Virus record (IMG/VR): IMGVR_UViG_3300027759_003827
Coordinates: 1 to 64,000 of that record
Length of the DNA stretch: 64,000 nucleotides
Origin: a virus
Direction: 5' to 3' (one strand)
In this document: piece by piece, positions 1 to 64,000 of the stretch
Layout of the letters: each line of letters opens with the position of its first letter
How positions within the stretch are numbered: the stretch's first letter is position 1
Notes under the pieces: model-generated
What the model saw: only the letters and a program-made list of their open reading frames with translations
Databases searched by the model: none
Told to the model about the DNA's origin: nothing
Translations under genes and position numbers: made by a program

Positions 1-76
1 TGTCATAACTCTTACCATTATGTCTAACAACTGTAGTAATAGTTCTATAGAGGACTGGCTTGTCTACTATCTTCAT
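1..76 (-). CDS. Partial unknown protein (N-terminus only)
   Basis: The ATG is at 74-76 and the frame stays open to the left edge, so only 25 codons are visible (MKIVDKPVLYRTITTVV...). I do not recognise it. It has its own promoter at 98-129. Its leader AATTAAAAATCAAAGTT is almost identical to the leaders of the next two leftward genes, which suggests a shared translation signal. Confidence 0.55.
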   Translation of the reverse strand, partial: MKIVDKPVLYRTITTVVRHNGKSYD

Positions 77-97
77 AACTTTGATTTTTAATTTACA

Positions 98-129
98 TAA
101 AGTTAGGAGTTATATTTCATACTTCCAAC
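98..129 (-). promoter_or_regulatory. Class A promoter, GTTGG-N19-TAACTTTA
   Basis: On the minus strand GTTGG (125-129) is followed after exactly 19 bases by TAACTTTA (98-105), 22 bases before the ATG at 76. The spacer carries an imperfect GGAAGT/ACTCC inverted repeat. It fits the Bacteroidota -33/-7 promoter pattern. Confidence 0.65.
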
Positions 130-140
130 TATTTTATTTA

Positions 141-437
141 CTATTCATAATCTGTACATTCTCCTGAGATGTTAAATACAACTCTAGGTTTATAGTCTTT
201 AATAGACTCTTCTAGTTCTTTAATCTCATCTTCATCCATATCATCCCTATCACTATACCCCGTCTCCTCTATTAACTTTCTCTCAATCTCATCTTCATCC
301 AAATCCTCAACCTCAAGATCCCAATCCCCATCACTACAACTATCGAAACTTCTTCCTGATTCAATACCACAAGTGAATACTACTTCTTGTTCAGGGTTAA
401 ACTTTTGTAACTCCTGGATTAATTCTTTTACTAACAT
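141..437 (-). CDS. Acidic small protein of unknown function
   Basis: 98 residues, very acidic, with stretches such as EVEDLDEDEIE and DMDEDEIKELEE. The N-terminus (VKELIQELQKFNPEQEVVF) resembles the start of small phage proteins that open with VKELI-x-L-x-x-fdPd-x-xVxf, but no function is known for those. It begins 11 bases after the stop of the gene at 449-712 and shares the AATTAAAAATCAAAGTTATG leader. It is probably an early phage protein; that is inference from its promoter neighbourhood. Confidence 0.7.
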   Translation of the reverse strand: MLVKELIQELQKFNPEQEVVFTCGIESGRSFDSCSDGDWDLEVEDLDEDEIERKLIEETGYSDRDDMDEDEIKELEESIKDYKPRVVFNISGECTDYE

Positions 438-448
438 AACTTTGATTT

Positions 449-712
449 TTAATTATTTTGAAATTCAAATTTAAATTCTTCTAACCTAATACTACAATAA
501 TCATCTCCCCTCTCACACATACTTTCATTTACAATTCTAACTTCTCCAAACCCAACTAAATACTCTAGAAAATCTAAACTATAAATTACACCCTCCTCTT
601 CTGTAAATAATACATCCTCTACACCACAAGTCTTAAACCATTTTTTAACATCCTCTAAATTCTTAAAATGAATATTCTCTTCATTTACTCTTAAACAATA
701 ATACTTTTCCAT
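449..712 (-). CDS. Unknown small protein
   Basis: 87 residues, acidic, with no signal peptide, membrane segment or known motif; two Cys (CGVEDV, SMCERGDDYC region) are not arranged as a zinc site. It is first in a leftward unit driven by the promoter at 735-766 and carries the AAATCAAAGTTATG leader. Not recognised. Confidence 0.65.
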   Translation of the reverse strand: MEKYYCLRVNEENIHFKNLEDVKKWFKTCGVEDVLFTEEEGVIYSLDFLEYLVGFGEVRIVNESMCERGDDYCSIRLEEFKFEFQNN

Positions 713-734
713 AACTTTGATTTTTTAATTTACA

Positions 735-766
735 TAAAGGTAGGGAGTAATTTTCATACTCCCAAC
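735..766 (-). promoter_or_regulatory. Class A promoter with spacer hairpin
   Basis: GTTGG (762-766), 19-base spacer, TACCTTTA (735-742), reading left. The spacer holds a perfect GGGAGTA/TACTCCC inverted repeat. It lies just after the stop of the gene at 773-1057, so the hairpin could also end that upstream transcript. Confidence 0.7.
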
Positions 767-772
767 TTTAAT

Positions 773-1057
773 TTAGTTTTTAATTTCGTCGAAGTAGAAA
801 GTCAAGCAACGATTTTCGCTCGTTTCAACGTCGAAGTAATTATAGTTGGAATCGTAATCCGCTCCTTCTAAAATTAATTGCTGGGCTTGCTTTAATCTCC
901 TTTCGGCCAATTTGTCTTTAATTTCGTTTCTTGGCTTTTCCATAAACGAAGTAGAGATGTAAGTTCCTCCACAACCGCAACGGCAATGGTTTCTTTTACC
1001 TTTATAAACTTGAGATACCTGGCTAACTGTAGCCTCTAAGAATTGTTGCTTAGTCAT
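773..1057 (-). CDS. Unknown protein with HCRCGCGG cysteine motif
   Basis: 94 residues. The striking part is HCRCGCGGTY at about residues 24-33, a Cys/Gly turn that could bind zinc together with other ligands, though only three closely spaced Cys are present. The rest is basic and helical (ERRLKQAQQLILEGADYD). It is driven by the promoter at 1077-1107 and is divergent from the rightward gene at 1255. No family recognised. Confidence 0.65.
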   Translation of the reverse strand: MTKQQFLEATVSQVSQVYKGKRNHCRCGCGGTYISTSFMEKPRNEIKDKLAERRLKQAQQLILEGADYDSNYNYFDVETSENRCLTFYFDEIKN

Positions 1058-1076
1058 ATTTTTTAATTTTGATAAC

Positions 1077-1107
1077 TAAAGATATGAACTTATTTCGAAC
1101 GAGCAAC
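1077..1107 (-). promoter_or_regulatory. Class A promoter (18-base spacer)
   Basis: GTTGC (1103-1107) then 18 bases then TATCTTTA (1077-1084), 20 bases before the ATG at 1057. It is one base shorter than the other sites. It forms a divergent pair with the rightward promoter at 1201-1232; the 93 bases between them (1108-1200) hold only AT-rich sequence with no ORF. Confidence 0.65.
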
Positions 1108-1200
1108 TTTTTTTTAAACTTTTTTTTGCGAAAAACCGACTCGACCGTAAAGTTAAGAACTATTCCGCATATAAAAAACTTTATTTTTCCACAACATTTA

Positions 1201-1232
1201 GTTGGGAGTCTGGTTTGTACTCCCTATCTTTA
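1201..1232 (+). promoter_or_regulatory. Class A promoter, rightward, with spacer hairpin
   Basis: GTTGG (1201-1205), 19 bases, TATCTTTA (1225-1232). The spacer contains GGGAGT (1204-1209) and ACTCCC (1219-1224), a perfect inverted repeat. There is no upstream rightward gene here, so the hairpin cannot be simply a terminator for one. Confidence 0.75.
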
Positions 1233-1254
1233 GGTATAATCAAACATCAAAATT

Positions 1255-1530
1255 ATGACTCAATTTCAACAGACAATGCTAGCTACCGAAAATGGTACTA
1301 TGCAAGTTCCAACAGTACATGCTGAAGGAGGAACTATTCCATTTGCTGGGTATCAATTAGCTGTTCACATCTACTCTCTAAAAATTATGGCTTTGGGTAT
1401 GAAGATGAGAGGAGTTACTTTCACTCAAATCAAAAAGTACTATGGCTTGACTGGCAAGAGTGCAAAAGATTGCTTGCCGGAATTGCAAAAGATTCAGAAA
1501 ATTTATTCAGAGAGAGCACAAATTAACTAA
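1255..1530 (+). CDS. Unknown small protein, rightward
   Basis: 91 residues; one of the few plus-strand genes. The C-terminal half (MRGVTFTQIKKYYGLTG...) looks like a compact helical, possibly helix-turn-helix-like stretch: 'TFTQIKKYYGLTGKSAKD' resembles the turn and recognition helix of a small DNA-binding fold, but this is weak. It has its own promoter at 1201-1232 and ends just before a terminator/promoter hybrid at 1538-1569. Confidence 0.7.
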   Translation: MTQFQQTMLATENGTMQVPTVHAEGGTIPFAGYQLAVHIYSLKIMALGMKMRGVTFTQIKKYYGLTGKSAKDCLPELQKIQKIYSERAQIN

Positions 1531-1537
1531 CAGAAGA

Positions 1538-1569
1538 GTTGGAGGCCCGAAAGGGCTTCCTTATCTTTA
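1538..1569 (+). promoter_or_regulatory. Terminator fused to a class A promoter
   Basis: GTTGG (1538-1542), 19-base spacer, TATCTTTA (1562-1569). A GGAGGCCC-GAAA-GGGCTTCC stem-loop (1541-1560) uses the GG of the -33 box and fills the spacer. It is followed by TTATCTTT, so the same bases read as a terminator for the gene ending at 1530 and as a promoter for what follows. Confidence 0.7.
1541..1567 (+). terminator. Intrinsic terminator of the 1255-1530 gene
   Basis: 8-bp stem (one G-U) with a GAAA tetraloop at 1541-1560, then TTATCTTT. It overlaps the promoter above. Confidence 0.6.
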
Positions 1570-1575
1570 GTCATC

Positions 1576-1646
1576 AAAATCAAAAGGGCGGTTACCTCAA
1601 AAGGGAGTACCGGAGAAATCAGGCGTAACCTACGCGATAGTTTTTA
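1576..1646 (+). ncRNA. Candidate small RNA of about 70 nt
   Basis: Downstream of the promoter at 1538-1569 there is no start codon or ORF. Two stem-loops follow: an imperfect GGTTACCTC/GGGAGTACC hairpin (about 1591-1612) and a perfect GCGTA-ACC-TACGC hairpin (1623-1635), then a T5 run at 1641-1645. Promoter, compact structure and terminator together suggest an independent RNA gene. The class is unknown and the 5' end is an estimate from the -7 box. Confidence 0.45.
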
Positions 1647-1671
1647 AAGGTAAAATATATCTCTCCAGTTA

Positions 1672-1703
1672 GTTGGAAGTATGATATATCTTCCGTATCT
1701 TTA
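1672..1703 (+). promoter_or_regulatory. Class A promoter, rightward, with spacer hairpin
   Basis: GTTGG (1672-1676), 19 bases, TATCTTTA (1696-1703), 18 bases before the ATG at 1722. The spacer carries GGAAG/CTTCC arms around an AT-rich loop. Confidence 0.75.
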
Positions 1704-1721
1704 TGTATCTAAATTAAAATT

Positions 1722-1949
1722 ATGAAGATTCAAATCAAATCAAATCTTGATAGCATCGCTACGGATGTCTTTGCGGCTAGCAATGCCTTGGATGCCAAGC
1801 GCATCTTTATCGATCACGTTTCTAATTCTCGCATTAAAGAATCGGATAAAGTTAAGATGATAGCAGAGGCTTCTAAAATGTCTAGCCTGCTTCAGATTCA
1901 TCGCTACACAGCTAATGCTCTATTGAAGTACGAAGGCCTCGGCCTCTAG
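1722..1949 (+). CDS. Unknown small helical protein, rightward
   Basis: 75 residues, predicted helical throughout (DVFAASNALDAKRIFIDHV, DKVKMIAEASKMSSLLQIH), with no membrane segment. Its codons are noticeably less AT-rich than those of its neighbours (GCGGCTAGC, GGCCTCGGCCTC). The stop codon TAG at 1947-1949 touches the first copy of a direct repeat. Not recognised. Confidence 0.65.
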   Translation: MKIQIKSNLDSIATDVFAASNALDAKRIFIDHVSNSRIKESDKVKMIAEASKMSSLLQIHRYTANALLKYEGLGL

Positions 1950-1987
1950 GATACAATTCAATTGTATTCTACGGTATATATAGACGG
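1949..1987. repeat. Direct repeat copy 1 with internal hairpin
   Basis: A 23-base stretch starting GGATACAATTCAATTG at 1949-1971 recurs exactly at 2323-2345; ATAGACGG follows at 1980-1987 and again in copy 2. ATACAATT-C-AATTGTAT is a perfect one-base-loop inverted repeat. The two copies flank the gene at 1998-2306. After the rightward gene this copy could act as a terminator. Confidence 0.75.
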
Positions 1988-1997
1988 GGTACCTATG

Positions 1998-2306
1998 TTA
2001 GGATACCTCAATTTCTTGATTATACACCTCGCCGGCTTTGGTTACTAGAGATGCACGTCGTCTTTCGGCAGACTCTTTAGACATTCCCTTACCCATAGCC
2101 TTAACCGTGAAATGCTCATCGTAGTCCTTTCCGGCACCTTTGATGTCTTGGGCTAGCTCTTTCGCTCCTCCTCCCACTGACTTAGAGTTAACATATGTTC
2201 TTATTCCAGATAAGATGTTCTCTTCGGTGTAGGTAGACGAGACCATAAAATGCTTTCTGCCGTTCTTAGTATTCGTAATCTCAAATACTGAATATCCTTT
2301 TGCCAT
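1998..2306 (-). CDS. Small protein resembling a degenerate GIY-YIG domain
   Basis: 102 residues from the ATG at 2304-2306; a TTG further upstream lies in the repeat and is less likely. The start YSVFEITNTKNGRKHFMVSS and the later AKELAQDIKGAGKDYDEHFTV and VTKAGEVYNQE follow the order of a GIY-YIG nuclease (Y-I-x-N-x-x-N-G-K-x-Y-I-G..., then L-x-x-A-I-x-x-Y-G-x-x-x-F, then Y-N). The catalytic Tyr, Arg and Glu are not clearly kept. A small leftward gene with its own promoter (2368-2399), bounded by direct repeats. The family call is tentative. Confidence 0.55.
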   Translation of the reverse strand: MAKGYSVFEITNTKNGRKHFMVSSTYTEENILSGIRTYVNSKSVGGGAKELAQDIKGAGKDYDEHFTVKAMGKGMSKESAERRRASLVTKAGEVYNQEIEVS

Positions 2307-2322
2307 AGCTTGCGTGTTTGCT

Positions 2323-2362
2323 GGATACAATTCAATTGTATTCTATAGTAATAAATAGACGG
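2323..2362. repeat. Direct repeat copy 2 with internal hairpin
   Basis: Second copy of the 23-base repeat (2323-2345) plus ATAGACGG (2355-2362), in the same orientation as copy 1. Here it sits in the 5' leader of the leftward gene at 1998-2306, between its promoter and start codon. Confidence 0.75.
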
Positions 2363-2367
2363 TTACC

Positions 2368-2399
2368 TAAAGGTAAGGACTTTCTAGCAGGCCGCCAAC
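2368..2399 (-). promoter_or_regulatory. Class A promoter
   Basis: GTTGG (2395-2399), 19 bases, TACCTTTA (2368-2375), reading left towards the gene at 1998-2306. The -7 box is the centre of a TTACC-TTTA-GGTAA palindrome. Confidence 0.65.
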
Positions 2400-2668
2400 C
2401 CTAAATTAAAGTTGCTCGTATGCAGATTAATCCTTATCGAAGGCCGGTAGGATCGATATCGATATATACTCGAATCGAAACAAAAAGTTGTTAATGTGAC
2501 ACAAAAAAAACAGACTATACTAAACTCTAGCCGTTTTCCTATGGCTATTCAATTTTTCTTACTTCATACCTATGTTCTATAGTAGATTTACTATACGCTC
2601 TTAATTATTCCCCTACACTACTATGTTATCTACGCTACTTGGTGAGATACGGTACTATGGATTACCTA
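2400..2668. other. Non-coding stretch with several hairpins
   Basis: I find no ORF of useful length on either strand; leftward frames are full of TAG. It holds GATCGATATCGATA-type palindromes near 2450, a TAGCC/GGCTA stem at about 2529-2549 and a perfect TATAGTA-GATT-TACTATA hairpin near 2580-2597. It is probably the 3' untranslated end of the leftward operon that starts right of it, meeting the promoter at 2368-2399. Confidence 0.4.
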
Positions 2669-2770
2669 CTACCGTATATGTCTACGGTAGAAGTATTCTA
2701 ATATCTCATCTATTACTATAAGGCTTATTATGTAGCCTAATACAACCTTACCTATCATTACGAGTATCAT
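2669..2770 (-). CDS. 33-residue membrane peptide
   Basis: ATG at 2768-2770, stop at 2669-2671. The sequence is one hydrophobic helix (MILVMIGKVVLGYIISLIVI) followed by a charged tail ending in RRHIR. It starts 7 bases after the stop of the next small membrane gene. A perfect CTACCGTA-TATGTC-TACGGTAG hairpin (2668-2689) overlaps its last codons and may end the transcript. Function unknown. Confidence 0.45.
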   Translation of the reverse strand: MILVMIGKVVLGYIISLIVIDEILEYFYRRHIR

Positions 2771-2776
2771 ATGTCT

Positions 2777-2926
2777 TTAATCAATGGTATCTGTCAATTG
2801 CCATACCATATATGCTAATGCGCATACTAGCTCTCCAATGAATATCCATGGTGTTAATGGAATTGTTAGTATTGATAGCATTACTAGTGTTGTTACTCCT
2901 ACTCTCTTTAATGTTCTTTTATTCAT
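2777..2926 (-). CDS. 49-residue membrane protein
   Basis: ATG at 2924-2926, stop at 2777-2779. A basic N-terminus (MNKRTLKR) precedes two hydrophobic stretches (VTTLVMLSILTIPL and IFIGELVCALAYMVW). It starts 7 bases after the stop of the gene at 2933-3238, in operon style. No family recognised; such pairs of tiny membrane proteins are common in large phages. Confidence 0.55.
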   Translation of the reverse strand: MNKRTLKRVGVTTLVMLSILTIPLTPWIFIGELVCALAYMVWQLTDTID

Positions 2927-2932
2927 ATGCCT

Positions 2933-3238
2933 TTATTTACCGCTTTTCTCTCTTATCCATCTATACATGTAGTCTCTATCTCTTATCTCTGCTTCTTTAT
3001 CTATCGTCTCTTCTTCTTTATATCCTTCTACCGGTCTTAGTCCTGAGTATTCACATATGGCTGGATCTTGAGGACTTACTCTTTCTAACTGCTCTTTAAA
3101 CTCCTCTTTAGTGAATAGTCTATTGTCAGGATGAAAGCATGGCATATCCGTCTCCATGCTATACAGCTTATAGTTAATAGGGTCAATCGGATCACCCCAA
3201 TGCTCTACGTACTTTTTATATTCTGCGTCTAAATTCAT
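2933..3238 (-). CDS. Unknown protein with VSPQ motif
   Basis: 101 residues, charged, with no membrane segment. It carries ERVSPQDPAI, a motif that recurs as KKVSPQNTPAI and KKLSPQEDKD in the next two genes with nearly the same nucleotides. Spacing of 6 and 5 bases on its two sides places it inside an operon with them. Not recognised. Confidence 0.65.
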   Translation of the reverse strand: MNLDAEYKKYVEHWGDPIDPINYKLYSMETDMPCFHPDNRLFTKEEFKEQLERVSPQDPAICEYSGLRPVEGYKEEETIDKEAEIRDRDYMYRWIREKSGK

Positions 3239-3243
3239 ATATC

Positions 3244-3546
3244 TTATTTAATACTCTCTTTTAATCTATCTGCTCTCTCCCTCATATACTTTATAGCCTC
3301 CTCTGTTAGATCTTTAGTAGTTAATTGTTCTACTATTAAGGCCATATCTATATAACTCTTTCTTAGCTCTTTTATCTGTGCATCTTTAGCTAATAGTGTA
3401 TTCTCTATAGCTGGTGTGTTTTGGGGACTTACTTTCTTGCTCTCTAGCCACTTATACACCTTTTCTGCTATTTCATTTTGCATTTGAGATGGTTCTTGTT
3501 GAACTATCCATATAGCAAACTGTGCATTAGTCATCTGTATTTTCAT
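3244..3546 (-). CDS. Unknown protein with VSPQ motif and helical C-terminus
   Basis: 100 residues from the ATG at 3544-3546, which lies directly after the stop of the upstream gene; the longer TTG start would overlap that gene. The N-terminal half (QFAIWIVQQEPSQMQNEIAEKVYKW) and the C-terminal half are helical and the end (YMRERADRLKESIK) looks coiled-coil. Shares the SPQ motif with both neighbours. Function unknown. Confidence 0.65.
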   Translation of the reverse strand: MKIQMTNAQFAIWIVQQEPSQMQNEIAEKVYKWLESKKVSPQNTPAIENTLLAKDAQIKELRKSYIDMALIVEQLTTKDLTEEAIKYMRERADRLKESIK

Positions 3547-3547
3547 A

Positions 3548-4225
3548 TTATATTTCAATTCTATTGATACGATTTAATTCTGGTTCTATGTAGTATTTCT
3601 TCCCTTGGTTGATCCATATATGTAAATTATAGCCTTCTTGGGAATATCCTACAAACATACTGCTTGGATCATTTAGTATCTCTCGAATCCTTGCTTCGTC
3701 TTCTGATATTTTTTCTACTTCTTTCTCTTTAATATAGACATTATACCCGTTGGGAATATGTTCTCCAGACTCTTTTTTAAATGCTTTCGGTAGTAGCCAC
3801 TCTTTATCCTTATCTTCTTGAGGACTTAGTTTCTTATATTTTCTATCGTGACAGAATGCATACTTATCCTTATCCCATATACCTGTCCATGTTGGATGAA
3901 ACTCAAACATCATACCACTCGCCTGTAGTTTTATATAGTCATCATAGTATTCATCCATCCAACTGTATGCCGGAGTATCGGATACTACTGCTTCTTCTAA
4001 TGCTTTCTTAAATGAATCGTCTAGTTTAAACTTCCTTTCAGCTGTGCCTTTTAGATAAGCTACCTTCTCTCTCTTGAATGTATAGATGTGTTCGTCTTCT
4101 ATAGATTGAGATTTATCAGTGTAGGTATGAGATATCAACTCCCATCCCTCTTTGCCTAATAGATTTAATACTTCTTCTTTGATATGATACCTATTAGTTA
4201 TAACGTTATATTCGTATTGCTTCAT
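3548..4225 (-). CDS. DUF4177-like protein with unknown C-terminal part
   Basis: 225 residues. Residues 1-52 (YEYNVITNRYHIKEEVLNLL, then GKEGWELISHTYTD and IYTFKRE) match the DUF4177 pattern: a WEYkvv start, an LNeLGkeGWEL core and an FKR end. The rest is unrecognised and contains KKLSPQEDKDKEW, related to motifs in the two downstream genes. DUF4177 has no known biochemical role. Confidence 0.7.
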   Translation of the reverse strand: MKQYEYNVITNRYHIKEEVLNLLGKEGWELISHTYTDKSQSIEDEHIYTFKREKVAYLKGTAERKFKLDDSFKKALEEAVVSDTPAYSWMDEYYDDYIKLQASGMMFEFHPTWTGIWDKDKYAFCHDRKYKKLSPQEDKDKEWLLPKAFKKESGEHIPNGYNVYIKEKEVEKISEDEARIREILNDPSSMFVGYSQEGYNLHIWINQGKKYYIEPELNRINRIEI

Positions 4226-4226
4226 A

Positions 4227-4475
4227 TTATTTGTTTATATACCATTTTCCAAATTTGAATACTATTTTCCAAATACCCAGTACTAATAACATAGGTATTA
4301 TCACCGGCCAAAATATAGAGAATGTAGTAAATGCTTGTTCATTACTATCCCAGTCATCCCATCCATGCATTTCATTTTCATTCCTATCATAATCAAATCC
4401 TATTCGTTTACCAAAGTACTTAAAAAACGTTAACGTTAATAAGAAACCAAGTAAGTATGTTAGTGCTATTTTCAT
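4227..4475 (-). CDS. Small two-helix membrane protein
   Basis: 82 residues with hydrophobic segments at about 3-20 (ALTYLLGFLLTLTFFKYF) and 53-75 (FSIFWPVIIPMLLVLGIWKIV), joined by an acidic loop rich in Asp, Asn and Trp. It starts 6 bases after the stop of the gene at 4481-5017. It is unlike a typical holin because of the long charged loop. Role unknown. Confidence 0.65.
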   Translation of the reverse strand: MKIALTYLLGFLLTLTFFKYFGKRIGFDYDRNENEMHGWDDWDSNEQAFTTFSIFWPVIIPMLLVLGIWKIVFKFGKWYINK

Positions 4476-4480
4476 ATATC

Positions 4481-5017
4481 TTATTTAGGTTCTAATGCAT
4501 CCCACCACCAATGTCCTCCTCTATGTATTTCTCTTTTTAATATCTTTTTGAAGCTCGGATCTAATGTATAATATATTCCATCAAGTCTAAGCATTGGATT
4601 ATTACCATCTACTCCTACTATATCATTCTTCGTTACTATACGTTCTATTAACTGCTCTTCTTCTCTATCTGCTATCTCTTTGTGTACCTGGTGAATTTCT
4701 TCTACTGTAATATCTCTAGAGGCATAATGATTTGGATTTAAATTCATTTTAGCTTCCTTCATTACTTCGAGTCTTCTCCTTCTCTGCCACTCACTCTCTT
4801 TATTATACTTTTCTTCCCAATCTAAGTAATCTACTAGAGGATTATTCCATCCTGGTTCCTTAGCTTCTTCTATATACTTTTCAACAGCATCCATAATCTC
4901 TTTTCCGAGCTCTGCTGCTTTTGTACTATCAAATACTCCTTTTGGAATCTCTGACCAACACATCGATGCTCGTCCTAGATTGATGTATACAAGTTCTGTT
5001 AATTTTTCTCTATTCAT
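4481..5017 (-). CDS. Conserved phage-type protein, GRASMCWSE domain
   Basis: 178 residues. The N-terminus YINLGRASMCWSEIPKGVFD then STKAAELGKEIMDAVEKYI is a pattern I know from many phage proteins of unknown function. The C-terminal part (VDGNNPMLRLDGIYYTLDPS) is not recognised. It sits mid-operon, 10 bases after the small gene at 5028-5207. Confidence 0.65.
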   Translation of the reverse strand: MNREKLTELVYINLGRASMCWSEIPKGVFDSTKAAELGKEIMDAVEKYIEEAKEPGWNNPLVDYLDWEEKYNKESEWQRRRRLEVMKEAKMNLNPNHYASRDITVEEIHQVHKEIADREEEQLIERIVTKNDIVGVDGNNPMLRLDGIYYTLDPSFKKILKREIHRGGHWWWDALEPK

Positions 5018-5027
5018 ATAACTTTAT

Positions 5028-5207
5028 TTAACTATATAATCCATCTCTTTCATCTGCTTCCATGATGTCTATTATATGTTTCTTCTGCTCTTCTTTACTT
5101 GGGAATTCGTATACGATATAAGCACCTCTATCTGTCTGTCCGACTCTTGAAGGCTTAGGAAATTCCCCTAGCATCTTAAGCGTATCCTGCATATAAACTA
5201 CTATCAT
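5028..5207 (-). CDS. Unknown 59-residue protein
   Basis: ATG at 5205-5207, stop TAA at 5028-5030. The product (MIVVYMQDTLKMLGEFPKPS...) is soluble, charged and ends in ADERDGLYS. It lies between two genes in the same orientation with short gaps (10 and 12 bases), which supports it as a real gene despite its size. Not recognised. Confidence 0.6.
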   Translation of the reverse strand: MIVVYMQDTLKMLGEFPKPSRVGQTDRGAYIVYEFPSKEEQKKHIIDIMEADERDGLYS

Positions 5208-5219
5208 AAGGTTGGTTTT

Positions 5220-5786
5220 TTATTGTTCGTTCTTATATTTCCAAATAAATCCTCCAGCTGACTTTGTTTTTGTCTTTAAACACATACCAATATTATGTCT
5301 ACCTATACCCGTATTGTTTTGAGCATCTACTATACCGGGCCATTCTTTAATAAAATTATTTTGTAAATCATATTGTAATACAGGCTTTTTATGTTTTGCC
5401 GCTGATTTAGCTTTAGCTTCAGGTGCATGACACGCTGCTAAACTTTTTTTATGTCCTTCTTTCCATTTTTCAGAAACTTTTCTAGAAGATAATGATTTAG
5501 CGCTAGTATTCATATTATTTAAATGGCCGTTTATTTTACCATATTTTTCAATTTGAGTAGCCTTTACTTTTTGCCTAGCTTCAAGAGATAGCATCGCACC
5601 GTTAACAGTTCCGTATTTTTTAATTAAAGCTTTTTTTTGTTCTTCTGTTTTTTTAAATAGACCAGCCTTCTTACCAGCTTCCCTGGCAGCTGCTTTAGAA
5701 ATTTTACCGTCAGTTAACCCGCTTTCCTTATACTCCTTATTAAAGCTATCAAGCTTTGCCTGTATCTGTTCTGGTGTTAGTTTCAT
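5220..5786 (-). CDS. NUMOD1-type DNA-binding protein without a nuclease domain
   Basis: 188 residues. The C-terminal 55 residues (KKPVLQYDLQNNFIKEW, then SAGGFIWKY at the end) match NUMOD1, the DNA-recognition module found at the C-terminus of HNH and GIY-YIG homing endonucleases. The N-terminal 125 residues are Lys/Ala-rich with two repeats of the kind KKYGTVNGAMLS / EKYGKINGHLNN, which look like additional small DNA-binding modules. I see no HNH, GIY-YIG or LAGLIDADG motif. It starts 2 bases after the AAA+ gene ends, so it may be a homing-type gene reduced to, or specialised for, DNA binding. Confidence 0.75.
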   Translation of the reverse strand: MKLTPEQIQAKLDSFNKEYKESGLTDGKISKAAAREAGKKAGLFKKTEEQKKALIKKYGTVNGAMLSLEARQKVKATQIEKYGKINGHLNNMNTSAKSLSSRKVSEKWKEGHKKSLAACHAPEAKAKSAAKHKKPVLQYDLQNNFIKEWPGIVDAQNNTGIGRHNIGMCLKTKTKSAGGFIWKYKNEQ

Positions 5787-5787
5787 A

Positions 5788-6687
5788 TTAAATTAAAATT
5801 AAGTAAGATGAAGCCCATTTATCTAAGTAATTATCTGGATATTTTATCTTGTCTTTAGCCATTTTTTCGAATAAAGATAAGTTACGGTCAGTAATTCTAC
5901 TCCATTTATTAGCAGGCGAAGTCCAGTTTAACATTTCTAGCTTTTCCTCTAAAGTAGCATTAGGTAAATACTTTTCAATTAAAGGTTGGTTTAATAAAAC
6001 GTTTGCACAATAGCCCCAAGCAACGTTTGTATCCATACTCAAGTCTTCGTATTCAACTCTACGACGAACTGCATTCTCGTCTTTCTTTATTTGCTTTTTA
6101 CTTTCAGTAGCATTATCGATATCAACCGAACTAGCAAGAGGCTTATTAGTCAAAGTAATAAAAGTAAATCTATCTGTTGGAATCTCAAATCCACTTCTAC
6201 CTACTGCTCTATACTCTTGTAAACAAGCACCCATATCTTCGTCTAATGAAGCTAAGATAGCGGGAGTTAAAGCTTTATTCCAGCCTAATACATTTCTAGA
6301 CTTATCAAACATTCCCTTAACTACATTAATATTTTGCCTCTCAAATAAAGAATCACAATCGTCAAATATAACTCTAATTTTATCTGTACCAGGAGTCGTT
6401 TCGAGTACGTAAGCTAAATTAGCTGCAAAAGCAAATACTCCAGCATTACCTGAAACTGTAAATGGTTTTACTTTATTTTGCTTGCATATTTCCTGAGTAG
6501 TGTAAGTCTTAGAATAGCCCGGTTCGGAATAAATAAAATAATGGTCTCCGAATGGATTGTTTGTAATAGCTTCAGTTAACTTACTCTTAAGGAATTCGTA
6601 CTTTAATGTACCTTGTTGAATCCAATACTGTTCTTTAGAAGATAACTTCTTTAAAACGCTCTCTAGATTTATTTCGTTTTTTTTCAT
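5788..6687 (-). CDS. AAA+ ATPase with unusual Walker A
   Basis: 299 residues. EPGYSKT at 55-61 takes the Walker A place but lacks the Gly before Lys (GxGKT would be usual). VIFDDCD at 106-112 is Walker B, FITLTNKPL resembles sensor 1, and the RRR about 30 residues later could supply the arginine finger. The domain order fits MoxR/CbbQ-like AAA+ proteins that remodel partners. First gene of a unit driven by the promoter at 6709-6740. The substrate is unknown. Confidence 0.75.
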   Translation of the reverse strand: MKKNEINLESVLKKLSSKEQYWIQQGTLKYEFLKSKLTEAITNNPFGDHYFIYSEPGYSKTYTTQEICKQNKVKPFTVSGNAGVFAFAANLAYVLETTPGTDKIRVIFDDCDSLFERQNINVVKGMFDKSRNVLGWNKALTPAILASLDEDMGACLQEYRAVGRSGFEIPTDRFTFITLTNKPLASSVDIDNATESKKQIKKDENAVRRRVEYEDLSMDTNVAWGYCANVLLNQPLIEKYLPNATLEEKLEMLNWTSPANKWSRITDRNLSLFEKMAKDKIKYPDNYLDKWASSYLILI

Positions 6688-6708
6688 AATTCTTATTTGT
6701 TTAGAGTA

Positions 6709-6740
6709 TAAAGATAGTGACTATAAATCAGGCTAACAAC
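6709..6740 (-). promoter_or_regulatory. Class A promoter
   Basis: GTTGT (6736-6740), 19 bases, TATCTTTA (6709-6716), 22 bases before the AAA+ gene's ATG at 6687. Confidence 0.7.
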
Positions 6741-6747
6741 TTTTTTA

Positions 6748-7071
6748 TTAACTTCCAAAAGATACTTCGATATATCTTTTTCCGTCTACTTCTTTTAATT
6801 CAAAATCTTCGATAAAGCAATGATCTACATCTCCGCTCTTTAAATAGAGTTTATTTGCATACTTCCATAATTCCAGCCACGTAAGCTCTCTCTTAGGTAG
6901 CTTAACCTCTACAATATTAACTCCATCTACCATAATATCACCAGACAGGCCGCTATTTTGGTTTATATCCTCTATCTCGTAGATATCAAATGAAACTTCT
7001 AGGTTATTAGCAATCCCTAGATCGATAAATTTCTTAATTTGAGCTTCAATTAGCTCTTCTTTCTTTGTCAT
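6748..7071 (-). CDS. Unknown protein
   Basis: 107 residues, acidic, mixed alpha/beta, with no motif I recognise (LTWLELWKYANKLYL is a likely helix). It stands alone: 62 bases before it and 60 bases after it are non-coding, and the promoter of the AAA+ gene overlaps its 3' side. Confidence 0.65.
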   Translation of the reverse strand: MTKKEELIEAQIKKFIDLGIANNLEVSFDIYEIEDINQNSGLSGDIMVDGVNIVEVKLPKRELTWLELWKYANKLYLKSGDVDHCFIEDFELKEVDGKRYIEVSFGS

Positions 7072-7133
7072 AAGGTAATTTTTAATTTGTTATATAGTTA
7101 TAACACCTAACTAGCAATTCGTTTTAATATTTT

Positions 7134-7349
7134 TTATAGAGATTCTATTTCTGCTTTTACTTCTATCCAAAACTCTCCGGTGCGTATTCCAAGAGAAGCA
7201 TAGATTACCTCTCTCTCTGTTATGATTTCATCTACTACTTTTGTTGCACATAGCTTTGCAAATTCTACCATCGATACTCCTCTTGTGAAGTCTCTACCTA
7301 ATTGCTCGTAGTATTTATATAACTCTAATGCTTTCTCTTTTGGTTCCAT
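7134..7349 (-). CDS. Unknown small helical phage protein
   Basis: 71 residues, helical. The pattern ALELYKYYEQLG...AKLCATKVVDEII is typical of small phage proteins with A-x3-A...VdEI stretches, of unknown role. It begins 4 bases after the stop of the phosphoesterase gene and is probably cotranscribed with it. Confidence 0.65.
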   Translation of the reverse strand: MEPKEKALELYKYYEQLGRDFTRGVSMVEFAKLCATKVVDEIITEREVIYASLGIRTGEFWIEVKAEIESL

Positions 7350-7353
7350 ATGT

Positions 7354-8040
7354 CTATAATTTAAATATATTACCGAATGAGGTTAATCCATAGTCAAACT
7401 TTCCATCCTCTACACATGATGCGTTAGAGAACTTCGTGTTTGGTAGTCTATGATAGGTACTAACTCCTTGATTTTCAATGTCCTTAAGGTTATGTATATG
7501 TCCAAATAGCATTAGCTTTGGCTTCACTCTCATTACAGCCGCTACGAGAGCCTTATCACCGCACATCTCTAAATCGTTATCTCTATTATAGGATAGATCG
7601 CGTACGCCTTTAGGAGGTCCATGTACAACTAATATGTCTGTATCATCTGGAATAGTATCCCATACAAAGTGTGTCTTGTCTCTAGCCTTCATAAAAGACC
7701 AATCACCAAACGTAGGTGTAATAGGTGAACCCCATATTTTTAGTCCTTCTATCTCAACAGACTCGTTCTCTAAATAGATAATATCTTTTAACAGCATATC
7801 AGAATGCTCTACTTGCTTTCTAGCTATAGCCGTATCATGATTACCTGCTACAAATATTTTATACTTGACAGGAACCTTTCCATACCATTCTAAAAACTCT
7901 GTTATCTCTCTCTTGGAAGACTCTAGGAATGGACTATTAGAACAATCACCGCTATGTATCACCATATCTATTCCTTCAAATCTCTCTTTAGGAAATAGAT
8001 CATGCATGCAATGAGTATCGCTTATGTGTAAAATTCTCAT
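7354..8040 (-). CDS. Calcineurin-like metallophosphoesterase
   Basis: 228 residues with the full metal-binding set in order: ISDTH (6-10), HSGD (about 29-32), GNHD (about 66-69), VVHGPP (about 138-143) and FGHIH (about 178-182). These residues hold two metal ions that cut phosphoester bonds. The overall shape is closest to the MPPED/UPF0046 group; the substrate cannot be told from sequence. It is followed by small unknown genes with 4-6 base gaps. A second, different phosphoesterase lies at 15308-16051. Confidence 0.88.
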   Translation of the reverse strand: MRILHISDTHCMHDLFPKERFEGIDMVIHSGDCSNSPFLESSKREITEFLEWYGKVPVKYKIFVAGNHDTAIARKQVEHSDMLLKDIIYLENESVEIEGLKIWGSPITPTFGDWSFMKARDKTHFVWDTIPDDTDILVVHGPPKGVRDLSYNRDNDLEMCGDKALVAAVMRVKPKLMLFGHIHNLKDIENQGVSTYHRLPNTKFSNASCVEDGKFDYGLTSFGNIFKL

Positions 8041-8045
8041 ATTAA

Positions 8046-8288
8046 TTACTTAATTAAATTATCCAAGTCAACTGAATGATGAGACATGATCCTATAGAGT
8101 TCATCTCTAGTCTCTTGTAGAGCGTCGTATACTTCCTTAGACATAGAATCAGGAGCATGCTTAATTGTTCTTCTTAAGTATTGATCTACGTCCCATAATG
8201 CCATAGCTATATCTAAAGCTTTGACTGCTCTTAGATGAGCTATCTGATCATCTTGATCATCTAGATTAAACTTTAATATACCTTCCAT
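8046..8288 (-). CDS. Conserved small phage protein (LRAVKALDxA family)
   Basis: 80 residues. The pattern AHLRAVKALDIAMALWDVDQ, then LRRTIKHAPDS...ALQETRDELYRIM, is one I know from many phages, always unassigned. It looks all-helical and soluble. It sits between two short-gap neighbours in a leftward operon. Confidence 0.7.
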   Translation of the reverse strand: MEGILKFNLDDQDDQIAHLRAVKALDIAMALWDVDQYLRRTIKHAPDSMSKEVYDALQETRDELYRIMSHHSVDLDNLIK

Positions 8289-8289
8289 A

Positions 8290-8685
8290 TTATGCTTTTA
8301 ATTCATTTGGTATTACTGGACATTCATTATACTCCCACCACTCCGAACCATCATACTCACCTCTTGATAGCCAGGTATTATCTTTCTTAAGCCATACTGT
8401 GCCGAATAGTTCTTGGCCTCCATACCCACTATCATATTTGAAGTCTAATTTGCTTAGGAACTCTGTATACTCTTCTTGAGTATAACCTTCCTTTAATAGG
8501 AAAGGATCCTTGGTTATATAGTTATCATGATCATCCCAATAGTAATGACCTGGTCCTCCATAGACGTGTGCACATTTAACTACACTCTTTGTTCTTTCTA
8601 GGTGACCTAGTAGTTCTTCTTTAGCATTTGTCATATCGATTGATCTTAGTTGTTTGAATAGTTCTTCTCCTTTACCGTTATCCAT
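8290..8685 (-). CDS. Unknown protein
   Basis: 131 residues from the ATG at 8683-8685, one base after the upstream stop; an in-frame ATG at 8712 would overlap that gene by 26 bases. Rich in Tyr and Trp (HVYGGPGHYYWDDHDNY, GEYDGSEWWEYNE). No family recognised. Confidence 0.65.
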   Translation of the reverse strand: MDNGKGEELFKQLRSIDMTNAKEELLGHLERTKSVVKCAHVYGGPGHYYWDDHDNYITKDPFLLKEGYTQEEYTEFLSKLDFKYDSGYGGQELFGTVWLKKDNTWLSRGEYDGSEWWEYNECPVIPNELKA

Positions 8686-8686
8686 A

Positions 8687-8893
8687 TTACTTACGTTTGA
8701 ATTTAATTTCATTCAATATCATCATAGGAACCATTACCCATGATACGATAGCGGCAGGAAATATCATTGCAATTATCTCAAGTAGAGTGACATACTCCTC
8801 ATCATCACCTCGCTTACTTGAGGGGTGCTTTGCAATCCATATTACTCCGATAATAGTTGTCGCGATCCAATAGATAAGTAAAAATGTTTTCAT
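8687..8893 (-). CDS. Small two-helix membrane protein
   Basis: 68 residues with hydrophobic segments at 3-21 (TFLLIYWIATTIIGVIWIA) and 37-60 (LLEIIAMIFPAAIVSWVMVP), a basic loop between them (HPSSKRGDDEE) and a Lys-rich tail. First gene after the promoter at 8911-8942. Could be a host-membrane effector or holin; no direct evidence. Confidence 0.65.
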   Translation of the reverse strand: MKTFLLIYWIATTIIGVIWIAKHPSSKRGDDEEYVTLLEIIAMIFPAAIVSWVMVPMMILNEIKFKRK

Positions 8894-8910
8894 AACTTTT
8901 ATTATTTAAC

Positions 8911-8942
8911 TAAAGATAGATAAAACTAATCTATCTACCAAC
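8911..8942 (-). promoter_or_regulatory. Class A promoter with spacer hairpin
   Basis: GTTGG (8938-8942), 19 bases, TATCTTTA (8911-8918). The spacer carries an AGATAGAT/ATCTATCT inverted repeat, different in sequence from the GGAGT/ACTCC repeats of other sites but in the same place. Confidence 0.75.
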
Positions 8943-9453
8943 TTTTTTCTTTATTTATACTCCACTCTAGATAATCGCTATTATTCACCTCATAACCCCA
9001 GTGTAAGAGCGATTGCTGTATACGCGGACTAACCTTCCAGTCCTTAGTACTTGCTACTTTACTGTATATGTTATTTCTCCATCTACCCTTTATACCGCAG
9101 AAGTCCTGCCACCTCGCTATCTGTCTTTTATCATCTTCACCTCTCCTTCCCATATCGTACTTACACCACCATTCGAACCATCCGTATGGATCATCTTTAT
9201 GCATCCAACCCATATCCTTCCAGTATCGGTAATCCATACCAGACCTTATTCCCCATTTATTTAACTTAGGCTTATACTTATCACTCAGGTATAACTCCCT
9301 ATCGAGCCCGTTGAAATGATATTCGAATAACGCCTCGTAGTCATACTCCACCGCACCCACGATAGGTAATCCGAAATAAGACCCGCCAAAGGCGCCTGCC
9401 TCGATAACTTGTCGCGGGGTTAGATTGGGATAAAATGATAAACTGCTATACAT
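8935..9453 (-). CDS. Conserved protein with GWFEWWCKY-GRR motif
   Basis: 172 residues. LTPRQVIEAGAFGGSYF near the start, then DPYGWFEWWCKYDMGRR, DDKRQIARW and GRWRNNI, fit an uncharacterised family I know from bacteria and eukaryotes (LTPxEvLeLG-FGGxYF, GWFQWYCRyY-GRR, GRFrr). No enzyme motif is obvious. Its codons are clearly richer in G+C than its surroundings (CCCACGATAGG, CTCGATAACTTGTCGCGGGG), which may point to acquisition from a host. It has its own promoter at 9472-9503. Confidence 0.75.
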   Translation of the reverse strand: MYSSLSFYPNLTPRQVIEAGAFGGSYFGLPIVGAVEYDYEALFEYHFNGLDRELYLSDKYKPKLNKWGIRSGMDYRYWKDMGWMHKDDPYGWFEWWCKYDMGRRGEDDKRQIARWQDFCGIKGRWRNNIYSKVASTKDWKVSPRIQQSLLHWGYEVNNSDYLEWSINKEKSW

Positions 9454-9471
9454 AACTCTTATTAATTAACA

Positions 9472-9503
9472 TAAAGATAGATAGAATTACTCTACCTATC
9501 AAC
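9472..9503 (-). promoter_or_regulatory. Class A promoter with spacer inverted repeat
   Basis: GTTGA (9499-9503), 19 bases, TATCTTTA (9472-9479). The spacer region holds GATAGGTAG and CTATCTATC, complementary at eight of nine places. Confidence 0.72.
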
Positions 9504-9527
9504 TTTATATATACTTATTTTTGAGGA

Positions 9528-9668
9528 TCAGGCCTCGCGATTTATTCGGATTAACTCTAGCGTATAGCTGAATAAGTCCCATGGTGCGGGGTAGCCTTTA
9601 TAGGCCTTTCCTTTGTTATCGATTATAGTTATGGAGGTCGGTATCCACATCAAGTCTTTAAATGTCAT
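9528..9668 (-). CDS. Unknown 46-residue protein
   Basis: ATG at 9666-9668, TGA at 9528-9530. The product (MTFKDLMWIPTSITIIDNKG...) looks soluble and ends with LIRINREA. G+C content is higher than in neighbours. A 21-codon ORF just upstream (ATG near 9730) overlaps its start and could couple translation, but that is speculative. The rest of the 310-base gap (9454-9763) holds only the promoter at 9472-9503 and AT-rich sequence. Confidence 0.5.
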   Translation of the reverse strand: MTFKDLMWIPTSITIIDNKGKAYKGYPAPWDLFSYTLELIRINREA

Positions 9669-9763
9669 CGTGATTGGGTTTAGTACTCAAGACAGGGTAG
9701 GGTCCAGCTTGAACGAAGTGCATTATATCTTAAAAATATATATATAAGTGATCGCGACGCCCC

Positions 9764-9994
9764 TTAATGCTTATGCGGCGCCCCCTTTGCTTCGTGTTCT
9801 GCTATCGGATCCTTTTTTACTTTTATCTCTAATTCCTTCTTGTAGTTGTAATGAGCTACCATATCTACAAGTGCGTCGTTAATCATATCAATCTTATGTT
9901 CAACTAGCATCTTAGCATAGCCTCTATAGTCAACAAATGCTTTAGACATATTACCTTCGTCGTCTATTAATCTAATTTCAATTTTACTTAACAT
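9764..9994 (-). CDS. Unknown small protein
   Basis: 76 residues with a beta-rich N-terminus (IEIRLIDDEGNMSKAFVDY), a helical middle and a Lys/His-rich end (HEAKGAPHKH). It begins 10 bases after the stop of the DMT-like membrane gene. Not recognised. Confidence 0.65.
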   Translation of the reverse strand: MLSKIEIRLIDDEGNMSKAFVDYRGYAKMLVEHKIDMINDALVDMVAHYNYKKELEIKVKKDPIAEHEAKGAPHKH

Positions 9995-10004
9995 AATTAA
10001 AGTT

Positions 10005-10343
10005 TTATTTCCAAAATATTTGTAATGCTATAATTAGTACTCCTAATCCTATACATACCAAGGTCTTTAAGGTAAATGGTTCTTTAAAGAGATAATGACT
10101 TAATAAACTAAATACAACTATCCCTAAACCAAATCCAATCAAGCGACTAGGCCATATTTCACCGCTAAATGCTGCTACAAAATACTCAACAGATTTAACG
10201 TAGACAATACCTACAGGGATGCTTAGTAACATCATTGGCCAGTAGTATTTTGGATACCAACCTAGCTTCATAGCTCCTTGGAACTGCATATAGGATCCTA
10301 TTTGCCCTAATAAGCCGTAAAGTATACCGTAGAATAGATTCAT
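10005..10343 (-). CDS. Four-helix membrane protein, small DMT/EmrE-like
   Basis: 112 residues with four hydrophobic segments (about 3-22, 33-53, 63-85, 92-110). The phrases LYGLLGQIGSYMQFQGAMKLG, IPVGIVYVKSVEYFVAAF, EIWPSRLIGFGLGIVVF and KTLVCIGLGVLIIALQIFW match a small four-helix family resembling the drug/metabolite transporter superfamily (a half-length EmrE-like unit) that occurs in phages and bacteria. Transport has not been shown for it. It overlaps the next gene's stop by one base. Confidence 0.7.
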   Translation of the reverse strand: MNLFYGILYGLLGQIGSYMQFQGAMKLGWYPKYYWPMMLLSIPVGIVYVKSVEYFVAAFSGEIWPSRLIGFGLGIVVFSLLSHYLFKEPFTLKTLVCIGLGVLIIALQIFWK

Positions 10344-10564
10344 TAGATAGTTCCTTTTCTTTTATCGAACTCTTCTTTAGTCTCTACGCTGGTAACAACA
10401 GTATAACGAGCTGGATATAATCCTACTAGTCTATCGCTCATGGTATCAGTATCAAAGATTGAGAATAAAATACTCTCTCCTTTGAATTCCATTTTATCGG
10501 CCCATACACCTCTTTCTAGATTCTCTTTGTCTTCTCTTAAGACAATTACTCTGTACAAATTCAT
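10343..10564 (-). CDS. Unknown small protein
   Basis: 73 residues, probably beta-rich (LYRVIVLREDKEN, ESILFSIFDTD, ARYTVVTSVETKEEF). Its stop overlaps the ATG of the downstream membrane gene by one base, so translation may be coupled. Not recognised. Confidence 0.65.
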   Translation of the reverse strand: MNLYRVIVLREDKENLERGVWADKMEFKGESILFSIFDTDTMSDRLVGLYPARYTVVTSVETKEEFDKRKGTI

Positions 10565-10566
10565 AT

Positions 10567-10845
10567 TTATTTTTTCTTTTTGTTGTGATAATATTTTTTC
10601 TTCGGTTTAGGTTTTTCTTCGTAATGCTCTCCGGTATTACCGTTCTGTCCTATAATGTCCATTCTCTTATTGACTTCTACTTCATCAAACAGCCTATTAT
10701 ACCTTTCTGCATCAACAGGATTTACATGCTTCCAAGCATATTCAAGCTCAGGTTCATTAAAGTCTTCGTCTAGTCCATCATACTCCTGTAAGGCTTTAAT
10801 AACTCTATCGAGCTTTGCCTCTATTCTATCTAACTGCTCTTTCAT
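10567..10845 (-). CDS. Unknown protein with coiled-coil start and Lys-rich tail
   Basis: 92 residues. Residues 1-21 (MKEQLDRIEAKLDRVIKALQ) are a heptad-patterned helix; the last 20 are strongly basic (KPKPKKKYYHNKKKK), so nucleic-acid contact is possible. Two bases separate it from the next gene. It follows the terminator at 10858-10879. Confidence 0.65.
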   Translation of the reverse strand: MKEQLDRIEAKLDRVIKALQEYDGLDEDFNEPELEYAWKHVNPVDAERYNRLFDEVEVNKRMDIIGQNGNTGEHYEEKPKPKKKYYHNKKKK

Positions 10846-10857
10846 AATCTAAATAAA

Positions 10858-10879
10858 AGATCCGGGGTTAGCCGGATCT
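10858..10879 (-). terminator. Intrinsic terminator after the DUF1737 gene
   Basis: Perfect 8-bp stem AGATCCGG/CCGGATCT with a 6-base loop, followed on the minus strand by TTTATTT. It sits 9 bases past the stop of the gene at 10889-11056. Confidence 0.75.
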
Positions 10880-10888
10880 TGTTTTGTT

Positions 10889-11056
10889 CTACTTCGCCAT
10901 TGCTTGGTAATGGTATGTAGCTGTACCTTGAGCCGATACTTGAATACCGCCTACTAAGTTCCATCCTCTAGCTAATAAGGTATTTACTTCGCTAATTAAA
11001 GTGCTCATGTCTGTGAAGACTACCACTGCATACTGAGTGAATTTTTGATCTGCCAT
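10889..11056 (-). CDS. DUF1737-like protein
   Basis: 55 residues, ATG at 11054-11056, TAG at 10889-10891. The pattern YAVVVFTDMSTLISEVNTLL then ARGWNLVGGIQV...YHYQAM is the DUF1737 signature (YxVV-x-d...V-N-x-l-x-x-GW-x-x-GG...y-QAM). The fold is a small alpha/beta unit of unknown function. It follows the gene at 11058-11480 by one base and is ended by a strong terminator. Confidence 0.8.
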   Translation of the reverse strand: MADQKFTQYAVVVFTDMSTLISEVNTLLARGWNLVGGIQVSAQGTATYHYQAMAK

Positions 11057-11057
11057 G

Positions 11058-11480
11058 TTATTTGTTTTTTCTTGTTAACATTATAAAATATACTTTATCA
11101 TGAGTACTCTTTAGAGTACCTTCTCTTTTTAATTTACCTATTTCTTGCCAATACTCAGAAGTCTTCGGGTAATGTTTTTCAAGTAGAGTACTAAAGTAAT
11201 AAGACTCTTCTTGAGACCAGTTTCTACATTCCGTTATTCCATTATAGAGAGATGAAGAATAAAATCTCTTAGGGTAAGTTTTCTTAAACCAATCTTCAGC
11301 CTTTACAGCTCTCTCTTTAGTTACCCACATAGACCATAACACCATTACGTCATAATCTCTACCTAGCGGTACGTTTCTCCAGGCACGTTTTGTATGTACA
11401 GCTGGATCATACCTTTCAAGTACGTCATCTGAGTTCGTTTTACCGAACTTATACATGCGATATGGGTCAATCTTAAACAT
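11058..11480 (-). CDS. Putative GIY-YIG/T5orf172-like protein
   Basis: 140 residues. MYKFGKTNSDDVLERYDP near the start resembles the xKiGkT...R region of the T5orf172/MUG113 branch of GIY-YIG nucleases, and WVTKERAVKAEDWFKK fits its A-x-x-x-E helix. The next parts (RFYSSSLYNGITECRNW) are unassigned. Single gene with a clear promoter at 11484-11515. It could be a host- or DNA-acting nuclease; the call is tentative. Confidence 0.55.
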   Translation of the reverse strand: MFKIDPYRMYKFGKTNSDDVLERYDPAVHTKRAWRNVPLGRDYDVMVLWSMWVTKERAVKAEDWFKKTYPKRFYSSSLYNGITECRNWSQEESYYFSTLLEKHYPKTSEYWQEIGKLKREGTLKSTHDKVYFIMLTRKNK

Positions 11481-11483
11481 ATC

Positions 11484-11515
11484 TAAATATAAGTACTTTA
11501 TCTCAATCTACCAAC
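11484..11515 (-). promoter_or_regulatory. Class A promoter
   Basis: GTTGG (11511-11515), 19 bases, TATATTTA (11484-11491), directly upstream of the ATG at 11480. Confidence 0.7.
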
Positions 11516-11524
11516 TGTTTTAAA

Positions 11525-11549
11525 TTAAAAAAGCCTACTTTCGTAGGCT
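11525..11549 (-). terminator. Intrinsic terminator after the spanin-like gene
   Basis: Perfect AGCCTAC/GTAGGCT stem with a GAAA loop (11532-11549), followed on the minus strand by T7 (11525-11531). It ends the leftward unit whose last gene is 11570-12241. Confidence 0.85.
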
Positions 11550-11569
11550 CTTCTATATCTAAAATATGT

Positions 11570-12241
11570 TTACTTTACAAGCAAAGTATATGCAAGTCCT
11601 CCGATAATGATATAGGATCCTATCTTTTGGAATTTATTCTTTACTTGTAACTTCTTATAATTAAGATTTAAGTTATCATATTGCTTTGACCACTGATTAA
11701 TTTTAAGATCTTGATTACTAATGATAGACTTAAAGCGAATTTCTTTATTTGCATATAAGCCAATAGTACTATCTTTTAAAGTAATACGAGATTCCTGTAT
11801 AGCTATTACACTGTCCTTAATTACTATCTCATGTTTAACTCCGTCATAAGCGGCTAAATCTTTAGCTACAAAAGTAAGTACCGGGTGTGCTACTGGAAGG
11901 GGATGAGTAGTAGTATCTTTTGGATAGCGTTGATTTAAATAGCTAACTAGTTCGTGCTCTGTAAAATTATCTATCCTATTCTTTTCTACCTCTACTATCT
12001 CTTTTATCTTAATAACTCTAGTCTTTTGATGCTCTACTTGATAAGTTAGAGAGCTATCTAAAGCTTTCAACTCTTCTATCTTCTTATCATCTAGTACATT
12101 TACTGCTACTAAAGAATCATTTACCTTATCAAGGCTATCTAGCTTATCTTGAAAGCTAGCAGTTCCTTTAATGTCCCCTAATGTAAATAAGCCATATCCT
12201 ACGAAGGCTAAAATTGCTACGATTCCGATTTTCTTTAACAT
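11570..12241 (-). CDS. Membrane-anchored coiled-coil protein, spanin-like
   Basis: 223 residues. N-terminal hydrophobic segment at 4-22 (KIGIVAILAFVGYGLFTL), long heptad-rich coiled coil, and a second hydrophobic segment at the very end (GSYIIIGGLAYTLLV). A type II-anchored coiled coil in this size range fits an inner-membrane spanin (Rz-like) or a similar envelope protein, though the C-terminal membrane segment makes a unimolecular spanin or other envelope-spanning protein possible. Role is inferred from architecture only. Confidence 0.65.
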   Translation of the reverse strand: MLKKIGIVAILAFVGYGLFTLGDIKGTASFQDKLDSLDKVNDSLVAVNVLDDKKIEELKALDSSLTYQVEHQKTRVIKIKEIVEVEKNRIDNFTEHELVSYLNQRYPKDTTTHPLPVAHPVLTFVAKDLAAYDGVKHEIVIKDSVIAIQESRITLKDSTIGLYANKEIRFKSIISNQDLKINQWSKQYDNLNLNYKKLQVKNKFQKIGSYIIIGGLAYTLLVK

Positions 12242-12245
12242 ATTA

Positions 12246-12512
12246 TTATTTAATTGGTGTTATTTGATCCATTGCATTCATTTGATAACCTATTCCGTTA
12301 TCTCTTTTAACGTCTTTATTCTCAAGATAACCTGTATTATCTGCATCCCAATGGTTTAGATACGTTACATGATCTCCTACCTCATCGTTTTCTTCAAATC
12401 CTATATACCAATCAGCATCAGAAGAATGCATATTAGAACTCTTTACATTCCAATCCTGCACCTCTCTTGCTAATTTCTCTATTATCTTTCTAACTACTTG
12501 AGTATTGCTCAT
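12246..12512 (-). CDS. Unknown protein
   Basis: 88 residues, acidic, with no recognised motif (DADWYIGFEENDEVGDHVTYL). A CTATTTATA box lies 5 bases upstream of the ATG (12518-12526), suggesting it starts a transcript that runs into the spanin-like gene. Confidence 0.65.
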   Translation of the reverse strand: MSNTQVVRKIIEKLAREVQDWNVKSSNMHSSDADWYIGFEENDEVGDHVTYLNHWDADNTGYLENKDVKRDNGIGYQMNAMDQITPIK

Positions 12513-12517
12513 ATAGT

Positions 12518-12526
12518 TATAAATAG
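12518..12526 (-). promoter_or_regulatory. Class B box CTATTTATA
   Basis: CTATTTATA on the minus strand, 5 bases before the ATG of the gene at 12246-12512. One of nine such boxes in the window. Confidence 0.5.
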
Positions 12527-12532
12527 TTGTAT

Positions 12533-12850
12533 TTAATCTTCTACTAGATCTCTCTTAACGTTACTACCTACCGTTGGTGTAGAAGGATTAACAGCATACT
12601 TAACCATGCCGTCTACTACTCTTCTTAAATAGCCTCCTGAGATAGTCTTGTCTGTTACTTCGTTATAGATTTCTTGCTTTGATTCTGGATACTTCTTTGT
12701 ATAGGCTTCGTGATCAAGAACCTTTTCGATCTTACCTAATAAGAAAGATTCTCCTACTCTAGGATTAGAATCTCTTGTTGTATCGTACCAGGTATTATCT
12801 ACTAATACGTACGCTCTACTTGAATTTAAAAATAATACTTCGTGCTTCAT
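12533..12850 (-). CDS. Unknown protein
   Basis: 105 residues, mixed alpha/beta (HEVLFLNSSRAYVLVDNTWY, ESFLLGKIEKVLDHEAYTKK). No membrane segment or catalytic motif. A weaker promoter-like TATCTTCA lies upstream at about 12872. Not recognised. Confidence 0.65.
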   Translation of the reverse strand: MKHEVLFLNSSRAYVLVDNTWYDTTRDSNPRVGESFLLGKIEKVLDHEAYTKKYPESKQEIYNEVTDKTISGGYLRRVVDGMVKYAVNPSTPTVGSNVKRDLVED

Positions 12851-12897
12851 AACTGTTTGTTGTTGGTTTATATCTGAAGATAAGGACTTTATCTCAA

Positions 12898-13488
12898 TTA
12901 TATACCTGCTTCTTCAAATATTTTTATATATTTTTCTTCCATTACTTGATAATTCATTCTAAAGCTAGCAGGCATCTTCTTCCATACTTTAGGGTTTCTA
13001 GCAGGAGAGTTATCAGGATGACACCAACGTCTTGTCATGTAGAGGTAATTATAAAACTGTACGTAAGCATTTGCTTTCCTTGTATAAACCTTTACATCTA
13101 TAGGAAGGTTCCATTTTTTAATTAACTTAACAGACCTCTTTTCATTATCTAGTTCCATATCTCTAGTTTTAGCTAGAGCTCTTTCTATATTAGGAACCTC
13201 TTTACCGTTTAGCCATTCATCTACATTATCTATCTTATAGGTATCTTTCCATTCCTTACATTGATCTATCCATTGAGTTAGATGTGCATACTCGTGGACT
13301 AAAGTCATTAGCCAATTCTGGTCTTTCCTAGCTACAAATAATTCTTTGAGGTCGTCTGGTTCGCAATAGCCAACGCATCTGATATTTTCAGGAGTACTAA
13401 CAGTCTTTGTTGGCTTAAGTCTAAACTTAATTCCATGTGCTCGGCACTCAGACTTAACATGCTTAATAAATTCCTGAACGTTACTCAT
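12898..13488 (-). CDS. Putative zincin metallopeptidase (HExxH)
   Basis: 196 residues from the ATG at 13486-13488; a TTG start further right is possible but less likely. VHEYAHLTQW at about residues 64-73 is an HExxH zinc site, and a Glu/Asp-rich helix about 50 residues later (ERALAKTRDMELDNEKRS) could give the third ligand. No signal peptide, so it probably acts in the cytoplasm. A SprT-like or phage-specific peptidase are the options. It follows the terminator at 13531-13552 and so starts a new unit. Confidence 0.7.
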   Translation of the reverse strand: MSNVQEFIKHVKSECRAHGIKFRLKPTKTVSTPENIRCVGYCEPDDLKELFVARKDQNWLMTLVHEYAHLTQWIDQCKEWKDTYKIDNVDEWLNGKEVPNIERALAKTRDMELDNEKRSVKLIKKWNLPIDVKVYTRKANAYVQFYNYLYMTRRWCHPDNSPARNPKVWKKMPASFRMNYQVMEEKYIKIFEEAGI

Positions 13489-13530
13489 AACTCTAAAAAT
13501 ATAAGAAGAAAAAAACAAGTTACCAAATAA

Positions 13531-13552
13531 GAAAGCCCCTTTCGGGGCTCTT
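13531..13552 (-). terminator. Intrinsic terminator after the 516-residue gene
   Basis: AGCCCC-GAAA-GGGGCT stem, followed on the minus strand by TTCTTATTT. It lies immediately after the stop at 13555-13557. Confidence 0.85.
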
Positions 13553-13554
13553 AT

Positions 13555-15105
13555 CTAAAAATCGTATTGTGCATTTATTGCCTCTTTAGCCTTCTCGTCG
13601 ATTTCGTGTTGAAGGAAGTTTTTAATATCTCCTCCATCAAATCCATCGGCCATTAAGTCCTTCATAATCATTCCAGTTACTTTATGGAATGCATCGTGAA
13701 GCTTTGTATCTAACATACTCTCTATTCTTTCGTGTTCACCTTCTTCATTTTCCCACATCTCAGCTTTAGTCATTACCAAGCCTGTTCTGTTTCCTCCCAG
13801 GTTAGAAGGATTATGTTTTGGAGTTTTAGTTGGTTCGTTATAATGAGCCGGTCTCTCTGCAGGAACTTCTTCGTCTTCTTCCTTTTTAATATTAAAGCCT
13901 TCCATTATTTTTGGATTCTTTCCAGCTTTTTCTAACAAGCTAGCAATTTCTTTCTTAATAGTCTTATAAGACTCAATAAACTCTTTTAATTGCTTTCTTT
14001 CGTCTGGAGATAATACTGACATTCCGAATGGAGCTTGATCTTCATTAGCCATTATAGTTTGTCCTGTAGCTTGTAATGGAGGCATATGTAAGCCTTCTGC
14101 CATTCCTTTTAAGTTTTTGTTTATTGCACTTACGTAGTCCATTAACCAATCTTCAAAGTATCCGTATCCTGAAAGTAAATTACTTACCTCTACTTTTTTC
14201 ATTCCAGCTTCTAACATTTCATGCCCTGCCCAGTTTATAACCTCGTTTTGAAAGTCTTTAACTATTGCATTATATGCCTTAGATAATTCTTGCTGATTAG
14301 GTTTATTGCTTCTAATATCTTGCATGTGCTCTTCATAAGCTGCTTGGTACTTATCGAATTTTGGCTTTAGTTCTGCACCGTACTTTTTTACAACTACCTT
14401 AGCTACTGTTTCTGGATCATGCATATTAGGCTTATCCTCTTCTTCGTCTAAATCTCTCTCAGCATTCTCTGCCTCTTCATCATCCATCTCTCTTTTCTTT
14501 CTTCCCGCTTCTCTCTCTTCTTCGCTATCTTCATCTTCAGGACCATCGTCATGAGATCTAACTCCAGCTATCTCTTGAAGCTTTTTTATTTCATTCTCCC
14601 AGAATTCACCATCGTTAAAATCTCCTCCTGCCATATCGAAATCATCTCTCGGCTCTTCGTAATCAGCGTCAGTATCCGGTTCGTAATCATAATCATCGTA
14701 ATCATTAGCAATAATACCTAGGTCATCTACAAATTCTGCTGCTGCTTGTGCTGCTGGCATAGTTCCGTATTGAGTCATTGGGTCTGTATGATCTAAGGCT
14801 TTCATTACTCTAGCTTCTGCTTCTCCTGCTAGTCCCATTCCTGAGATAGCAGCTTGAAATTCTTCATACCATTGATCGTTACCAGGATGACTCTCTTTCA
14901 TCGCTCTTCCTGTACCGATAGCTTTTCCTACAGCCTTACGACGATTTGCTAAGTACTTATCTGTCTTATCAGTATCGCCGTCATTGTCAATATCGCCATC
15001 TTCTTTACCTACAGGATCTAAAGATTCGCTTAACATCTTCTTGGGAGCGCCTTTCTTAAAGCCGTCCATCATTTTCTTATAATCTACGTGAGATATATAG
15101 CTCAT
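13555..15105 (-). CDS. Large acidic protein with DxDxDG calcium-type motif, likely virion-related
   Basis: 516 residues. Near the N-terminus [20 protein letters not shown] (about 31-50) is a DxDxDG calcium loop; similar '[22 protein letters not shown]' stretches occur in myovirus structural or prohead proteins. A middle region is extremely acidic (residues about 130-240), and the C-terminal half is helical ([40 protein letters not shown]). Single gene with a CTATTTATA box 15 bases upstream and a strong terminator behind it, which fits strong late expression. The virion role is inference. Confidence 0.65.
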
Positions 15106-15120
15106 TTGAAATATATTTAT

Positions 15121-15129
15121 TATAAATAG
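15121..15129 (-). promoter_or_regulatory. Class B box CTATTTATA
   Basis: CTATTTATA on the minus strand, 15 bases before the ATG of the 516-residue gene. Confidence 0.55.
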
Positions 15130-15143
15130 TTAGTATTTGCTTA

Positions 15144-15296
15144 TTAGTCTTTTGGATCTGGAGCTATTATATGATTCCTCCACCATTTTTTACACTCATT
15201 ATCGTCTGGAAGATCTTCTATTATTTTGCAATCGATAAAGAGTATAGCTCCCATTAGGAATATGCTGATTAACATAATGATTGATAATGTAAACAT
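15144..15296 (-). CDS. 50-residue membrane peptide with CKKWWRNHI tail
   Basis: ATG at 15294-15296, TAA at 15144-15146. A single hydrophobic helix (FTLSIIMLISIFLMGAILFI) is followed by an acidic then Trp-rich tail, ECKKWWRNHIIAPDP. Small phage membrane proteins with a C-x-x-WW-x-x-HI tail are known to me, with no function. It starts 11 bases after the LpxH-like gene. Confidence 0.6.
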   Translation of the reverse strand: MFTLSIIMLISIFLMGAILFIDCKIIEDLPDDNECKKWWRNHIIAPDPKD

Positions 15297-15307
15297 AGTA
15301 ATATACT

Positions 15308-16051
15308 TTATAGTTTAAAGATAGTAAATTTATCTTGATAGTCCAACAAAATAGCTGTTCTATTTTCGACCCAATCACCGGAATTTAAATAATGTCCGTT
15401 CCCGATTTTTAGATCAGCTGGTTGATGTATGTGTCCACATATGACTCCATGACAAGCATTCTTAGCAGCCATTTTAATAGCTGTTGTTTCAAAGTCATTA
15501 ACGTAATTAGTTGCTGCTTTCACTCCGGCCTTAATGTCTTGAGATATAGATTGATAAGGTAATTTACGCCATGTCCTATATCTATTATACCATCGATTAA
15601 GCCATAGAGCAAAATCATAGCCAATAGAGCCTATCTTAGATAACCATTTGTACTTTGTAATAAATACGTCTATAACATCACCGTGAAATACAAAATAACG
15701 TTGTTGCTCGTACAAGTCGCCAGTTATCCACTTGCTAGTGTTTATAATATGATTTTCTTTAATCTCAATATTACCAAATTTAGAATCGATAAATTCAGAT
15801 AAAAATTCATCGTGATTGCCTCTAATCCAAATAATTCTAGTCTTATTAGAAAGGTTAAGTACTTTAGATACTACCTTGGTATGCTTTTTTTTCCATTTTG
15901 ACCCTCTATTCAAAGCCCAGCCGTCAATTATGTCTCCATTTAAGATTAATAGATCTGTTGGATGTTGTTCTAGGAACTCAATAAACTCTTCTGCTTTAGA
16001 ATCTTTAGTACCTAAGTGTAGGTCTGAAACAATGATTGCTTTGTAATTCAT
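15308..16051 (-). CDS. LpxH-like UDP-2,3-diacylglucosamine pyrophosphatase/metallophosphoesterase
   Basis: 247 residues with SDLHLGT (9-15), NGDIIDGW (about 38-45), RGNHDEF (about 77-83), FHGDVID (about 122-128), CGHIHQP (about 206-212) and LNSGDWVE (about 223-230). This order and the C-terminal GDWVE element fit the LpxH family, which splits UDP-diacylglucosamine to make lipid X in lipid A synthesis. Some relatives act on other substrates. It overlaps the glycosyltransferase at 16048 by four bases (ATGA), so the pair probably works on host lipid A or surface glycolipid. Confidence 0.8.
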   Translation of the reverse strand: MNYKAIIVSDLHLGTKDSKAEEFIEFLEQHPTDLLILNGDIIDGWALNRGSKWKKKHTKVVSKVLNLSNKTRIIWIRGNHDEFLSEFIDSKFGNIEIKENHIINTSKWITGDLYEQQRYFVFHGDVIDVFITKYKWLSKIGSIGYDFALWLNRWYNRYRTWRKLPYQSISQDIKAGVKAATNYVNDFETTAIKMAAKNACHGVICGHIHQPADLKIGNGHYLNSGDWVENRTAILLDYQDKFTIFKL

Positions 16052-16746
16052 TTCCAGTAATTATGATCATTTTTAAACCATTCAGGATTATTTTTATTCC
16101 ACCAACTGCCTAGCATTAACCTTACCATGTACCATACTCCTTTCTTCTCAAAGCGTCTACTAGAAGTATAAGCTACTTTGTTTATTATCTTAAATTTACT
16201 AGGCTTGACTTTAGAACTTAATAAGTAATCTTCTGCTACTTTAGCTTTTTCATCAAATCCTCCTAGAGTTCTGAATGTATCTGTTTTAAATAACATAAAG
16301 CCTCCTATGGCAAACGGAGTAAACAAAGAGCTAAGCCATTGCACAACATTAAATACTTGAAAGATCCAGTCGTACTTTCCATCTAATGTTTTAAACTTAC
16401 AAGTGACTAAATCATAATCTCCTCCAATTGCGGTAGCTAAGCATTTACTAATCATATTAGGCTCTTGCAAGTAAATGTCTGCATCTAAAAATAAAACATA
16501 AGGAGTTCTTACATATGCAGCTCCATTATTACGAGCTACAGAAGGTAATCCTCCTCTAACTATTTTAATAATTGTTGCAGTATTTGCTTGATATTTTCTA
16601 AGGAGAAGTAGAGTGTCTTCGTCGTCTGATGAATCTGCTACTATAACTTGACAGTCTAGCTGCTGTCTACGAAGTAACTTAAGGATATCAATAACACCTC
16701 TACCTTCGTTTTTACACGGGATTACTATAGTAAGCTGCTTATTCAT
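16048..16746 (-). CDS. Family 2 glycosyltransferase
   Basis: 232 residues. VIPCKNEG (8-15), VARNNGA (about 71-77), FLDADI (about 86-91; the DxD metal site), GGFMLF and AEDYLL follow the GT2 order. Hydrophobic stretches near the middle (VVQWLSSLFTPFAIGGFMLF) suggest contact with the membrane. It precedes the LpxH-like gene with an ATGA overlap and has a CTATTTATA box 5 bases upstream. Confidence 0.85.
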   Translation of the reverse strand: MNKQLTIVIPCKNEGRGVIDILKLLRRQQLDCQVIVADSSDDEDTLLLLRKYQANTATIIKIVRGGLPSVARNNGAAYVRTPYVLFLDADIYLQEPNMISKCLATAIGGDYDLVTCKFKTLDGKYDWIFQVFNVVQWLSSLFTPFAIGGFMLFKTDTFRTLGGFDEKAKVAEDYLLSSKVKPSKFKIINKVAYTSSRRFEKKGVWYMVRLMLGSWWNKNNPEWFKNDHNYWK

Positions 16747-16751
16747 TCCTA

Positions 16752-16760
16752 TATAAATAG
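16752..16760 (-). promoter_or_regulatory. Class B box CTATTTATA
   Basis: CTATTTATA on the minus strand, 5 bases before the ATG of the GT2 gene. Confidence 0.5.
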
Positions 16761-16781
16761 TTTAAATATGTAAGCTAGGAA

Positions 16782-16946
16782 CTATTTGTTTGGCTTTAAA
16801 GTAATAGTAATTTCTTTAGAGTCTTTAGCTTTAATAGCAATGACTTTTACTTTTGTAACTTTATAACCTTGGTAGCTTTTTGTAACCTTGTAAGTTAAGA
16901 TTTTGTCTCCGATAAGCCTCTCAACTTCCTCTTTTGTTATTTCCAT
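16782..16946 (-). CDS. Unknown 54-residue basic protein
   Basis: ATG at 16944-16946, TAG at 16782-16784. The product starts MEITKEEVERLIGDKILTYK and continues as a beta-rich basic stretch (VTKVKVIAIKAKDSKEITI). The gap to the next gene upstream is 11 bases. Not recognised. Confidence 0.55.
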   Translation of the reverse strand: MEITKEEVERLIGDKILTYKVTKSYQGYKVTKVKVIAIKAKDSKEITITLKPNK

Positions 16947-16957
16947 AACTATAAATT

Positions 16958-17218
16958 TTATTCTTCTGCTCTACCTTCTTTTATGTCGGTGTATGTTTTT
17001 AGAGTCCAATGATCGGTATAAAGAGAATCGTATTGCTTCTTCCAATACTCTAGTTCATCTAGCTGCTTAGAGGCTGTGCTATCGATATGTTCAATAGATT
17101 TCTTTAAAGAATCTATTTCAAACTTTTGACTATTAATAGTTCTATTTTGCTCGTATGTCGTATAAATTAACAAACTTATAGATGCTAAACCTAAAATTGC
17201 TTTTAATTTTGTATTCAT
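16958..17218 (-). CDS. Membrane-anchored coiled-coil protein
   Basis: 86 residues from the ATG at 17216-17218; a longer frame would overlap the upstream gene. Residues 3-19 (TKLKAILGLASISLLIY) form a membrane anchor, followed by a heptad-patterned helix (FEIDSLKKSIEHIDSTASKQ). The same plan as the protein at 11570-12241 but shorter; possibly an envelope or lysis component. Confidence 0.65.
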   Translation of the reverse strand: MNTKLKAILGLASISLLIYTTYEQNRTINSQKFEIDSLKKSIEHIDSTASKQLDELEYWKKQYDSLYTDHWTLKTYTDIKEGRAEE

Positions 17219-17228
17219 AATTATAATT

Positions 17229-17594
17229 TTAATCCCACCATTTTTCAATATTATCATTCAGATGCTGGAATAGCTCTTGCTTTAGTTTATCATGATCCTC
17301 TACTGCTTTATCTATTCCTTCAGTAGTCCATTCTGTAGCTTCTGATAGATACTTATCGAGATGATATTCAGTTTGTACTTTACTTATTAGATCAATTGTC
17401 TTTAAAATACTATCAGCATCTTCAGTATTAAACACATGAATACCTTTCTCACGAATAAACTTTTCTGTAAATATAAGCTTATGCTTTAGCATTTCGTAAA
17501 TGAAATAATAATCCCAATCACAATCTCTCCATATAATCGGAGCCCATCTAATCAGGTTTTTAATCTTTCTAATATATTCTTTAATTTTCCACAT
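17229..17594 (-). CDS. Conserved phage protein (RDxDWDYxFxxxxLxxKL family)
   Basis: 121 residues. WRDCDWDYYFIYEMLKHKL matches a pattern I know from many phage genomes, never assigned. All-helical, with a basic N-terminus (WKIKEYIRKIKNLIRWAP). It follows the small zinc protein with a two-base gap. Confidence 0.7.
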   Translation of the reverse strand: MWKIKEYIRKIKNLIRWAPIIWRDCDWDYYFIYEMLKHKLIFTEKFIREKGIHVFNTEDADSILKTIDLISKVQTEYHLDKYLSEATEWTTEGIDKAVEDHDKLKQELFQHLNDNIEKWWD

Positions 17595-17596
17595 AA

Positions 17597-17806
17597 TTAA
17601 AATGCTCCTCTTGTTTCTGCTAATCTTTGCATATGATCAGCTGTTTCTTTATCCCTGATAATAGAAATCTCATAGTCACATTTACCTGATGCTGCTACAA
17701 GACCTACATACCTGAATGCATTTGAATGCTCAACGCAGGTATCTTTATAACCTAGCTTAACTCTTCTCTCTGGAATCTCTTTATTACAAACTTTACAATA
17801 CTTCAT
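17597..17806 (-). CDS. Small zinc-finger-like protein
   Basis: 69 residues. CKVCNKEIPERRV (4-16) and TCVEHS (about 23-28) resemble the CxxC...CxxH zinc site of small DksA/TraR-type phage proteins, but the long helix of DksA is missing. The rest is unassigned. Confidence 0.65.
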   Translation of the reverse strand: MKYCKVCNKEIPERRVKLGYKDTCVEHSNAFRYVGLVAASGKCDYEISIIRDKETADHMQRLAETRGAF

Positions 17807-17830
17807 AACTATTTTTTTATTTCTCTAAAG

Positions 17831-18013
17831 TTAACTTAACTTTTTCTTCTTAGCAACTTTTTCTTTAACGGGTAAGTCTAAATTTTCAACTAATATAGGA
17901 CCGTTCCTAAACTTATTAAGATCGTAGTGCCATCGATCAGTAACTTTTCCAGTACTGTCTTTATATTCAACTGTAAATTTAATTTGGGGTTCTATTGGTT
18001 TACTTAAGGCCAT
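17831..18013 (-). CDS. Unknown small protein with Lys-rich tail
   Basis: 60 residues, beta-rich (QIKFTVEYKDSTGKVTDRW), ending VKEKVAKKKKLS. It overlaps the stop of the upstream gene by 14 bases. Not recognised. Confidence 0.55.
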   Translation of the reverse strand: MALSKPIEPQIKFTVEYKDSTGKVTDRWHYDLNKFRNGPILVENLDLPVKEKVAKKKKLS

Positions 18014-18290
18014 ATTTTTCTATCAACTCATTAATCCTTTCCTTATCTAGGATAGGTTCTCTAATTGATTTGATAAAGATAAGATCTTTTGTAATGTCTT
18101 CCAACTTTCTAGACGGATCTTTTAAATTCCAGAAATCATATTCGCTCTGGACTTTAGCAGTAAGCTGCTTTATTTTGTGCGGGTAGTTGTTTCGATTAGC
18201 TATTTCTTTTAGCTTATCGAATTGCTCAAGACGATTGACTTGAGTGTTTGCTATTTTAGAAAAGCCTAATTGGCTAATCGATTTTCTCAT
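18000..18290 (-). CDS. Unknown helical protein
   Basis: 96 residues, strongly helical and charged (NRLEQFDKLKEIANRNNYPH...). Overlaps both neighbours (14 and 17 bases), as in compact phage operons. Not recognised. Confidence 0.6.
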   Translation of the reverse strand: MRKSISQLGFSKIANTQVNRLEQFDKLKEIANRNNYPHKIKQLTAKVQSEYDFWNLKDPSRKLEDITKDLIFIKSIREPILDKERINELIEKYGLK

Positions 18291-18468
18291 CAGAACTTAT
18301 TTTTTTTGCTTTAGAATCTTTTACAAGCTTACGGAGAGTTAAAATAGATACTCCGATTGCTAGTATTAAAGATAATACCTGTAGGTAAGGAATACTAGCT
18401 ACTAAAAAGCTAGTTATATGTAATCCCCACGCTCCTGCTGTTAGTCCTTCTGATGTTACTGTTTTCAT
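18274..18468 (-). CDS. Small membrane protein, holin candidate
   Basis: 64 residues. A short N-terminus, two hydrophobic stretches (GAWGLHITSFLVASIPYL and LQVLSLILAIGVSILTL) and a highly charged tail (RKLVKDSKAKKISSDEKID) give the classic small-holin layout. No lysin is visible beside it, so the holin role is a guess. It overlaps the next gene by 17 bases. Confidence 0.55.
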   Translation of the reverse strand: MKTVTSEGLTAGAWGLHITSFLVASIPYLQVLSLILAIGVSILTLRKLVKDSKAKKISSDEKID

Positions 18469-18690
18469 TTAGTTTTGTATACTTAACTTTTGCTCTAGTA
18501 ATGCCTCCCAAGAGGTAGCACATCTAGCTATTATAGATACCTTCATTGGAATCGTTTTACTTTCAATTAAAGCTATCATAAGATCTATCCACATTTCTCT
18601 ACTGTCTACATGAAGAATTCTATGAATTCCTTCTGGTATGTACCTCTCTGCTAGAGTATCTAAGACTTCGTATGTTACTTTATCTACCAT
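18469..18690 (-). CDS. Unknown small helical protein
   Basis: 73 residues, soluble and helical (YEVLDTLAERYIPEGIHRIL). A CTATTTATA box lies 5 bases upstream; it is first of a unit including the holin candidate. Not recognised. Confidence 0.65.
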   Translation of the reverse strand: MVDKVTYEVLDTLAERYIPEGIHRILHVDSREMWIDLMIALIESKTIPMKVSIIARCATSWEALLEQKLSIQN

Positions 18691-18695
18691 TTGAA

Positions 18696-18704
18696 TATAA
18701 ATAG
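18696..18704 (-). promoter_or_regulatory. Class B box CTATTTATA
   Basis: CTATTTATA on the minus strand, 5 bases before the ATG at 18690. Confidence 0.5.
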
Positions 18705-18717
18705 GTTATATATTTAA

Positions 18718-19377
18718 CTAAACTTTTGAGATGTACTCATCTCCCTCTTGATAATCATCTTTCTTTTCTAGTCCTAAGTCCTGAAAGTGTGCAAGGAAGT
18801 TATCGTCTATCTCCCAATCAATCTCTTCTTTAATTAAAGGAGCATTAGAGTCCTCTTTACTACGTATCTGCTTCTCTGAGAATAAATCTCCTACATATAG
18901 GAAATGACAATTATAACATAACATCCTTAAGTTATCTACTTGCCAGTTATGTTTATTTCCATCTATAAAACTGAGCATTAGAGGCTGTTTAAAATCTATA
19001 ACTCTTTTCTCGTGATGTCCACAGTTATAACATTCCATTCTGAGAATACCTTCGTAAATTAATCTATTCTTAAGTTTTTGTTGATTGATTGCTCTGTAAC
19101 TTTCTGAAGCCATTATCTCGTTAATCTTATCAACAGAGATTTCATGATTCCATTTTACTCTTTTAATTCCTTTGCCAGAGTTATTCTTATGCAATTCGTA
19201 TAAGTTCTTACCTGTCTCTAAATCGATGTAGAGTTTAGCATACTTACGGTAAGTTTCAATAGTAATGTTTAAATATCTAGCAGCCTGAAAGTTAGATTGA
19301 GTATGCTTCATAGCATTCCTAATCACATTCTCAGTTAAATCTCTTTTAGGTCTTCCTGCTTTATTTTGAGTCCCCAT
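18718..19377 (-). CDS. HTH plus HNH-like zinc protein lacking the first catalytic His
   Basis: 219 residues. An N-terminal helix-turn-helix (about 28-48: NFQAARYLNITIETYRKYAK) precedes an HNH-type zinc domain with CYNCGHHEK (116-124), FIDGNKHN (138-145) and NLRMLCYNCH (149-158). In active HNH nucleases the FIDG place reads HHIDG. Here that His is replaced by Phe, so cutting activity is doubtful. The C-terminus is acidic. It may be a DNA-binding regulator or packaging-related factor derived from an HNH protein. Confidence 0.7.
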   Translation of the reverse strand: MGTQNKAGRPKRDLTENVIRNAMKHTQSNFQAARYLNITIETYRKYAKLYIDLETGKNLYELHKNNSGKGIKRVKWNHEISVDKINEIMASESYRAINQQKLKNRLIYEGILRMECYNCGHHEKRVIDFKQPLMLSFIDGNKHNWQVDNLRMLCYNCHFLYVGDLFSEKQIRSKEDSNAPLIKEEIDWEIDDNFLAHFQDLGLEKKDDYQEGDEYISKV

Positions 19378-19774
19378 ATGCTGGATTGATACGGATTAAT
19401 AAGTTCCATAAATCTTGAGCAGTTTCTAAATAGACAGGAGTACCTTCTTCATCCAATAGAGGTTCGATGCTACCATCTGGAGCTACTCTATCCCAAAGAA
19501 AATAAGCAATTAACTCTGCTCCTTCTTTACCAAAGTGTAATATAATTAGAGCATCGATAGTGTCTAAGAAAGCTTCATCGTAGTTAGCTAAGTCTAAATT
19601 TAACTCAGCATACATTAAGTTCTGTCTATTAATAATTGCTTCAATAGAATTAATAATTGATATGAAAAGCTCTTTCTTCTTTGCCTCTTGAGTCTTTTTC
19701 TTTCTCCTAACCAAGCTCTTTACATTCAGTAAATTATTAATTACTGTCTGTATCTCGTTCAGTGATTGCTCCAT
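19361..19774 (-). CDS. Conserved phage protein of unknown function
   Basis: 137 residues, helical. The pattern NYDEAFLDTIDALIILHFG then IAYFLWDRVAPDGSIEPLLD and AQDLWNLL is known to me from large myoviruses (YDeaFydvID-x-L...i-x-fYLYDR...DLW), unassigned. Overlaps the downstream gene by 17 bases and the upstream one by 38. Confidence 0.65.
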   Translation of the reverse strand: MEQSLNEIQTVINNLLNVKSLVRRKKKTQEAKKKELFISIINSIEAIINRQNLMYAELNLDLANYDEAFLDTIDALIILHFGKEGAELIAYFLWDRVAPDGSIEPLLDEEGTPVYLETAQDLWNLLIRINPAYGDSK

Positions 19775-20111
19775 GTTCTTTCTTTTTAGGAATTCTTTTA
19801 ATAGGCTTTTTAATCTCTTCTATAAGATCTCTAAGCTTAATACAGTCTTCAAATTTCTCTTCCTCTAGTTTAAAATTAATACATTGTTCAAGTGCAGCTA
19901 CCCAATGAGGTCTTGGAATATCTATATAAAGACCCATTCCATTTATCTCAAATAGACTAGCAAATGTTTTTTTATTTCGGAAGGCTTCTTCAATAGCGAG
20001 AGGCGTCTCTACTTTAATCATACTAAGTAGAGCTTCGTTATCTAGAAGATCAGAGGCTTGTATATCCTCTAAAGGCTCAAAAAAGGCCTTAGGTATCTCT
20101 CTTTTACTCAT
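19737..20111 (-). CDS. Protein with UVR (UvrB/UvrC) motif
   Basis: 124 residues. LEQCINFKLEEEKFEDCIKL then RDLIEEI, near residues 74-100, is a UVR motif, the coiled-coil pair by which UvrB and UvrC interact and which also occurs in clp regulators and phage proteins. The N-terminal part is unassigned and the end is basic (KKPIKRIPKKKEHG). Confidence 0.65.
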   Translation of the reverse strand: MSKREIPKAFFEPLEDIQASDLLDNEALLSMIKVETPLAIEEAFRNKKTFASLFEINGMGLYIDIPRPHWVAALEQCINFKLEEEKFEDCIKLRDLIEEIKKPIKRIPKKKEHGAITERDTDSN

Positions 20112-20126
20112 AACCTTTTTTTATTA

Positions 20127-20606
20127 TTATTTTAATCCAGCTCTATTCATCATAATCTCTCTCACTTGATCTTCTTCTGATGCTGGTGCTTGTTCTTGAT
20201 CCGGAAGAGGTTCTGCTGCTGGCTCTTCTTGAGAATCGTCTGCTGGAGTTTGTTGAGTCATCTCTCCATTTTCTTCGCTTTTGAATATGTTCTTAATGAG
20301 ATAGTTAGCAAGAGAAGGTAATGGAAGTAAAAAACCTATTACATTTTTATATGGATTCTCTACGTCATATACGACCTGAAGACCTGCATCACCAAACTTC
20401 TGCTGAAGCTCTGTACCAATCTCATTAGCCATTTGCTGTGCCTGACGAGGATCTTGAGGTACATCTTTCATAACAAATTGAAGCTTAACGCCTTTCTTTG
20501 TCTTATTAATATTAACATCAAATCTTAAAGTAAGATGATGACCAGCAATCTCTACTGGAAACTCTGGAATTAATGCCGGTAATGCTTCGCTTAAATTTGT
20601 TCTCAT
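20127..20606 (-). CDS. Unknown protein with acidic proline-rich tail
   Basis: 159 residues from the ATG at 20604-20606; the longer frame starts inside the upstream gene. Beta-rich N-terminal part (EIAGHHLTLRFDVNINKTKK), helical middle, then a Glu/Pro/Gln-rich linker (EEPAAEPLPDQEQAPASEED). A CTATTTATA box is 4 bases upstream. Confidence 0.65.
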   Translation of the reverse strand: MRTNLSEALPALIPEFPVEIAGHHLTLRFDVNINKTKKGVKLQFVMKDVPQDPRQAQQMANEIGTELQQKFGDAGLQVVYDVENPYKNVIGFLLPLPSLANYLIKNIFKSEENGEMTQQTPADDSQEEPAAEPLPDQEQAPASEEDQVREIMMNRAGLK

Positions 20607-20609
20607 AAT

Positions 20610-20618
20610 TATAAATAG
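20610..20618 (-). promoter_or_regulatory. Class B box CTATTTATA
   Basis: CTATTTATA on the minus strand between the stop at 20620 and the ATG at 20606. Confidence 0.5.
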
Positions 20619-20619
20619 T

Positions 20620-21258
20620 TTATTCCCAGGCATTTTGTTTAAATCTCTCAGCCGGCAGCCCGAAGAAGTCTGTCTTGTATTTTGATTGTTCGAAAAATTC
20701 TAAATTAATCCACTCATGTTTCTTTTCTAAGAGTATTTGAGCTGCTAAATCCCAATCTGCTCTCTTTACTATCTCCTCTACCTTTCCCTTGATATCTCGT
20801 ATTTCATTATAGTTAGAAGAGTCATATTCAAAATGAAGAAGTTCCATCGAATTCCCTTTGCTATTAACGTAATCCATACTAAAATCAACGCCCCACTTGC
20901 CTCGATAATTTATTAGTTTATGTATTAAGTTATTTCTTTGAGCATATTGCTTTAACTGTTTTAAAGCTGCTCCTTCATATCCTTTCCTTTCGAATAGGTA
21001 GGCATGGTTTAGATGAGCACCTGTCAAAGGCTTACTATCGCTAAACCAATCTTGTCTAATAGTAACTTCGTGTCTATGATTAACTGTGGAATAACTATTT
21101 ACTCCTGCGTAATGAGATTCTAATTTCGTAAGTCTATATCCATTTTGATCGAACATCTCTACCCATGCAGGATGATCAATAGAGATAGGAAGGTCGTGTT
21201 CTAAAGGCTTGCTCCAGTTTTTGCTGGGCCCAAATTGGCTATCTTCTAATTTAATCAT
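20620..21258 (-). CDS. Unknown protein
   Basis: 212 residues, no recognised domain. Segments such as GYEGAALKQLKQYAQRNN and YNEIRDIKGKVEEIVKRADW are helical; the N-terminus is beta-like. Its ATG overlaps the stop of the flavodoxin-fold gene by 4 bases, so translation is probably coupled. Confidence 0.65.
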   Translation of the reverse strand: MIKLEDSQFGPSKNWSKPLEHDLPISIDHPAWVEMFDQNGYRLTKLESHYAGVNSYSTVNHRHEVTIRQDWFSDSKPLTGAHLNHAYLFERKGYEGAALKQLKQYAQRNNLIHKLINYRGKWGVDFSMDYVNSKGNSMELLHFEYDSSNYNEIRDIKGKVEEIVKRADWDLAAQILLEKKHEWINLEFFEQSKYKTDFFGLPAERFKQNAWE

Positions 21259-22019
21259 AATAAGGTTCTTATATCAATAATGTTATCTAATGCTTTTGCT
21301 GCGTCTTTGTAACTATCTTTAGACTCTTCTTCTGCATCTTCTGTATACTGCCAGTTAAAATAAAGTTCGTCTACTGGTTTAAAGCCGTAGAACTCATGAA
21401 CCTGCTTTTGGGTCTTTACTACATTACTTCCATTCCAGTTTTGACCTATAAAGATAAATCCTGATTCAATATCTTTTACTATATTTCTCTCTCCTAAAGT
21501 ACTATGTCTATTCTCTATCCAATCTAGTCTTTCAATTAGTTTTTGATAATAAGCATTTGTCTGTCCCCATCTAATGGATCCTAAGAATACTACTACATGA
21601 GATTCTAATAAAGGAGTTACTACTTTCCAGAGCTCATCGTCTTCGTTATGAAAAGAAGCCCAGCATCTTAAATGCCCTGATGGATTCTTAGCAGGATCTT
21701 TTTCTTTACAGTCTCTAGTTCCGCAGCTATTGCCGTCGTTATTAGATACATTTCCTTCACATTCATATATCTTTAACTTAGATACATCTACTAGAATACA
21801 TCTGTGTGCACCTAAAGATCTTTGAATTACTTCTGCAATACGGGTAGATTTAGGGCTATCGTGTAGATCTTTTCTTGCATACTCACCTCTATTTGAAGTA
21901 GTTATAAGTAAAACCTTGCCTTTCGTATTTAAATATTTAACTGCTTTTTCGAGCTGTTTTTTAAACCTAGTATCCGGAACAATGTTTGCTTCTAACAATA
22001 AATCTGCTATTCTTCTCAT
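21255..22019 (-). CDS. Flavodoxin-fold NADPH-dependent FMN reductase-like protein
   Basis: 254 residues. KVLLITTSNRGEYARKD then SPKSTRIAEVIQRSL gives the flavodoxin start with an FMN-phosphate loop; VVVFLGSIRWGQTNAYYQKL and LIERLDWIENRHSTLGE fit FMN-reductase relatives known in phages. A Cys cluster CEGN...CGTRDCKEKD...RCW (about 87-122) is like that of iron-sulfur flavoproteins. Probably transfers electrons; partner unknown (class II RNR or a radical enzyme are candidates). Class B box upstream. Confidence 0.72.
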   Translation of the reverse strand: MRRIADLLLEANIVPDTRFKKQLEKAVKYLNTKGKVLLITTSNRGEYARKDLHDSPKSTRIAEVIQRSLGAHRCILVDVSKLKIYECEGNVSNNDGNSCGTRDCKEKDPAKNPSGHLRCWASFHNEDDELWKVVTPLLESHVVVFLGSIRWGQTNAYYQKLIERLDWIENRHSTLGERNIVKDIESGFIFIGQNWNGSNVVKTQKQVHEFYGFKPVDELYFNWQYTEDAEEESKDSYKDAAKALDNIIDIRTLL

Positions 22020-22022
22020 ACC

Positions 22023-22030
22023 TATAAATA
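22023..22030 (-). promoter_or_regulatory. Class B box (ATATTTATA)
   Basis: TATTTATA on the minus strand 4 bases before the ATG at 22019; A replaces the leading C of the usual box. Confidence 0.4.
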
Positions 22031-22031
22031 T

Positions 22032-23279
22032 TTAAAATACATTCTTGAACCATGGTTTAATTATCTCTTTCTTCTCTAAGCTATTAACCGTTAATGTAAA
22101 TATATCAAACTGGTATTTGCCTGGTGTCTCTACTGTATCTAAAATTTGAGGTATTTGCTTTATAAAGCTTCTATAATGCGCTTCGGTTAAAGTCTTTGCG
22201 TCGAATTCTACTATTATATTTTCTTTTGGAGTAGTATGCTTATAATGTTTAAATTTACTCTTTAGATCAAACATAGTCTCTTTATGTTCCGTTTCATAAT
22301 AAGCTGCCTCTATTATACCCATTTCGTCGTCAGTATATAAAATATCGCACCAAGGTTCTAAAGCCATAACTACATCCAAGGTAGCGTTCTTAATTACAAA
22401 AGCTGTTTCGTATCTATTAGGTACTATTGGTTTCATATTCTCATCATGAAGAACATCTGTATGCCATTTTCTCCACCACTCTCTAAATTTATTATTTCTT
22501 AAATCTAAATACTCTTGAGAGTCTTTTGGTTTATACCAAATCGTTCCATCAGGTAAAGGTATCTCTCTTTCAATCTCTATTCCGTCTTTAAATCTACTAC
22601 CTCTACAGGTCATATGATATACAAATGCATCTCTTGATTGAATAAATTCATACCCTGCAAGGAACATTCTATTAAAAATATCTGAATCTTCTAACTCCAT
22701 TGGTGCAAATAATAAATCATGTCCGCCTATTGCTATAAAATCATTTTTGTTTATAGCCCAAGGCGCAAAGATACCCTCTGAGGTTATACCTCTATACTCT
22801 GTCTCTTTGCTTTTAACAAATTCGTCAAACTCTTCCTGCTTAGCTGTAAACTCATCCGGTTCCATACCAAAGTCTTTTACGAACTTCTCAGGTCCAGGAG
22901 GATGTAAAGGAGGTTCTATTCTAGTTGCACTTACGACTACTCCTGGCTTTAAATGCTTTAATACATTCTTAACATAATTCTCAGTTATAACCATATCGCT
23001 ATGTAAGATAGAAATAATCTCAGTAGGAGCTAACTCTATACCTTTATCGTAAAGAACAGTATGTCCTACTCTCTCTTTACTTTCGTTTCTATATGCTATA
23101 ACTTTCTCATCCCATTTAGCTGTATGCTCTATCCACTCCCAAGTCTTATCTGTTGAAGCATCATCTAGTAGTACGATGTAGTGCTCATCAGAATGATACT
23201 TTCTAATAGACCTATAGGCCTGTAGAGCGTATTTCTGATTATTTCTAACTGGAATTATAAATGTAATCTCTTGATTCAT
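22032..23279 (-). CDS. Family 2 glycosyltransferase, two-part
   Basis: 415 residues. FIIPVRNNQKYALQAYRSI at the start, LLDDASTDKTWEW (37-49), ISILHSDMVITENYV (about 89-103) with a DxD-like HSDM, and the acceptor site AINKNDFIAIGGHDLLFAPM are GT2 features. The C-terminal 130 residues are unassigned. It is the last gene of the 22-36 kb glycan locus, one base after GDP-mannose dehydratase. Confidence 0.85.
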   Translation of the reverse strand: MNQEITFIIPVRNNQKYALQAYRSIRKYHSDEHYIVLLDDASTDKTWEWIEHTAKWDEKVIAYRNESKERVGHTVLYDKGIELAPTEIISILHSDMVITENYVKNVLKHLKPGVVVSATRIEPPLHPPGPEKFVKDFGMEPDEFTAKQEEFDEFVKSKETEYRGITSEGIFAPWAINKNDFIAIGGHDLLFAPMELEDSDIFNRMFLAGYEFIQSRDAFVYHMTCRGSRFKDGIEIEREIPLPDGTIWYKPKDSQEYLDLRNNKFREWWRKWHTDVLHDENMKPIVPNRYETAFVIKNATLDVVMALEPWCDILYTDDEMGIIEAAYYETEHKETMFDLKSKFKHYKHTTPKENIIVEFDAKTLTEAHYRSFIKQIPQILDTVETPGKYQFDIFTLTVNSLEKKEIIKPWFKNVF

Positions 23280-23280
23280 A

Positions 23281-24255
23281 TTAAATTGCTTTACGTAACT
23301 GTACCATCCAATACTCGATCATTTCGTCCATCATAGTTTCAAAGGTATATTCCGGCGCCCATCCTAAGGCTTTAATTCTAGTTGGGTCTCCTTTTAAGTA
23401 AGGAAGCTCTTCTGGTCTTAAAAACTTATTATCTTGTTTAACATACTCTTTATAATCCATATTCAACTTACTAAATACATACTCACACATATCTCTTACT
23501 GATCTAGTCTCGCCTGTAGCTACTACCCAATCACCTGCTTGAGGTTGCTGTAAAATTAAATGCATTGCCCTTACATAGTCTTTTGAATGACCCCAATCTC
23601 TATAAGCATCTAAGTTACCTAATACTAAATCTTTTCTCTGCCCTAAATAAATCTCTACAGCAGACTTAACTACTTTATTAGTTACAAAGTTAGAACCTCT
23701 TCTAGGTGATTCATGGTTAAATAAGATACCATTCGATGCATGTAACTTATAAGCATTACGATAGTTTCTTACAATGTTGTATCCAAATACCTTTGTACAT
23801 CCGTAAGGTGATACTGGAGTCATTGGAGTAGACTCTCTCTGATATCCATCAGCATCTACAGAGCTACCAAACATTTCTGAACTGCTAGCTTGATAAAACT
23901 TAGCTGTAGGACAAGAGCGTCTATAAGCCTCCAATACATTTAATACTCCTACTGCATTTGTTTGAGCAGTAAATTGAGGTATGTCGTAGCTAATACGAAC
24001 ATGGCTTTGTGCAGCTATGTTATAAATCTCATCAGGCTGTACCTTATCAAGTAAATGTTCTATGCTAGATTGATCTAATAAATCGCCGTAAGAGACGTGT
24101 AATCTCTCTTTTACTTTTTCTAAACGGCTTTGTTGATTTTCTGGTATTGAATTACGTCTAATAATCCCGTGTACTTCGTATCCCATTTCTAGTAAGTACT
24201 CTGCTAAATAACTTCCGTCCTGGCCGGCTATACCGGTAATAAAGGCTTTCTTCAT
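23281..24255 (-). CDS. gmd: GDP-mannose 4,6-dehydratase
   Basis: 324 residues, normal length. GIAGQDG (8-14) binds NADP, SSSEMFG (124-130) and Y151xxxK155 (SPYGCTK) form the SDR active site, and NHESPRRGSNFVT and RDWGHSKDYVRA fit GMD substrate-binding stretches. It converts GDP-mannose to GDP-4-keto-6-deoxymannose, the entry to GDP-fucose, rhamnose and perosamine. It overlaps the aminotransferase gene by 4 bases, which points to an amino sugar (perosamine type) as the product. Confidence 0.95.
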   Translation of the reverse strand: MKKAFITGIAGQDGSYLAEYLLEMGYEVHGIIRRNSIPENQQSRLEKVKERLHVSYGDLLDQSSIEHLLDKVQPDEIYNIAAQSHVRISYDIPQFTAQTNAVGVLNVLEAYRRSCPTAKFYQASSSEMFGSSVDADGYQRESTPMTPVSPYGCTKVFGYNIVRNYRNAYKLHASNGILFNHESPRRGSNFVTNKVVKSAVEIYLGQRKDLVLGNLDAYRDWGHSKDYVRAMHLILQQPQAGDWVVATGETRSVRDMCEYVFSKLNMDYKEYVKQDNKFLRPEELPYLKGDPTRIKALGWAPEYTFETMMDEMIEYWMVQLRKAI

Positions 24256-24842
24256 TTTTTAAATATTTCCATTTGTGTTAAATCGGGCCAATCATTTACA
24301 GTCCATTGTCTTGGTTCTGTTTCAATAGCCCTTGGTAATTTGTCTATTCCTAATTGAGCTGTTTCAGGTGTCATATAGTAATGGTACCCTACAGTATCTA
24401 TGTTTTGATCTCTCCAAGGTATGTTAGGTAACCTACCATCGTAAGACATCTTCTTAATCTGCTCTGCAGCATGAGAATTATCTACAAGTAAGATACCTCC
24501 TCTACCTAAAGATAAGTGTTTTTGGTATTGAAAACTAATTCCCATAAAAGTATTTGGTATATAACTTTTAGGCTTCCATAATACAGCTGCATCGATGATG
24601 CCTGCAGCTAGGTAGTAGTAATCTACCCAATTCTCTTCTTTCCAACATAGTTCTAAATTTAGCTTCTGAGCTAGAAAAGGAATAGAGAGATAGGTATTCT
24701 TTGGTACGCTAATTAATTTAGCATCTGTATAGCGTAAAGCTAGTTCAATACCGTGTGTACAACTATCAACTGCGACAGCATAAGGAGCTCCAAAGAACTC
24801 TGCTATCTTATTTTCAAACTCTGTTACTACATTGAAGTTCAT
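24252..24842 (-). CDS. Compact DegT/DnrJ/EryC1-type sugar aminotransferase
   Basis: 196 residues, about half the usual 370. The N-terminus (FENKIAEFFGAPYAVAVDSC then THGIELAL) and FQYQKHLSLGRGGILLVDN (104-122, with the PLP Lys at about 108) are clear DegT features. The C-terminal substrate-binding part is mostly missing; it ends soon after LGIDKLPRA. Placed directly upstream of gmd, it probably aminates GDP-4-keto-6-deoxymannose to GDP-perosamine, alone or as a dimer. Confidence 0.8.
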   Translation of the reverse strand: MNFNVVTEFENKIAEFFGAPYAVAVDSCTHGIELALRYTDAKLISVPKNTYLSIPFLAQKLNLELCWKEENWVDYYYLAAGIIDAAVLWKPKSYIPNTFMGISFQYQKHLSLGRGGILLVDNSHAAEQIKKMSYDGRLPNIPWRDQNIDTVGYHYYMTPETAQLGIDKLPRAIETEPRQWTVNDWPDLTQMEIFKK

Positions 24843-24845
24843 AGC

Positions 24846-25751
24846 TTATTTATTTTGTAAGTAAGTCTTTACGTTGTTCTCATCATTACACCACTTTATT
24901 GCATACTGTCCTTCTAGAGGTCTAGAGAACATTGGATGATAATGCTTACTACATCCTTTAAAGAAGTAATGGTTTGCTTGAGTCAAACGTGTCTTAGTGA
25001 AATCAGTTACACCTTCTACATTACAGCCCCCGTGTAGCATATTAGCTGCCCATATTAAGGCTTGTCCCTTTTTAAGCTTTACTGTATACTTTTCTGCTTT
25101 TTTAGCTTTTACCAAGTCAATTAAGAATTGCTCATACTTTGCATAGTTTACAGCTTCTCCGTTTTCAATTTCATCTGGATGAGGTAAGTTTAAGTTATGG
25201 TACTCGTATAAAGGCCATTTATGACTTCCTGGTACGATACTTAATGATCCGTTTGTTTCATCTACATCTTCAAGAGCGACCCAAACCCCTACCATCCATA
25301 ATGCAGGTACAGTATGAAAGTGTATAATGTCACTGTGTAGAGGTTGATTGCTTCCTTTTATAAAGTTAATAGTCGAGAAGGGAAATGGTTCCTTGTCGTA
25401 CAAGAAAGATAAAGTATCTAATACAGCTGGATTTACAGTAAGGTTTGCAATTGCATCACTCTTTCTCCAGTGTTCAAAAATTCTTCTACTATCAGAATAG
25501 GTAAAGTGGTCTGCATGGTACTTTGTAGAATCATCTCCAAGTGCTGTATACATGTCTTTTACAGTGTTATCTATTTCTTCATCTGTTAGCTTCGTATCGA
25601 CGATAAGGTATCCTTTTTCGTGGTACTGTACGCACATCTCTTTTTGTTCTGGTGTTAGAGTTGTATCCTTTTCTAAAATATCATAAAAGAAAGGAGACTC
25701 TATCCAAGGTATGTCTAGAGCGTGCTTGTCAGTAAAGTAATTTGTACTCAT
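24846..25751 (-). CDS. PhyH-type Fe(II)/2-oxoglutarate dioxygenase
   Basis: 301 residues. LHSDIIHF holds the HxD iron site (H139, D141), MLHGG gives H240, and TRLTQANHYFF gives R255 for 2-oxoglutarate. The phytanoyl-CoA dioxygenase family hydroxylates many substrates, including acyl groups and sugars' acyl side chains. Inside a locus with KAS III and SDR genes it may hydroxylate an acyl group destined for a sugar. Substrate is inference. Confidence 0.85.
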   Translation of the reverse strand: MSTNYFTDKHALDIPWIESPFFYDILEKDTTLTPEQKEMCVQYHEKGYLIVDTKLTDEEIDNTVKDMYTALGDDSTKYHADHFTYSDSRRIFEHWRKSDAIANLTVNPAVLDTLSFLYDKEPFPFSTINFIKGSNQPLHSDIIHFHTVPALWMVGVWVALEDVDETNGSLSIVPGSHKWPLYEYHNLNLPHPDEIENGEAVNYAKYEQFLIDLVKAKKAEKYTVKLKKGQALIWAANMLHGGCNVEGVTDFTKTRLTQANHYFFKGCSKHYHPMFSRPLEGQYAIKWCNDENNVKTYLQNK

Positions 25752-25774
25752 AGTTTATTATTTAAAATTTTATA

Positions 25775-26419
25775 TTATAATCCGCCGTCTATTCTTAAAT
25801 TAACACCGCATACATATTCGTTATCTACTATATAGTTAACTGTGTTATAAAGCTCTTCAATGCTTCCCCATCTCTTCAAGCCTATTTTCTCTTTAGCCAT
25901 TTCTTGATATTTCTCTTCTACTCTATGACACATTCCTCCATCCCAATATCCTAACTGAATACTGTTACAAGTTATGCCGTACTTTATATTTTCTTTGTTA
26001 GCGTTACTTATAAATCTATCTACAAATGCTTTTGTTGCACAGTAGATTGAATTCTTAGGTACGTTTAATTCAGAAAATACCGATGAGATAGATATAATCC
26101 TTCCGTACTTCTTCTCTATCATTTTAGGTAAGCATGTTGATACGATATTAATATTTCCTTTTATGTTAACATCAATCATATCATTAATTGACTTTTGATC
26201 CTCTTCGTTAATCTTACTTAAGAAAACATCGTATTTTAAACCGCTCATGTTTAATACTATATCAAACTCATAATCGGTAAAAAAGCTTTTTAACTCTTCA
26301 AAAGAAGTTACATCTACATTCTTACTTCCAAGAGCAGTAACTTGATACTTCTGCTCTAGAAAAGGAATTAGCTTTTGACCAACTCCTCCTGTTGCTCCAA
26401 ATACTACTATCTTTTTCAT
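25775..26419 (-). CDS. SDR oxidoreductase, FabG-like
   Basis: 214 residues. GATGGVG (8-14) is the nucleotide site and Y126xxxK130 (SIYCATK) with SSVF (112-115) forms the SDR triad. Length and C-terminal VCGVNLRIDGGL fit 3-oxoacyl reductases or related sugar SDRs. Adjacent (2 bases) to KAS III, so the likely job is to reduce the 3-oxoacyl product. Confidence 0.85.
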   Translation of the reverse strand: MKKIVVFGATGGVGQKLIPFLEQKYQVTALGSKNVDVTSFEELKSFFTDYEFDIVLNMSGLKYDVFLSKINEEDQKSINDMIDVNIKGNINIVSTCLPKMIEKKYGRIISISSVFSELNVPKNSIYCATKAFVDRFISNANKENIKYGITCNSIQLGYWDGGMCHRVEEKYQEMAKEKIGLKRWGSIEELYNTVNYIVDNEYVCGVNLRIDGGL

Positions 26420-26420
26420 A

Positions 26421-27371
26421 TTATCTAATATACTTTAATAATGTAACTCCCCATACCCAACCTGATCCTACTGCTGGCATTATTAAAACGTCTCCGTTCT
26501 TTATTTTATCTTCCCTATAAGCTTTATCTAAAGCCATTGGAATAGATGCACCAGCTGTATTAGCGAAGTTAGTCATATTAAAGATAACCTTTTCTAATGG
26601 GAAATCCAAAATTTCTGATGTTTTAAATAAAACTCTATGTCCAGGTTGATGAGGTATCATCAAATCTATATCTTCGTTCGTTAAACTATGATTGTCCATC
26701 ATTCTCTTAATGGAATCCGGCAGTACTTTAGTAGCGAACTCATATACTGCACCTGCATTCATATTAAAATTCTCCCCGTGATAACAGGTAAATGAATCGC
26801 TAGGAGCAGTTTCGGTTCCAGTTCCGTCTCCGTATATTTCTGTATCAACCCAAGCGCCTTCTATTTTAGATAAGATAACTGCACCTGCACCGTCTCCAAA
26901 GAAAACACAGCTTCTATTACTCCAATCTGTATTCTTAGAGTAAGCATCTGCTCCAATCAATAAAACATTTTTATATTGTCCTGTACTTACTAGGTTAGTT
27001 GCTAGTTGCATACCGTAAACAAATCCTCCACATACTGCATTTATATCAAAAGCCGGTCTTTTTAAATCTAGTTTACCGGCAGTTATACAGGCAGTAGAAG
27101 GAGCTATTCTATCTGGACTAGATGTTGCTACTATAATTAGATCGATATCTTCTTTATCAAGCCCTGCATCTGCAATTGCATTTAAAGCTGCTTGATAGGC
27201 TAAATCAGAAGGTAGTTCGTCTGTAACAATACGTCTTTTATTTATACCTAAGTTCTTAGAAATCCATTCAGAGGTTGTACCTACGTTAAGGTCTTCTATA
27301 TTCTTATTAGGAATCTCTTGCATTGGAACATAAGAACCAATTCCTTTTATACCTACGTTATCTAGTTTCAT
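26421..27371 (-). CDS. 3-oxoacyl-ACP synthase III (KAS III)-like
   Basis: 316 residues, normal length. The Cys-His-Asn triad is present at C114 (NAVCGGF), H241 (PHQPG) and N271 (NFANTAGASIP). The PHQPG differs from the PHQAN of standard FabH. Such enzymes join an acyl-CoA to malonyl-ACP. Between a FabG-like reductase and a hexapeptide acyltransferase, it probably builds a short 3-hydroxyacyl group for an amino sugar, as seen in some Flavobacterium O-antigens, rather than bulk fatty acids. Confidence 0.88.
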   Translation of the reverse strand: MKLDNVGIKGIGSYVPMQEIPNKNIEDLNVGTTSEWISKNLGINKRRIVTDELPSDLAYQAALNAIADAGLDKEDIDLIIVATSSPDRIAPSTACITAGKLDLKRPAFDINAVCGGFVYGMQLATNLVSTGQYKNVLLIGADAYSKNTDWSNRSCVFFGDGAGAVILSKIEGAWVDTEIYGDGTGTETAPSDSFTCYHGENFNMNAGAVYEFATKVLPDSIKRMMDNHSLTNEDIDLMIPHQPGHRVLFKTSEILDFPLEKVIFNMTNFANTAGASIPMALDKAYREDKIKNGDVLIMPAVGSGWVWGVTLLKYIR

Positions 27372-27374
27372 AGC

Positions 27375-27920
27375 TTATTTAATTTCAATGTTATAGCCTA
27401 ATGCTTTTGCATACTCTGCAATTTTATCCTTTCTTCTACTCTTTAAAGGCTTAGCAGGACTTCCTATATAAACTGTCCAAGGTTCTATATTCTTATTAAC
27501 AAAAGAATTAGCGCCTATTACAGCTCCTTGTCCTATTGTTACACCTGGACTAATTACTACATTAGTTCCTATAGTAACAAACTCTTCAATAACTATAGGC
27601 TCCATTATAACTTCATCTCTATATTCATCCGGTACCATTGGATTTGCTAATCCTTCTCCCATATGCTTCTCTGATGCACAAATTATTCTACACCCAGCTG
27701 CTATACCGCTAAAGTGTCCTACAGTTAGGGAAGTTTTTGGTCCTCCAATAATAGTAACATAGGGTCCTATATGAACATAATCGCCAATCGTTAAAGCAGT
27801 CGTACAGTAGAACCCGCTATCAATTGCACAGTTACTTCCTATCTCAACTAGCTGAGGTCTTTTTATCTCTACGTTAGGACTAACAAAGACATTTGTTCCT
27901 ATACCTTTAATATTATGCAT
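27375..27920 (-). CDS. Hexapeptide-repeat (left-handed beta helix) acyltransferase
   Basis: 181 residues from the ATG at 27918-27920. Repeated [LIV]-G-x4 units run through it (VEIGSNCAIDSGF, LTIGDYVHIGPYVTI, VTIGTNVVISPGVTIG, AVIGANSFVNKNI) with the usual IGSPAKPLKSR end. Such trimeric enzymes acetylate or acylate sugar amines. The 4-amino group made by the DegT enzyme is a natural target. Confidence 0.9.
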   Translation of the reverse strand: MHNIKGIGTNVFVSPNVEIKRPQLVEIGSNCAIDSGFYCTTALTIGDYVHIGPYVTIIGGPKTSLTVGHFSGIAAGCRIICASEKHMGEGLANPMVPDEYRDEVIMEPIVIEEFVTIGTNVVISPGVTIGQGAVIGANSFVNKNIEPWTVYIGSPAKPLKSRRKDKIAEYAKALGYNIEIK

Positions 27921-27924
27921 TTTA

Positions 27925-28542
27925 TTATTCTTTTGTCCAAGCCTCCCATACAAACGGATAGCTGTATTTTAATTTAAATCCTCTTACTTTTAATCCTTCA
28001 TGAATAACTTCTTTTCTTTCTCTATCATTTTCAATTCCTAAATGAAACTGAACCTGTAGAGTTTTAATTCTATCTATAATTCCAGTTTCTAACATATTTT
28101 CTAAAATAGGATACTCATCTCCTTCTATATTCATCTGTAAGAGGTTTACTTCTTTAATATCCCATTCATTTAATATACGATTTAAAGTTCTAAATTCAAC
28201 CTCTACCGGTATACTACTTTCTGCATTAGAAGAAGATCCATCATCGCTAAGGTATATTATTCCTTTTTTATCTTCTACTCCAACTCCTACGTTTAATAAA
28301 TGTATACTACTTCGGTCTTTAAACTTATCAACCATTTGATTATAGAACTTTTCTATAGGTTCTATAGCATATACGTTACATTGAAACTTACTGTGTATTT
28401 GAGTAGCCCAAACTCCAGTAAAGCCTCCTAACTCTACGACAGTAGAATTTGTACTTAAGTTATGGTTCAGGATATGAGTATAATCTCCCTCATGATCTCT
28501 CCACAAAGCGAGATGATAGTTATCTAAAGTTAATTCAGGCAT
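27925..28542 (-). CDS. FkbM-family methyltransferase
   Basis: 205 residues. VVELGGFTGVWAT, VYAIEPIEKFYNQM and LLQMNIEGDEYPIL match the FkbM fold (motif I, motif II acid, and the NIEG-x-E loop). These enzymes O-methylate sugars or glycosides. In this locus it probably caps a sugar residue. Confidence 0.88.
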   Translation of the reverse strand: MPELTLDNYHLALWRDHEGDYTHILNHNLSTNSTVVELGGFTGVWATQIHSKFQCNVYAIEPIEKFYNQMVDKFKDRSSIHLLNVGVGVEDKKGIIYLSDDGSSSNAESSIPVEVEFRTLNRILNEWDIKEVNLLQMNIEGDEYPILENMLETGIIDRIKTLQVQFHLGIENDRERKEVIHEGLKVRGFKLKYSYPFVWEAWTKE

Positions 28543-28951
28543 CTAAAAAAGTTTTATCAAGAGCTTGTCCTTCGTAAGGTCCAGTCTTATATTCATATAC
28601 TAAGGTATTATCTTCTAGGATAAGGTAATTATGTCCTCCTTGTAGAGTAAAGCTAGCATCTCCTACTTCTAGTACTGGAGTTGCAAGGATAGTATTATCT
28701 AAGTCGTAGAAAGTACATTGAACTTTACCTTGAACTACTATCCAGCTCTCTTGAGCTATAACTAATCTATCTCTCTGCTTCCAAATATGCCTATGAGGTC
28801 TAAATGTTTTACCCTCTTCCATATTAAGAATAGAGCATTGAATAAAGTTCTCTTCAGATACTACATCCTGTCTTCCAGGTAGCATATCTTCTTTTCTTAC
28901 AACGATATGTAATAAAGTTTCTGGTTCAATCTTTGAGTATATTTTCTCCAT
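28535..28951 (-). CDS. Cupin-fold protein, WbuC-like
   Basis: 138 residues. FRPHRHIWKQ with a His pair, SWIVVQGKVQCTF and GGHNYLILEDNTLVYEYKTG then PY form the two cupin motifs. WbuC-type cupins lie in O-antigen clusters and have no proven reaction. An ATG overlap of 8 bases with the FkbM gene. Confidence 0.75.
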   Translation of the reverse strand: MEKIYSKIEPETLLHIVVRKEDMLPGRQDVVSEENFIQCSILNMEEGKTFRPHRHIWKQRDRLVIAQESWIVVQGKVQCTFYDLDNTILATPVLEVGDASFTLQGGHNYLILEDNTLVYEYKTGPYEGQALDKTFLDA

Positions 28952-28952
28952 A

Positions 28953-29783
28953 TTATATTTTTATCCAATTATTAGGTATTAAATCTTCTGTATTTAAATG
29001 AGCATAAACCGGACCAAACCAAGTTGCAGGTGCAACTACTTTCTTGTTGGGGTTAGCGTTTAAATAAGCAGCCCACCAACTAAAAGAGCTATTAGCGATA
29101 ATACTATCTCCGCATAGACTCATTATATAGAAATCCATCCAATCTACCCCGGAAGTATAGAAATGCTTATTAGGTATAAAGTCTAAGAGCTTTTTACTTT
29201 CTTCTAAATCATCACTGAAGACAAGGTAAGTTCTATTTTCTCCAATTTCTTTTACAGCTTGTTCATAAAACTCTCTAGTAATTAATGGATGATGATCTGG
29301 AAACTGAGTGTAATCTCCTCTACGTACGTGTAAGAAAGCTAAGTCACTTACATTAGGAATAAATTCTCGTATTTGAGCTTCTATTTCGTCTGTAGCTTTA
29401 AAAAGGTCTACTATCTTATCCTTATGTTTCTCAAAATACTTTTCACTTTGAAACTGTCCGTCTAATAATAAACTAGTTCCTGGAGTATATGGAATAGGGC
29501 TATAATTAAAGCTAGGCTCTGTATGGGTAGTATAAGGAGTTGGAAGTTTATCTATAAACTGAACATTTCTTAAAATATTACTGTAGTATACTCTGTAGTC
29601 AACATATCCTTGAGTAGCTGGCCTCCCTAAGCTTCCAGGTATGTAATGTATATCGCTAGGTCTAATAAACTCATTAGAGAAAATATAATCAACATTATTA
29701 TCCCATGCAGCACTAATTGATGCTGCTAGTTTAAACATAACATTACCTATTCCTCCTCTATGATTTGTGCTTATGTAATTCAT
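28953..29783 (-). CDS. Alpha-1,2-fucosyltransferase-like (GT11)
   Basis: 276 residues. GGIGNVMFKLAA, FLHVRRGDYTQFPDHHPL, TYLVFSDDLEE and ANSSFSWWAAYLNANPN follow GT11 order exactly: N-terminal GGxGNxxF, HxRRGDY donor loop, FSDD, and SxFSWWAAYL. The donor is normally GDP-fucose; here the GDP-sugar made via gmd may be used. Overlaps the next gene by 4 bases. Confidence 0.92.
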   Translation of the reverse strand: MNYISTNHRGGIGNVMFKLAASISAAWDNNVDYIFSNEFIRPSDIHYIPGSLGRPATQGYVDYRVYYSNILRNVQFIDKLPTPYTTHTEPSFNYSPIPYTPGTSLLLDGQFQSEKYFEKHKDKIVDLFKATDEIEAQIREFIPNVSDLAFLHVRRGDYTQFPDHHPLITREFYEQAVKEIGENRTYLVFSDDLEESKKLLDFIPNKHFYTSGVDWMDFYIMSLCGDSIIANSSFSWWAAYLNANPNKKVVAPATWFGPVYAHLNTEDLIPNNWIKI

Positions 29784-30532
29784 AATCTTTGCAAAGGTTT
29801 TAAATTTCTAATAAGGCTTTCGACTCTCTTCTGCTCCTCTAATCTAGATTTACTTTCTGATCCAGAATCATCTCCTGAATTATAAACGTATACTGGTTGA
29901 TCAAATCTAATAATTCTATCTTTACCAGCCATTTCAACCATCGGCATACACATAGCAAAGTCTGCTGTAATATTCCAATACTTACCTGTCTCCGGATTAA
30001 TTAAATACTCTTGAGGTACTTTATCAAATAACCATGCTTTATAAGTCTTTAAATGACTATAGGCAAAGGGACTCTGTCTTATATTATTATCATCAGGTAA
30101 GTGCATATGAAAATGACCTCCTACTTTACCTGAAGGATACTCTATGTAATGTCCGTAAGTCATCCACACATTAGGATCTTGATAAGCTTCATTTAGATAA
30201 TCGAAGACGAAAGGATGTAATAGCCAATCATCTGCATCTACTTCTACTATAATATCGTCTGGATTTACTAGATTACGTTCTTTAAGTTTATTGTAGCAAT
30301 ACATAAAATTGCTTATTTGACTATCTTTATCCTCGTTAGTTATGATATGAAACCTTTCATCTTGTGAAATACTTCTATATAACTCCCAAATAGTTTTATC
30401 TTGTGATACATCATATGCATAAGCTGCAAGAAAGTTTTTATAGGATTGTTGCTTAATACTATTAACATTAAAGCCAACCCACTTCTCTTTGTTATAAACT
30501 GTCGATATAAGTATAAACCTATTCTGTATCAT
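29780..30532 (-). CDS. GT-A-fold (family 2-like) glycosyltransferase
   Basis: 250 residues. ISTVYNKEKWVGFNVNSI at the start, IIVEVDADDWLLHPFVFD (about 92-109, DxD) and the acceptor segment GKYWNITADFAMCMPMVEMA are GT2 hallmarks. Overlaps the next gene by 14 bases. Confidence 0.85.
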   Translation of the reverse strand: MIQNRFILISTVYNKEKWVGFNVNSIKQQSYKNFLAAYAYDVSQDKTIWELYRSISQDERFHIITNEDKDSQISNFMYCYNKLKERNLVNPDDIIVEVDADDWLLHPFVFDYLNEAYQDPNVWMTYGHYIEYPSGKVGGHFHMHLPDDNNIRQSPFAYSHLKTYKAWLFDKVPQEYLINPETGKYWNITADFAMCMPMVEMAGKDRIIRFDQPVYVYNSGDDSGSESKSRLEEQKRVESLIRNLKPLQRL

Positions 30533-31505
30533 TTAATTTTATTTTCATTTGTGACTTCCAAACCTCTAAGTCGTAATACTTTCTATAATTTGCTTTTGCT
30601 TGTCTACTGCAATGCTTATAAAAGTCTTCATCTTCTATAAGTTTCTTTGCAAGGTCTCTTGCAACCATAACGTCTTGTATCTCTACAGCTAGATCTGGTT
30701 GACAATAAGCTTGAGTATCTACTGCGGCGTTTCCTATACAAGGTATGCCTAAGTAAGAACAGTTTAAGCTAAAGGTACCCGCTGCTACAGTAGGCATTAA
30801 ATGTACTGCGTATTTAAAAGTGCTTAATTGCTTTATCCAATCAGTCCACATTACTCTAGGGAGGTGCTGTACTATCTGCTCTTCGCCCTCTCTTATAGCA
30901 TGAGAAGTCTGTCCCCAAGTAGGAACTTTAAACTCTTGAGCTACCAAATAACTTTCAAAACCTCCGTACCATCTAGCAAAGTTACCTCCTATAATAGCCT
31001 TCTCTTCAGGCTTCCATTCTATAGCTTTAATAGAATCTTCTATCATTAAAGAAGGAATAAGCATTATAGTTTTAGTTGGAAATAAACCAGCATAGTAATT
31101 TAAATCAGAGTGGTTATGTGCAAAGATAGCATCTACTTTTGCAAGCATGTTATAAAAGTTTATCTGATCTGCTAATTCATAATCATTCCACCACCAGTGA
31201 GGTCCTTCTTGTACGTAGTAAATTTTCTTATTATTTTTCTTTAGTATCTCTATTAGATTCGAATTAAGTAATCCGCTTACTGGATTCTCTCCGTTAATTA
31301 GTCTTGAACCTTCAGCGCTTAAAAAGGTCTTACCTTTAGGAAAGATAATAAAAACGTGATCGTAATCTTGAACTTCTGCATAATGGTGAAGGTGCCTATG
31401 ATCGGCATTAAGAGCATGCATCCAAGCAAACTCTGTTCTCATATTAGAATGATTAGCAGGAACTTTGCCTTCAAACCCCATCTCTGTTAAAAAAGCTATT
31501 TTCAT
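30519..31505 (-). CDS. GT-B-fold glycosyltransferase-like protein
   Basis: 328 residues. MKIAFLTEMGFEGKVPANHS is a GT-B start; IYYVQEGPHWWWNDYELAD and YAVHLMPTVAAGTFSLNCSY then LGIPCIGN (the donor-site E/G-rich loop) are typical of glycosyltransferase family 4-like enzymes, though the usual EGxGxxxxE motif is altered. Donor and acceptor unknown. Confidence 0.75.
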   Translation of the reverse strand: MKIAFLTEMGFEGKVPANHSNMRTEFAWMHALNADHRHLHHYAEVQDYDHVFIIFPKGKTFLSAEGSRLINGENPVSGLLNSNLIEILKKNNKKIYYVQEGPHWWWNDYELADQINFYNMLAKVDAIFAHNHSDLNYYAGLFPTKTIMLIPSLMIEDSIKAIEWKPEEKAIIGGNFARWYGGFESYLVAQEFKVPTWGQTSHAIREGEEQIVQHLPRVMWTDWIKQLSTFKYAVHLMPTVAAGTFSLNCSYLGIPCIGNAAVDTQAYCQPDLAVEIQDVMVARDLAKKLIEDEDFYKHCSRQAKANYRKYYDLEVWKSQMKIKLNDTE

Positions 31506-32119
31506 AATGCGCTATAAAAATTATTTTGTCTCTCTTGTCTTTCTATTCCTTTTGGATGATACAGGCAATAAGCTTCTTCAGCAGGTAACATTACATAATT
31601 ATTATGTCCTGTAAGTACTTCGTGAACCTTACTTGCCCAGTTTATCTTAGGGGAATTTTGAAGGATTCTAGTCTGATAATCAGGAAAGTTAACCCATCCT
31701 TTTTCATCAACTCTCCATTGCCATTTGTTAATATGCTCTTGAGTTAACCCTTCTACTGTATTGATTCTAGGAACTAGAAGCAAATCTACTGTAGGATTAG
31801 ATTGCAAGATAGCTGGAAGATTCTTTATAAGATTCTCACTTAGATATTCATCAGCATCTATTTGAAATATCCAAGCTCCGGTACAATGCTTCTTTAAATT
31901 ATTCTTAAAAGCAGCAAAGTTTCCTTTTAGTGGAAACTCTATCACGTGAATAAAAGCTGAGTATTTATCTAAAACTCTATATACTTCAGGGGATGTATTG
32001 CCTTGATCACATTGCACTACTACTTCCATATCGGAAGTTTGGTAAAACAGTAACTGAGCTAATAACCTGTCTAGTTCTTTATCTTCATTACATACAGGAA
32101 TTGCGTAACTTATTCTCAT
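31502..32119 (-). CDS. Family 2 glycosyltransferase
   Basis: 205 residues. YAIPVCNEDKELDRLLAQLL, WIFQIDADEYLSENLI (DxD near 88-103) and WASKVHEVLTG are features of short GT2 enzymes related to WaaE/KdtX-type transferases. It overlaps the upstream start of the GT-B gene by four bases. Confidence 0.88.
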   Translation of the reverse strand: MRISYAIPVCNEDKELDRLLAQLLFYQTSDMEVVVQCDQGNTSPEVYRVLDKYSAFIHVIEFPLKGNFAAFKNNLKKHCTGAWIFQIDADEYLSENLIKNLPAILQSNPTVDLLLVPRINTVEGLTQEHINKWQWRVDEKGWVNFPDYQTRILQNSPKINWASKVHEVLTGHNNYVMLPAEEAYCLYHPKGIERQERQNNFYSAL

Positions 32120-32128
32120 AGTTTGCTT

Positions 32129-32566
32129 TTAAAATAATCCGATATAGTCGCAAGCTTCTATAAAATCTTCTCCAAAGTTCTGTAAAGACTTAGCATCCGA
32201 TTTATAGGTTAAGCCTTTGTACTTAGGCTCTTTTTTTTCTTCTTCTGTTAACTCTACTACTTTAATAGCAGACCATTTAATATCTTCTGCTGATGTTCCG
32301 TTTAAGAAGACTGTACCTCTATCTGGTAAGTTAATACTAATAGGATACCATACTCTACTTTCTTGATCTACGTACTTAACGTCTTTATAGAGTTCAGGTA
32401 AAGTTTCTTCGAATGCAGTAAAGTCAAACTCCCCTTCTTTCATTAAATCGTTAGTTTGAAATCCACACCCCCAACAGAAGTAATTATTCTTTGTCTCGTT
32501 AATAGGAGTTTTATAGCATCCATCACAGCCGCACTTAGGGCATATAATCATTTCGTCGTTAGTCAT
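32129..32566 (-). CDS. Unknown protein with zinc ribbon
   Basis: 145 residues from the ATG at 32564-32566 (an ATG at 32578 is also in frame). CPKCGCDGCYKTPINETKNN and YFCWGCGFQT form a CxxC...CxxC ribbon in the first 40 residues. The rest (ESRVWYPISINLPDRGTVFL...) is a pattern I know from large phages, not assigned. It overlaps the stop of 32559-32936 by 8 bases. Confidence 0.65.
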   Translation of the reverse strand: MTNDEMIICPKCGCDGCYKTPINETKNNYFCWGCGFQTNDLMKEGEFDFTAFEETLPELYKDVKYVDQESRVWYPISINLPDRGTVFLNGTSAEDIKWSAIKVVELTEEEKKEPKYKGLTYKSDAKSLQNFGEDFIEACDYIGLF

Positions 32567-32936
32567 TAGTTTTATCATTTAAGTCTGCAAAATAAGTTGC
32601 ATACCAATTAGGTGCTCCGTTAGTCGTATAGGTTGTTCCTACACCTAAACCGCTACCAGTTGTGAATGTAATAGAAGTAGTTCCTGGTGTTGTTGTTATT
32701 CTAGTACCCGTAGGTGTTTCAGGACCTCTTGTTTCATATGGATTAATTCCTGTCCAATTTGGATAAACTGTTCTAAATGTATTAGGATCTGTCATTACTC
32801 CGCCCATTGGAACTGTGTTATCATCTACTTCAGCTAGCTTATCCTTCATTAGATCCCATTGCTTAGGAGTAATATTAAAATCATGCACTCCTTCAGTAAA
32901 TCCTTTTAACCATATTATAAATTCCTTACTAGTCAT
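32559..32936 (-). CDS. Conserved phage N-terminal domain with Thr/Gly-rich tail
   Basis: 125 residues. MTSKEFIIWLKGFTEGVHDF then TPKQWDLMKDKL is a short helical unit shared by many phage proteins (MtskEFiiWLkGF...TpkQWd-x-iKdkL). After residue 80 the sequence is Thr/Gly-rich (TGTRITTTPGTTSITFTTGS), like virion-associated tails. It starts one base after the GT at 32938. Confidence 0.65.
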   Translation of the reverse strand: MTSKEFIIWLKGFTEGVHDFNITPKQWDLMKDKLAEVDDNTVPMGGVMTDPNTFRTVYPNWTGINPYETRGPETPTGTRITTTPGTTSITFTTGSGLGVGTTYTTNGAPNWYATYFADLNDKTND

Positions 32937-32937
32937 A

Positions 32938-34218
32938 TTAGCTAATTTTAGTTAATTGAGGTAATTTAAACTCTACTTGTTTAGGTACATTAGCATACTT
33001 ATCTAAATATCCTTTTAAGAATAATACCATATTATCAAAACTAAATTCAGTCTTAATTTTATGTCCTTGACGCTTACCTCTGTCTTCGTATTTCTTATAA
33101 TGAGCAAATACATCCTCCATAGCTTTTGCTGCAAGGTTATGATCAATAGTAAACCATAATGCACCTGGTAGGATTAATCCTTGAGATTGAGCTGAAGGAT
33201 GAGTTTGAGTTAACTCGCCTGGTATTAATACGGCGAACTCTCCATCTAAAAAATCTACTTGACCAGACCATCCAGAAGCGATTACAGGTTTCTTAGATAA
33301 ACAAAACTCAGCAAGAGGCCTACCGTATCCTTCTCCCTTAGCAAATGATATCATTGCTTTTACTTTAGGATGATTATATAAGTTATTCATATCTTCATCG
33401 TCTAAGTCTCCGTGTAGTAAGTAAATGTTAGGTAAGTCTATACCTGGAACTAAGTTTCTAACAGCATCTATTTTCTTTAGTATCTCTTCTCTATCCATAA
33501 TACAACTAGTAGAACTAGAAGTTTTTAATATAAGAGCAGGTTTATTTTTCTTACCTTTAAACGTATCTAAGAAAGTATAAATCATTTTACTTACGTTCTT
33601 TCTATCTTCTCCGAACTCTCCTTGTAACCAGTGTCCTACAAACAGATAGCAAAACTCTTCTTTAATCTCGTCTAAGTCTAATACTAAATCTGTTTCAGGT
33701 AACTCGTCATCTACAATAGAAAAATACTTATTTAAATCTACTCCTTCAAATAAAACCTCTACAGGCTTTTCTAATTTAAGTATTTCATTAGGGTTCTCTT
33801 GCTTACCGTAACTAGTAGCTTGTAGTACATTCTTAGCATGCTGAGAAGATACTAAGGTTAAATCCATTCTATTACATCCTTCAAGCCAGCTAGCATCACA
33901 TACGGTAGTTTCAATACCGGCTGTAACTCCTATACTAACTCTGCCTACGTGTTGAAATTCGTTTGGTATAGTTATTTGAAACCAGTAGTCTGGTTGCTTA
34001 GTTAAAGGTCCTTTTAATAACAAAGGTATCATCCATCCCCACTCCTCTTTGTAATCTTCTAAGAAGCCCCAAGAAGTATTTCCCCATCTCTGAGGCATTA
34101 TTTGAATATCCCATTCGTCTTTCTTTAACTCGTAAAGGGCTTTAATAAAATCTCTTGATCTTGCTCCATAACCTGAATAGGTATCTGGCGGTGCTGATAT
34201 AACGCAGTATTGTTTCAT
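32938..34218 (-). CDS. Family 4-type (GT-B) glycosyltransferase
   Basis: 426 residues. An N-terminal CVISAPPDTY-SGYGARSRDFI nucleotide-binding start, FVGHWLQGEFGEDRKNVSKM and the donor motif AKGEGYGRPLAEFCLSKKPV then IASGWSGQVDFL (EGYGxPxxE) are canonical GT4. The acceptor is unknown. It is followed at 24 bases by a second GT4 gene. Confidence 0.9.
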   Translation of the reverse strand: MKQYCVISAPPDTYSGYGARSRDFIKALYELKKDEWDIQIMPQRWGNTSWGFLEDYKEEWGWMIPLLLKGPLTKQPDYWFQITIPNEFQHVGRVSIGVTAGIETTVCDASWLEGCNRMDLTLVSSQHAKNVLQATSYGKQENPNEILKLEKPVEVLFEGVDLNKYFSIVDDELPETDLVLDLDEIKEEFCYLFVGHWLQGEFGEDRKNVSKMIYTFLDTFKGKKNKPALILKTSSSTSCIMDREEILKKIDAVRNLVPGIDLPNIYLLHGDLDDEDMNNLYNHPKVKAMISFAKGEGYGRPLAEFCLSKKPVIASGWSGQVDFLDGEFAVLIPGELTQTHPSAQSQGLILPGALWFTIDHNLAAKAMEDVFAHYKKYEDRGKRQGHKIKTEFSFDNMVLFLKGYLDKYANVPKQVEFKLPQLTKIS

Positions 34219-34241
34219 GTTGTAAGTATAAACTTTATTTT

Positions 34242-35672
34242 TTAATAAACGATTGGATGTGCTGATTTTTTTCTTGGTTGCTTCTCTACCTTAATCAACT
34301 CGTATTTATGTCTTGGCTTCCATTTAGCAAATGTCTCTTCGATACCGTCAATAACGTTCTTAGACATCATTCTAGCCGATTGCATAGACTCTTCTGAAGT
34401 TACCCACTCTCTAGCTGCTTGACCTCTTTCTTCTCTTTCTTCTGGAGTTAATTTATAAACCTCTTCAATAGATGCTGCAATATCTCTAAAGTCAGCTCTA
34501 TCGTCAAAGATATAAGGAGTTGGAATAGATCCTACAATACTCATATTGCTAGGGTATACCGGGAAGGCCCACTTACCGTGCTTCTTATAAGTACCGAAGT
34601 GATTAGAGCAAAACTTTTCATTAAAGTCAATCCACTCCCCTTTTTCATTTTCAAATCTTAATTGATCTTGCATACCGCCTGTAACTGTAGCTATGATTGG
34701 CTTACCGCACATCATTGACTCCGTTAAAGATAATCCCCATCCTTCATTAGAAGAGATTAGAGCAGTAACATCTGCGCAGTTATACATCGTACTCATTTGA
34801 TGAGGAGTATATCTATTTTCACAGAAGACTACTCTTTGATATTCTGGATCGCAGAATAACTCCACTACTGTAGGTAAGTCTGTACCATTCTCATCTAGTC
34901 TCTGAGTATGTAAAAGTAGAGCACATTTCTTAGCTTTCTCTTTTCCAATATTATCACAGAAGTGAGCATAAGCTAAAATTAAATCAGAAGTACATTTACG
35001 TCTAATATTTCTAGCATTATATAAAACTACAAACTCAGGTTGATTATCTCCAAAATATTGCTTTCTCATTGCAACTACTTCAGGATCATTCTTATGCTTT
35101 ACAGTAAAGATCTCTTCGTTAATACCGTGAGGTACATACTTAATAACTTTATCTTTAGCTTTTTCTCCTAATACTAATCTATTAATGTTAGCAGTTTGCT
35201 TTGAAATAGCTAATAAACCGTCACAAGATTCATAGTAGGGTTTGTTATATAAAGGTGCAGGCAAGTCATCCCAGATGTTTAAATAAATCATAGGATACTT
35301 CTTTCTTAATTCACTCTCCATTTGAAATAACCAGATCCAGTATCTTGGATCGGTAAAGAACATAATAGCATCTGGCTTCTCCATCTCGATTATCTGACGA
35401 ACCGTCTCTGGAGTACCGTAGCCTGAAGTTGGGATTATAAACACCGAAGCATCTGGAATACCTGCAAGGTTATTTGTATCTTGACAGATATCAAACCTCT
35501 TCCCTTGGTCAGGATGCTGAATAGCAGCTCCTAAGTTTACCCAGTTAAAACGATGTGCTGTTCCAATGACAATCTCTTTAGCCATTGTTGAGATACCAGA
35601 CGTAAATCTAATATCATCGCAGAGTAGTAGAATTTTCTTTCTATCTGCCTGTGGGATGTAACCTTCTTTCAT
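34242..35672 (-). CDS. Family 4-type (GT-B) glycosyltransferase
   Basis: 476 residues. KKILLLCDDIRFTSGISTMA start, VVLYNARNIRRKCTSDLILA and SSNEGWGLSLTESMMCGKPI then IATVTGGMQDQL (EGWGLSLTE) are GT4 donor-site features. First enzyme of the glycan locus in transcription order, after a ribbon-helix-helix regulator gene. Confidence 0.9.
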   Translation of the reverse strand: MKEGYIPQADRKKILLLCDDIRFTSGISTMAKEIVIGTAHRFNWVNLGAAIQHPDQGKRFDICQDTNNLAGIPDASVFIIPTSGYGTPETVRQIIEMEKPDAIMFFTDPRYWIWLFQMESELRKKYPMIYLNIWDDLPAPLYNKPYYESCDGLLAISKQTANINRLVLGEKAKDKVIKYVPHGINEEIFTVKHKNDPEVVAMRKQYFGDNQPEFVVLYNARNIRRKCTSDLILAYAHFCDNIGKEKAKKCALLLHTQRLDENGTDLPTVVELFCDPEYQRVVFCENRYTPHQMSTMYNCADVTALISSNEGWGLSLTESMMCGKPIIATVTGGMQDQLRFENEKGEWIDFNEKFCSNHFGTYKKHGKWAFPVYPSNMSIVGSIPTPYIFDDRADFRDIAASIEEVYKLTPEEREERGQAAREWVTSEESMQSARMMSKNVIDGIEETFAKWKPRHKYELIKVEKQPRKKSAHPIVY

Positions 35673-35679
35673 GTAACTT

Positions 35680-35886
35680 TTATTCTGTTGGTTTAGTATA
35701 ACGTGCGTTTAATTGATTGTTAATAGTCTTCTTAAACTCTTCGTCTGTTAAATATAAGAACATTGAGCGTTCTAACAAATTTCTCATGGTGATTTTATTC
35801 TTTACTGCTTCTGATTTAAAGGTATTGAATAAATCATCTTGAAGTCTGACTGTTGTAAGGATATCTCCTTTCTTTCCGATATGCAT
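35680..35886 (-). CDS. Small ribbon-helix-helix-like protein
   Basis: 68 residues from the ATG at 35884-35886 (a longer frame lacks a better start). ILTTVRLQDDLFNTFKSEAV then NKITMRNLLERSMFLYL is a beta strand plus two helices of Arc/CopG/MetJ size, and LTTVRL could be the DNA-contacting strand. It precedes the glycan locus by 8 bases, so it may regulate it. Tentative. Confidence 0.6.
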   Translation of the reverse strand: MHIGKKGDILTTVRLQDDLFNTFKSEAVKNKITMRNLLERSMFLYLTDEEFKKTINNQLNARYTKPTE

Positions 35887-35936
35887 AATATATGATTTGT
35901 TAATAAATATCACATACCATATATAGAACTATATCC

Positions 35937-36800
35937 TTAATGATTCTTTTTATCACATAATTCCGGCTTATCAATATAAGGACAGAACCTACATTTATCG
36001 ATGTTCTTTGTATATTTCTTTTCTTGATACTCTCCTTCTACGGTAAAAGCATCCTTAACGAAGTTCTGAATATCTTCGAAAGCATCGTTTACTTTCTTAG
36101 TACCGTTAGCAGGTTTAAACTCTTGTACTCTCTTAGGAGCAAACTCTAAATTCTCATTGATTTTCCTACGAACTATAAAGAACTGTACATCTATCTTGTC
36201 TTCTGGTATTCCCTTTAAATTTGAAAAGAATTTCTTGTAAAGAAGTATCTGATTAACTTTTACTTGATCTTTCTTTTCGTAATCAGACCAACCTCTTGTT
36301 GAGGTCTTAATATCGTAAATGATATACTTGTCTAGAGCTTTATCGTAAATAACTAAATCAATAAAGCCTTTCATAGTAACTTTATCATAACCTTCTACGA
36401 TAGGACCTTTGATAGGGATCTCTATACCTATTAACTTACAATTTTTCTTGCTAAAGAATAATTTTCGTTTTCTCTTAAAGAAGTCTAAGATAGCTACAGC
36501 ATCTTCATAGAACTCTGATAGTTCTTCCGGAGTAGAAAAATGACCTGCATAAGCATTTGCTTTATACAGTTCCATTAACTTAGTCTTAAAATAAGTAGGG
36601 AGATGTATCTTATCTGCTTCAGTAGCAGAACTATCAAACATTACTTGAAGATAATTCTGTAACGTTTCGTGAAAGGCTGTACCAAAGATTAAATGAATGC
36701 TAGGTTTAAAAGGCTGTAGCTTCTTAACATAATTTAAATACCATTGATGCGGACAATTCTTATAGATTTGATACTGAGAAAACGAAACAGTTTTACTCAC
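35937..36800 (-). CDS. PD-(D/E)XK nuclease, RecB/Cas4-like
   Basis: 287 residues. IFGTAFHETLQNYL (motif with His), GFIDLVIYDKALDKYIIYD then IKTSTRGW (the D...D-x-K core), KVNQILLYKKFF (QxxxY) and a C-terminal Cys set CRFCPYIDKPELC with an N-terminal CPHQW suggest the AddB/Cas4-type iron-sulfur exonuclease. It should act as a DNA exonuclease in recombination or host DNA breakdown. Overlaps the MazG-like gene by 8 bases. Confidence 0.88.
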   Translation of the reverse strand: MSKTVSFSQYQIYKNCPHQWYLNYVKKLQPFKPSIHLIFGTAFHETLQNYLQVMFDSSATEADKIHLPTYFKTKLMELYKANAYAGHFSTPEELSEFYEDAVAILDFFKRKRKLFFSKKNCKLIGIEIPIKGPIVEGYDKVTMKGFIDLVIYDKALDKYIIYDIKTSTRGWSDYEKKDQVKVNQILLYKKFFSNLKGIPEDKIDVQFFIVRRKINENLEFAPKRVQEFKPANGTKKVNDAFEDIQNFVKDAFTVEGEYQEKKYTKNIDKCRFCPYIDKPELCDKKNH

Positions 36801-36984
36801 TCAGGGTTTGTTTAATTTTTTCTAAATATAGAATAGCATCCATATGCTCTTGCTTAGCATGCTCAATCCATTCGAGTAAACTTAAGTCGGTACGATCTAA
36901 ATCAACACCGTACTTAGCTTTACCCTTAGCAGCTCTTTCTTCAAACTGCTGAATAATGGAAGTTACGATTGAATCTAACTGCAT
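36793..36984 (-). CDS. MazG-like / dATP-dGTP diphosphohydrolase-type protein
   Basis: 63 residues. ERAAKGKAKYGVDLDRTDLS then LLEWIEHAKQEHMDAILYLE fits the short all-alpha phage family with KYG-x-x-l-D-R-x-D...EW...E-x-x-D-A-i-x-Y (MazG/dATP-dGTP diphosphohydrolase related). Such proteins hydrolyse nucleoside triphosphates. Here it is very short, so activity is uncertain. Confidence 0.65.
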   Translation of the reverse strand: MQLDSIVTSIIQQFEERAAKGKAKYGVDLDRTDLSLLEWIEHAKQEHMDAILYLEKIKQTLSE

Positions 36985-37202
36985 TATAATCCTAAGTTTT
37001 TAGGTTGAAACTTCTCGTTTACATATCCGCACTTAGTACATGCAAAGCTTGGGATAGGAACTAAAGCGTCTTGATCTGTACCTGCAATAAACTTACTTAC
37101 TTCACGTAAGAAAGTTACTTGGTTAAAGGTTTCGCAACCACACTCCTCGCATACGATAGGAGTAGTTTTGTCCATTGTAATGTTTAAATTCTGCTGTGCC
37201 AT
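36984..37202 (-). CDS. Zinc-ribbon protein
   Basis: 72 residues. CEECGCETFNQVTFLREVSK (CxxC at 18-23) and FACTKCGYVNEKF (CxxC near 53-58) form one zinc ribbon, as in many small phage transcription-associated proteins. Promoter at 37221-37252; overlaps the next gene by one base. Confidence 0.72.
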   Translation of the reverse strand: MAQQNLNITMDKTTPIVCEECGCETFNQVTFLREVSKFIAGTDQDALVPIPSFACTKCGYVNEKFQPKNLGL

Positions 37203-37220
37203 ATTATTTGTTTTATAATT

Positions 37221-37252
37221 TAAATGTAAAATAAAAAAGCCAATCTAACAAC
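37221..37252 (-). promoter_or_regulatory. Class A promoter inside a terminator
   Basis: GTTGT (37248-37252), 19 bases, TACATTTA (37221-37228). The -33 box lies in the loop and the spacer in the descending arm of the terminator hairpin at 37237-37266, so folding of the upstream transcript and promoter use share the same DNA. Confidence 0.65.
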
Positions 37253-37266
37253 TTTTAGACTGGCTT
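37231..37266 (-). terminator. Intrinsic terminator after the 37296-37571 gene
   Basis: 12-bp stem (37237-37266; AAGCCAGTCTAA/TTAGATTGGCTT, one G-U) with a 6-base loop, followed on the minus strand by TTTTATTTT. It ends the transcript of the membrane coiled-coil gene. Confidence 0.85.
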
Positions 37267-37295
37267 TATTAAAGTTACTGTTCTTTAACTAATTT

Positions 37296-37571
37296 TTATT
37301 TTTTAGTTATTAATTTGTTTTCTAATTTATCTATGCGTGAATCTATAATAGCAACTAGACTGTCCTGACGACTGTCCATTTCTCTGTGTATATTATCAAA
37401 TTGATCGTTCATATCTCTATAAACATGTGATTGATTGTGATGTACACATCTTTCAACTTCCTTTAGATGTTCTTCTAATCTACTTACCTTAACGAAAGCA
37501 TAAACAGCAACTATTGCAACAGCAATAACCACTACAAATGCTATCCCTAAAACGAATGATAGTGTTTCCAT
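37296..37571 (-). CDS. Membrane-anchored coiled-coil protein
   Basis: 91 residues. Hydrophobic anchor at 4-28 (LSFVLGIAFVVVIAVAIVAVYA), then a His/Asp-rich helical stretch with heptads (DRLEEHLKEVERCVHHNQS; IDSRIDKLENKL). Resembles envelope-bound phage coiled coils. Unassigned. A strong terminator follows. Confidence 0.65.
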   Translation of the reverse strand: METLSFVLGIAFVVVIAVAIVAVYAFVKVSRLEEHLKEVERCVHHNQSHVYRDMNDQFDNIHREMDSRQDSLVAIIDSRIDKLENKLITKK

Positions 37572-37608
37572 AATTTATTTCTCCTGTATGTTAAAGAACA
37601 GTAACTTG

Positions 37609-37767
37609 CTGTAGGGGCTGGAATCGAACCAGCACGCTGCGATTCAATATAAGACAAATAAGCCGGCTTTGTGGTCAACCCATATCTTACATCTATCTCT
37701 GATCAGCACCCCCTAGACGAGAGGGCACGTCTGCCACGAGGAGCGACCTCTTTTCCGCCACCCTACA
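37609..37767 (-). ncRNA. 158-nt RNA with tRNA-like ends, class unknown
   Basis: The ends pair as a 7-bp acceptor (TGTAGGG at 37761-37767, CCCTACA at 37610-37616). The T arm GCTGG-TTCGATT-CCAGC is perfect. T8 and G9 fit, and a GCG...CGC D-like stem follows. Between these, about 80 extra bases fold into hairpins (GGCA/TGCC, CCCTC-TCGTCTA-GGGGG, ATGTAAGA/TCTTATAT) and I cannot place an anticodon arm. It may be an inserted or rearranged tRNA, or a non-tRNA RNA with tRNA-type ends. Confidence 0.5.
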
Positions 37768-37772
37768 ATTTA

Positions 37773-38021
37773 TTAATCGATAACGTCTTCACTAAGGTCG
37801 ATATCAAACTTCGATTGATTAATTCTAGCTTGCTCTGCTTCTTTAACCATTCTAATCCAGGTCATAGATACATCTACTGGAGCTAGAATCCAGGCCATCA
37901 TTAATACCATAATAGAATCCATTTCTGGAGATGTTCCGTAATCTAACCCTCTAGTTCTATACTTGATGTTAAGACGGTAGAAGCAGTAAATAATACAGAT
38001 AATGTAGTAAATAAAAAACAT
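37773..38021 (-). CDS. Membrane protein between RNA genes
   Basis: 82 residues from the ATG at 38019-38021; a longer frame would run into tRNA-Gln. Two hydrophobic segments: FFIYYIICIIYCFYRL (2-17) and IMVLMMAWILAPVDVSMTWI (about 37-56), then a helical charged tail. It sits 5 bases before the tRNA-like RNA, an unusual place for a gene. Not recognised. Confidence 0.6.
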   Translation of the reverse strand: MFFIYYIICIIYCFYRLNIKYRTRGLDYGTSPEMDSIMVLMMAWILAPVDVSMTWIRMVKEAEQARINQSKFDIDLSEDVID

Positions 38022-38036
38022 ATAATTTAAGTTTAG

Positions 38037-38107
38037 TTCCCACTCATGGATTCGAACCACAACAAACAGTACCAAAAACTGTCGTACTACCGTTATACTA
38101 AATGGGA
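38037..38107 (-). tRNA. tRNA-Gln (anticodon UUG)
   Basis: 71 nt. Acceptor TCCCATT/AGTGGGA with A73, D arm GTA...TAC with the conserved GG, anticodon stem ACAGT/ACTGT with loop TTTTGGT (anticodon TTG), T arm TGTGG-TTCGAAT-CCATG. CCA is not encoded. Confidence 0.9.
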
Positions 38108-38115
38108 TGAAAGAG

Positions 38116-38200
38116 CGGAAAGACAGGGATTCGAACCCCAGAACCTATTACAGTTGCCGGTTTTCAAGACCGGTGCATTCAACCACTCTGCCATCTTTCC
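38116..38200 (-). tRNA. tRNA-Ser (anticodon UGA)
   Basis: 85 nt, class II with a long variable arm. Acceptor GGAAAGA/TCTTTCC, discriminator G, anticodon stem CCGGT/ACCGG with loop CTTGAAA (TGA), T arm GGGGTTCGAATCCC. CCA is not encoded. Confidence 0.93.
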
Positions 38201-38316
38201 GTTTAACCTAGCACCATCTCTAGGTCGTGTCCCTTCTAAGGTGTTACCTCTGACTGTCCATGCATGGAGTGGGATTCTGTCTCTGGTTGGCGGTTCACTA
38301 CTCCGCTTTAGCTCTG
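38201..38316. other. Structured gap between two tRNAs
   Basis: 116 bases with no tRNA T-arm signature and no ORF of note, but stable hairpins: ACCTAG/CTAGGT around 38207-38226 and a GGAGT/ACTCC pair around 38265-38305. More G+C than the genes around it. Could be a decayed tRNA or processing signal. Confidence 0.35.
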
Positions 38317-38389
38317 AGCCTCGCTACGGACTTGAACCGCAGACCTGCTGATTACAAATCAGCTGCTCTACCAGCTGAGCTAGCAAGGC
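38317..38389 (-). tRNA. tRNA-Thr (anticodon UGU)
   Basis: 73 nt. Acceptor GCCTTGC/GCGAGGC with T73, D arm GCTC-AGCTGGTA-GAGC, anticodon stem GCTGA/TCAGC with loop TTTGTAA (TGT), T arm TGCGG-TTCAAGT-CCGTA. CCA is not encoded. Confidence 0.92.
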
Positions 38390-38392
38390 AAA

Positions 38393-38713
38393 TGCAACTT
38401 TTAAAGAGATTACCCTATGAGTTGCCAACATCGCCGACATACGATTCGGGGCTATTAAGCGAGCAGATCTTACGGTATGCCACGGCCGTCTTCGTCGTTC
38501 CACGTTCGAACGATAATAAATTCAGGAAAGTAGAAGATGGGTGCGTGGACATCTACTTTTACGATTGGCATTTCTAACCGCGAGGTACCCGCCCTTTCTA
38601 CAGTTAAAGGATACATTCCAATCAACCTTTAATATTATAACAACTACCTACAATTTTTCAAAGTCGCCTCCTCGTCATGCGATGGTTATACCCGCGGCAG
38701 GTAGTAGTTTTTG
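38393..38713. other. 320-base stretch without a recognised gene inside the tRNA array
   Basis: G+C is higher than in neighbouring coding DNA. It contains an ACTACCT/AGGTAGT 7-bp acceptor-like pair spanning about 38642-38704 without a T arm, and a long AAAGTAGA..TCTACTTT hairpin with a T-run around 38526-38560. A 33-codon leftward ORF (38470-38571) is the only notable frame. The content is probably structured RNA, perhaps relics of tRNAs. Confidence 0.4.
38470..38571 (-). CDS. Possible 33-residue ORF in the RNA array
   Basis: ATG at 38569-38571, TAA at 38470-38472, product MPIVKVDVHAPIFYFPEFII and so on. It overlaps the hairpin region, has no clear leader, and may be chance. Listed because it is the only intact frame in the stretch. 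Confidence 0.2.
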   Translation of the reverse strand: MPIVKVDVHAPIFYFPEFIIVRTWNDEDGRGIP

Positions 38714-38785
38714 TTGCAAGAGAAGGATTCGAACCTCCGACCCCTAGGTTATGAGCCTAGTGAGCTACCTCTGCTCTATCTTGCG
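38714..38785 (-). tRNA. Initiator-like tRNA-Met (anticodon CAU)
   Basis: 72 nt. Loop CTCATAA gives CAT. Aligning U8 and the T arm (GGAGG-TTCGAAT-CCTTC) puts C1 opposite A72, the mismatch that marks bacterial initiator tRNAs, with A73. The anticodon stem CTAGG/CCTAG has only two of the three G-C pairs usual for initiators. Three bases separate it from the tmRNA's 3' CCA. Confidence 0.85.
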
Positions 38786-38788
38786 GTA

Positions 38789-39217
38789 TGGTGGAGATGG
38801 AGGGATTCGAACCCTCGTCTCCAGAAGTATAAATAATACCATTCTTACATGCTTTAGATCTACATTTTAAGCTGATCAGTAAAGGGCCGTACAGTTAAGT
38901 ACCAGTTACCACCACTTGGTTTTATGACTACCAAGAAACTCCCAGAAGGAGCAGAGCTATAATACTGAGACTATAGCGGGGTTCACAATCCTTATTTAAT
39001 GAGTCGATTGTGAGTACTCATCGAATTCTGTTCCAAGGTATTCGCACCCGATGCAATTAAGCCGCTACTGCGTACTCGTTCGCGCCTACGAAAGACATTA
39101 AGTCTTCGAAGGTCATAGTTGACATTTCGTCGTTTGTTGTTCGATAGAATATTTGAGTTCTACCACCTCTTGCATGCGATACTATCCATCTCATCTGGAT
39201 CAAGTCCAGGCATCCCC
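38789..39217 (-). ncRNA. ssrA: tmRNA (ssrA), complete, 429 nt
   Basis: 5' GGGGATG (39211-39217) pairs with 3' CATCTCC (one G-U), followed by A-CCA encoded at 38789-38792. The T arm GAGGG-TTCGAAT-CCCTC is perfect. The tag frame is GCG AAC GAG TAC GCA GTA GCG GCT TAA (39057-39083): tag ANEYAVAA, with a TAGGC just before the GCG resume codon, as in E. coli TAGTC-GCA. Several hairpins follow the tag, consistent with pseudoknots. It rescues stalled ribosomes and marks incomplete proteins for proteolysis. Rare in phages. Confidence 0.9.
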
Positions 39218-39261
39218 ATATTTTAAAGAACTGTATTATAAATATATAGAAGTATATAATA

Positions 39262-39288
39262 AAAGACCTTTCTAACTACGTAGTCTTT
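39262..39288 (-). terminator. Putative terminator after the lipoprotein gene
   Basis: AAAGAC/GTCTTT stem enclosing a CTACGTAG palindrome, followed on the minus strand by TATTATATA. Lies between the lipoprotein stop (39318) and the tmRNA 5' end. Confidence 0.45.
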
Positions 39289-39317
39289 GCAGGCCGGACA
39301 CCCTGACGTCTTTTTCC

Positions 39318-39521
39318 TTACTTGATCTCTTCGTTACTAACTGGCTTCTCAGCTTCTACCTTATCCAAAGGTGTTACTGTTGAACCACCACCAGCAGTTG
39401 TATCAGCTACTACAGCTGTAGAATCTACAGTTACAGTAGTTGAATCAGTTTTTACTTCCGTAGAAGCGCCTCCGCATGCAGTTAATGCAGCGATAGCAAA
39501 CATTGCGATTACTTTTTTCAT
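39318..39521 (-). CDS. Small lipoprotein
   Basis: 67 residues. Signal MKKVIAMFAIAALTACGG with lipobox LTAC (Cys16), then a Thr/Val/Ser-rich mature part (TEVKTDSTTVTVDSTAVVAD). Short lipoproteins with this ACGG-x-ST...DSTAV style are common in Flavobacteria. Probably anchored in the outer membrane. Shares the 39.3-47.5 kb export locus. Confidence 0.75.
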   Translation of the reverse strand: MKKVIAMFAIAALTACGGASTEVKTDSTTVTVDSTAVVADTTAGGGSTVTPLDKVEAEKPVSNEEIK

Positions 39522-39538
39522 CTTGTTCTTGTTTTTGT

Positions 39539-39790
39539 TTATTTAAATTGCGATAACACTTGGGTTAGTTGCGGCTTGGACATTACTCCGGAGTTTCTAT
39601 AAACTACATTTCCGCTATTCTCTACAATAATAGTAGGAACGCTTGACACGTTATATCTCTGTGCCATGTCTGGTTGTTGATCTACGTCAACATAATTAAT
39701 GCCTACGCCTATTTCTGCGCTTACTGCTTGAACTGTAGGTTTAAACATTTTACATGGACCGCACCATGCTGCTGTAAAGTATAATACCAT
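39539..39790 (-). CDS. Thioredoxin
   Basis: 83 residues, shorter than usual (about 105), lacking the first beta strand. WCGPC (9-13) is the redox site and VPT (51-53) the cis-proline. It may serve the phage class II ribonucleotide reductase at 63216-64000, whose C-terminal Cys pair needs re-reduction. Has its own promoter (39805-39836). Confidence 0.92.
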   Translation of the reverse strand: MVLYFTAAWCGPCKMFKPTVQAVSAEIGVGINYVDVDQQPDMAQRYNVSSVPTIIVENSGNVVYRNSGVMSKPQLTQVLSQFK

Positions 39791-39804
39791 CTTTTATCTT
39801 TTTA

Positions 39805-39836
39805 TAAATGTATGAACTTATTCTGAATCATCCAAC
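39805..39836 (-). promoter_or_regulatory. Class A promoter
   Basis: GTTGG (39832-39836), 19 bases, TACATTTA (39805-39812), upstream of thioredoxin; it overlaps the end of the gene at 39818-40153. Confidence 0.65.
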
Positions 39837-40153
39837 TTTACTGAATGCTTTTCTTGAACTCCTGGTAAAGCAATAATTACTGGTTCTACTTTGTATATAG
39901 AGTTTACAGTATGAGCTAAGTCGTATCCTTCTTGTTCTTCTATTTCTAATACTTGAGATGTATTAAAGAACCTATCTCCTTTAATCATAAGAAAGCATTG
40001 ATGTTCATTAGACTTCTCTAGGTTAATAGTCCCTTCCTTAACGTACCCTTCATTAATTTGATTAGGATGTTCGTTGTTAAATTTATTATCCTTTAATTTA
40101 GTCAATCGTATTACCGTGTCTCTATACTTACTAAAATCTATTAGCTCGCTCAT
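39818..40153 (-). CDS. Unknown protein
   Basis: 111 residues, soluble, no motif recognised (SELIDFSKYRDTVIRLTK; YKVEPVIIALPGVQEKHS). One base separates it from the gene at 40155-40592. Confidence 0.65.
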   Translation of the reverse strand: MSELIDFSKYRDTVIRLTKLKDNKFNNEHPNQINEGYVKEGTINLEKSNEHQCFLMIKGDRFFNTSQVLEIEEQEGYDLAHTVNSIYKVEPVIIALPGVQEKHSVKLDDSE

Positions 40154-40154
40154 A

Positions 40155-40592
40155 TTATTTTATTTTAAATTTAATATTTTTCTTTCCTATTTTAATTGAT
40201 TCTATAATTAAATCTTCATAGTCTCTTCCAAAAAACTCTTTTAAATTTCTTCCTCTAGAAAGGTAAGGGCCTCCTGAAGGATCTACCATATCGATAGTAT
40301 CCTTATCTGAATAAATATATTCTCCAAATAGTTTATAGAGAGCATTATTATACCAACCAGTACCGTCTTTCTCAACGTATAATGCTTCCTCAAATTCTTC
40401 AAGAGTTAGTAATTGATTCCCTTCCAATTTAGCGTCTATAATTGCACTTGTTACATACTTCTCGTATGCTACATCGTACTTGTTAGGCCAGCTATATCTA
40501 AAATAGGGACTATAACCAGACATAGTTACAGTTTTTCCCTTATGGTCAAAGGTAATCTTATCGTTGTAGCGGTTATGGTAGATTGCTTTCAT
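40155..40592 (-). CDS. Unknown protein
   Basis: 145 residues with a beta-rich start (AIYHNRYNDKITFDHKGKTV) and basic end (KIGKKNIKFKIK). No recognised family. Own promoter at 40597-40628. Confidence 0.65.
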   Translation of the reverse strand: MKAIYHNRYNDKITFDHKGKTVTMSGYSPYFRYSWPNKYDVAYEKYVTSAIIDAKLEGNQLLTLEEFEEALYVEKDGTGWYNNALYKLFGEYIYSDKDTIDMVDPSGGPYLSRGRNLKEFFGRDYEDLIIESIKIGKKNIKFKIK

Positions 40593-40596
40593 AGAT

Positions 40597-40628
40597 TAAA
40601 ATTAAGGAGACTTATTTAACCTACCAAC
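40597..40628 (-). promoter_or_regulatory. Class A promoter
   Basis: GTTGG (40624-40628), 19 bases, TAATTTTA (40597-40604), immediately before the ATG at 40592. It lies between the stop at 40632 and the next gene. Confidence 0.6.
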
Positions 40629-40631
40629 TTT

Positions 40632-41882
40632 TTATATGTTTATTTTAGATCCAAGTGCAAATACGTACATCAATGGAATATCAGGATTAGTACTCATATT
40701 AACTTTTAAATTAATATTTAATTTAAATTTCTTACTAAATCTAATATCTGTTCCAGCACCTGTAAAGAAGGAAACGTTAGCATCGTATGTAGCTTTCTTA
40801 TCTTGTTGACCGAACATTACAGGTGAGGAAATAAGGTATATTTCCGGAGATACTGTTTGTTTTCTACTAACTTGAAAGGGTCTAGTGTAGAAGGCTATGA
40901 TAGAGGGCGATAACATTATCTGAGTACCTGTTAAGATAAGGGAATTTCCACTTAAAGCAAGTCCTGCTACCGCTCCTTTGTTTAGAGGTTTTACAAAGGA
41001 CCATCCGTAGAATATAAACTTATTATCCCAATCTGTTACATAAGTTACACTAGTAGAAGTTACTCCAAATACCTTTCCTTTCTTCATTATAATATCAGAA
41101 GTGCTTCCTCCAATAACTACCTGCTTTAGGTCTGCTCTAACTGAAGTGCTTATTCCGTAACTAAACATACCTTCGTTTAAAGTCTTAGACATATTAACAT
41201 TGAAGGTAGGTACTATCATAGAGCCCATCTGTATTACTGATAAGTCTGCTTTAACGATAGGAGGATTAGCTTTACGTTCTTCTTTTTTCTTTTCTTGTTC
41301 TTTCTTCTTATTTTCAGATTTTTTCTCTGATTTAGATTCAGACTTAGATTCGTTACTTGAACTTTCTGATTTTGTTTCTCTTCCAGAACTCTCCGATGAT
41401 GAGTTTGATGACGACGACTCCCCAGAGGAGGATGAGGATTGGGAAGAAGAGGAGGATGAAGACGAGGTTGAAGAGGATGAGGAAGATATTGAAGTTCCTG
41501 ATGTAGATACGGCTGCTGTAGAAGCAGCACTTGAGCTTGCTGCAGATGCTGCTGATGAAGCTGCTTGAGAGGCAGCATTGCTTGCTGCTTGTGCGGCCTG
41601 TTGTGCCACAGTTGCTACTATTGCTATTGGACATGGTGTTGAGAAGATGTCATTAACCCATTTAGTTACTGTTCCTGATGCAAAGTCGGCATACGTAAAG
41701 ATTCTAGACTTATTTCTAATAAGTACTAATACTCCAGGTTGATTAGATGAGATAGGAACTACTACTGTGTAAACTTTGTTATCACAGGGGTCAATGTAGG
41801 TTTGAACAATATTCTGACCGTTCGCTTTATTAGCGAATATAAACGAAACTGATATTAAGACGGCTAGTATCCATTGTTTCAT
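40632..41882 (-). CDS. Secreted protein with Ser-rich linker and C-terminal beta domain
   Basis: 416 residues. Signal peptide 1-22 (MKQWILAVLISVSFIFANKA, cut before QNIVQ). Residues about 95-200 are Ala then Ser repeats followed by a Lys/Glu-rich stretch. The last 210 residues are beta-rich (PTFNVNMSKTLNEGMFSYGI, VSFFTGAGTDIRFSKKFKLN) and end LMYVFALGSKINI, close to an outer-membrane barrel end, though not proven. Stop overlaps the lipoprotein ATG at 41882 by one base. Confidence 0.7.
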   Translation of the reverse strand: MKQWILAVLISVSFIFANKANGQNIVQTYIDPCDNKVYTVVVPISSNQPGVLVLIRNKSRIFTYADFASGTVTKWVNDIFSTPCPIAIVATVAQQAAQAASNAASQAASSAASAASSSAASTAAVSTSGTSISSSSSSTSSSSSSSSQSSSSSGESSSSNSSSESSGRETKSESSSNESKSESKSEKKSENKKKEQEKKKEERKANPPIVKADLSVIQMGSMIVPTFNVNMSKTLNEGMFSYGISTSVRADLKQVVIGGSTSDIIMKKGKVFGVTSTSVTYVTDWDNKFIFYGWSFVKPLNKGAVAGLALSGNSLILTGTQIMLSPSIIAFYTRPFQVSRKQTVSPEIYLISSPVMFGQQDKKATYDANVSFFTGAGTDIRFSKKFKLNINLKVNMSTNPDIPLMYVFALGSKINI

Positions 41883-42172
41883 TAATTTCTTCTAGAAGGA
41901 CGAGAAGGTAATTGTCTTGGTGGAACAAAACGATGAGTTGGCCTTTGAGGTATCCAGCGTTGTGGTTGATATCTAGGTGTAATCCATCTTTGAATTATAA
42001 TCGGAGTAAACTGTATAGGAGCATATTGATAATCGTAAATTACTCTCTGCTTCCTAACTATTGAATCTTGCGGACTAACGAACACATACTGAACTGGGGT
42101 GCAGCTAGCTATAAACATTGTTATCCACAGTAGTAATATAAATGCTACACAGATTGAAATTATTTTTTTCAT
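41882..42172 (-). CDS. Pro/Arg-rich lipoprotein
   Basis: 96 residues. Lipobox FIASC (about Cys24) after a long hydrophobic signal, then a Pro/Gln/Arg-rich part (QRWITPRYQPQRWIPQRPTH). The basic mature part could bind outer-membrane or DNA phosphate. Inside the export locus. Confidence 0.72.
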   Translation of the reverse strand: MKKIISICVAFILLLWITMFIASCTPVQYVFVSPQDSIVRKQRVIYDYQYAPIQFTPIIIQRWITPRYQPQRWIPQRPTHRFVPPRQLPSRPSRRN

Positions 42173-42173
42173 C

Positions 42174-42281
42174 TTACTTTACTTTATTTAAAATTACTTG
42201 ATTAGCTTTCACTAATTCTGCTTTCTTAACGCCAGATTTTTTAGATCTCATTGAACGCTTTTTCTTTGGTGCTGTTCCCAT
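42174..42281 (-). CDS. 35-residue basic peptide
   Basis: ATG at 42279-42281, TAA at 42174-42176. MGTAPKKKRSMRSKKSGVKK then AELVKANQVILNKVK: strongly basic. It fits the gap between the CsgG-type gene and the lipoprotein gene with 1-3 base spacing, which supports expression. Possibly binds nucleic acid; no homologue recognised. Confidence 0.45.
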   Translation of the reverse strand: MGTAPKKKRSMRSKKSGVKKAELVKANQVILNKVK

Positions 42282-42284
42282 AAT

Positions 42285-43007
42285 TTACTTTTTAAAAACT
42301 TCTTTCTTAACCATGCGAGCTAGAATTCTTGCACAAGCAATATCTAAAGCTTTTTTGGTTGCAATTGAAACTGTTGATTGATTAAATTTAACTGGATCTA
42401 CTGTAGCGTCTGAAAGGAAGGTTAACTCTCTAGTTGTCTTAGCTTCACCAAGTCCTGATGCTGCTATGATTTCTCCTGTCTCTGCATTTGTAAATCTAAC
42501 TTGTAAGCCTAAACGAGTTACCATTTGATTCTTAACTCCGTTAGATAAATTTATTTCTTCGTCATCAGATACAGACCAGTCATATACCTCTACTTCTACA
42601 AAGTAATGTGCAAGTCTAATCTTACCTCTACCGTCTAATTTGTCTTGACTTATTCCAGCTTGTGATGCTTGAAACTGCTTGACCATTCTATTCTTAATCT
42701 CTGTCTTATCTTCTGTAAATGTAAAGCGATTAAGATTCTCTAAATATTCTAACGTGATATTAGCTACACCTAAACCTACTTTCTTCTCTTTAAGTTCTGG
42801 ATATTGCTCGTAGACTTCATCACCAATACCGCATTTAAGAATTTGAATAGGTATCGTTGGTCCATCGTAGTCTAAGTATTGACTAATATCGATTTTAGTT
42901 TCGAAGCTTGCTTTGTACTGCTCTGTCTTTGTTGACCCTATAGTTTGTGCAACAGCCACAGCACTGCTTAGTAAAAATAAACTTAATAAAGTTAATAACT
43001 TTTGCAT
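42285..43007 (-). CDS. CsgG-like secretion protein
   Basis: 240 residues. Signal peptide (MQKLLTLLSLFLLSSAVAVA). LEYLENLNRFTFTEDKTEIK, GRGKIRLAHYFVEVEVYDW and IAASGLGEAKTTRELTFL fit CsgG (curli transport pore): the grF-x-vveR helix, the aDy-v-x-G strand and the C-terminal strands. It lacks the lipid-anchor Cys of CsgG, so it may be periplasmic or anchored otherwise. CsgG-like genes are known in some marine phages. With the 703-residue protein it suggests a phage-made secretion path. Confidence 0.75.
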   Translation of the reverse strand: MQKLLTLLSLFLLSSAVAVAQTIGSTKTEQYKASFETKIDISQYLDYDGPTIPIQILKCGIGDEVYEQYPELKEKKVGLGVANITLEYLENLNRFTFTEDKTEIKNRMVKQFQASQAGISQDKLDGRGKIRLAHYFVEVEVYDWSVSDDEEINLSNGVKNQMVTRLGLQVRFTNAETGEIIAASGLGEAKTTRELTFLSDATVDPVKFNQSTVSIATKKALDIACARILARMVKKEVFKK

Positions 43008-43012
43008 ACATG

Positions 43013-43234
43013 TTATTTCTTTTCTGGTTTTTCATACCAGATGTTATCTGGATCATTTTTAAATGTTCCGTCTATTTTCCACATAATAGCATTACCTACT
43101 TCTGTATTTAACTTTGGATCTACCTGCCAGGTAATTAACATAAAGACTTCAAAGCTTAAAGCTAGTATGGTCCATACAAAAAATAACTGTGCAAATCTCA
43201 AAAGTAACAAATCCTTAATTTTATTCATAAACAT
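43013..43234 (-). CDS. Small membrane protein
   Basis: 73 residues, one clear hydrophobic segment (QLFFVWTILALSFEVFMLIT) then a charged tail (WQVDPKLNTEVGNAIMW). Two in-frame ATGs (43234, 43228) near the start; either fits. It follows the 43240 gene by 5 bases. Confidence 0.6.
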   Translation of the reverse strand: MFMNKIKDLLLLRFAQLFFVWTILALSFEVFMLITWQVDPKLNTEVGNAIMWKIDGTFKNDPDNIWYEKPEKK

Positions 43235-43239
43235 ATATT

Positions 43240-43482
43240 TTAGTTTTCTTCTTCTTTCTTCTTACTGAACTTATCCCAAGTATCTCCTGCTACAGTAGCA
43301 ATAGTGATAAGCATCACCGCTTCTACTAATTTATCTGAAGGTTTGATATCTCCGTGAGAGAAGCTGTTTGCTAATAAAGTACCGCATAAAAATAGAGAGC
43401 ATACAAAACCAATTAATGGTTTCATTGAAATTGATCCTTTTTCATCTTTAAATAAGTCTATTACGAATTCTTTAAATGTCAT
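43240..43482 (-). CDS. Two-helix membrane protein, holin candidate
   Basis: 80 residues: a soluble N-terminus, two hydrophobic helices (PLIGFVCSLFLCGTLLANSF and LVEAVMLITIATVAGDTWDK) and a charged C-terminus (KKKEEEN). Resembles small class II holins. No neighbouring lysin, so this is architecture only. Confidence 0.6.
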   Translation of the reverse strand: MTFKEFVIDLFKDEKGSISMKPLIGFVCSLFLCGTLLANSFSHGDIKPSDKLVEAVMLITIATVAGDTWDKFSKKKEEEN

Positions 43483-43506
43483 GATTGTTAATTTTGTTGT
43501 TATAAA

Positions 43507-43818
43507 TTACCATTGAGCGGGTTTTTCTTTAAACTCGTCTCCTTCTTTTTTCTTAACCGGAGCTGAAGGTTTAGTTTCTGCTGCTTTTTCTTTTATAACT
43601 ACTGTTTTAGTTCCTCCAGCAGCCTGTTGTTGTTGCTGAGAGTTATTAATAATGATAGATGGTTGAGCTACTTGCTCTGTACGAGCTTCTTCTTTATGAC
43701 CGCCAGTTAACTTAGTTGTAACCCATCCTCCTACTCCTAACGTTACTGTGCTTACTAGTGTAATAAGAATACCTTTAAAGGATTTTCCAGTTGATTCTTG
43801 TTCTACCTCTTCTGACAT
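43507..43818 (-). CDS. Membrane protein with Gln-rich periplasmic tail
   Basis: 103 residues. A hydrophobic segment at 13-33 (KGILITLVSTVTLGVGGWVT) and a long Gln/Lys/Glu-rich tail (IIINNSQQQQQAAGGTKTVV, KKKEGDEFKEKPAQW). Likely a linker protein between membranes. Unassigned. Confidence 0.6.
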   Translation of the reverse strand: MSEEVEQESTGKSFKGILITLVSTVTLGVGGWVTTKLTGGHKEEARTEQVAQPSIIINNSQQQQQAAGGTKTVVIKEKAAETKPSAPVKKKEGDEFKEKPAQW

Positions 43819-43824
43819 ATTAAA

Positions 43825-44178
43825 TTATTTTATAATGATTGGAAATTTAGCTTCTTTTCCGCTTATATCTATAAATATCAAGTCGTAGTCCTTTTTTGCT
43901 AGATCTGATAAATTGTATATCTTCTTAGTAACTATTTCTGTAGCTGTAAAACCATCTGTTTTAACGGGTTTTTCGCTTCCAAAAGGAATTATTTGCACAG
44001 AATACTTAGCTCCAATAGTAGTTTCAAACTCAGCTGTAACTACATTGTCTATCTGCTTTATAGACTTAATGCTTGTTGAAGTAGCCGTAACTCCTAAATC
44101 AATTACTTGTTGAGGTGTAGGAGTAATCTTTGTACAAGCTACTAAGAACATAACCATTATTAATGCTGCTTTTTTCAT
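43825..44178 (-). CDS. Lipoprotein, beta-rich
   Basis: 117 residues. Lipobox LVACT (Cys15) in MKKAALIMVMFLVACTKITP. The mature part is beta-rich (VTAEFETTIGAKYSVQIIPF...). It is followed by the cohesin/dockerin-like gene after 1 base. Confidence 0.7.
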   Translation of the reverse strand: MKKAALIMVMFLVACTKITPTPQQVIDLGVTATSTSIKSIKQIDNVVTAEFETTIGAKYSVQIIPFGSEKPVKTDGFTATEIVTKKIYNLSDLAKKDYDLIFIDISGKEAKFPIIIK

Positions 44179-44179
44179 T

Positions 44180-46291
44180 TTAGAAGTTGTTATATCCTGT
44201 TAATTTAATTTGTACTCTATTTAAATTAATGCCTAGTTGATTACCGTTGATCGCACTAGCATCCATTGTAGATGAAACATTTATAGATGTTAAAATGTCT
44301 ACCCCGTTACCTATTGTTGAGAACTTTAATTTAAATGGAGTAGAAACTCCAGTAATAGCTGTTTTATTATTTTGATCTAAAGCTCCAAACTTAACCTTAC
44401 CGTTCTTAGCGTTTGCAAATATAAACCAAGTATTGGGTAGAGTTGATACTAATTCTTCAAACTTAAGCTTAGTTGGATCATATTCGAACTGAAATTGTAA
44501 GCCTCCTACGTTAGCTCCTTTAGTATCAATTGCGACTGGTATTTCTATATTATTAGATGTTATAGTCGTGTTTGTTAAGTTAACATCTATAGCAGTTATA
44601 TCATAAGGAGTATTAATGAAACTCGTATTTGAAATAGACATATTTTTAAATACAGTATTAGTCTGTAAGCTATTCAAAGCATTTGTTTGAACTGTTGAAG
44701 TTCCGCTAGTAGAAGTTACAACTTGAGATGAATGAGATCTGTTTACATCTCCCCATAACAGGTATTTTAGGTTTAAGAAAGCATTTGTACCTAATACATC
44801 TGTCTTAAAGTAGGTCTTAGGATATGTAACAGTACTCCAGTTTGAAGTTGTTATGCTTCCCCAAGATGAATTAGGGTTCATATCAAAAGTAAACTCTGCT
44901 CTTAATGCATAATCTACACCTCCGTTATTAATATCTCTTATATAGCTTAAATATACAGATGAACCGTCTTTAGCTTTAAGTAAAGTCGAAGGTACTCTAT
45001 ATTGAGCCCATGAAGCATCTTCAGATACATACTCAACTGGACCTGTGTATATGTCAAATAATTGAACACTCTTAACTTTGTTAGGAAGAGTTCCTGTTGG
45101 AAACTTTCTCATATCGATACGTAAAGTACTAAACGTAGTTCCTGGAGTTACATAGCTCCATTCTACCTGTCCGCCTATCGTAGCTACATCTGCTGCTCTC
45201 CAAGTAGGTAAGCTCATCCAGCCGTTTGTACCTGCTACATATCCTACAGGTATCGTCATTAGAGTATCTAGTCCGGCAACTTGACCTAACAGTCTAGGTA
45301 AGTCTCCGCCGTCTATTACCCTATTCCTATTAATGTCTGCAGCATACAGAGATTGGCCTGTATTTAAGTTAGTACCTTTAGTTCCGTCTAGTCCCATAGA
45401 AGTAAATTCGGCTTGTGCTGTAGTAAAGTCGGATATTGTAATAGCTGAATTATAAATTTTATAGATGCTGTCTATACTGTACATTAAAGTAACGTCGTAT
45501 ACTTTATTTGCTGCTAATAGAGATTGATTAATATCTACAGATCCGTCAGATAACACTGAGAATAGTTGACCTTGGTTTGTAACTGTGTCTCTAAATGATA
45601 GCTTTAAATTAGATAAATTATATAAATTAGAATTTAAGTCAACTTTTGCGGTTACATACTTACCGAAGTTCTGATTCATATTAATTTGAGTAGACAGTGG
45701 ACTGTCCATAAATGTTGGAGCTTGAACACCTTGCGCATCCCATCCAGCAACAAAGTTCAATATAACAGGGTTGAATGAATTTGCTGTTGATGCTACCTTT
45801 AATTTAAATCTTACAATTAACATTCTATCGTAAGATGTATAAGGCATTGCCGATGTTGTTGCCCAGGTTAAAGTTGCTCTAAGAATTGCATTAGAACCGT
45901 TAGCATTATACACGTAAGTTGCATTGGAAACATACCTCTGTGTACCGTTTGTATAAGTACTATTTCCTGCGTAAGTATAGCTAGGATAGTTTTGCCAAGA
46001 TAGTTGTATGTTAGAACCAGCAGGGAGTATTCCGCCGTTACCGCCAGTACCTGTATGATTAACTGAAACTACTTCAAAGTTTGTCATATCATACTGCAAA
46101 TCAAACATTAGCTGTCTTGTAGTTGCATCGCTGTTACCGTTTGCTTGAATTATGACGTCAAACTGATCTCCTCTATTAATAGCACCGCCAGTTGTACTAG
46201 CAATAACTCTTGTATCAGAGAATTTAAATTTAATTTGTCCGAAAGATGTTAATCCTACAAACAGTAGGATAAGTGTCAATAAATGTTTCAT
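44180..46291 (-). CDS. Large secreted protein with cohesin- and dockerin-like modules
   Basis: 703 residues. Signal peptide MKHLLTLILLFVGLTSFGQ. Two dockerin-like calcium motifs are present: YAADINRNRVIDGGDLPRLL (about 315-334) and LLWGDVNRSHSSQVVTS (about 511-527). A C-terminal cohesin-like module includes VGGLQFQFEYDPTKLKFEEL (about 607-626). Many Thr/Ser/Asn-rich beta strands lie in between. Such parts make non-covalent protein assemblies on cell surfaces. It sits between lipoprotein, CsgG-like and small membrane genes. Could be a virion fibre or a host-surface protein; location unproven. Confidence 0.7.
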   Translation of the reverse strand: MKHLLTLILLFVGLTSFGQIKFKFSDTRVIASTTGGAINRGDQFDVIIQANGNSDATTRQLMFDLQYDMTNFEVVSVNHTGTGGNGGILPAGSNIQLSWQNYPSYTYAGNSTYTNGTQRYVSNATYVYNANGSNAILRATLTWATTSAMPYTSYDRMLIVRFKLKVASTANSFNPVILNFVAGWDAQGVQAPTFMDSPLSTQINMNQNFGKYVTAKVDLNSNLYNLSNLKLSFRDTVTNQGQLFSVLSDGSVDINQSLLAANKVYDVTLMYSIDSIYKIYNSAITISDFTTAQAEFTSMGLDGTKGTNLNTGQSLYAADINRNRVIDGGDLPRLLGQVAGLDTLMTIPVGYVAGTNGWMSLPTWRAADVATIGGQVEWSYVTPGTTFSTLRIDMRKFPTGTLPNKVKSVQLFDIYTGPVEYVSEDASWAQYRVPSTLLKAKDGSSVYLSYIRDINNGGVDYALRAEFTFDMNPNSSWGSITTSNWSTVTYPKTYFKTDVLGTNAFLNLKYLLWGDVNRSHSSQVVTSTSGTSTVQTNALNSLQTNTVFKNMSISNTSFINTPYDITAIDVNLTNTTITSNNIEIPVAIDTKGANVGGLQFQFEYDPTKLKFEELVSTLPNTWFIFANAKNGKVKFGALDQNNKTAITGVSTPFKLKFSTIGNGVDILTSINVSSTMDASAINGNQLGINLNRVQIKLTGYNNF

Positions 46292-46294
46292 GTC

Positions 46295-46777
46295 TTAAAA
46301 TAATTTAGACATAACCGATACGCATGCTTTTTTTACTGCGTTTCTTTGTACGGTCGAGTTAAACTGACCTCCTTCATTTATTAATAACGTGGATGTACTT
46401 ATTTCTGAGGATCTATCTTCTGTAGTTATAGTCTTTAGTACTTTACCGAATCCGTCAGATAGAGTACCTCTCATCCTTATTACAACTTCACTTTTATCTT
46501 GGTGAAAAACAGAAAATCCTTGTTTTGTCTGTTCTACATCAAAGAAAAAAATCTCTACATCTACAACATAATCTGCATCAAACTTGTCTACAAGACTAAA
46601 CCCCTTATCTTGAAGAGCTTCTTGTAAGACGTTTTTAACGCCAAAAGCTAGGTTTTTATTTCCTGTAAGGGGACCTGCTTTAATATTATTTACTATTGTC
46701 CCAAGGGAGGCTTTAGTTTGAGCCTTTCCTGTAAGACTTAGTAAGAGCGTAACCATAATTAGGAGAAATACCCTCAT
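46295..46777 (-). CDS. Small secreted protein, CsgG-related in style
   Basis: 160 residues. Signal peptide (MRVFLLIMVTLLLSLTGKAQ). FGVKNVLQEALQDKGFSLVD then KFDADYVVDVEIFFFDVEQT is the core helix-strand pattern of CsgG-like and related outer-membrane assembly lipoproteins, but it lacks a lipobox. Class B box 13 bases upstream; directly precedes the 703-residue gene (3 bases). Confidence 0.6.
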   Translation of the reverse strand: MRVFLLIMVTLLLSLTGKAQTKASLGTIVNNIKAGPLTGNKNLAFGVKNVLQEALQDKGFSLVDKFDADYVVDVEIFFFDVEQTKQGFSVFHQDKSEVVIRMRGTLSDGFGKVLKTITTEDRSSEISTSTLLINEGGQFNSTVQRNAVKKACVSVMSKLF

Positions 46778-46789
46778 TTACGGTTTAAA

Positions 46790-46798
46790 TATAAATAG
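46790..46798 (-). promoter_or_regulatory. Class B box CTATTTATA
   Basis: CTATTTATA on the minus strand before the ATG at 46777, heading the unit of small secreted protein, 703-residue protein and lipoprotein. Confidence 0.5.
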
Positions 46799-46808
46799 GA
46801 TATATGTC

Positions 46809-47462
46809 TTACTTAAACCTAAATCCAGTCAACTTTTCAACAGCTTGAACTGTAACTTGATGTGTATACAAGCCTTTAGGCTTATCAGGAGTATTATCAA
46901 AGATAAAAGCTAGATATTGTTTATCTTTTACGGTATATATAACTTTCCAACATTGTTTTGGGACAGATACTCTTCCTATCTTTTTTGCAACACCTACTGA
47001 ACCAGCCCATACACGTACGCTATCTCGCTCTAAAGCGATAGTTCTTTCTAATACTTCTGAGGTTTTCCAGTCTCCTGCATTTAAGGAGTGATATTGAGGT
47101 GTCATATTACTCATATAAAAGCATTCTGTTTGAATATCAGCAGTTTGACATTGATTTTCAGCAGCTGGCATATTATGGCCTCTATCTAACCCGCTTCCTA
47201 CGTAATCGGTTTTAATATCAGTTTCCTGTATAAGTTGTGGATCAGGCTGAAATGCATCTTTGCGTGCTAACGGTGTTGGGCATCCTATTTTAGCTCTAGT
47301 AACATACCATTCAACTAATACTGGGTAGCGTTTAGACTTACTAAATACTGTAGTATAATTAGTGTGTTTGATACGAACTGTATCTTGAGCACTCAATGCA
47401 ACAGATACGAATAGACTTAGTAGTGCTATTAAAGCTAAAATTAAAATAAGTTTCTTTTTCAT
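46809..47462 (-). CDS. Secreted non-specific DNA/RNA endonuclease (NucA/EndoG type)
   Basis: 217 residues. Signal peptide MKKKLILILALIALLSLFVS. DRGHNMPAAEN (93-103) is the DRGH catalytic motif with the general-base His96; MSNMTPQYHSLNAGDW (117-132) supplies the metal-binding Asn. This is the beta-beta-alpha-metal nuclease family. Being exported, it would cut DNA in the periplasm or outside, perhaps against other phages' DNA or to feed nucleotides. Confidence 0.9.
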   Translation of the reverse strand: MKKKLILILALIALLSLFVSVALSAQDTVRIKHTNYTTVFSKSKRYPVLVEWYVTRAKIGCPTPLARKDAFQPDPQLIQETDIKTDYVGSGLDRGHNMPAAENQCQTADIQTECFYMSNMTPQYHSLNAGDWKTSEVLERTIALERDSVRVWAGSVGVAKKIGRVSVPKQCWKVIYTVKDKQYLAFIFDNTPDKPKGLYTHQVTVQAVEKLTGFRFK

Positions 47463-47465
47463 ATA

Positions 47466-47474
47466 TGTAAATAG
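47466..47474 (-). promoter_or_regulatory. Class B box (CTATTTACA)
   Basis: CTATTTACA, one base off, on the minus strand 3 bases before the nuclease ATG at 47462. Confidence 0.35.
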
Positions 47475-47798
47475 TTATAATGCAAAGCTTTCTCCACATC
47501 CGCAAGTACGGGATGCATTAGGATTTATAAATTGAAATCCTTTACCGTTTAGTCCACCGCTAAATTCTAACTCAGTTCCGTAGAGGTATAGTAGAGACTT
47601 CATATCTACAAGTATTTTTACCCCTTTATCTTCTGCAAGAGTATCAGTAGGCTGTTGCTCGGTATCAAATGAAAGATCATAAGATAAGCCGCTACACCCG
47701 CCGCCTTTTACTGCTACTCTAACAAACGGAGTAATACATCCGCTTTCTTCTATTAATGCACTTAGTTTTTGTGCTGCTGTTTCTGATACTGTAATCAT
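47475..47798 (-). CDS. iscA: Iron-sulfur carrier IscA/SufA (HesB family)
   Basis: 107 residues, normal length. Cys at 35 (GGGCSGLSY), 99 and 101 (RTCGCGESF), exactly the IscA positions. Receives or delivers Fe-S clusters. Its ATG overlaps IscU's stop by one base. Confidence 0.93.
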   Translation of the reverse strand: MITVSETAAQKLSALIEESGCITPFVRVAVKGGGCSGLSYDLSFDTEQQPTDTLAEDKGVKILVDMKSLLYLYGTELEFSGGLNGKGFQFINPNASRTCGCGESFAL

Positions 47799-48208
47799 TA
47801 TATGTGGCTTTCTTCAAATACTATTTCTTCTAAACCTTGCTTTTTTCTATAATCGTTTATTGCAGACTTGATAGCATCTTCTGCTAATACCGAACAGTGT
47901 ATTTTAACGGGAGGTAGGTTTAATTCCTCTACTAAATCCATATTATCAATTGTTATCGCTTGATCTAAGGTTTTTCCTTTCAGCCATTCTGTTGCAACCG
48001 AGGATGATGCAATTGCTGAACCGCATCCAAATGTTTTAAATTTAGCATCAATAATTATATCGTTTTCTACTTCGATCTGTAATCTCATTACGTCTCCGCA
48101 CTCTGGTGCTCCTACTAAACCTGTACCTACGTTAGATTTAGATTTATCTAAGGTTCCAACGTTTTTAGGATTAGAGTAGTGATCTAGTACTTTATCTGAA
48201 TATGCCAT
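47798..48208 (-). CDS. iscU: Fe-S cluster scaffold IscU
   Basis: 136 residues. C37 (GAPECGDVMRL) with D39, C62 (TFGCGSAIASSS) and H104-C105 (KIHCSVLAEDA) are the four scaffold ligands. With IscA it would help build clusters for QueE, the RecB-like nuclease and others. No cysteine desulfurase is in the window, so the host enzyme must be used. Confidence 0.95.
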   Translation of the reverse strand: MAYSDKVLDHYSNPKNVGTLDKSKSNVGTGLVGAPECGDVMRLQIEVENDIIIDAKFKTFGCGSAIASSSVATEWLKGKTLDQAITIDNMDLVEELNLPPVKIHCSVLAEDAIKSAINDYRKKQGLEEIVFEESHI

Positions 48209-48223
48209 ATTTGAGTTATTTTA

Positions 48224-48232
48224 AATAAATAG
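48224..48232 (-). promoter_or_regulatory. Class B-like box (CTATTTATT)
   Basis: CTATTTATT on the minus strand between the GroEL terminator and the IscU ATG at 48208. One base off consensus. Confidence 0.4.
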
Positions 48233-48258
48233 AGAAAGCTCTCCTTAATTGGAGAGCT
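48233..48258 (-). terminator. Intrinsic terminator after GroEL
   Basis: 8-bp stem AGCTCTCC/GGAGAGCT with AATTAA loop (48237-48258), followed on the minus strand by TTTCTCTATTT. It separates GroES-GroEL from IscU-IscA. Confidence 0.85.
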
Positions 48259-48280
48259 CTCTACTTCAAGGAAACCTTAA

Positions 48281-49918
48281 TTAATACATGCCCATGTTCG
48301 GGTCTTGTTCTTGCTTCTTCTTATCGTCTCTCTTTTCGAATATAACTGATTCTGTTGTTAGAATAGTTCCTGCTACAGATGCTGCATTCTCTAAAGCTGT
48401 ACGAGTTACCTTAGCTGGATCTAATAAACCTGCTGTAAATGCATCTACTATTTCTTGCTTCTTAGCATCATAAGTAAAGGAATCTGCCTCTGTTGCATTT
48501 TTTAAGATTGAATAGTAATCTTCAATACCGCAGTTACTTAGGATAGTCTTAAATGGTGCGTAACACGTTTTCTTTACAATATCAAAACCTAATAATTCAT
48601 CTGATGATGTTTCTCTAGGTAAGATTGGTAAATTGTTAACTGCTTTAATTAAAGCAATACCGCCACCAGGAACAACTCCTTCTGTTAATGCTGCTTTAGT
48701 AGCAAATAGAGCATCTTCTACTCTATCTTTTCTCTCTTTAATTTCAATATCAGAATTACCTCCTACTGAAATAATAGCTACACCGCCGACTAGTTTACCT
48801 AATCTTTCTTGTAATTTCTCTTTCTCGTAGAATGAAGTAGCTTTCTCAATTTGATCTTTAATCTCTTGAGCACGTGCTGTAATCTTCTCTACCTCTCCAT
48901 TACCATCTACGATAGTAGTTGTTTCTTTAGCTACGTTAACTGTTCTAGCTTTACCGAACATCTCTAAAAGTTGAACAGGAGTTAATTTATCTAACTTGTG
49001 TCCTTTGTCTTTAGAGATAACTGTACCGCCTGTTAAGATAGCTAAGTCCTCTAAAATTAAAGTTCTTCTTTCGCCAAAGTCTGGAGCTTTAACTGCTGCT
49101 ACTGAAACAATACCTCTCATCTTATTTACAATCAAAGTAGCTAATGCTTCATCTTCGATATCTTCTGCAACGATTAATAAAGGTTTATTATCTGAATTTA
49201 CTTTGCTTAATGCATTTAATAATTCAGCTGCTTTAGTAATACGTCCATCGTAAATTAAAATATAGGGTTCAGTTAGAGAAGCATTCATCGTAGTGTTATT
49301 AGTAACAAAATATGGAGATTTATAACCTCTATCAAATTGCATCCCTTCTACAATCTCTAAACTAGTTTCACCTGTTTTAGATTCTTCAATAGTAACGATA
49401 CCTTCTCTTCCTACCTTTTCAATAGCTGTAGAAATTAAGTTCCCTACTTCTACATCGCCGTTAGCTGAGATAGTAGCTACTTGTTGGATTTGATCTTGCG
49501 AACTTACATCCTTAGCAATCTTTTTAATTTGCTCTACTATTTGTGCTACATACTTATCGATACCTTTTTTTACCTCTACTGGATTAGAACCTTGGTTAAT
49601 TAACTTTAAACCTTCTTCTACCATAGTAGCTGCAAGTAAAGTAGATGTAGTAGTACCATCGCCTGCTTCGTTAGCAGACTTAATAGATACTTGCTTTACT
49701 AATTGTGCACCTAAATCTTCTACTTGGTCTTCTAACTCATGAAATGACTTAGCTACTGTAACGCCGTCTTTAGTTACTTTTACTTCTCCTGATTGATCTT
49801 TAATCAATACTGTTCTACCGCCTGGACCTAGTGTTGAGGATACGGAATGGTTTAATTGTCTAATACCTGCTAGTAATTTATTCTTTAGCTCAATTCCAAA
49901 AACTGTCTGTGTTGCCAT
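48281..49918 (-). CDS. groL: Chaperonin GroEL
   Basis: 545 residues. TLGPGGR (29-35), DGVTVAK (51-57), GDGTTT (86-91; ATP site) and [10 protein letters not shown] fit GroEL. The C-terminus is ...EQDPNMGMY, without the GGM-repeat tail of E. coli. Phage chaperonins fold capsid proteins or late proteins. Immediately after GroES (2 bases). Confidence 0.96.
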
Positions 49919-49920
49919 AA

Positions 49921-50322
49921 TTATAATTCTTTTTGTTCGTTAAGGTCTGTTACAAAATAATGATCACCTGTGATGTCACCTTTTTTTAATTCTGCTTCCG
50001 TCTCTTTAAATACTTCCGCAATCGGATTTTCTGGTACAATTTTACTGTAAACGTCTTGCTCTTTTACGATAAAGTAATCTTCTCCCTCTACAGTTATTGA
50101 TACAGATCCCATTTTCGGAATCAATACCTTATCTCCAACTGTTAGAGCCGAGTCTACATACTTATCAGAGTTATAGTTATATACTCTTGAAGTAGCTATC
50201 ACTTCTCCTAATTCAGGTCTTTCTTTACCTAAGTCAGGTATAATGATATTACCTACTGTTTGTTCTTCTTCTTCGATTGGCTTAAGAACTAAATAGCCGT
50301 TAAGTGGATTTAATTTACTCAT
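49921..50322 (-). CDS. groS: Co-chaperonin GroES with C-terminal extension
   Basis: 133 residues. LNGYLVLKPIEEEEQTVGNI then IIPD, the mobile loop, GEVIATSRVYNY and GDKVLIPKMGS are GroES-like for about 95 residues. An added acidic tail of about 38 residues (AEVFKETEAELKKGDITGDH...) is absent from host GroES, perhaps to fit a phage-specific ring or substrate. Confidence 0.88.
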   Translation of the reverse strand: MSKLNPLNGYLVLKPIEEEEQTVGNIIIPDLGKERPELGEVIATSRVYNYNSDKYVDSALTVGDKVLIPKMGSVSITVEGEDYFIVKEQDVYSKIVPENPIAEVFKETEAELKKGDITGDHYFVTDLNEQKEL

Positions 50323-50337
50323 ATACTTTATTATTAT

Positions 50338-50532
50338 TTATTCTATTATAATTTCAAGATCAGGAATACTTCTCAGAAAAAAAAATTTATCTTCTTTTTT
50401 TAGTACAATATCTGCTTGCAGTCTCTCTTTCAAGTTCTCAACGATAGGATTATCGTCTACTCTTACAATTTCTACAATATAGTAGAGAGTATTATTAAAG
50501 GTAATAAATTCTTTTTTGATGAAAGGTATCAT
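50338..50532 (-). CDS. Unknown small protein
   Basis: 64 residues, beta-rich and hydrophobic (FITFNNTLYYIVEIVRVDDN; KEDKFFFLRSIPDLEIII). It precedes GroES by 15 bases and may be cotranscribed. Not recognised. Confidence 0.6.
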   Translation of the reverse strand: MIPFIKKEFITFNNTLYYIVEIVRVDDNPIVENLKERLQADIVLKKEDKFFFLRSIPDLEIIIE

Positions 50533-50555
50533 AACTGGTTACTTAGTAGGCCTAC
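50533..50555. repeat. Inverted repeat arm 1 beside Hsp20
   Basis: TACTTAGTAGGCC here (in TTACTTAGTAGGCCTAC) recurs inverted at 51044-51058. AGTAGGCCTACT itself is a perfect 12-bp palindrome followed by TTTTTATTT on the plus strand. The two arms flank the Hsp20 gene. Confidence 0.6.
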
Positions 50556-50558
50556 TTT

Positions 50559-50987
50559 TTATTTAGCTTTTAAAGCTTTAGGTGTGCTGATTTGTATTTG
50601 TTTTACAGCTTTACCTTCTGCAACTGGAATGCTTAAAATAAGCAGTCCTTTATCTAAAGATGCTTCTAACTTACCTAGATCAAATTTAGTTGAAATCTTC
50701 CATGTAATGTTAAAAGAGGATCTTTTAATACCTCTGTAAATAGGAATTTCTGCTGGTTCGTTAGGTTTTTCGTATGTAATACGTAATTGGTCTCCATCGA
50801 CAATGATACTGATATCTTCTTTGTCAAGGCCTACTGTGGCTACTTCAAATCGAATGCCGTCTGTTGTTTCGTAAATGTCTACTGGGTGTGTGACTTTCTG
50901 CGTAATTGCAGAGAAGTGTGATTGTGTGTCGAATAAATCTCGCCATAATAGGTCGAATGGATCTAGCTCAAATGGTCTAAATGTCAT
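50559..50987 (-). CDS. hsp20: Small heat-shock protein Hsp20
   Basis: 142 residues. HPVDIYETTDGIRFEVATVG then LDKEDISIIVDGDQLRITYE is the alpha-crystallin core start; GLLILSIPVA is the ...GxLxIxIP end, with the I-x-V like C-terminal tail missing. Phage Hsp20 genes are known in large phages and protect new proteins. Bounded by inverted repeats. Confidence 0.9.
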   Translation of the reverse strand: MTFRPFELDPFDLLWRDLFDTQSHFSAITQKVTHPVDIYETTDGIRFEVATVGLDKEDISIIVDGDQLRITYEKPNEPAEIPIYRGIKRSSFNITWKISTKFDLGKLEASLDKGLLILSIPVAEGKAVKQIQISTPKALKAK

Positions 50988-51043
50988 TTTGTTTAGTTTT
51001 GTGTTCCCTTACGGTGAACGGTTTTAAAATTGTCTATAACTTA

Positions 51044-51058
51044 AGGCCTACTAAGTAC
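51044..51058. repeat. Inverted repeat arm 2 beside Hsp20
   Basis: GGCCTACTAAGTA at 51044-51058 is the reverse complement of arm 1. The gene for Hsp20 lies between them. Confidence 0.55.
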
Positions 51059-51076
51059 CTTATTTCTCATAAATAT

Positions 51077-53386
51077 CTAGTGTCCGTCTTTAAAGTTATT
51101 TGCTACTTCAGGAATTGCAATTAATTCTACGCCATCTAGCTTAGTTGTATTTTCCATACAGTCTTGGACAATTTCGCAAGCTCTTTTTACGTCCTCTATT
51201 CTTACTTGGCAAATCAATTGATCATGTATCTGTGCAATTACCTGTCCTACTATATTTTCTTTACGGAATTTACGATTTATTTGTAACGCTGCACGGTTTA
51301 CTATGCTTGCTGCGTAACTCTGAATTTGATAGTTTAAAACGTTATTAAGAGCATTTTTATAATCTCTATACAATGTAGTAACTGCTTCTACTCCATAGCT
51401 TGCTTCTATACCTTTTCTAAACTTCCAGTCATCGAGAATTTTATCTCCGAAAGCTTCGTAGATCTCCTTTGCTTTAGGTAAATGTCTAATACGTCCTACC
51501 TTATTCTTAATATAGCCATACTCTTTTACAAACTTTCTAGAATTCTCTCTCCACTCTCTTAGTTGCGGGAACCCATTTAAGTAACCTTCTACAAGTCTCT
51601 CTCCTTCTTTTTTATCTATTTTTAGAGACATAGCTAATGCATATCCTGACATACCATAAGGTACACCTAAGGCATAGCCTTTTGCAGTTTGTCTTTTAAC
51701 TGGATCTACTTTCTTTAAGAAGTTAGGTGCTTGAGTATGTGCACTAACACCTTCAAGCTTTTCTGTCTTAATAGCAATGTGAGAGTAGAAATCTAAATCG
51801 TTGTTAAAAATCTCTTTTAGTCCTTGATCGCCTGCTACTGTAGCAAATACTCTAGGCTCTAAAGATGCATAGTCAGTATCAAGTAGCTTCGTTCCTTCGT
51901 CGCAAATAAAGAAAGCTCTTACTACGTTAGTATAGCCTGTAAGTAAGGCCTCTTCTTGACCCTCTTCTAAAGGCTTAGGTAATTGCTGTAAGTCAGAACC
52001 GTATCTACCCGATACAGTACCGTTTTGTTTAAAGTACGGATAGAACTTTTCATCTTCTGCTGCATCTAAGAAGCGATCAATATAAGCTGTCTTAATCTTA
52101 GTAAGCTTATTATATAAACGTAAATGTTTAGCCCATGAGTACTTATCGCTAATAGACTGAATCATATCTTCATCGAATTGAGGCTTACCTTTATCTGTAG
52201 TTGACAACGGCTTTTCACCTAGAACGTCAAATGCAATCTTACCTAGCTGATCTTTAGATTGAATATTAAAGAACTGTCCATCGTTATCTTCTTTCCATAG
52301 AGTCATACTAACCTTAGCAATCTGCTCTCTAGTTAAGTAACTTTCATCTCCCGTTATTAGAAAATCTTTAATAGTTGATTCTGGTAAGGATGTAATAGCT
52401 GATTTATTAATAGCAAACTTACCTGTTCTTTCTGATCTAGGTAATTCAATACCACTTTGCTCTAATAGCCTTTGTGCAAAGGTACCTTTATGTTTAGGAG
52501 GATAAGCAGTTCTTGCCTGTTCTAATATCCAGCTTCTTACTTGAGGCAGAGCTAATAACTCTTTAACAACTAAAGTAGATTGCTCTTCTAAATCTTTTGT
52601 AATATTATTTTGAGTCTCTTGAATAAGAGCTACGTTAAGTCTAATTCCATGCTCTTCCATTGGTATAGTAACCTCTCTATAAACAGGCATTACTTCTTCC
52701 TCAAAAAAGAAATACTCTAATCCTTCAGCTTGAAGAATACCTAGAAAATGATTAAAAATACGTAAGGTTAAATCTGTATCGGCTGCTGCATACTTAGCAA
52801 GTATAGCCATATCTGCTTTATAAATCTCAAAATTATCTTTCGATACAGCACCGCCGTTTGCCTTAATACTAGCTTTTAATTCTAATTGCTCTTCGTTAGC
52901 TTCAGACTCTACATCTAATCCAATCTCTTTCTGTACCATCTTAGCAATAGACTTTAATCCAAAAGGATTACCAAATCCAAATGCACCTTCCTCTCTTACT
53001 GTATGAACGAGCAGAGCAGTGTCGGCATATAAAGCAGGAAGTAAATCTATACCGTAGAAATTTTTTGTAAATCGAACGTCAAAAGAAGCATTATGCATTA
53101 CTAATTTTTTCTTTAGTAATTGACCTATAGCATACTTTGCTAATTTATCTGCATTTGTACCTCCTATCTCAAGCTCTACTAACTGCTCGTTCTTCCATTC
53201 ACGAATTGGCATGTAATAACCTTTACCAATCTCACCAGATACAGAAAAACCAATAATCGAGCCCTTACGGGGATTCAAACTATTGGTCTCTGTATCATAC
53301 GCAACAAGTTCACTGCTGTTAATATGATCTATTAATTCTTTTAAAGTCTCCTTACTGTTGACTGTTACATAACTTTTTTCTTGCAT
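51077..53386 (-). CDS. Family A DNA polymerase
   Basis: 769 residues. An N-terminal 3'-5' exonuclease has VAYDTETNSL (28-37), VMHNASFDVRF (about 96-106) and YAAADTDLT (about 196-204). The polymerase has motif A LLDTDYASLEPRVFA, motif B RQTAKGYALGVPYGM and motif C QIHDQLIC. No 5' nuclease domain, as in T7-type replicative enzymes. Main replicase of the phage. Confidence 0.95.
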   Translation of the reverse strand: MQEKSYVTVNSKETLKELIDHINSSELVAYDTETNSLNPRKGSIIGFSVSGEIGKGYYMPIREWKNEQLVELEIGGTNADKLAKYAIGQLLKKKLVMHNASFDVRFTKNFYGIDLLPALYADTALLVHTVREEGAFGFGNPFGLKSIAKMVQKEIGLDVESEANEEQLELKASIKANGGAVSKDNFEIYKADMAILAKYAAADTDLTLRIFNHFLGILQAEGLEYFFFEEEVMPVYREVTIPMEEHGIRLNVALIQETQNNITKDLEEQSTLVVKELLALPQVRSWILEQARTAYPPKHKGTFAQRLLEQSGIELPRSERTGKFAINKSAITSLPESTIKDFLITGDESYLTREQIAKVSMTLWKEDNDGQFFNIQSKDQLGKIAFDVLGEKPLSTTDKGKPQFDEDMIQSISDKYSWAKHLRLYNKLTKIKTAYIDRFLDAAEDEKFYPYFKQNGTVSGRYGSDLQQLPKPLEEGQEEALLTGYTNVVRAFFICDEGTKLLDTDYASLEPRVFATVAGDQGLKEIFNNDLDFYSHIAIKTEKLEGVSAHTQAPNFLKKVDPVKRQTAKGYALGVPYGMSGYALAMSLKIDKKEGERLVEGYLNGFPQLREWRENSRKFVKEYGYIKNKVGRIRHLPKAKEIYEAFGDKILDDWKFRKGIEASYGVEAVTTLYRDYKNALNNVLNYQIQSYAASIVNRAALQINRKFRKENIVGQVIAQIHDQLICQVRIEDVKRACEIVQDCMENTTKLDGVELIAIPEVANNFKDGH

Positions 53387-53389
53387 AAC

Positions 53390-54409
53390 TTATATTACTT
53401 CCTGGTTTTCTAAAAGGTCTTTTGCTTCCTGGTAAGTGATCATAAATTCTTTCTTTCTACCTCTAAACTCTTTAACAATATCTAGCTCTTGACAAAGTAC
53501 AGTAAAGGTCTTTAAGTCCTTCTGAGAAGCAGTTATCTTCTGTGTCTGTACTAGGGATTGAAACTTGTTAAAAGATAAGGTTTGATCACCTACTACCTTC
53601 TTACCGTTCTGATAATACAATTTAAGTAATTTTAAATTAAGCTCCAACTGTTTAAACTTAGGAGTCTGTAGTAGTTTTTTAGTCTCTTCATAGCTACCTA
53701 GAGTATAGAAGGCGTCAAAGCCAACTCCGATTAAAACAATTAACTCTAGGAAAATCGTTATAAAAAGGAATGCAGTTGAGTTTTCCATATTCTTATCCAT
53801 AGCGGTGTTCGCTTTGGTCTGTGTTTTCGTTTCAAGCTGTAAGATCTTAGCATCTTTTGCTTGCTGTAGGACATTAACGATTGAATCTTTATAGATCCTA
53901 TCAGCTTTTCTGCTTCCAGGTTGGCTACGGTAATAGGCAATTTCTTTATCATAATACTTTGCTATTGAATCTTGCTTTAGAGTTGTAGTAGAGTCTACTG
54001 CTGTAGCTATTATTTCTGAGTTATCAACAAGTCTATGTGCACCTTTAATAGACAAGTAGAAGCTACCTGCTATTAAGAAACAGCAAATCATACCAGCTAC
54101 AAATATTCCGCCTGTCATTTTCTTAACCTGTAATACGGTTGTAAAGAATTGCTCTAATGTAAACCTCTTTGTTAATTCATACCCTGTTAGGAATAGTCCG
54201 ACAAAGATAGTGAAGAACATATCTTGAAAAGGAAATAGAGCGGGTATAGAGTTTGTAACAGACTTAACAAAGAAGTACCCGAAGTAAATCAAAAAGATAT
54301 TACCTAAAAAAGAAAAGTAATACAAGATCTTATCAAGGGTCAAGTAATTTTGCTCTAATTTAAAGACCTCTAGCTTTAATTTAAGCTTGTTAAATTTATC
54401 TATTTTCAT
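53390..54409 (-). CDS. Membrane protein with four helices and coiled coil
   Basis: 339 residues. Hydrophobic segments at about 26-45, 60-80, 100-125 and 205-232, with a long coiled-coil region between the third and fourth (AVDSTTTLKQDSIAKYYDKE). Unassigned; it follows the polymerase by 3 bases and may tether replication to the membrane, by guess. Confidence 0.65.
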   Translation of the reverse strand: MKIDKFNKLKLKLEVFKLEQNYLTLDKILYYFSFLGNIFLIYFGYFFVKSVTNSIPALFPFQDMFFTIFVGLFLTGYELTKRFTLEQFFTTVLQVKKMTGGIFVAGMICCFLIAGSFYLSIKGAHRLVDNSEIIATAVDSTTTLKQDSIAKYYDKEIAYYRSQPGSRKADRIYKDSIVNVLQQAKDAKILQLETKTQTKANTAMDKNMENSTAFLFITIFLELIVLIGVGFDAFYTLGSYEETKKLLQTPKFKQLELNLKLLKLYYQNGKKVVGDQTLSFNKFQSLVQTQKITASQKDLKTFTVLCQELDIVKEFRGRKKEFMITYQEAKDLLENQEVI

Positions 54410-54410
54410 A

Positions 54411-54572
54411 TTATAATTCTTCTGCTATACCTAGCAACTCGGCTATTATAAGTAGGGCACCAGCTAAAGGTAACCTACCGAATATTAAAGCAAATCCTGC
54501 TCCAAATCTAAAGCCTGATTTAACTAAGCTAATGTAAAAATGCCAATTTGTATGTGATTCTTTTTGTTGCAT
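54411..54572 (-). CDS. Conserved 53-residue membrane-associated protein
   Basis: ATG at 54570-54572, TAA at 54411-54413. MQQKESHTNWHFYISLVKSG then FRFGAGFALIFGRLPLAG and LLIIAELLGIAEEL fits a short family found in phages and bacteria (H-x-YiSl-x-KSx-R...aG...AE-x-LGI-EEL). Function unknown. One-base overlap with the dCTP-deaminase-like gene. Confidence 0.68.
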   Translation of the reverse strand: MQQKESHTNWHFYISLVKSGFRFGAGFALIFGRLPLAGALLIIAELLGIAEEL

Positions 54573-55078
54573 TACCCTCTTTGTTTATCGTTTTGCCATT
54601 GTCCATCATATAATTCAGCAACCTCTTCACACTTATGGAAGTATATTTGAGCTACTCTAGCATCTTCTTCAATAAAGATAGTTTCATTTACTCTCATTAC
54701 ACAGCCCATAAATTCAGTTTCAAATCCTGGATCGAATACTGATGAGTGAATAATTGTACCGTTTCTTAATAGAGAGGATCTTTGTCTAATTAAGCCTACA
54801 TAGTCTGCAGGTAACTTGCATCCTTCCCAGAAAGTAATTTCATAGGTACCAGGATATAATAACCATCCCATATTACCGTCTAACTGTACTTTCTTAGTCT
54901 CAGTATAGACTGCTAAGTTAGTTTTATTCTTTAATACTACTCCAAATTTATCTTGAGGATTCTGTCTAATTTGTTTAACTGTCTGTAAAGATAAATCATA
55001 CCCTACTTGAGCTTTACCTTTAGACTGCTGTTCTAATTTAAGTAGACCTTTCTCTACTATTTGATCTGCATTCAGCAT
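54572..55078 (-). CDS. dCTP deaminase/dUTPase-superfamily protein
   Basis: 168 residues. RQRSSLLRNGTIIHSSVFDP then GFETEFMG gives the Arg-Ser-Ser and DPGF motifs of dCTP deaminase/dUTPase. The end ARVAQIYFHKCEEVAELYDG then QWQNDKQ fits the C-terminal P-loop-like part of dCTP deaminase, which yields dUMP/dUTP. Nucleotide supply. Confidence 0.85.
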   Translation of the reverse strand: MLNADQIVEKGLLKLEQQSKGKAQVGYDLSLQTVKQIRQNPQDKFGVVLKNKTNLAVYTETKKVQLDGNMGWLLYPGTYEITFWEGCKLPADYVGLIRQRSSLLRNGTIIHSSVFDPGFETEFMGCVMRVNETIFIEEDARVAQIYFHKCEEVAELYDGQWQNDKQRG

Positions 55079-55080
55079 AA

Positions 55081-55248
55081 TTATTTTTTCTTTTTTGTAT
55101 ATGGAAACATTCTATTTAAAATATTCTTTCTTCTAGTACATCCACAATCTTCATACCCAAGCATATGAGCAATCTTATCTGCTAGTCTATCAATATAGAA
55201 AAACTTTAGCACTTTAGCAACCGTATCTCCTAGTCCTTGTGATTTCAT
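55081..55248 (-). CDS. Conserved 55-residue phage protein with CGC motif
   Basis: ATG at 55246-55248, TAA at 55081-55083. MKSQGLGDTVAKVLKFFYID then LADKIAHMLG and EDCGCTRRKNILNRMFPY follow a phage pattern I know (SQGLGDT-x-AK...DCGC-x-x-RR-x-xLN). Unassigned. One-base overlap with folE. Confidence 0.65.
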   Translation of the reverse strand: MKSQGLGDTVAKVLKFFYIDRLADKIAHMLGYEDCGCTRRKNILNRMFPYTKKKK

Positions 55249-55958
55249 TATTTACGTGGATAACCTTTAGCAAATTCATAAAATTCTAATCTAGCTGAAT
55301 CTTCATTTAAGAATGATCCGCTTAACTTAGATGTCTTCATACTAGCACCTTGATGCTTAACTCCTCTACAGCTTACGCAGTTATGAGTAGCTTCAATCAT
55401 TACTGCAACTCCTATATTACCTTCGCAAATCTGATCTACTGCATTGTGAATGGCTACAGTTAATTGCTCTTGAATTGCGCCTCTTCTACTAAAATGCTCT
55501 ACTATACGATTTAATTTACTTAAACCTACTACTCTACCTTCTAAAGTAGGAATATAAGCAATATGACATAAACCGTTAATAGTCTGATGATGGTGAGAAC
55601 ACATACTCGTAATAGGAATACCTCCTTCGAATACTACGCCGTCATAGCCATCGCTTGGAAAGCTCGTAACAAAATCTAATGGCTCATACCTACCTTTCCA
55701 TAAGTCATTTACATAAGCTTTAGCTACTCTTCTTGGAGTATTAGAACTATTAGGATCGTTCTCCCAGTCTACACCTAATGCAGTTAGAAACTTACCGTAA
55801 TGCACAGTAGCTTCTTCAATAATAGCTAACTTTTGCTTATCACTTAAAGAATACTGGCCGTTCTTAATAGCATCTCTTAAATAAGTGCTAATACCATTGG
55901 CGAAACCTGGTTGAGCTAATTCTAAGCTCTCAATATCTATGTTTTTATTTCTATTCAT
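55248..55958 (-). CDS. folE: GTP cyclohydrolase I
   Basis: 236 residues. SMCSHHHQTINGLCHIAYIP (zinc Cys and His), GLSKLNRIVEHFSRR (GTP binding) and SCRGVKHQGASMKT (second Cys) fit FolE. Makes dihydroneopterin triphosphate, the first step to both folate and 7-deazaguanine. Here it starts the queuosine-type pathway with queD, queE, queC. Confidence 0.96.
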   Translation of the reverse strand: MNRNKNIDIESLELAQPGFANGISTYLRDAIKNGQYSLSDKQKLAIIEEATVHYGKFLTALGVDWENDPNSSNTPRRVAKAYVNDLWKGRYEPLDFVTSFPSDGYDGVVFEGGIPITSMCSHHHQTINGLCHIAYIPTLEGRVVGLSKLNRIVEHFSRRGAIQEQLTVAIHNAVDQICEGNIGVAVMIEATHNCVSCRGVKHQGASMKTSKLSGSFLNEDSARLEFYEFAKGYPRK

Positions 55959-55966
55959 ATTGTATA

Positions 55967-56476
55967 TTATAAGTATTTTGAAATCTGCTCTAAACGTTCT
56001 TCTACCGTACCTGTTAAAGTTACGACTTTTTCTGCAGGGATATACTCTGCTATAAACTTTTGTATAATTCCGTCGATCTTAATCTGTAACTCAGCACTTA
56101 ATCTATCTGGATCATCTACAAAGTCAAACTCGATAGGAATATAAAAGAAGTACTCTACTTGATCTTTAGTCTTTTCGAATAACTCTCTAATCTCGTCAAT
56201 ATTAACATTAGGAGTTAAGATTCGTGAATAGATAATACAGTCAACTAAACTACGAGTACTAATTACATTTTTATGAGTTAAGTAGTTTTGATAAGCCCAA
56301 GCAGATAACTCATTAATTGCATACTGCTTCTCGTCATTAGATAACTCTAACATCTTACCAATCTTAATTACAGGACGCGAAAATCCGTCTGTAACATAAT
56401 AATCAGGAAATCTGGTAGATACCTCTTTTAATAAGGTAGTCTTACCAGTTCCATGCGATCCTATTAATATCTTCAT
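55967..56476 (-). CDS. P-loop NTPase, kinase-like
   Basis: 169 residues. GSHGTGKTTLLKEVS (6-20) is a Walker A; the rest (RSLVDCIIYSRIL; YIPIEFDFVDDPDRL) looks like AAA_28/deoxynucleoside-kinase-like P-loop proteins. Could phosphorylate a nucleoside or a modified base. Part of the 7-deazaguanine region, 8 bases from folE. Confidence 0.72.
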   Translation of the reverse strand: MKILIGSHGTGKTTLLKEVSTRFPDYYVTDGFSRPVIKIGKMLELSNDEKQYAINELSAWAYQNYLTHKNVISTRSLVDCIIYSRILTPNVNIDEIRELFEKTKDQVEYFFYIPIEFDFVDDPDRLSAELQIKIDGIIQKFIAEYIPAEKVVTLTGTVEERLEQISKYL

Positions 56477-56498
56477 AAATGTCTTTTAGTAAAAATAG

Positions 56499-57068
56499 CT
56501 ACTTTTTATCAAACTTCCAAATATTAGTAAAGAAATGTACCCAAGAACTTAGAGAAGTCTCTCGAAGTATGGCATAAGCTTCATCTATAGTATTTGCTCT
56601 GTTCATAACCTGATAAGCGGATACAATCTCACCGGCATCTAATTCCGGAATTACTTTATGAACTACTGATCCACAGTACGGATACTTCTCTTGATTTCCA
56701 GCAATATCCTCTTGCTTATTAAAGCCTTTCAATTCTGGATATACAGTAATTAGAGCTGGATGACCATTAAACATTTGGCCTTTAAATTGAATAAATACGT
56801 CTTCTGGAATAATTCGTAAGAATCCGTGTAACGTAACTAGTTCTTTTTCTAGTATTCCTGATCTTAAGTATTGATCTACAGTAGGCTTATTAGGAAGTAC
56901 TACTATCTCTACATTATTTTTCCCAAAGATTCTCATGTTCTTTTCAGAAATGTTAGTAACTCTATTAGTTACAAGTAAACTAGGGAGAATCCCAAGCATT
57001 TCACTAATAGCTATTACTTCAGAACCTGTCTGAGATACTAGTACTCCCCAATTGCTTAACACTTTCAT
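56499..57068 (-). CDS. PurN-like formyltransferase
   Basis: 189 residues. FLRIIPEDVFIQFKGQMFNG then HPALITVYPELKGFN is the N-x-HP active-site region, and GSVVHKVIPELDAGEIVSAY is the family's GxxVH-x-V...D-x-G-x-I stretch. The catalytic Asp is the D of ELDAGEI. PurN uses 10-formyl-THF. Placed between a QueF-like reductase and a kinase-like gene, it may formylate a base intermediate rather than GAR; sugar N-formyl transfer is another option. Overlaps QueF-like by one base. Confidence 0.78.
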   Translation of the reverse strand: MKVLSNWGVLVSQTGSEVIAISEMLGILPSLLVTNRVTNISEKNMRIFGKNNVEIVVLPNKPTVDQYLRSGILEKELVTLHGFLRIIPEDVFIQFKGQMFNGHPALITVYPELKGFNKQEDIAGNQEKYPYCGSVVHKVIPELDAGEIVSAYQVMNRANTIDEAYAILRETSLSSWVHFFTNIWKFDKK

Positions 57069-57985
57069 TATTGTCCCATTGCTTTTTTAGTATAGTAGCC
57101 TGTATCAATTAATGCACGAGGAATTAATTCTTCTCTAGTTGCACGAACAGGATTGATATCTAATGAACCTCGTCTTGCATACAACAACATTACTACACAA
57201 TCTTTAACGTCAGGATGCTTTGTAATAGCTGTAAATAACTTCTCGCTACAGAATTCATGAAATTCGTTTACTTCACGTAATGCAATTACCTCTTTCAAAA
57301 GACCTTGTAAATCTACACGTCCTTTCCTAGTAGTAATATGGAAATAAGCAGCACCTGTATCTTTCTGCTTTGTATGTCTACATCTTGATCTCAAGATACC
57401 AGTCATTACAGAGATATCGTCAGACGTTTCAGCAGGTATAATAGTAAAGTGATTTTCTTTACCGGAGTAATCGGTAATTTCCATCTCTTCTAATTTCTTA
57501 TTACCTACCATACGAAATAAATCGTAGTAGCCTTCTCCTGGATCGCCTTCGAACATTAATTGCTCTCCTTCTCTAAAGAATGATACTCTTACTTCTTTAC
57601 CAATGCATGCACTGATATCTTTCTTTACTTGATTCTCATAATTCTCAACAGCTTCAACAATCGTATCGCCCATCTTACACATATCGAATGTATTAAGGTA
57701 TAACTTAAACGATTTTGATTCTACCATAAATTCTGAATCAGCAGGACATACTATTTTTAACGTACCTGCAATAGGTAGGCCGTTATTTAACAAGAAGGTT
57801 GATTCATGACAATGCCACGTATCGTAACCTACAAATTCATCTCCTTTAATACCCCAGTCTCCACGAGCTAATGCTCTTGGCATAGGGTTTAATTGACTTG
57901 GATCAAAGGTGTCTGTATAGACTGCATATGAGTTAGCTGACCCTAAGGTTTTAGCAGCTACTTCTGACATATTACTTGCTGACAT
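57068..57985 (-). CDS. queF: QueF-like 7-cyano-7-deazaguanine reductase
   Basis: 305 residues, two-module length. ESKSFKLYL (89-97) is the QueF signature; C202 (SRCRHTKQ) and D209, seven apart, match catalytic Cys190 and Asp197 of E. coli QueF; NEFHEF (240-245) is the substrate loop. It should reduce preQ0 to preQ1 with NADPH. Overlaps DpdA-like by 14 bases. Confidence 0.88.
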   Translation of the reverse strand: MSASNMSEVAAKTLGSANSYAVYTDTFDPSQLNPMPRALARGDWGIKGDEFVGYDTWHCHESTFLLNNGLPIAGTLKIVCPADSEFMVESKSFKLYLNTFDMCKMGDTIVEAVENYENQVKKDISACIGKEVRVSFFREGEQLMFEGDPGEGYYDLFRMVGNKKLEEMEITDYSGKENHFTIIPAETSDDISVMTGILRSRCRHTKQKDTGAAYFHITTRKGRVDLQGLLKEVIALREVNEFHEFCSEKLFTAITKHPDVKDCVVMLLYARRGSLDINPVRATREELIPRALIDTGYYTKKAMGQ

Positions 57986-58754
57986 AATTACGGAATGTTT
58001 TTATATTTTTAAAGATAAGGTTTATTTGTTCTTCTGACAACTTAATATCTAAGTTATCAGCAAGTTTTGCTTTTGGTTTAGGTACATTTAAACCATGAGG
58101 TCCTAATTCGTTTCCTACCCATCCGTTAATAACAGGTGAGCTAGTATCTAGCGAGTAGATAAGTCCTCTTAGTACAGTATTTAGATAGTTAATTAGGATA
58201 AACTCTACTGGATTTTGACATCCTAGTAAGTGAAATTTAGGTAATCCGATTCCCATGTTGAATCTATTTGCATACCACCAGTTTAAAAATCTAGTTCTTA
58301 CTGTTACATAATCTGAGTCTTTAACTAGGTCAAAAGGTAATGCGATAATATCTACTCTCTCTTTTAGGTAGTAGTCGATACACTCTGCAATTTGCTCAAA
58401 GGTATCTCCTTGACATACGCCAATATATTTCTGTCCTTCTACTCTGTAACTACCTAAATACTCTTTTGCATTAAGTAAAGTTTGATCATAATCATTAACT
58501 ACATCAGGAAGTACAAGATGGGTAGGAAGATACTCTTTACCTAACTCGTATAACTCCTCCATCGGTATGGATCTACCTAATTCAAATGCTGAATTGTCTA
58601 ATATAGAGTATTCTGCTGTTTGTAGCTTCTTCTTATAAAAATCAGCATATTCTGTATCTAAGCTTAGTAAATGACCTAGTACATAAGGGTAATCACTTAC
58701 CTCATCATGACGATCAAATAACGCTTTTGGTATTTCGTGTGAAATTAAAGGCAT
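57972..58754 (-). CDS. DpdA-like DNA 7-deazaguanine transglycosylase
   Basis: 260 residues. ILDNSAFELGRSIPMEELYE, LVLPDVVNDYDQTLLNAKEY, CQGDTFEQIAECIDYYL and KFHLLGCQNPVEFILIN give the TIM-barrel order of the tRNA-guanine transglycosylase family in its short phage branch (DpdA). It swaps guanine in DNA for a 7-deazaguanine. Next to QueF-like and QueC. Confidence 0.82.
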   Translation of the reverse strand: MPLISHEIPKALFDRHDEVSDYPYVLGHLLSLDTEYADFYKKKLQTAEYSILDNSAFELGRSIPMEELYELGKEYLPTHLVLPDVVNDYDQTLLNAKEYLGSYRVEGQKYIGVCQGDTFEQIAECIDYYLKERVDIIALPFDLVKDSDYVTVRTRFLNWWYANRFNMGIGLPKFHLLGCQNPVEFILINYLNTVLRGLIYSLDTSSPVINGWVGNELGPHGLNVPKPKAKLADNLDIKLSEEQINLIFKNIKTFRNYVSK

Positions 58755-58757
58755 AAT

Positions 58758-59603
58758 TTATTTTTTATATTCTGATAAAACTTTTTCTACTTGCGTTTTT
58801 GCAAACTGCCAGCTAACAGGTCCCATTTCGTCTGCATACTCTACCGGATCAGGACGACCTAGCTTAATAAACGCTTCGATACGTTCTACTGATGCTGCTG
58901 ACTTATAATCAGAATACCAGATACCTTGAGTATCGGACCATGAATGTCTAATAAAGATCGGCTTATAAGAAGTATTCGTACGCTTATATACTTCATTAAA
59001 ATCTAAACCTAATGCTTCACACGATCTTAAACCATCTTCTAGAATTTCAAATTTAGTTACATCTAAGTAGGGGGTATAAACTGATATTAAATCAGCATCC
59101 CAATTACCAGCTTTAAATGCTTCCATATCTGCATCTCTAAATTCCTGACGGCAGTCAGGGTAAATTGCATGATCTCCTGCGTGAATACCCATTGCAATAG
59201 CTACTTCTTGGCCAATAGAACAATCATCCGTAATAGGTTTAGTTGCAATTGATAGAGCAGCTGCTTGAATCAAAGAGCTAAATATCTTATTACGATTGGG
59301 TACAACAGTTGCTTTCATATTATCCTGTTCGTAATGTCCTTCTGGTACATCTGCACCGCCTGTTACTAAAGCTGAGTTCAATAACTGTTGTAATCCATCT
59401 AATTTAATAACCTGGTACTTTACTTTTTGATTTTTAGAGCTTAAGTACTCTACTAAAGATTTAGCTCTTTCAAGCTCTACTTTATGCTTTTGACCATAAT
59501 CAAAGCCTAATGCTGTTACTTCGTAGCCGTTAGCTAATAAGTGTAATAAAAGAGATGAAGAATCCATCCCGCCTGATAATGATAAAACTGCTTGTTTTGC
59601 CAT
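58758..59603 (-). CDS. queC: QueC-like 7-cyano-7-deazaguanine synthase without zinc cysteines
   Basis: 281 residues. LSLSGGMDSSSLLLHLL (PP-loop, 8-24), VPNRNKIF and GIHAGDHAIYPDCRQEF match QueC. The C-terminal Cys quartet of QueC (C...CxxCxxC) is replaced: the region reads NTSYKPIFIRHSWSD, then WYSDYKSAASVERIEAF. So it should make preQ0 with an altered C-terminal site. Confidence 0.88.
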   Translation of the reverse strand: MAKQAVLSLSGGMDSSSLLLHLLANGYEVTALGFDYGQKHKVELERAKSLVEYLSSKNQKVKYQVIKLDGLQQLLNSALVTGGADVPEGHYEQDNMKATVVPNRNKIFSSLIQAAALSIATKPITDDCSIGQEVAIAMGIHAGDHAIYPDCRQEFRDADMEAFKAGNWDADLISVYTPYLDVTKFEILEDGLRSCEALGLDFNEVYKRTNTSYKPIFIRHSWSDTQGIWYSDYKSAASVERIEAFIKLGRPDPVEYADEMGPVSWQFAKTQVEKVLSEYKK

Positions 59604-59665
59604 TTTGTTTAAAATTTAAAATTTAGAGCGTATTATTTTGTACGTCGATTAGCTCTATAACCGAA

Positions 59666-59872
59666 TTATTTTTTATCTTCTTTACCGTTAAGGTCCTTCT
59701 GTAGAGAGAGTATTTGACTAGTAATGTTACCAACTAGGGTTCCTAACTGTGCCCAAATATCATCACACTCTTTCTCTAACTTATTAATGAGTCTTAGTTG
59801 GTATATCTGTAATCCTACAAGTATTAATATAATACCAATGTATAAATGTTCTGGTGTAAATGTAACTGTCAT
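59666..59872 (-). CDS. Membrane-anchored coiled-coil peptide
   Basis: 68 residues. A hydrophobic helix at 9-27 (EHLYIGIILILVGLQIYQL) then a heptad stretch ending LQKDLNGKEDKK. Short gaps to neighbours. Unassigned. Confidence 0.6.
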   Translation of the reverse strand: MTVTFTPEHLYIGIILILVGLQIYQLRLINKLEKECDDIWAQLGTLVGNITSQILSLQKDLNGKEDKK

Positions 59873-59884
59873 TAATTAAAGGTA

Positions 59885-60139
59885 TTATTTTTTGTTCGTT
59901 TCAACAACTTCATTCATAAATTCGTTAAACTCTAATGTTCCTGGAAATGCTATAAAGTTAGTATTATCCATTACTCTCTGTAATGCTTTAATAGTGAGGT
60001 CTCTATTCTTAGTATCAATTATTAAAGGTTCTAGAATATACTCTTCTGCCGATCCGTCTTTACGATTAAGGTAAAATAAAGTACCGGCTACCTCTCCTAA
60101 TGCTTCGTAGTATTCTTTAGCTGTTGTTGTAGACTTCAT
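59885..60139 (-). CDS. Unknown small protein
   Basis: 84 residues, alpha/beta, no motif recognised (ALGEVAGTLFYLNRKDGSAE). Overlaps the next gene by 23 bases. Unassigned. Confidence 0.6.
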   Translation of the reverse strand: MKSTTTAKEYYEALGEVAGTLFYLNRKDGSAEEYILEPLIIDTKNRDLTIKALQRVMDNTNFIAFPGTLEFNEFMNEVVETNKK

Positions 60140-60368
60140 AGTATAACTTTCTTATTTTAGCGCCTAATTCTTGATCGTTAGATGTACTTTTAATCATATC
60201 GACTTCTACTGCTAATAATCTTCTATCAGGAAAATTTATATCTGATTCTTTTCGTTGTTCATATTCGAAACCTAATACACATGCTAAGTGGTCGGTTCCT
60301 GCTAAGTAATCAAATTCAACTTGGTCAGTTGGTTTGCCACAAAACTGGCAAGTGTAAGGTGTGCTCAT
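60117..60368 (-). CDS. Small zinc-finger protein
   Basis: 83 residues. CQFCGKPTDQVEFDYLAGTD then HLAC is a CxxC...HxxC zinc site at 7-30, similar to phage host-take-over zinc proteins. The C-terminal half is helical. Confidence 0.62.
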   Translation of the reverse strand: MSTPYTCQFCGKPTDQVEFDYLAGTDHLACVLGFEYEQRKESDINFPDRRLLAVEVDMIKSTSNDQELGAKIRKLYYEVYNNS

Positions 60369-60373
60369 AACGG

Positions 60374-60946
60374 TTATTTTTTCTCTATTTCTATTATAAT
60401 ATCATCGAATCTACCTTTATTTTCTCTTAAATCAAAAACTCTATAGCTTTTAATCTTTGTTTTATCTACATAGGAGTCTATTAACTCGGTCCATAAAAAT
60501 TCCTGTACGTCTTCTATAATTAACTTTCCGCCAGGCTTTACCTTATCGATCCATTTCTGAGCGCTTATAACCATAGAGGCTAGAGTATGAGGTCCATCAT
60601 CGATTATATAGTCAAAAGAATTATCTTCAAAGCTATTAATGGTTTCATCTGAGAAGCCGTCTACAATCATTAGTTCTATTCTACTGTAATTTGATAGTGA
60701 TCTAGGCAAAGAGTCATTACATTCGATTCCGGTAATTTTTCCTTCTGTAAACCATTCACTCCATAGCCTAAGACTATCTCCCTGAGCTACTCCTATTTCT
60801 AATAGGTTAATATCGCGATCTCTATTTTCGAATTCACGCTCATAATACCCGCTAAGATAGCTATGATCAGTTTCTTTATCAGAGGTCCATTCTACATGGT
60901 GATTACTGTCTATTAACTTACTTGCGTTCAGTTCTGTTAGAGTCAT
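60374..60946 (-). CDS. Class I SAM-dependent methyltransferase
   Basis: 190 residues. LLEIGVAQGDSLRLWSEWF (SAM motif I) then ITGIECNDS, FDYIIDDGPHTLASMVISAQ and KPGGKLIIEDVQ fit a sugar-O-methyltransferase or class I Rossmann methyltransferase. Could act on a sugar or the modified base. Confidence 0.82.
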   Translation of the reverse strand: MTLTELNASKLIDSNHHVEWTSDKETDHSYLSGYYEREFENRDRDINLLEIGVAQGDSLRLWSEWFTEGKITGIECNDSLPRSLSNYSRIELMIVDGFSDETINSFEDNSFDYIIDDGPHTLASMVISAQKWIDKVKPGGKLIIEDVQEFLWTELIDSYVDKTKIKSYRVFDLRENKGRFDDIIIEIEKK

Positions 60947-60958
60947 ACTGTTGTTTTA

Positions 60959-61246
60959 TTATTTCCAAAATTGATACCAACGCTTTTTAGGAGCTGGTTG
61001 ACATTTACTAAAAGGGTTATCGCCGAATGATACTGCTTTACAGTACTTAGATGTCATCATGTTTAAGAATATTTCATGATACTCTTCGGGTATTGTATCA
61101 AAATCGGCTTGTACTTTAATATCTAAGGAAATACTTCTCTTACCGTTAACTACTAGTGTTAGTATTTCATGACACGTTACTAATTTAGAAGTAGTCATGA
61201 TTAAATTATTACCAGAACCTAAATTTATTTCTTCCATACTATACAT
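60959..61246 (-). CDS. Unknown protein with aromatic basic tail
   Basis: 95 residues; alternative ATG at 61237. Beta-rich (HEILTLVVNGKRSISLDIKV), ending APKKRWYQFWK, a tail that looks like a peptide docking site. Overlaps QueE by 8 bases. Unassigned. Confidence 0.6.
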   Translation of the reverse strand: MYSMEEINLGSGNNLIMTTSKLVTCHEILTLVVNGKRSISLDIKVQADFDTIPEEYHEIFLNMMTSKYCKAVSFGDNPFSKCQPAPKKRWYQFWK

Positions 61247-62072
61247 TTAAAGTTTTATTCCAGGCTGCGATATGCAATCTAGTTAATCCTCTAAATTTAT
61301 ATTTCTTAGCCATCTCCATTACAAATCGAGTTCTTTCTTCGAAGTTAGCTGCATCATCTAAACCTGGCATACAGATTACATTCTCTAAAGGAATATAAAA
61401 GGGTTCAATAAAGTCTCTAAAGATTTCTTTAACATCCTCTTCAGTACTAATAACAAACTTAAATTGGTAGTTATCGTGCTCCATAATACGATTAATAGCT
61501 TTAGGAACAATACGTTGTTTTACTGTCATACCCGAGTTATCCAACTTAGGTGAACAGTTAATTTGATCTAAGCTCTGAAATAATTCTTCTTCGATAAAAT
61601 TAGTACCGTTAGTTTCGATTTCATAGTAGGTATTACGCAAAGAACCTTCTATATCCATCCAATATTCAGTAAAGTTATTAATTGCTACTTGATGTCCTGC
61701 AATAGTAGGTTCACCTCCGGTCCAGATAACACGTACGCGACCATCTAGAATATCCTCGTATACTCCTTCCTCTTTAAATCTATCAAGTAAGTATTGAAAC
61801 TCTTTATCTTCTCCTCTCCATAACCACTGAGATGTAGAATCACAAGTCCAGGTAGCTTTACCTTCTTTAACTAAATCGCCTTCGAAGATTTCACCGTCTT
61901 CTAGTAATTGCTCTTTCATTAAATTATTTGTAAATGCTCTAGACATACCGCACGTTAGGTTACAAATACCTAAACGAACGAAGTATGCAGGAATACCGCT
62001 GCTTATGCCTTCGCCTTGAACTGTATAAAAGTCACTAGTAATAAGTAACTTATTTGGATCTATCTTACTCAT
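61239..62072 (-). CDS. queE: 7-carboxy-7-deazaguanine synthase QueE with expanded radical-SAM loop
   Basis: 277 residues. FYTVQGEGISSGIPAYFVRL and TGGEPTIAG (118-126) fit QueE. The radical-SAM cysteines are C37, C41 and C77 (CNLTC...WTCDS), spaced CX3CX35C instead of a short CX3CX2C-type loop, so an insert of 35 residues lies inside the iron-sulfur loop. NCSPKLDNSG follows. Converts CPH4 to CDG. Confidence 0.88.
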   Translation of the reverse strand: MSKIDPNKLLITSDFYTVQGEGISSGIPAYFVRLGICNLTCGMSRAFTNNLMKEQLLEDGEIFEGDLVKEGKATWTCDSTSQWLWRGEDKEFQYLLDRFKEEGVYEDILDGRVRVIWTGGEPTIAGHQVAINNFTEYWMDIEGSLRNTYYEIETNGTNFIEEELFQSLDQINCSPKLDNSGMTVKQRIVPKAINRIMEHDNYQFKFVISTEEDVKEIFRDFIEPFYIPLENVICMPGLDDAANFEERTRFVMEMAKKYKFRGLTRLHIAAWNKTLNV

Positions 62073-62220
62073 TAGTTACTGTTTTAGGGGTTTCTACTTT
62101 TTTAAATTGAGCCTTCCATTCAGATTTAGGTATAAACTTCCACTCCCTAGTAGCTTGATCAGCCTTTTCATTTGTTATTCGGATAATTTCTCCGGTCTTA
62201 GAACTCTTTAAACATTTCAT
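62065..62220 (-). CDS. Unknown 51-residue protein with Shine-Dalgarno
   Basis: ATG at 62218-62220 preceded by GGAGGAAACT, one of the few good Shine-Dalgarno sequences in the window, which decides the start (an ATG 12 bases upstream is also in frame). MKCLKSSKTGEIIRITNEKA then TREWKFIPKSEWK. Overlaps the QueE start by 8 bases. Not recognised. Confidence 0.6.
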   Translation of the reverse strand: MKCLKSSKTGEIIRITNEKADQATREWKFIPKSEWKAQFKKVETPKTVTNE

Positions 62221-62249
62221 AGTTTCCTCCATGTTTTATTGTGATTAAA

Positions 62250-62534
62250 TTATTTTTTATCTACATAATGATGTAGCTTATTTCTTAACCTATCAATTCG
62301 TATTTGACAGTACCATTTTCCCATATTACTAGATGCATTAGCATATCTTTCTTGCCAGTACTTAATACCTTTATTAGTCTTAGCATTAGCTTCTTCTAGG
62401 TAGTCTATATCCCAATAGCTATTATTCTCCTGTATCTCTTCATCGGTAGGAATATAAGGATTTTCTTCTTCCCACTTTTCAATAAGCATCTTGCGTCGAG
62501 ACTTCTCTTGTTTTTTTTCAAATTTCTTTTCCAT
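62250..62534 (-). CDS. Unknown basic helical protein
   Basis: 94 residues. Charged coiled-coil start (KKFEKKQEKSRRKMLIEKWE) and a Tyr/Arg-rich second half (GKWYCQIRIDRLRNKLHHYV). One-base overlap with QueD's stop. Unassigned. Confidence 0.62.
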   Translation of the reverse strand: MEKKFEKKQEKSRRKMLIEKWEEENPYIPTDEEIQENNSYWDIDYLEEANAKTNKGIKYWQERYANASSNMGKWYCQIRIDRLRNKLHHYVDKK

Positions 62535-63001
62535 TACCCTATATAAATTGCTGAGTTTCTTTTATTCTCAAAGAATTCTACTTGTGCTACTCTAACGCGG
62601 TTATTTGTCTCTTCCTGTACAAAAGTATTTATTTTACCGTAAATATACTTTGCAAATTGCTCTGCACCTACAGGGCCTTCAAGGATTCTTAACTGTACTA
62701 CTCCTCTCTTATCTAACTCTTTAAAGATCTCCAATTCAGGATCATCTGGTGCTAATACCGTAGTATGATCGAACATATAATCCATCCATTGCTTAGCGTT
62801 CATACCGTCAATTTGAGTTTTAGCTCTCTTCATACCGCCAAAGTCCCATACCCAATTTCTATGATCTAACTCTCCTTCAAAAGTTATTCTAAATTCAATA
62901 TCGTAACCATGTAAAAATCTACAATGCGTACCTTCAGCAGCCCATTGACGGAATACGGTACTAAACCCGTCGTATAATTTTGTTGATTGAAATTTGCTCA
63001 T
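62534..63001 (-). CDS. queD: QueD-like 6-carboxytetrahydropterin synthase, altered metal site
   Basis: 155 residues. C27 (THCRFLHGYD) is the catalytic Cys; D78-H79 (FDHTTVL) is the acid pair; WVWDFGGMK and GAEQFAKYI fit the family. The usual HxH zinc pair reads H31-G-Y33, and the first zinc His is missing (FRQWAAEG). This type is the short phage branch of the QueD family. Makes CPH4 from FolE's product. Confidence 0.82.
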   Translation of the reverse strand: MSKFQSTKLYDGFSTVFRQWAAEGTHCRFLHGYDIEFRITFEGELDHRNWVWDFGGMKRAKTQIDGMNAKQWMDYMFDHTTVLAPDDPELEIFKELDKRGVVQLRILEGPVGAEQFAKYIYGKINTFVQEETNNRVRVAQVEFFENKRNSAIYIG

Positions 63002-63019
63002 AACGTATTTTTTATAAAA

Positions 63020-63214
63020 TTAAGTATTTTCTCTCAGATAACCAAATTCTTGTGCAAGTACTTGACAGCTTTTTTTATGTTTATCTCTATATGGACAATG
63101 TCTACATCCATTCCCACAACACTGTCCTCTTTGAGAATGGAAAAGGGCCGTAAAAATGACCCTTTCCCCTTCCAAATAATAATGTATTCCTTGTATGAAT
63201 TCTTTTTTTTCCAT
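63020..63214 (-). CDS. DUF5522-like Cys-rich protein
   Basis: 64 residues from the ATG at 63212-63214; an upstream GTG overlaps the RNR gene. FIQGIHYYLEGERVIFTALF then HSQRGQCCGNGCRHCPYR (CCxxxCxxC) fits DUF5522. The Cys set could bind zinc or an Fe-S cluster. One base after RNR. Confidence 0.7.
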   Translation of the reverse strand: MEKKEFIQGIHYYLEGERVIFTALFHSQRGQCCGNGCRHCPYRDKHKKSCQVLAQEFGYLRENT

Positions 63215-63215
63215 C

Positions 63216-64000
63216 TTATTGAACTTCACAAGCACCGCCAGCGCAAGCTGCTTCTCCCATTAAGTTAGTATTGTCTGCAAATTCGACAACTTTAGATAAA
63301 TCTATATTATGTAAAGACTTCATCATTTCGTCGTACTTCTCTTCTGTACAGTCTTCGAAAGGTGCTTGAATATAAGTTCCGCCGTCGTAAGGTAGTACTG
63401 ATAAGCCATTGTAGAATTTTTTATTATCCCACATCCACTTTCCTACCTCTTCCCACTGATCTGCTTTAATAGAAACTGTAGCTGAAATATTATGTGTATT
63501 CTGACCTGTTCTATGACCTGGTTTAACCCAGTTTTGATATACAGACTTAACTCTTTCAAGAAGATCTAAAGCAGACTCGTGTCTTAAAATAGATCCTGCT
63601 GGAGCTTTTTGCGGTACAGAGATAACTGCTGTATCATGAGGTCTAAAATATTCATCTTCGATAAGCTCTGGATGATTAATTGCTAGGTAGGTGTATATAG
63701 ATTCGTTCTTACCTACTCTAATTCTTCTAATATAGAAATCATTATGCCATGCATGAATTCCAGATGATGTTCCTAATGCTAAAGAAGAAGTTCCTGAAGG
63801 CTTTACTGTAGTAGTTCTAGCTGCTTTATTAATTCCTAATAGCTTAGCTACTCTCTCATTTTCTTCATTAACAATCTTAGTTGCTTGCTTAAGATCTAAC
63901 TGTTGAACTTTACCAGAACCAATACCTGTCATTCCTACGCCTATTAAAGCGTCTTTTTCGGTTGTTCTTTGCCAGATAGGACGTAAGTAATGGAAGCTAG
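63216..64000 (-). CDS. nrdJ: Class II (B12-dependent) ribonucleotide reductase, C-terminal part
   Basis: Partial; the frame stays open to the right edge (HYLRPIWQRTTEKDALIGVG then MTGIGSGKV). TVKPSGTSSLALGTSSGIH and RTGQNTHNISATVSIKADQW are typical of class II enzymes, and the C-terminal CAGGAC Cys pair (CX4C) is like that of the Lactobacillus enzyme, to be re-reduced by thioredoxin. Makes deoxynucleotides. The active-site Cys is outside the window. Confidence 0.88.
   Translation of the reverse strand, partial: SFHYLRPIWQRTTEKDALIGVGMTGIGSGKVQQLDLKQATKIVNEENERVAKLLGINKAARTTTVKPSGTSSLALGTSSGIHAWHNDFYIRRIRVGKNESIYTYLAINHPELIEDEYFRPHDTAVISVPQKAPAGSILRHESALDLLERVKSVYQNWVKPGHRTGQNTHNISATVSIKADQWEEVGKWMWDNKKFYNGLSVLPYDGGTYIQAPFEDCTEEKYDEMMKSLHNIDLSKVVEFADNTNLMGEAACAGGACEVQ

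Follow-up and report, generated by a model that had tools for sequence, protein, structure and literature searches.

A phage-encoded tmRNA with a probable 24-residue tag, and related tag families in other phages

The tmRNA gene and its surroundings

The window, i.e. the whole stretch of 64,000 nucleotides analysed, is part of an 88.8-kb virus record, which is in turn a fragment of an Immutovirus-like, Flavobacterium-type phage. Its glycosyltransferase and DNA polymerase are nearest to those of Flavobacterium phage immuto (60% and 58%, respectively), and a neighbourhood of GroEL, GTP cyclohydrolases and QueE is common to both. We infer a Flavobacterium-type host from this similarity to immuto.

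A one-piece tmRNA (ssrA) gene was called by ARAGORN on the minus strand, at 38789-39217. The first-pass annotation had claimed a complete tmRNA at the same coordinates, without giving its strand, and had proposed a covariance model as a check: Rfam model RF00023, run with Infernal, accepts the same span at 70.0 bits, the cut-off being 47 (E 3e-25), is matched completely from position 1 to 374, and confirms the claim with a score far above chance. Together with four tRNA genes on the same strand (Met, Thr, Ser and Gln), the tmRNA gene forms a small RNA-gene cluster. The features are listed below, with the evidence for each in brackets; all are on the minus strand.

39211..39217, minus: 5' acceptor strand GGGGAUG, carrying G3 of the G3-U70 pair (sequence; G3-U70 check)
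38789..39217, minus: one-piece tmRNA (ssrA) gene (ARAGORN; RF00023, 70 bits)
39142..39169, minus: pseudoknot 1, S1 GAG/CUC and S2 (U)GGUAGAA/UUCUAUC(G) (sequence pairing; S2 of 8 bp)
39132..39142, minus: 11-nt spacer GAACAACAAAC before the proposed resume codon, with a conserved A at -4 (sequence; role of the -4 A from PMC2481249)
39060..39131, minus: proposed full tag frame of 24 codons, DEMSTMTFEDLMSFVG-ANEYAVAA, resume codon GAC (open frame, codon-level selection, homologous long tags)
39084..39131, minus: putative tag extension of 16 codons, DEMSTMTFEDLMSFVG, family F1, outside the tag read by ARAGORN and by the first-pass annotation (codon-level selection)
39057..39083, minus: ANEYAVAA and stop codon TAA, terminal degron-like part, the sole part read as tag by ARAGORN (ARAGORN)
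38800..38816, minus: T arm GAGGG-UUCGAAU-CCCUC (sequence; RF00023)
38789..38799, minus: 3' acceptor strand CAUCUCC, followed by the ACCA tail (sequence; G3-U70 check)
38713..38785, minus: tRNA-Met(CAT), 3 nt beyond the 3' end of the tmRNA gene (ARAGORN)
38316-38389, minus: tRNA-Thr (ARAGORN)
38115-38200, minus: tRNA-Ser (ARAGORN)
38036-38107, minus: tRNA-Gln (ARAGORN)

The ends of the RNA pair as had been described: the acceptor stem GGGGAUG/CAUCUCC is paired at 7 out of 7 positions, including the alanine identity pair G3-U70; the CCA is encoded in the gene, within the ACCA tail, and the T arm is perfect. The region of pseudoknots 2-4 is mostly unaligned in the Rfam alignment, and the single-sequence fold has a z of -1.95; these pseudoknots can be replaced with activity retained (PMC2481249). 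The phage RNA is probably a working tmRNA, because its tag end is rich in alanine and because G3 is kept opposite U70 in all 106 distinct phage tmRNAs among the matches listed (U70 being fixed by the search pattern, and G3 left free).

Further genes in the window follow the Immutovirus pattern: GroEL, two GTP-cyclohydrolase-family genes, a QueC-like and a QueE-like gene are found at 48281-49918, 55248-55958, 57068-57985, 58758-59603 and 61239-62072. The QueC-, QueE- and GTP-cyclohydrolase-like set suggests 7-deazaguanine DNA modification in this phage; a DpdA DNA-guanine transglycosylase is annotated in Immutovirus. A 703-aa phage-genome protein with a cohesin domain (PF00963) is encoded at 44180-46291. 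In a related phage, 24 tRNA genes form one cluster (L353, G003:20000-35000), and an intact tmRNA was not found.

Extent of the tag frame

In the window, the tag is started by ARAGORN at a GCG, gene position 135 (window 39083), which yields the 8-aa ANEYAVAA, also given as tag in the first-pass annotation. The same frame is open upstream to a GAC at gene position 87 (window 39131), and reads DEMSTMTFEDLMSFVGANEYAVAA (24 aa) from there. The upstream codons are GAC GAA ATG TCA ACT ATG ACC TTC GAA GAC TTA ATG TCT TTC GTA GGC, and are followed by GCG AAC GAG TAC GCA GTA GCG GCT TAA, so that the whole frame is DEMSTMTFEDLMSFVG-ANEYAVAA and a stop.

The two candidate starts differ in their position relative to pseudoknot 1, which ends at gene position 75 or 76 and is followed by the spacer GAACAACAAAC and by GAC. 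The GAC site is 11 nt past the pseudoknot and the GCG site 59 nt, with pseudoknot-1 scores upstream of them of 8.5 and 0, respectively. In E. coli, the resume codon is found 12 nt downstream of pseudoknot 1; A86, at -4, is essential and the main determinant of the frame, while the change U85C is tolerated (PMC2481249). The GAC site, which lies about 11-12 nt past pseudoknot 1 and has A at -4, shows what is expected of a tmRNA, whereas the GCG site fails on distance; a point against GAC is that its -5 position is C rather than U.

The relatives point to the same start. For most of them ARAGORN begins at the codon equivalent to GAC, with tags of 22-27 aa, and for relatives retrieved through the neighbouring glycosyltransferase the long form is printed unaided, e.g. 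DEMSTMTFEDLMSFVGADYALAA. Among the matches listed, 63 relatives have a long tag and an ARAGORN start at positions 83-97; A is present at -4 in 63 out of 63 and U at -5 in 59 out of 63, a tally which is partly circular, as ARAGORN may itself use such a motif. A second UAGGC|GCG site is located at the internal codon of the window, and ARAGORN probably chose this GCG because the UAGGC motif directly precedes it. The A at -4 of the internal site is replaced in 17 out of 56 F1 relatives. An automated test of the pseudoknot-1 position on 56 F1 sequences did not discriminate between the GAC and GCG sites, a clean stem being found only in the window and in a few others.

In order to evaluate whether the extension evolves as protein, synonymous changes were compared between frames. 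In a set of 13 distinct sequences, gathered with no regard to the tag, a fraction of 0.49 of the codon differences is synonymous when read in the tag frame; the two remaining frames, both of which contain stops, give 0.16 and 0.13. Column permutation attained 0.49 in 1 out of 3000 trials, and in no trial that was free of stops. The peptide pattern used in this selection test is looser than those defining the F1 and F2 cores described below. Among the matches listed, 47 distinct F1 cores gave a fraction of 0.378, whereas the shuffles averaged 0.154 and reached that value in 0 out of 400 cases, and 21 F2 cores gave 0.331 against 0.149 (0 out of 400); for F3, with too few sequences, the observed value was reached in 28 out of 400. 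Column shuffling retains the relatedness among the sequences, and the choice of cores by peptide patterns in the tag frame somewhat favours conserved amino acids, with the comparison to the other frames in agreement. By these measures, the extension is under protein-level selection, and the tag family of the window joins such selection to a length of about 20 residues or more, as an extended tag would.

On the evidence of pseudoknot spacing, open frame, selection and long-tag relatives, ANEYAVAA, which makes up the last third of the likely frame, is almost certainly not the whole tag; this is most likely the 24 aa starting at GAC. The typical YAVAA end that had been pointed out stands, since the 24 codons finish with NEYAVAA and a stop. 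That the tag has only the 8 residues, the open frame upstream being a spacer, agrees with the ARAGORN call and with the UAGGC motif right before GCG in the window, but is very improbable: the spacer after pseudoknot 1 would be 59 nt long, the 15 codons upstream evolve as protein-coding sequence, and the A at -4 of the internal site is not constant. The same three points rule out the internal GCG as the main resume site. Dual resumption, at GAC and at the internal GCG, may occur. A stand-alone micropeptide starting at an internal ATG was also considered and rejected, the ATG not being kept in the VELS subgroup, in F2 and in F3.

Tag families and tag exchange among phages

The set of phage tmRNAs, at least 106 distinct ones, was assembled from the matches of a census pattern, from the loci neighbouring the glycosyltransferase and from the window. 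The census pattern describes the tRNA-like domain, sets no condition on the tag and covers one tmRNA clade. Tags of about 22-33 aa are found in 103 of the 106 distinct tmRNAs among the matches listed, the lengths being approximate, as the automatic choice of the resume codon shifts by a few codons; the other three (L214, L229 and L247) have short tags.

Most of the long tags belong to three recurring families. Among the matches listed, F1, E-[LM]-S-x-[MW]-T-[FY]-[DE]-D-x-M-x-F-V-G, has 66 members under a looser rule; F2, R-x-x-x-G-x-x-I-[IL]-x-x-x-F, has 25, and F3, GNTxFWSLVN, has 9. Nearly all tags retain an alanine-rich C-terminus ending in A, mostly -ALAA or -AVAA, while some end in DEATFA or ELELA. 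The DEATFA ends, in the F1 tags of L103, L129, L132 and L133, resemble the -AFA of Mycoplasma. One F1 tag, around position 4210 of L168, ends in VGADYE and a stop, without the alanine-rich end, and is either real or the result of an assembly error.

The coding pattern of F1 was found in 96 viral stretches; slightly relaxed, it had no match among 84,980 bacterial and archaeal species genomes. Within the scope of this search, made for F1, the family appears to be phage-specific. In the same genomes, the tRNA-like-domain pattern found 27 stretches, which yielded 24 ARAGORN tags, of 9-10 aa in 23 cases and of 22 aa in one. This lone bacterial control with a long tag, ANKTSNVVAFQPRAAAPMAMAA, comes from a Pseudomonadota MAG (L304). 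No Pfam or PHROGs family was matched by the tag peptides, and no F1 peptide was found elsewhere in the fetched loci. Queried by tblastn against cultured phages, the 25-aa tag had no match, but neither had a control tag which mycobacteriophage ET08 carries in that collection, so that this negative has no weight.

Tags of different families are carried by one pair of otherwise very similar genes. L102 and L271 scarcely differ in their first 57 nt or, some divergent loops aside, in much of the sequence between stop codon and 3' end; the tag segment is replaced, F1 in the former and F2 in the latter. Because of this one clear case, the tag seems to behave as a swappable cassette; L021 and L271 provide a weaker second example.

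Phage tmRNA as such is known already: it was reported in 402 out of 18,146 phage genomes (PMC9004378), and the tmRNA database holds 79 unique phage tmRNAs (PMC11915505). Rarity in phages, as stated in the first-pass annotation, holds in a relative sense only, in view of the former figure and of the many relatives of the window's phage in which the gene was found again. What is new is the extended, selected and exchangeable tag. In the literature covered, which left most subscription journals outside, neither conserved families of phage tags, nor selection acting on such tags, nor their exchange was found described. Phage tmRNAs have long been listed and their tags hardly examined, and the internal start chosen by ARAGORN conceals the extension in some of them, the window included.

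Possible partners and roles of the tag

No smpB gene (PF01668) was found in the 88.8-kb record, nor in any of the 19 relatives searched, records and isolates together, of which several have 155-190 kb, many of the records being fragments; bacterial control genomes were matched by the same search. The phage smpB that had been suggested as something to look for elsewhere in the genome did not appear, so host SmpB would be required, and is most likely what the phage tmRNA uses.

A ClpP-like serine peptidase (PF00574) is encoded in 8 out of 17 related phage records (L348:4909-5445, L349:4144-4686, L351:3465-4004 and L352:4152-4691; also G003, G010, G019 and G020), with the GxAMS serine motif and the MYHE histidine motif preserved. 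In the six relatives examined, the gene is situated on the upstream side of the tRNA/tmRNA cluster, at some 3-4 kb from the tmRNA wherever there is one, within a conserved block between the glycosyltransferase genes and that cluster. It is absent from the record of the window, and its presence does not strictly track that of tmRNA in the 17 records, in none of which a Lon or a ClpX/ClpB-type unfoldase was found. The proximity of ClpP and tmRNA is a lead, rather than a link.

The reading which we consider reasonably likely is that of an ordinary trans-translation RNA, working on host machinery and writing a phage-specific 24-residue tag that carries an extended degron. Host AlaRS would charge the RNA through G3-U70, and host SmpB and EF-Tu would deliver it where ribosomes have stalled on broken mRNA. 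Translation would resume at GAC, 11 nt past pseudoknot 1, and would add (A)DEMSTMTFEDLMSFVGANEYAVAA to the nascent chain ahead of its release. A ClpXP-type degron (-AVAA) would be retained at the very end, and the 16-residue extension, as a selected peptide, would most likely give a protease or adaptor a further element to recognise. Our best guess is a degron extended as in Mycoplasma, because the extended Mycoplasma tag, which co-evolved with Lon (PMC3985003; PMC11986505), is the nearest precedent, and because a few relatives end in -TFA. Release of stalled ribosomes is the likely role of the RNA, as had been proposed; ribosomes would stay free and truncated chains would be cleared while host mRNA is destroyed, which would benefit a phage degrading that mRNA, with the tag under phage rather than host control.

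It is rather unlikely, though the closest competitor, that the 24-aa tag carries an extension which is no degron at all, and which instead brings in another partner of host or phage origin (such as the phage ClpP-like peptidase, a chaperone or a defence protein) or protects the products from the host adaptor. The phage specificity of F1 peptides and the exchange of tags would be consistent with selection by a variable partner; the tags ending in DEATFA, ELELA or DYE, and the ClpP-like genes upstream of several clusters, point the same way, but the alanine-rich end of nearly all tags is what a degron would have, and ClpP is missing from the window's record and follows tmRNA loosely. More broadly, it may tentatively be suggested that the tags are exchangeable functional peptides, a phage signal of 22-33 residues docking to one particular protein of host or phage, by which the fate of truncated proteins is redirected and whose cassettes are exchanged against a changing partner.

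The first-pass annotation had also raised competition with host tmRNA. That the phage RNA mainly competes in this way, or titrates SmpB, and so shuts down host trans-translation, is improbable: a decoy needs no tag, and the frame found here is open, conserved as protein and longer than usual, with pseudoknot 1, resume spacer and stop codon all kept, so that selection on a long tag would be left unexplained. The failure to find a phage smpB would fit such a competitor, and inhibition of this sort is discussed for the TLD-only RNA of mycobacteriophage DS6A (PMC4131195; PMC11915505). A decaying or captured host tmRNA, functionless in the phage, is hardly credible; although immuto, the best-matched cultured relative, has no tmRNA, the structural elements tested are intact, G3 is invariant among the matches listed, the tag frames are selected, and no bacterial tmRNA with an F1 tag was found in the genomes searched.

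Recurring families of long tags, selected as protein and exchangeable between near-identical tmRNAs, suggest that phages steer the fate of the unfinished protein, beyond the release of the ribosome; for Flavobacterium-type bacteria, these families would represent new signals, made by phages, for degradation or targeting.

The gene was compared with known systems. It shares with bacterial one-piece tmRNA (RF00023) the full covariance match, acceptor stem and T arm, G3-U70, pseudoknot 1, the spacer with A at -4, the alanine-rich tag end and the stop; it differs in the 24-aa tag with a conserved extension, against a most frequent length of 10 aa (PMC11915505), in the resume codon GAC, and in its location within a phage tRNA cluster without smpB. 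An extended tag is found also in Mycoplasma, whose -AFA is approached by the -TFA of some relatives (PMC3985003); there, however, the tag is read by Lon in organisms that lack ClpXP, whereas the phage tags described here mostly end in -ALAA or -AVAA and neither Lon nor a Clp unfoldase was found in the phages. Methylophilales phage Melnitz likewise has its own tmRNA, proposed to sustain translation or to tag host proteins (PMC9004378), but this is permuted, two-piece, riboswitch-controlled and of alphaproteobacterial type. The DS6A RNA is also phage-encoded and tmRNA-derived (PMC4131195); it is without a tag frame, unlike that of the window, where the frame is complete. The tmRNA of mycobacteriophage ET08 (Bxz1 group) is likewise phage-encoded and one-piece, with a long ARAGORN tag, ATDTDATVTDAEIEAFFAEEAAALV (25 aa), unrelated in sequence to that of the window, and its host is Actinobacterial; the other cultured-phage tmRNAs checked have tags of 13-15 aa.

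Follow-up and report, generated by a model that had tools for sequence, protein, structure and literature searches.

Phage systems related to the locus

The occurrence of dPreQ1 in phage DNA and the protection against restriction that such bases confer are published (PMC6884629). In Streptococcus phage Dp-1, for which dPreQ1 has been measured, and in QueF-bearing Vibrio phages the preQ0 pathway is combined with a QueF family protein, as in the locus described here, while no match to its formyltransferase (FT) was found in either. Dp-1 also differs from this locus in that its QueC has all four cysteines of the zinc site and its DpdA has no annotated kinase neighbour. The Campylobacter phage CP220 group (dADG, complete replacement of G) harbours a homologous DpdA (gp056 in CP220; 34% by tblastn, profile E 1.8e-77) with an adjoining AAA_28 kinase, but neither QueF nor a formyltransferase was found there in a translated search.

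In Flavobacterium phage vB_FspM_immuto_2-6A (NC_055915) QueD, QueE, FolE, DpdA, FT, a thymidylate-kinase-like gene, QueF, PolA and GroES follow in this order, giving DpdA-FT-kinase-QueF where the present locus has DpdA-QueF-FT-kinase. The homologous DpdA, FT and QueF proteins of the two are 35-41% identical and QueD reaches 67%, while QueC was not found in the 24 kb of immuto examined. Cui et al. (2023) reportedly described fdPreQ1 (2'-deoxy-7-(formylamino)methyl-7-deazaguanine) together with a predicted dPreQ1 formyltransferase, DpdN. This fdPreQ1/DpdN/DpdA3 system is likewise reported to combine QueF with a formyltransferase and a DpdA of small size, from which 7-(formylamino)methyl-7-deazaguanine is predicted in phage DNA; the present locus differs in coming from a diverged, uncultivated clade and in its zinc-less QueC. 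An earlier, sequence-only reading of this DNA had suggested a formylated 7-deazaguanine as an undescribed DNA base, which in view of fdPreQ1 is probably wrong.

Organisation of the gene cluster

The window, the stretch of 64,000 nucleotides that was analysed, is part of an 88.8-kb uncultivated virus record. Eight pathway-related genes, all intact and all on the minus strand, are located at 55248-63001 (7.75 kb from FolE to QueD), followed by one further gene outside the pathway steps:

62534-63001, minus strand: QueD-like 6-carboxytetrahydropterin synthase (PF01242 1.5e-14; phrog_2389 9.4e-42)
61239-62072, minus strand: QueE-like radical SAM 7-carboxy-7-deazaguanine synthase, phage type (phrog_2076 1.4e-37; TIGR03963 1.1e-10)
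58758-59603, minus strand: QueC (preQ0 synthase), zinc-less variant (PF06508 6.5e-37; motif comparison)
57972-58754, minus strand: DpdA-like DNA guanine transglycosylase (phrog_19058 1.2e-26; homology, fold, motifs)
57068-57985, minus strand: QueF, predicted bimodular NADPH-dependent preQ0 nitrile reductase, preQ1-making (PF14819, QueF_N, 2.4e-25; PF14489 2.8e-9)
56499-57068, minus strand: PurN-like formyltransferase FT, candidate dPreQ1/preQ1 formyltransferase, DpdN-like (PF00551 3.8e-8)
55967-56476, minus strand: P-loop kinase, AAA_28, NadR-kinase/thymidylate-kinase fold (PF13521 1.4e-7)
55248-55958, minus strand: FolE, GTP cyclohydrolase I (PF01227 2.9e-44)
54572-55078, minus strand: dCTP deaminase/dUTPase-like gene, outside the pathway steps (PF22769 2.2e-14)

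By these predicted functions all genes for exchanging guanine in the phage DNA for a 7-deazaguanine base are present in the cluster, which adjoins replication genes and contains no QueA or QueG. The profile matches bear out the claim of the sequence-only reading that FolE, QueD, QueE, QueC, a QueF-like and a DpdA-like gene lie within 8 kb in one direction, while the range it gave, 56499-63001, was too short, leaving out FolE and the kinase. The links of 1-8 bases that it described hold for the 8 bp between kinase and FolE and the 1-bp overlap of QueF and FT, but DpdA and QueF overlap by 14 bp and FT is separated from the kinase by 22 bp.

QueC without the zinc site

Canonical QueC (PF06508 cluster 1) is defined by the motifs SGGxDS, YxQxHxxE, VPxRN and YPDC, an essential tyrosine and a C(x)8CxxCxxC zinc site, the last of which has been thought a hallmark (PMC13329287). 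A motif comparison showed that the window QueC shares the four other motifs (SGGMDS, YGQKHKVE matching YGQKHxxE, VPNRN, YPDC) and the tyrosine (in TSY) but has all four zinc-site cysteines replaced. The substitution S/D/S/S was seen 33 times among 47 non-redundant QueCs from phages. In cellular QueCs encoded in operons, from marine group II archaea and from Pirellulaceae, the cysteines are gone as well. Mere decay was rejected as the cause of the loss because 33 sequences share the replacement motif and the cellular operon QueCs likewise lack the cysteines. Recognition of QueC by its zinc motif would thus overlook likely members. Together with the conserved partner kinase, the zinc-less QueC looks to be an unusual and apparently new element of the cluster.

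DpdA

A sequence search of DpdA against solved structures gave no significant match but the fold search succeeded: its AlphaFold model (pLDDT 94.8) has a TGT-like TIM-barrel fold and the top 13 Foldseek matches are all TGTs or DpdA 7ui4, the best being TGT 2ash (1e-7) and the DNA preQ0 insertase DpdA 7ui4 (4.7e-6). TGT-like D / PD / QG / LG / D motifs are near-invariant across 84 DpdA sequences (D53 83/84, D84 84/84, Q115 80/84, G178 84/84, D203 83/84), with D203 as the predicted nucleophile and D53 as the predicted acid/base. The aspartates, matched by motif, presumably correspond to D102, D156 and D280 of TGT. From model and motifs, DpdA is predicted to insert a 7-deazaguanine into the phage DNA.

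QueF and the formyltransferase

The QueF protein scored 168.9 bits (1.7e-49) against NCBIfam TIGR03138, under the equivalog cut-off of 293.45. The QueF-like label was nevertheless given, because the protein aligns over its full length with the solved bacterial QueF 3bp1 (E 8.8e-54) and keeps the NADPH-binding motif ESKSxKLYL (VESKSFKLYL) and catalytic C202/D209, residues that immuto shares and that line up with those of 3bp1. Sequence separates phage QueF from QueF-L only poorly (PMC6884629); the enzyme is predicted to reduce preQ0 to preQ1.

The profile of FT matches PurN structures (3kcq 1.2e-16), and the N-H-D formyl-transfer triad (N101-H103-D144) is kept in all 84 non-redundant relatives. 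Against TIGR00639 (PurN) the score was 45.3 bits, under the equivalog cut-off of 150.1. When aligned with an Acinetobacter PurN, FT has a conserved SQTGSE in place of the GAR phosphate loop GNGSN, and its C-terminal part is shortened compared to PurN. Matches of FT to Acinetobacter sequences filed as phage genes were discarded since purN there lies beside purM amid bacterial genes, probably host DNA.

Conservation of the module

The conservation of the module was assessed in 49 non-redundant viral loci that carry this DpdA type and have flanks of 4 kb on either side. FT and QueF are each present in all 49 and the kinase in 47, and the same gene set with DpdA-FT-kinase-QueF adjacency recurs in 47 of the 49, far more than expected by chance; since the sample was seeded from this family, these rates describe the clade and not all phages. 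Loci seeded by DpdA alone or by QueF alone gave much the same linkage rates, and among the fetched loci FT always adjoins DpdA and/or QueF where the flank permits. FT is an integral part of the module and not an insertion, and its placement within the pathway run is as first read from the sequence. Translated and profile searches did not find FT in isolated phages whose related DpdA occurs without QueF (CP220, Bacillus, phiST and MA9V-3). That FT was never seen without QueF among the DpdA relatives fits the prediction that it acylates the preQ1 amine, which is the best reading of its probable formyl acceptor.

The P-loop kinase

The AlphaFold model of the kinase (pLDDT 89.1) gave NadR, thymidylate kinase and deoxyadenosine kinase as top Foldseek matches, i.e. 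a (deoxy)nucleoside/nucleotide kinase fold. The gene adjoins FT in 161 loci (counted before redundancy removal). P-loop kinases of various Pfam families also adjoin DpdA in Campylobacter, Bacillus, Weizmannia, Cellulophaga phiST and Chryseobacterium phages lacking FT and QueF, so that the kinase tracks DpdA and was dismissed as a partner in formylation; it is embedded in the run as the sequence-only reading had it, but linked to the transglycosylase. Nor is it universal to DpdA systems: the annotation shows no kinase beside the DpdA of 9g and of Dp-1, and phi38:2, L213 and L218 yielded none either. The genes following formylation (FT with QueF) can in this way be separated from the one following the transglycosylase (the kinase), which bears on how some phages replace all guanines.

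It is a tentative and rather unlikely suggestion that the kinase is a required partner of base exchange in this DpdA subfamily, acting via a modified dNTP before replication or via nucleotide recycling for complete G replacement, with preQ0 supplied by a zinc-independent QueC found also in marine group II archaea and Planctomycetes. If true, the kinase would represent a hitherto unnamed step of 7-deazaguanine DNA modification, one shared by phages of three or more bacterial phyla with or without formylation of the base.

Proposed pathway and alternative explanations

In the proposed pathway GTP would be converted to preQ0 by FolE, QueD, QueE and QueC, and preQ0 to preQ1 (7-aminomethyl-7-deazaguanine) by QueF. 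DpdA would then swap guanine in the phage DNA for preQ1 by a covalent TGT-type mechanism, and the PurN-like FT would transfer the formyl group of 10-formyl-tetrahydrofolate to the exposed amine, with 7-(formylamino)methyl-7-deazaguanine (fdPreQ1) as product. The identities of the enzymes and the conservation of the module are shown, while the formyl acceptor, the base in the DNA, the kinase role and the placing of insertion before formylation are inferred. Such a base would probably shield the DNA from restriction enzymes and cancel the positive charge that preQ1 carries. Judged from sequences and models, we give a probability of roughly 0.78 to the cluster being such a self-contained phage pathway ending in fdPreQ1. 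Apart from the supposed novelty of the base, the route from preQ0 via preQ1 to DNA with a dedicated formyltransferase, as proposed from the sequence, is supported by the kept catalytic triads and by the confinement of FT to QueF loci. This would extend a formyl-preQ1-type DNA modification from single isolates to a wide range of uncultivated viruses, and immuto is an isolate at hand for testing.

An exchange at the nucleotide level would account for complete G replacement, as found in firehammervirus DNA with the same DpdA type (PMC10273834): DpdA would act on dGMP or some other dG nucleotide, the kinase, as its essential partner, would phosphorylate the resulting deaza-nucleotide, and a polymerase would insert it. 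The kinase fold, the frequent position of PolA next to DpdA and the kinases beside DpdA, both in the 47 FT loci and in the phages lacking FT and QueF, are consistent with this. It is nevertheless improbable, as DpdA and TGT enzymes work on polymers, dADG phosphates were reportedly sought in infected Campylobacter by Crippen et al. (2019) and none found, the kinase is missing from two FT-carrying DpdA families and two MAG-binned contigs, and Streptomyces phages carry kinases of the same family with no Que gene inside 8 kb.

A role of FT as a standard PurN (GAR formyltransferase), an auxiliary enzyme that boosts purine synthesis and is unrelated to the base, is very improbable: PurN enzymes are its best relatives of known function and purine auxiliary genes do occur in phages, but the altered phosphate loop, the shorter C-terminal part, the constant vicinity to DpdA and/or QueF in the fetched loci with enough flank and the absence from phages whose DpdA lacks QueF all argue against it. 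QueD, QueE, QueC and QueF also make up the tRNA queuosine pathway. Hardly any likelihood is given to a pathway serving host tRNA queuosine or nucleotide-pool tasks, since the transglycosylase belongs to the DpdA subfamily of modified-DNA phages (CP220 group) and not to TGT, and the cluster lacks QueA and QueG and lies next to replication genes.

Other neighbouring genes

A class I methyltransferase (60374-60946) is indeed near the module, as noted from the sequence, but is not a member: its profile matches only near relatives of the window and three other loci, and none of the 111 evaluable loci has it at 3.5 kb or less from the seed gene, so it was rejected as a pathway gene for want of conservation. 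A guanine-salvage phosphoribosyltransferase was likewise rejected as a constant partner, occurring in only 20 of 75 DpdA clusters and being absent from the record of the window. The dCTP deaminase/dUTPase-like gene comes after FolE in 62 loci.

Gene cluster and expected product

The sequence-only reading had proposed a 7-deazaguanine DNA-modification pathway with a formyltransferase inside it at positions 56499–63001, and profile scans bear out the gene cluster, although that range leaves out FolE and the kinase, so the limits are corrected here. All of these genes lie on the minus strand, among them:

55248–55958, minus strand, FolE
55967–56476, minus strand, P-loop (AAA_28) kinase
56499–57068, minus strand, PurN-like formyltransferase (FT)
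57068–57985, minus strand, bimodular QueF
57972–58754, minus strand, DpdA
58758–59603, minus strand, QueC

FolE, the kinase, FT, QueF, QueC and QueD are supported by Pfam, PHROGs and NCBIfam scans, while QueE and DpdA were recognised by PHROGs. The spacing is operon-like, with overlaps of 14 bp (DpdA/QueF) and 1 bp (QueF/FT) and gaps of 22 bp (FT–kinase) and 8 bp (kinase–FolE).

Pfam gave no match to the DpdA of the window, and a sequence search of the PDB gave none that was significant. When its AlphaFold model (mean pLDDT 94.8, 53 aligned sequences as input) was searched against PDB folds, the best 13 matches were tRNA-guanine transglycosylases (TGT) and the DNA preQ0 insertase 7ui4. Across 84 sequences, among them those of phages CP220, BSP7, Youna2, phiST and MA9V-3, the motifs LDNS, PD, QG, HLLG and SLDTS hardly vary, and by motif their order is that of the acid/base Asp, substrate Asp, QG, LMG and nucleophile Asp in TGT. 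Two tandem DpdA genes share a cluster in one locus (L105:6548–8228), and likewise in L107.

QueF can be aligned along the whole protein with nitrile reductases of solved structure (3bp1, E 8.8e-54) and retains the ESKSxKLYL motif and the active-site Cys and Asp. Its expected product would be preQ1, since dPreQ1 was obtained with the QueF-like proteins of phages Dp-1 and HVTV-1 (Hutinet et al., PMC6884629). For FT the best profile matches are PurN structures, with a score far under the PurN equivalog cut-off; N101, H103 and D144, equivalents of the PurN triad, are kept in 84 of 84 non-redundant relatives, and SQTGSE is found where PurN has the loop GNGSN. The predicted product is most likely formylated dPreQ1 in DNA. 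This base, fdPreQ1, and a predicted formyltransferase, DpdN, were reportedly described in Cui et al. 2023, which would place the cluster in an already known kind. Less expected are the association of the kinase and a QueC without its zinc cysteines; no prior report of either was found in openly licensed papers.

Linkage of the formyltransferase

Viral-contig searches with FT, DpdA and QueF as seeds, together with profile searches of all ORFs, revealed a near-constant module, DpdA-FT-kinase-QueF or DpdA-QueF-FT-kinase. Among non-redundant loci flanked by 4 kb or more on each side, FT was present in 49/49, QueF in 49/49 and the kinase in 47/49, rates that describe the clade because the seeds are the family's own members. 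The rates were similar by seed (FT in 37/37 loci seeded by DpdA only and 36/36 by QueF only). Where this DpdA type occurs without QueF, in isolated phages of six groups and on two MAG-binned contigs, FT was absent as well. Being tied to QueF loci and missing from QueF-less DpdA loci, FT therefore belongs to the preQ1 branch.

Roughly one quarter of the DpdA clusters have a phosphoribosyltransferase gene (PF00156) close to FolE/DpdA (42 fetched loci, e.g. L001:8881–9276 and L213:10189–10698), whose product could salvage guanine released by DpdA; the record of the window has none. In Cellulophaga phage phi38:2 (L202:9436–10089) a CxxCxxCC-domain protein adjoins DpdA and QueF, and we take it to be a candidate for the dPreQ1 methyltransferase DpdM.

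The kinase beside DpdA

By fold, the kinase model (pLDDT 89.1) matched NadR (its kinase domain), thymidylate kinase and deoxyadenosine kinase. The presence of a kinase goes with this DpdA type, since kinases adjoin DpdA also in phages without FT: a homologous kinase in CP220 and CC_R7, in Cellulophaga phiST and Chryseobacterium MA9V-3 AAA_18 kinases just upstream, and in Bacillus BSTP10 an annotated thymidylate kinase overlapping the start of DpdA. The genes in that position in BSP7 and Youna2 gave weak P-loop matches only, and no FT was found in any of these phages. In CP220 an HD-domain and AAA_33 kinase fusion (L196:8865–9896) lies directly upstream of DpdA, with the AAA_28 kinase downstream.

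A universal kinase beside this DpdA type is ruled out; in the L113 group of loci, L076 and L083 its slot holds a conserved short ORF of about 83–96 aa between FT and QueF (L113:11289–11552, L076:10471–10758, L083:3095–3343), and no kinase was identified in loci L213 and L218. In Streptomyces phages the same kinase family is found away from Que genes.

A swap at the nucleotide level is argued against by the non-detection of dADG phosphates reported by Crippen et al. 2019. The kinase may serve complete G replacement, because in firehammerviruses, which have this DpdA type, G is replaced throughout the DNA (PMC10273834).

QueC without zinc cysteines

The QueC of the window retains SGGMDS, YGQKHKVE, VPNRN, YPDC and the essential tyrosine, while the four zinc cysteines are replaced by S, D, S and S within a conserved NTSYKP...SDYKSAASVERIEAF context, a replacement common to 33 of 47 non-redundant phage QueCs. 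In contrast, all four are kept in Dp-1, 9g, BSP7, Youna2, CC_R7 and phi38:2. The zinc-less family (L208–L284) extends over phages, Poseidoniales archaea, Pirellulaceae and some Gammaproteobacteria; marine group II archaea carry a related QueC without zinc cysteines in a FolE-QueE-QueC-QueD run, and the cysteines are also missing in Pirellulaceae, Cysteiniphilum, Thiotrichales and Legionella. A search of six such genomes, from two Poseidoniales, two Pirellulaceae, Cysteiniphilum and Legionella, gave it as the sole strong PF06508 match. Both phage and cellular members contrast with the zinc motif given as a hallmark of QueC (PMC13329287). Zinc-bearing QueCs of the other gene order (L057, L059, L076 and relatives) have Y[WH]DT instead of YPDC.

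Genome setting

The parent record comprises 88,816 bases, of which the window is bases 1–64000, and the window contains four tRNAs, a tmRNA, a family A DNA polymerase, RNR and chaperonin genes. The host is likely a member of Bacteroidota, since no obvious Shine-Dalgarno sequence was seen among the start regions listed and the gene set parallels that of Flavobacterium phage immuto. Near the cluster are a GroES-like Cpn10 gene (PF00166) and, by eye, a small heat-shock-like ORF (49921–50322 and 50559–50987), and at the equivalent place immuto carries GroES and GroEL.
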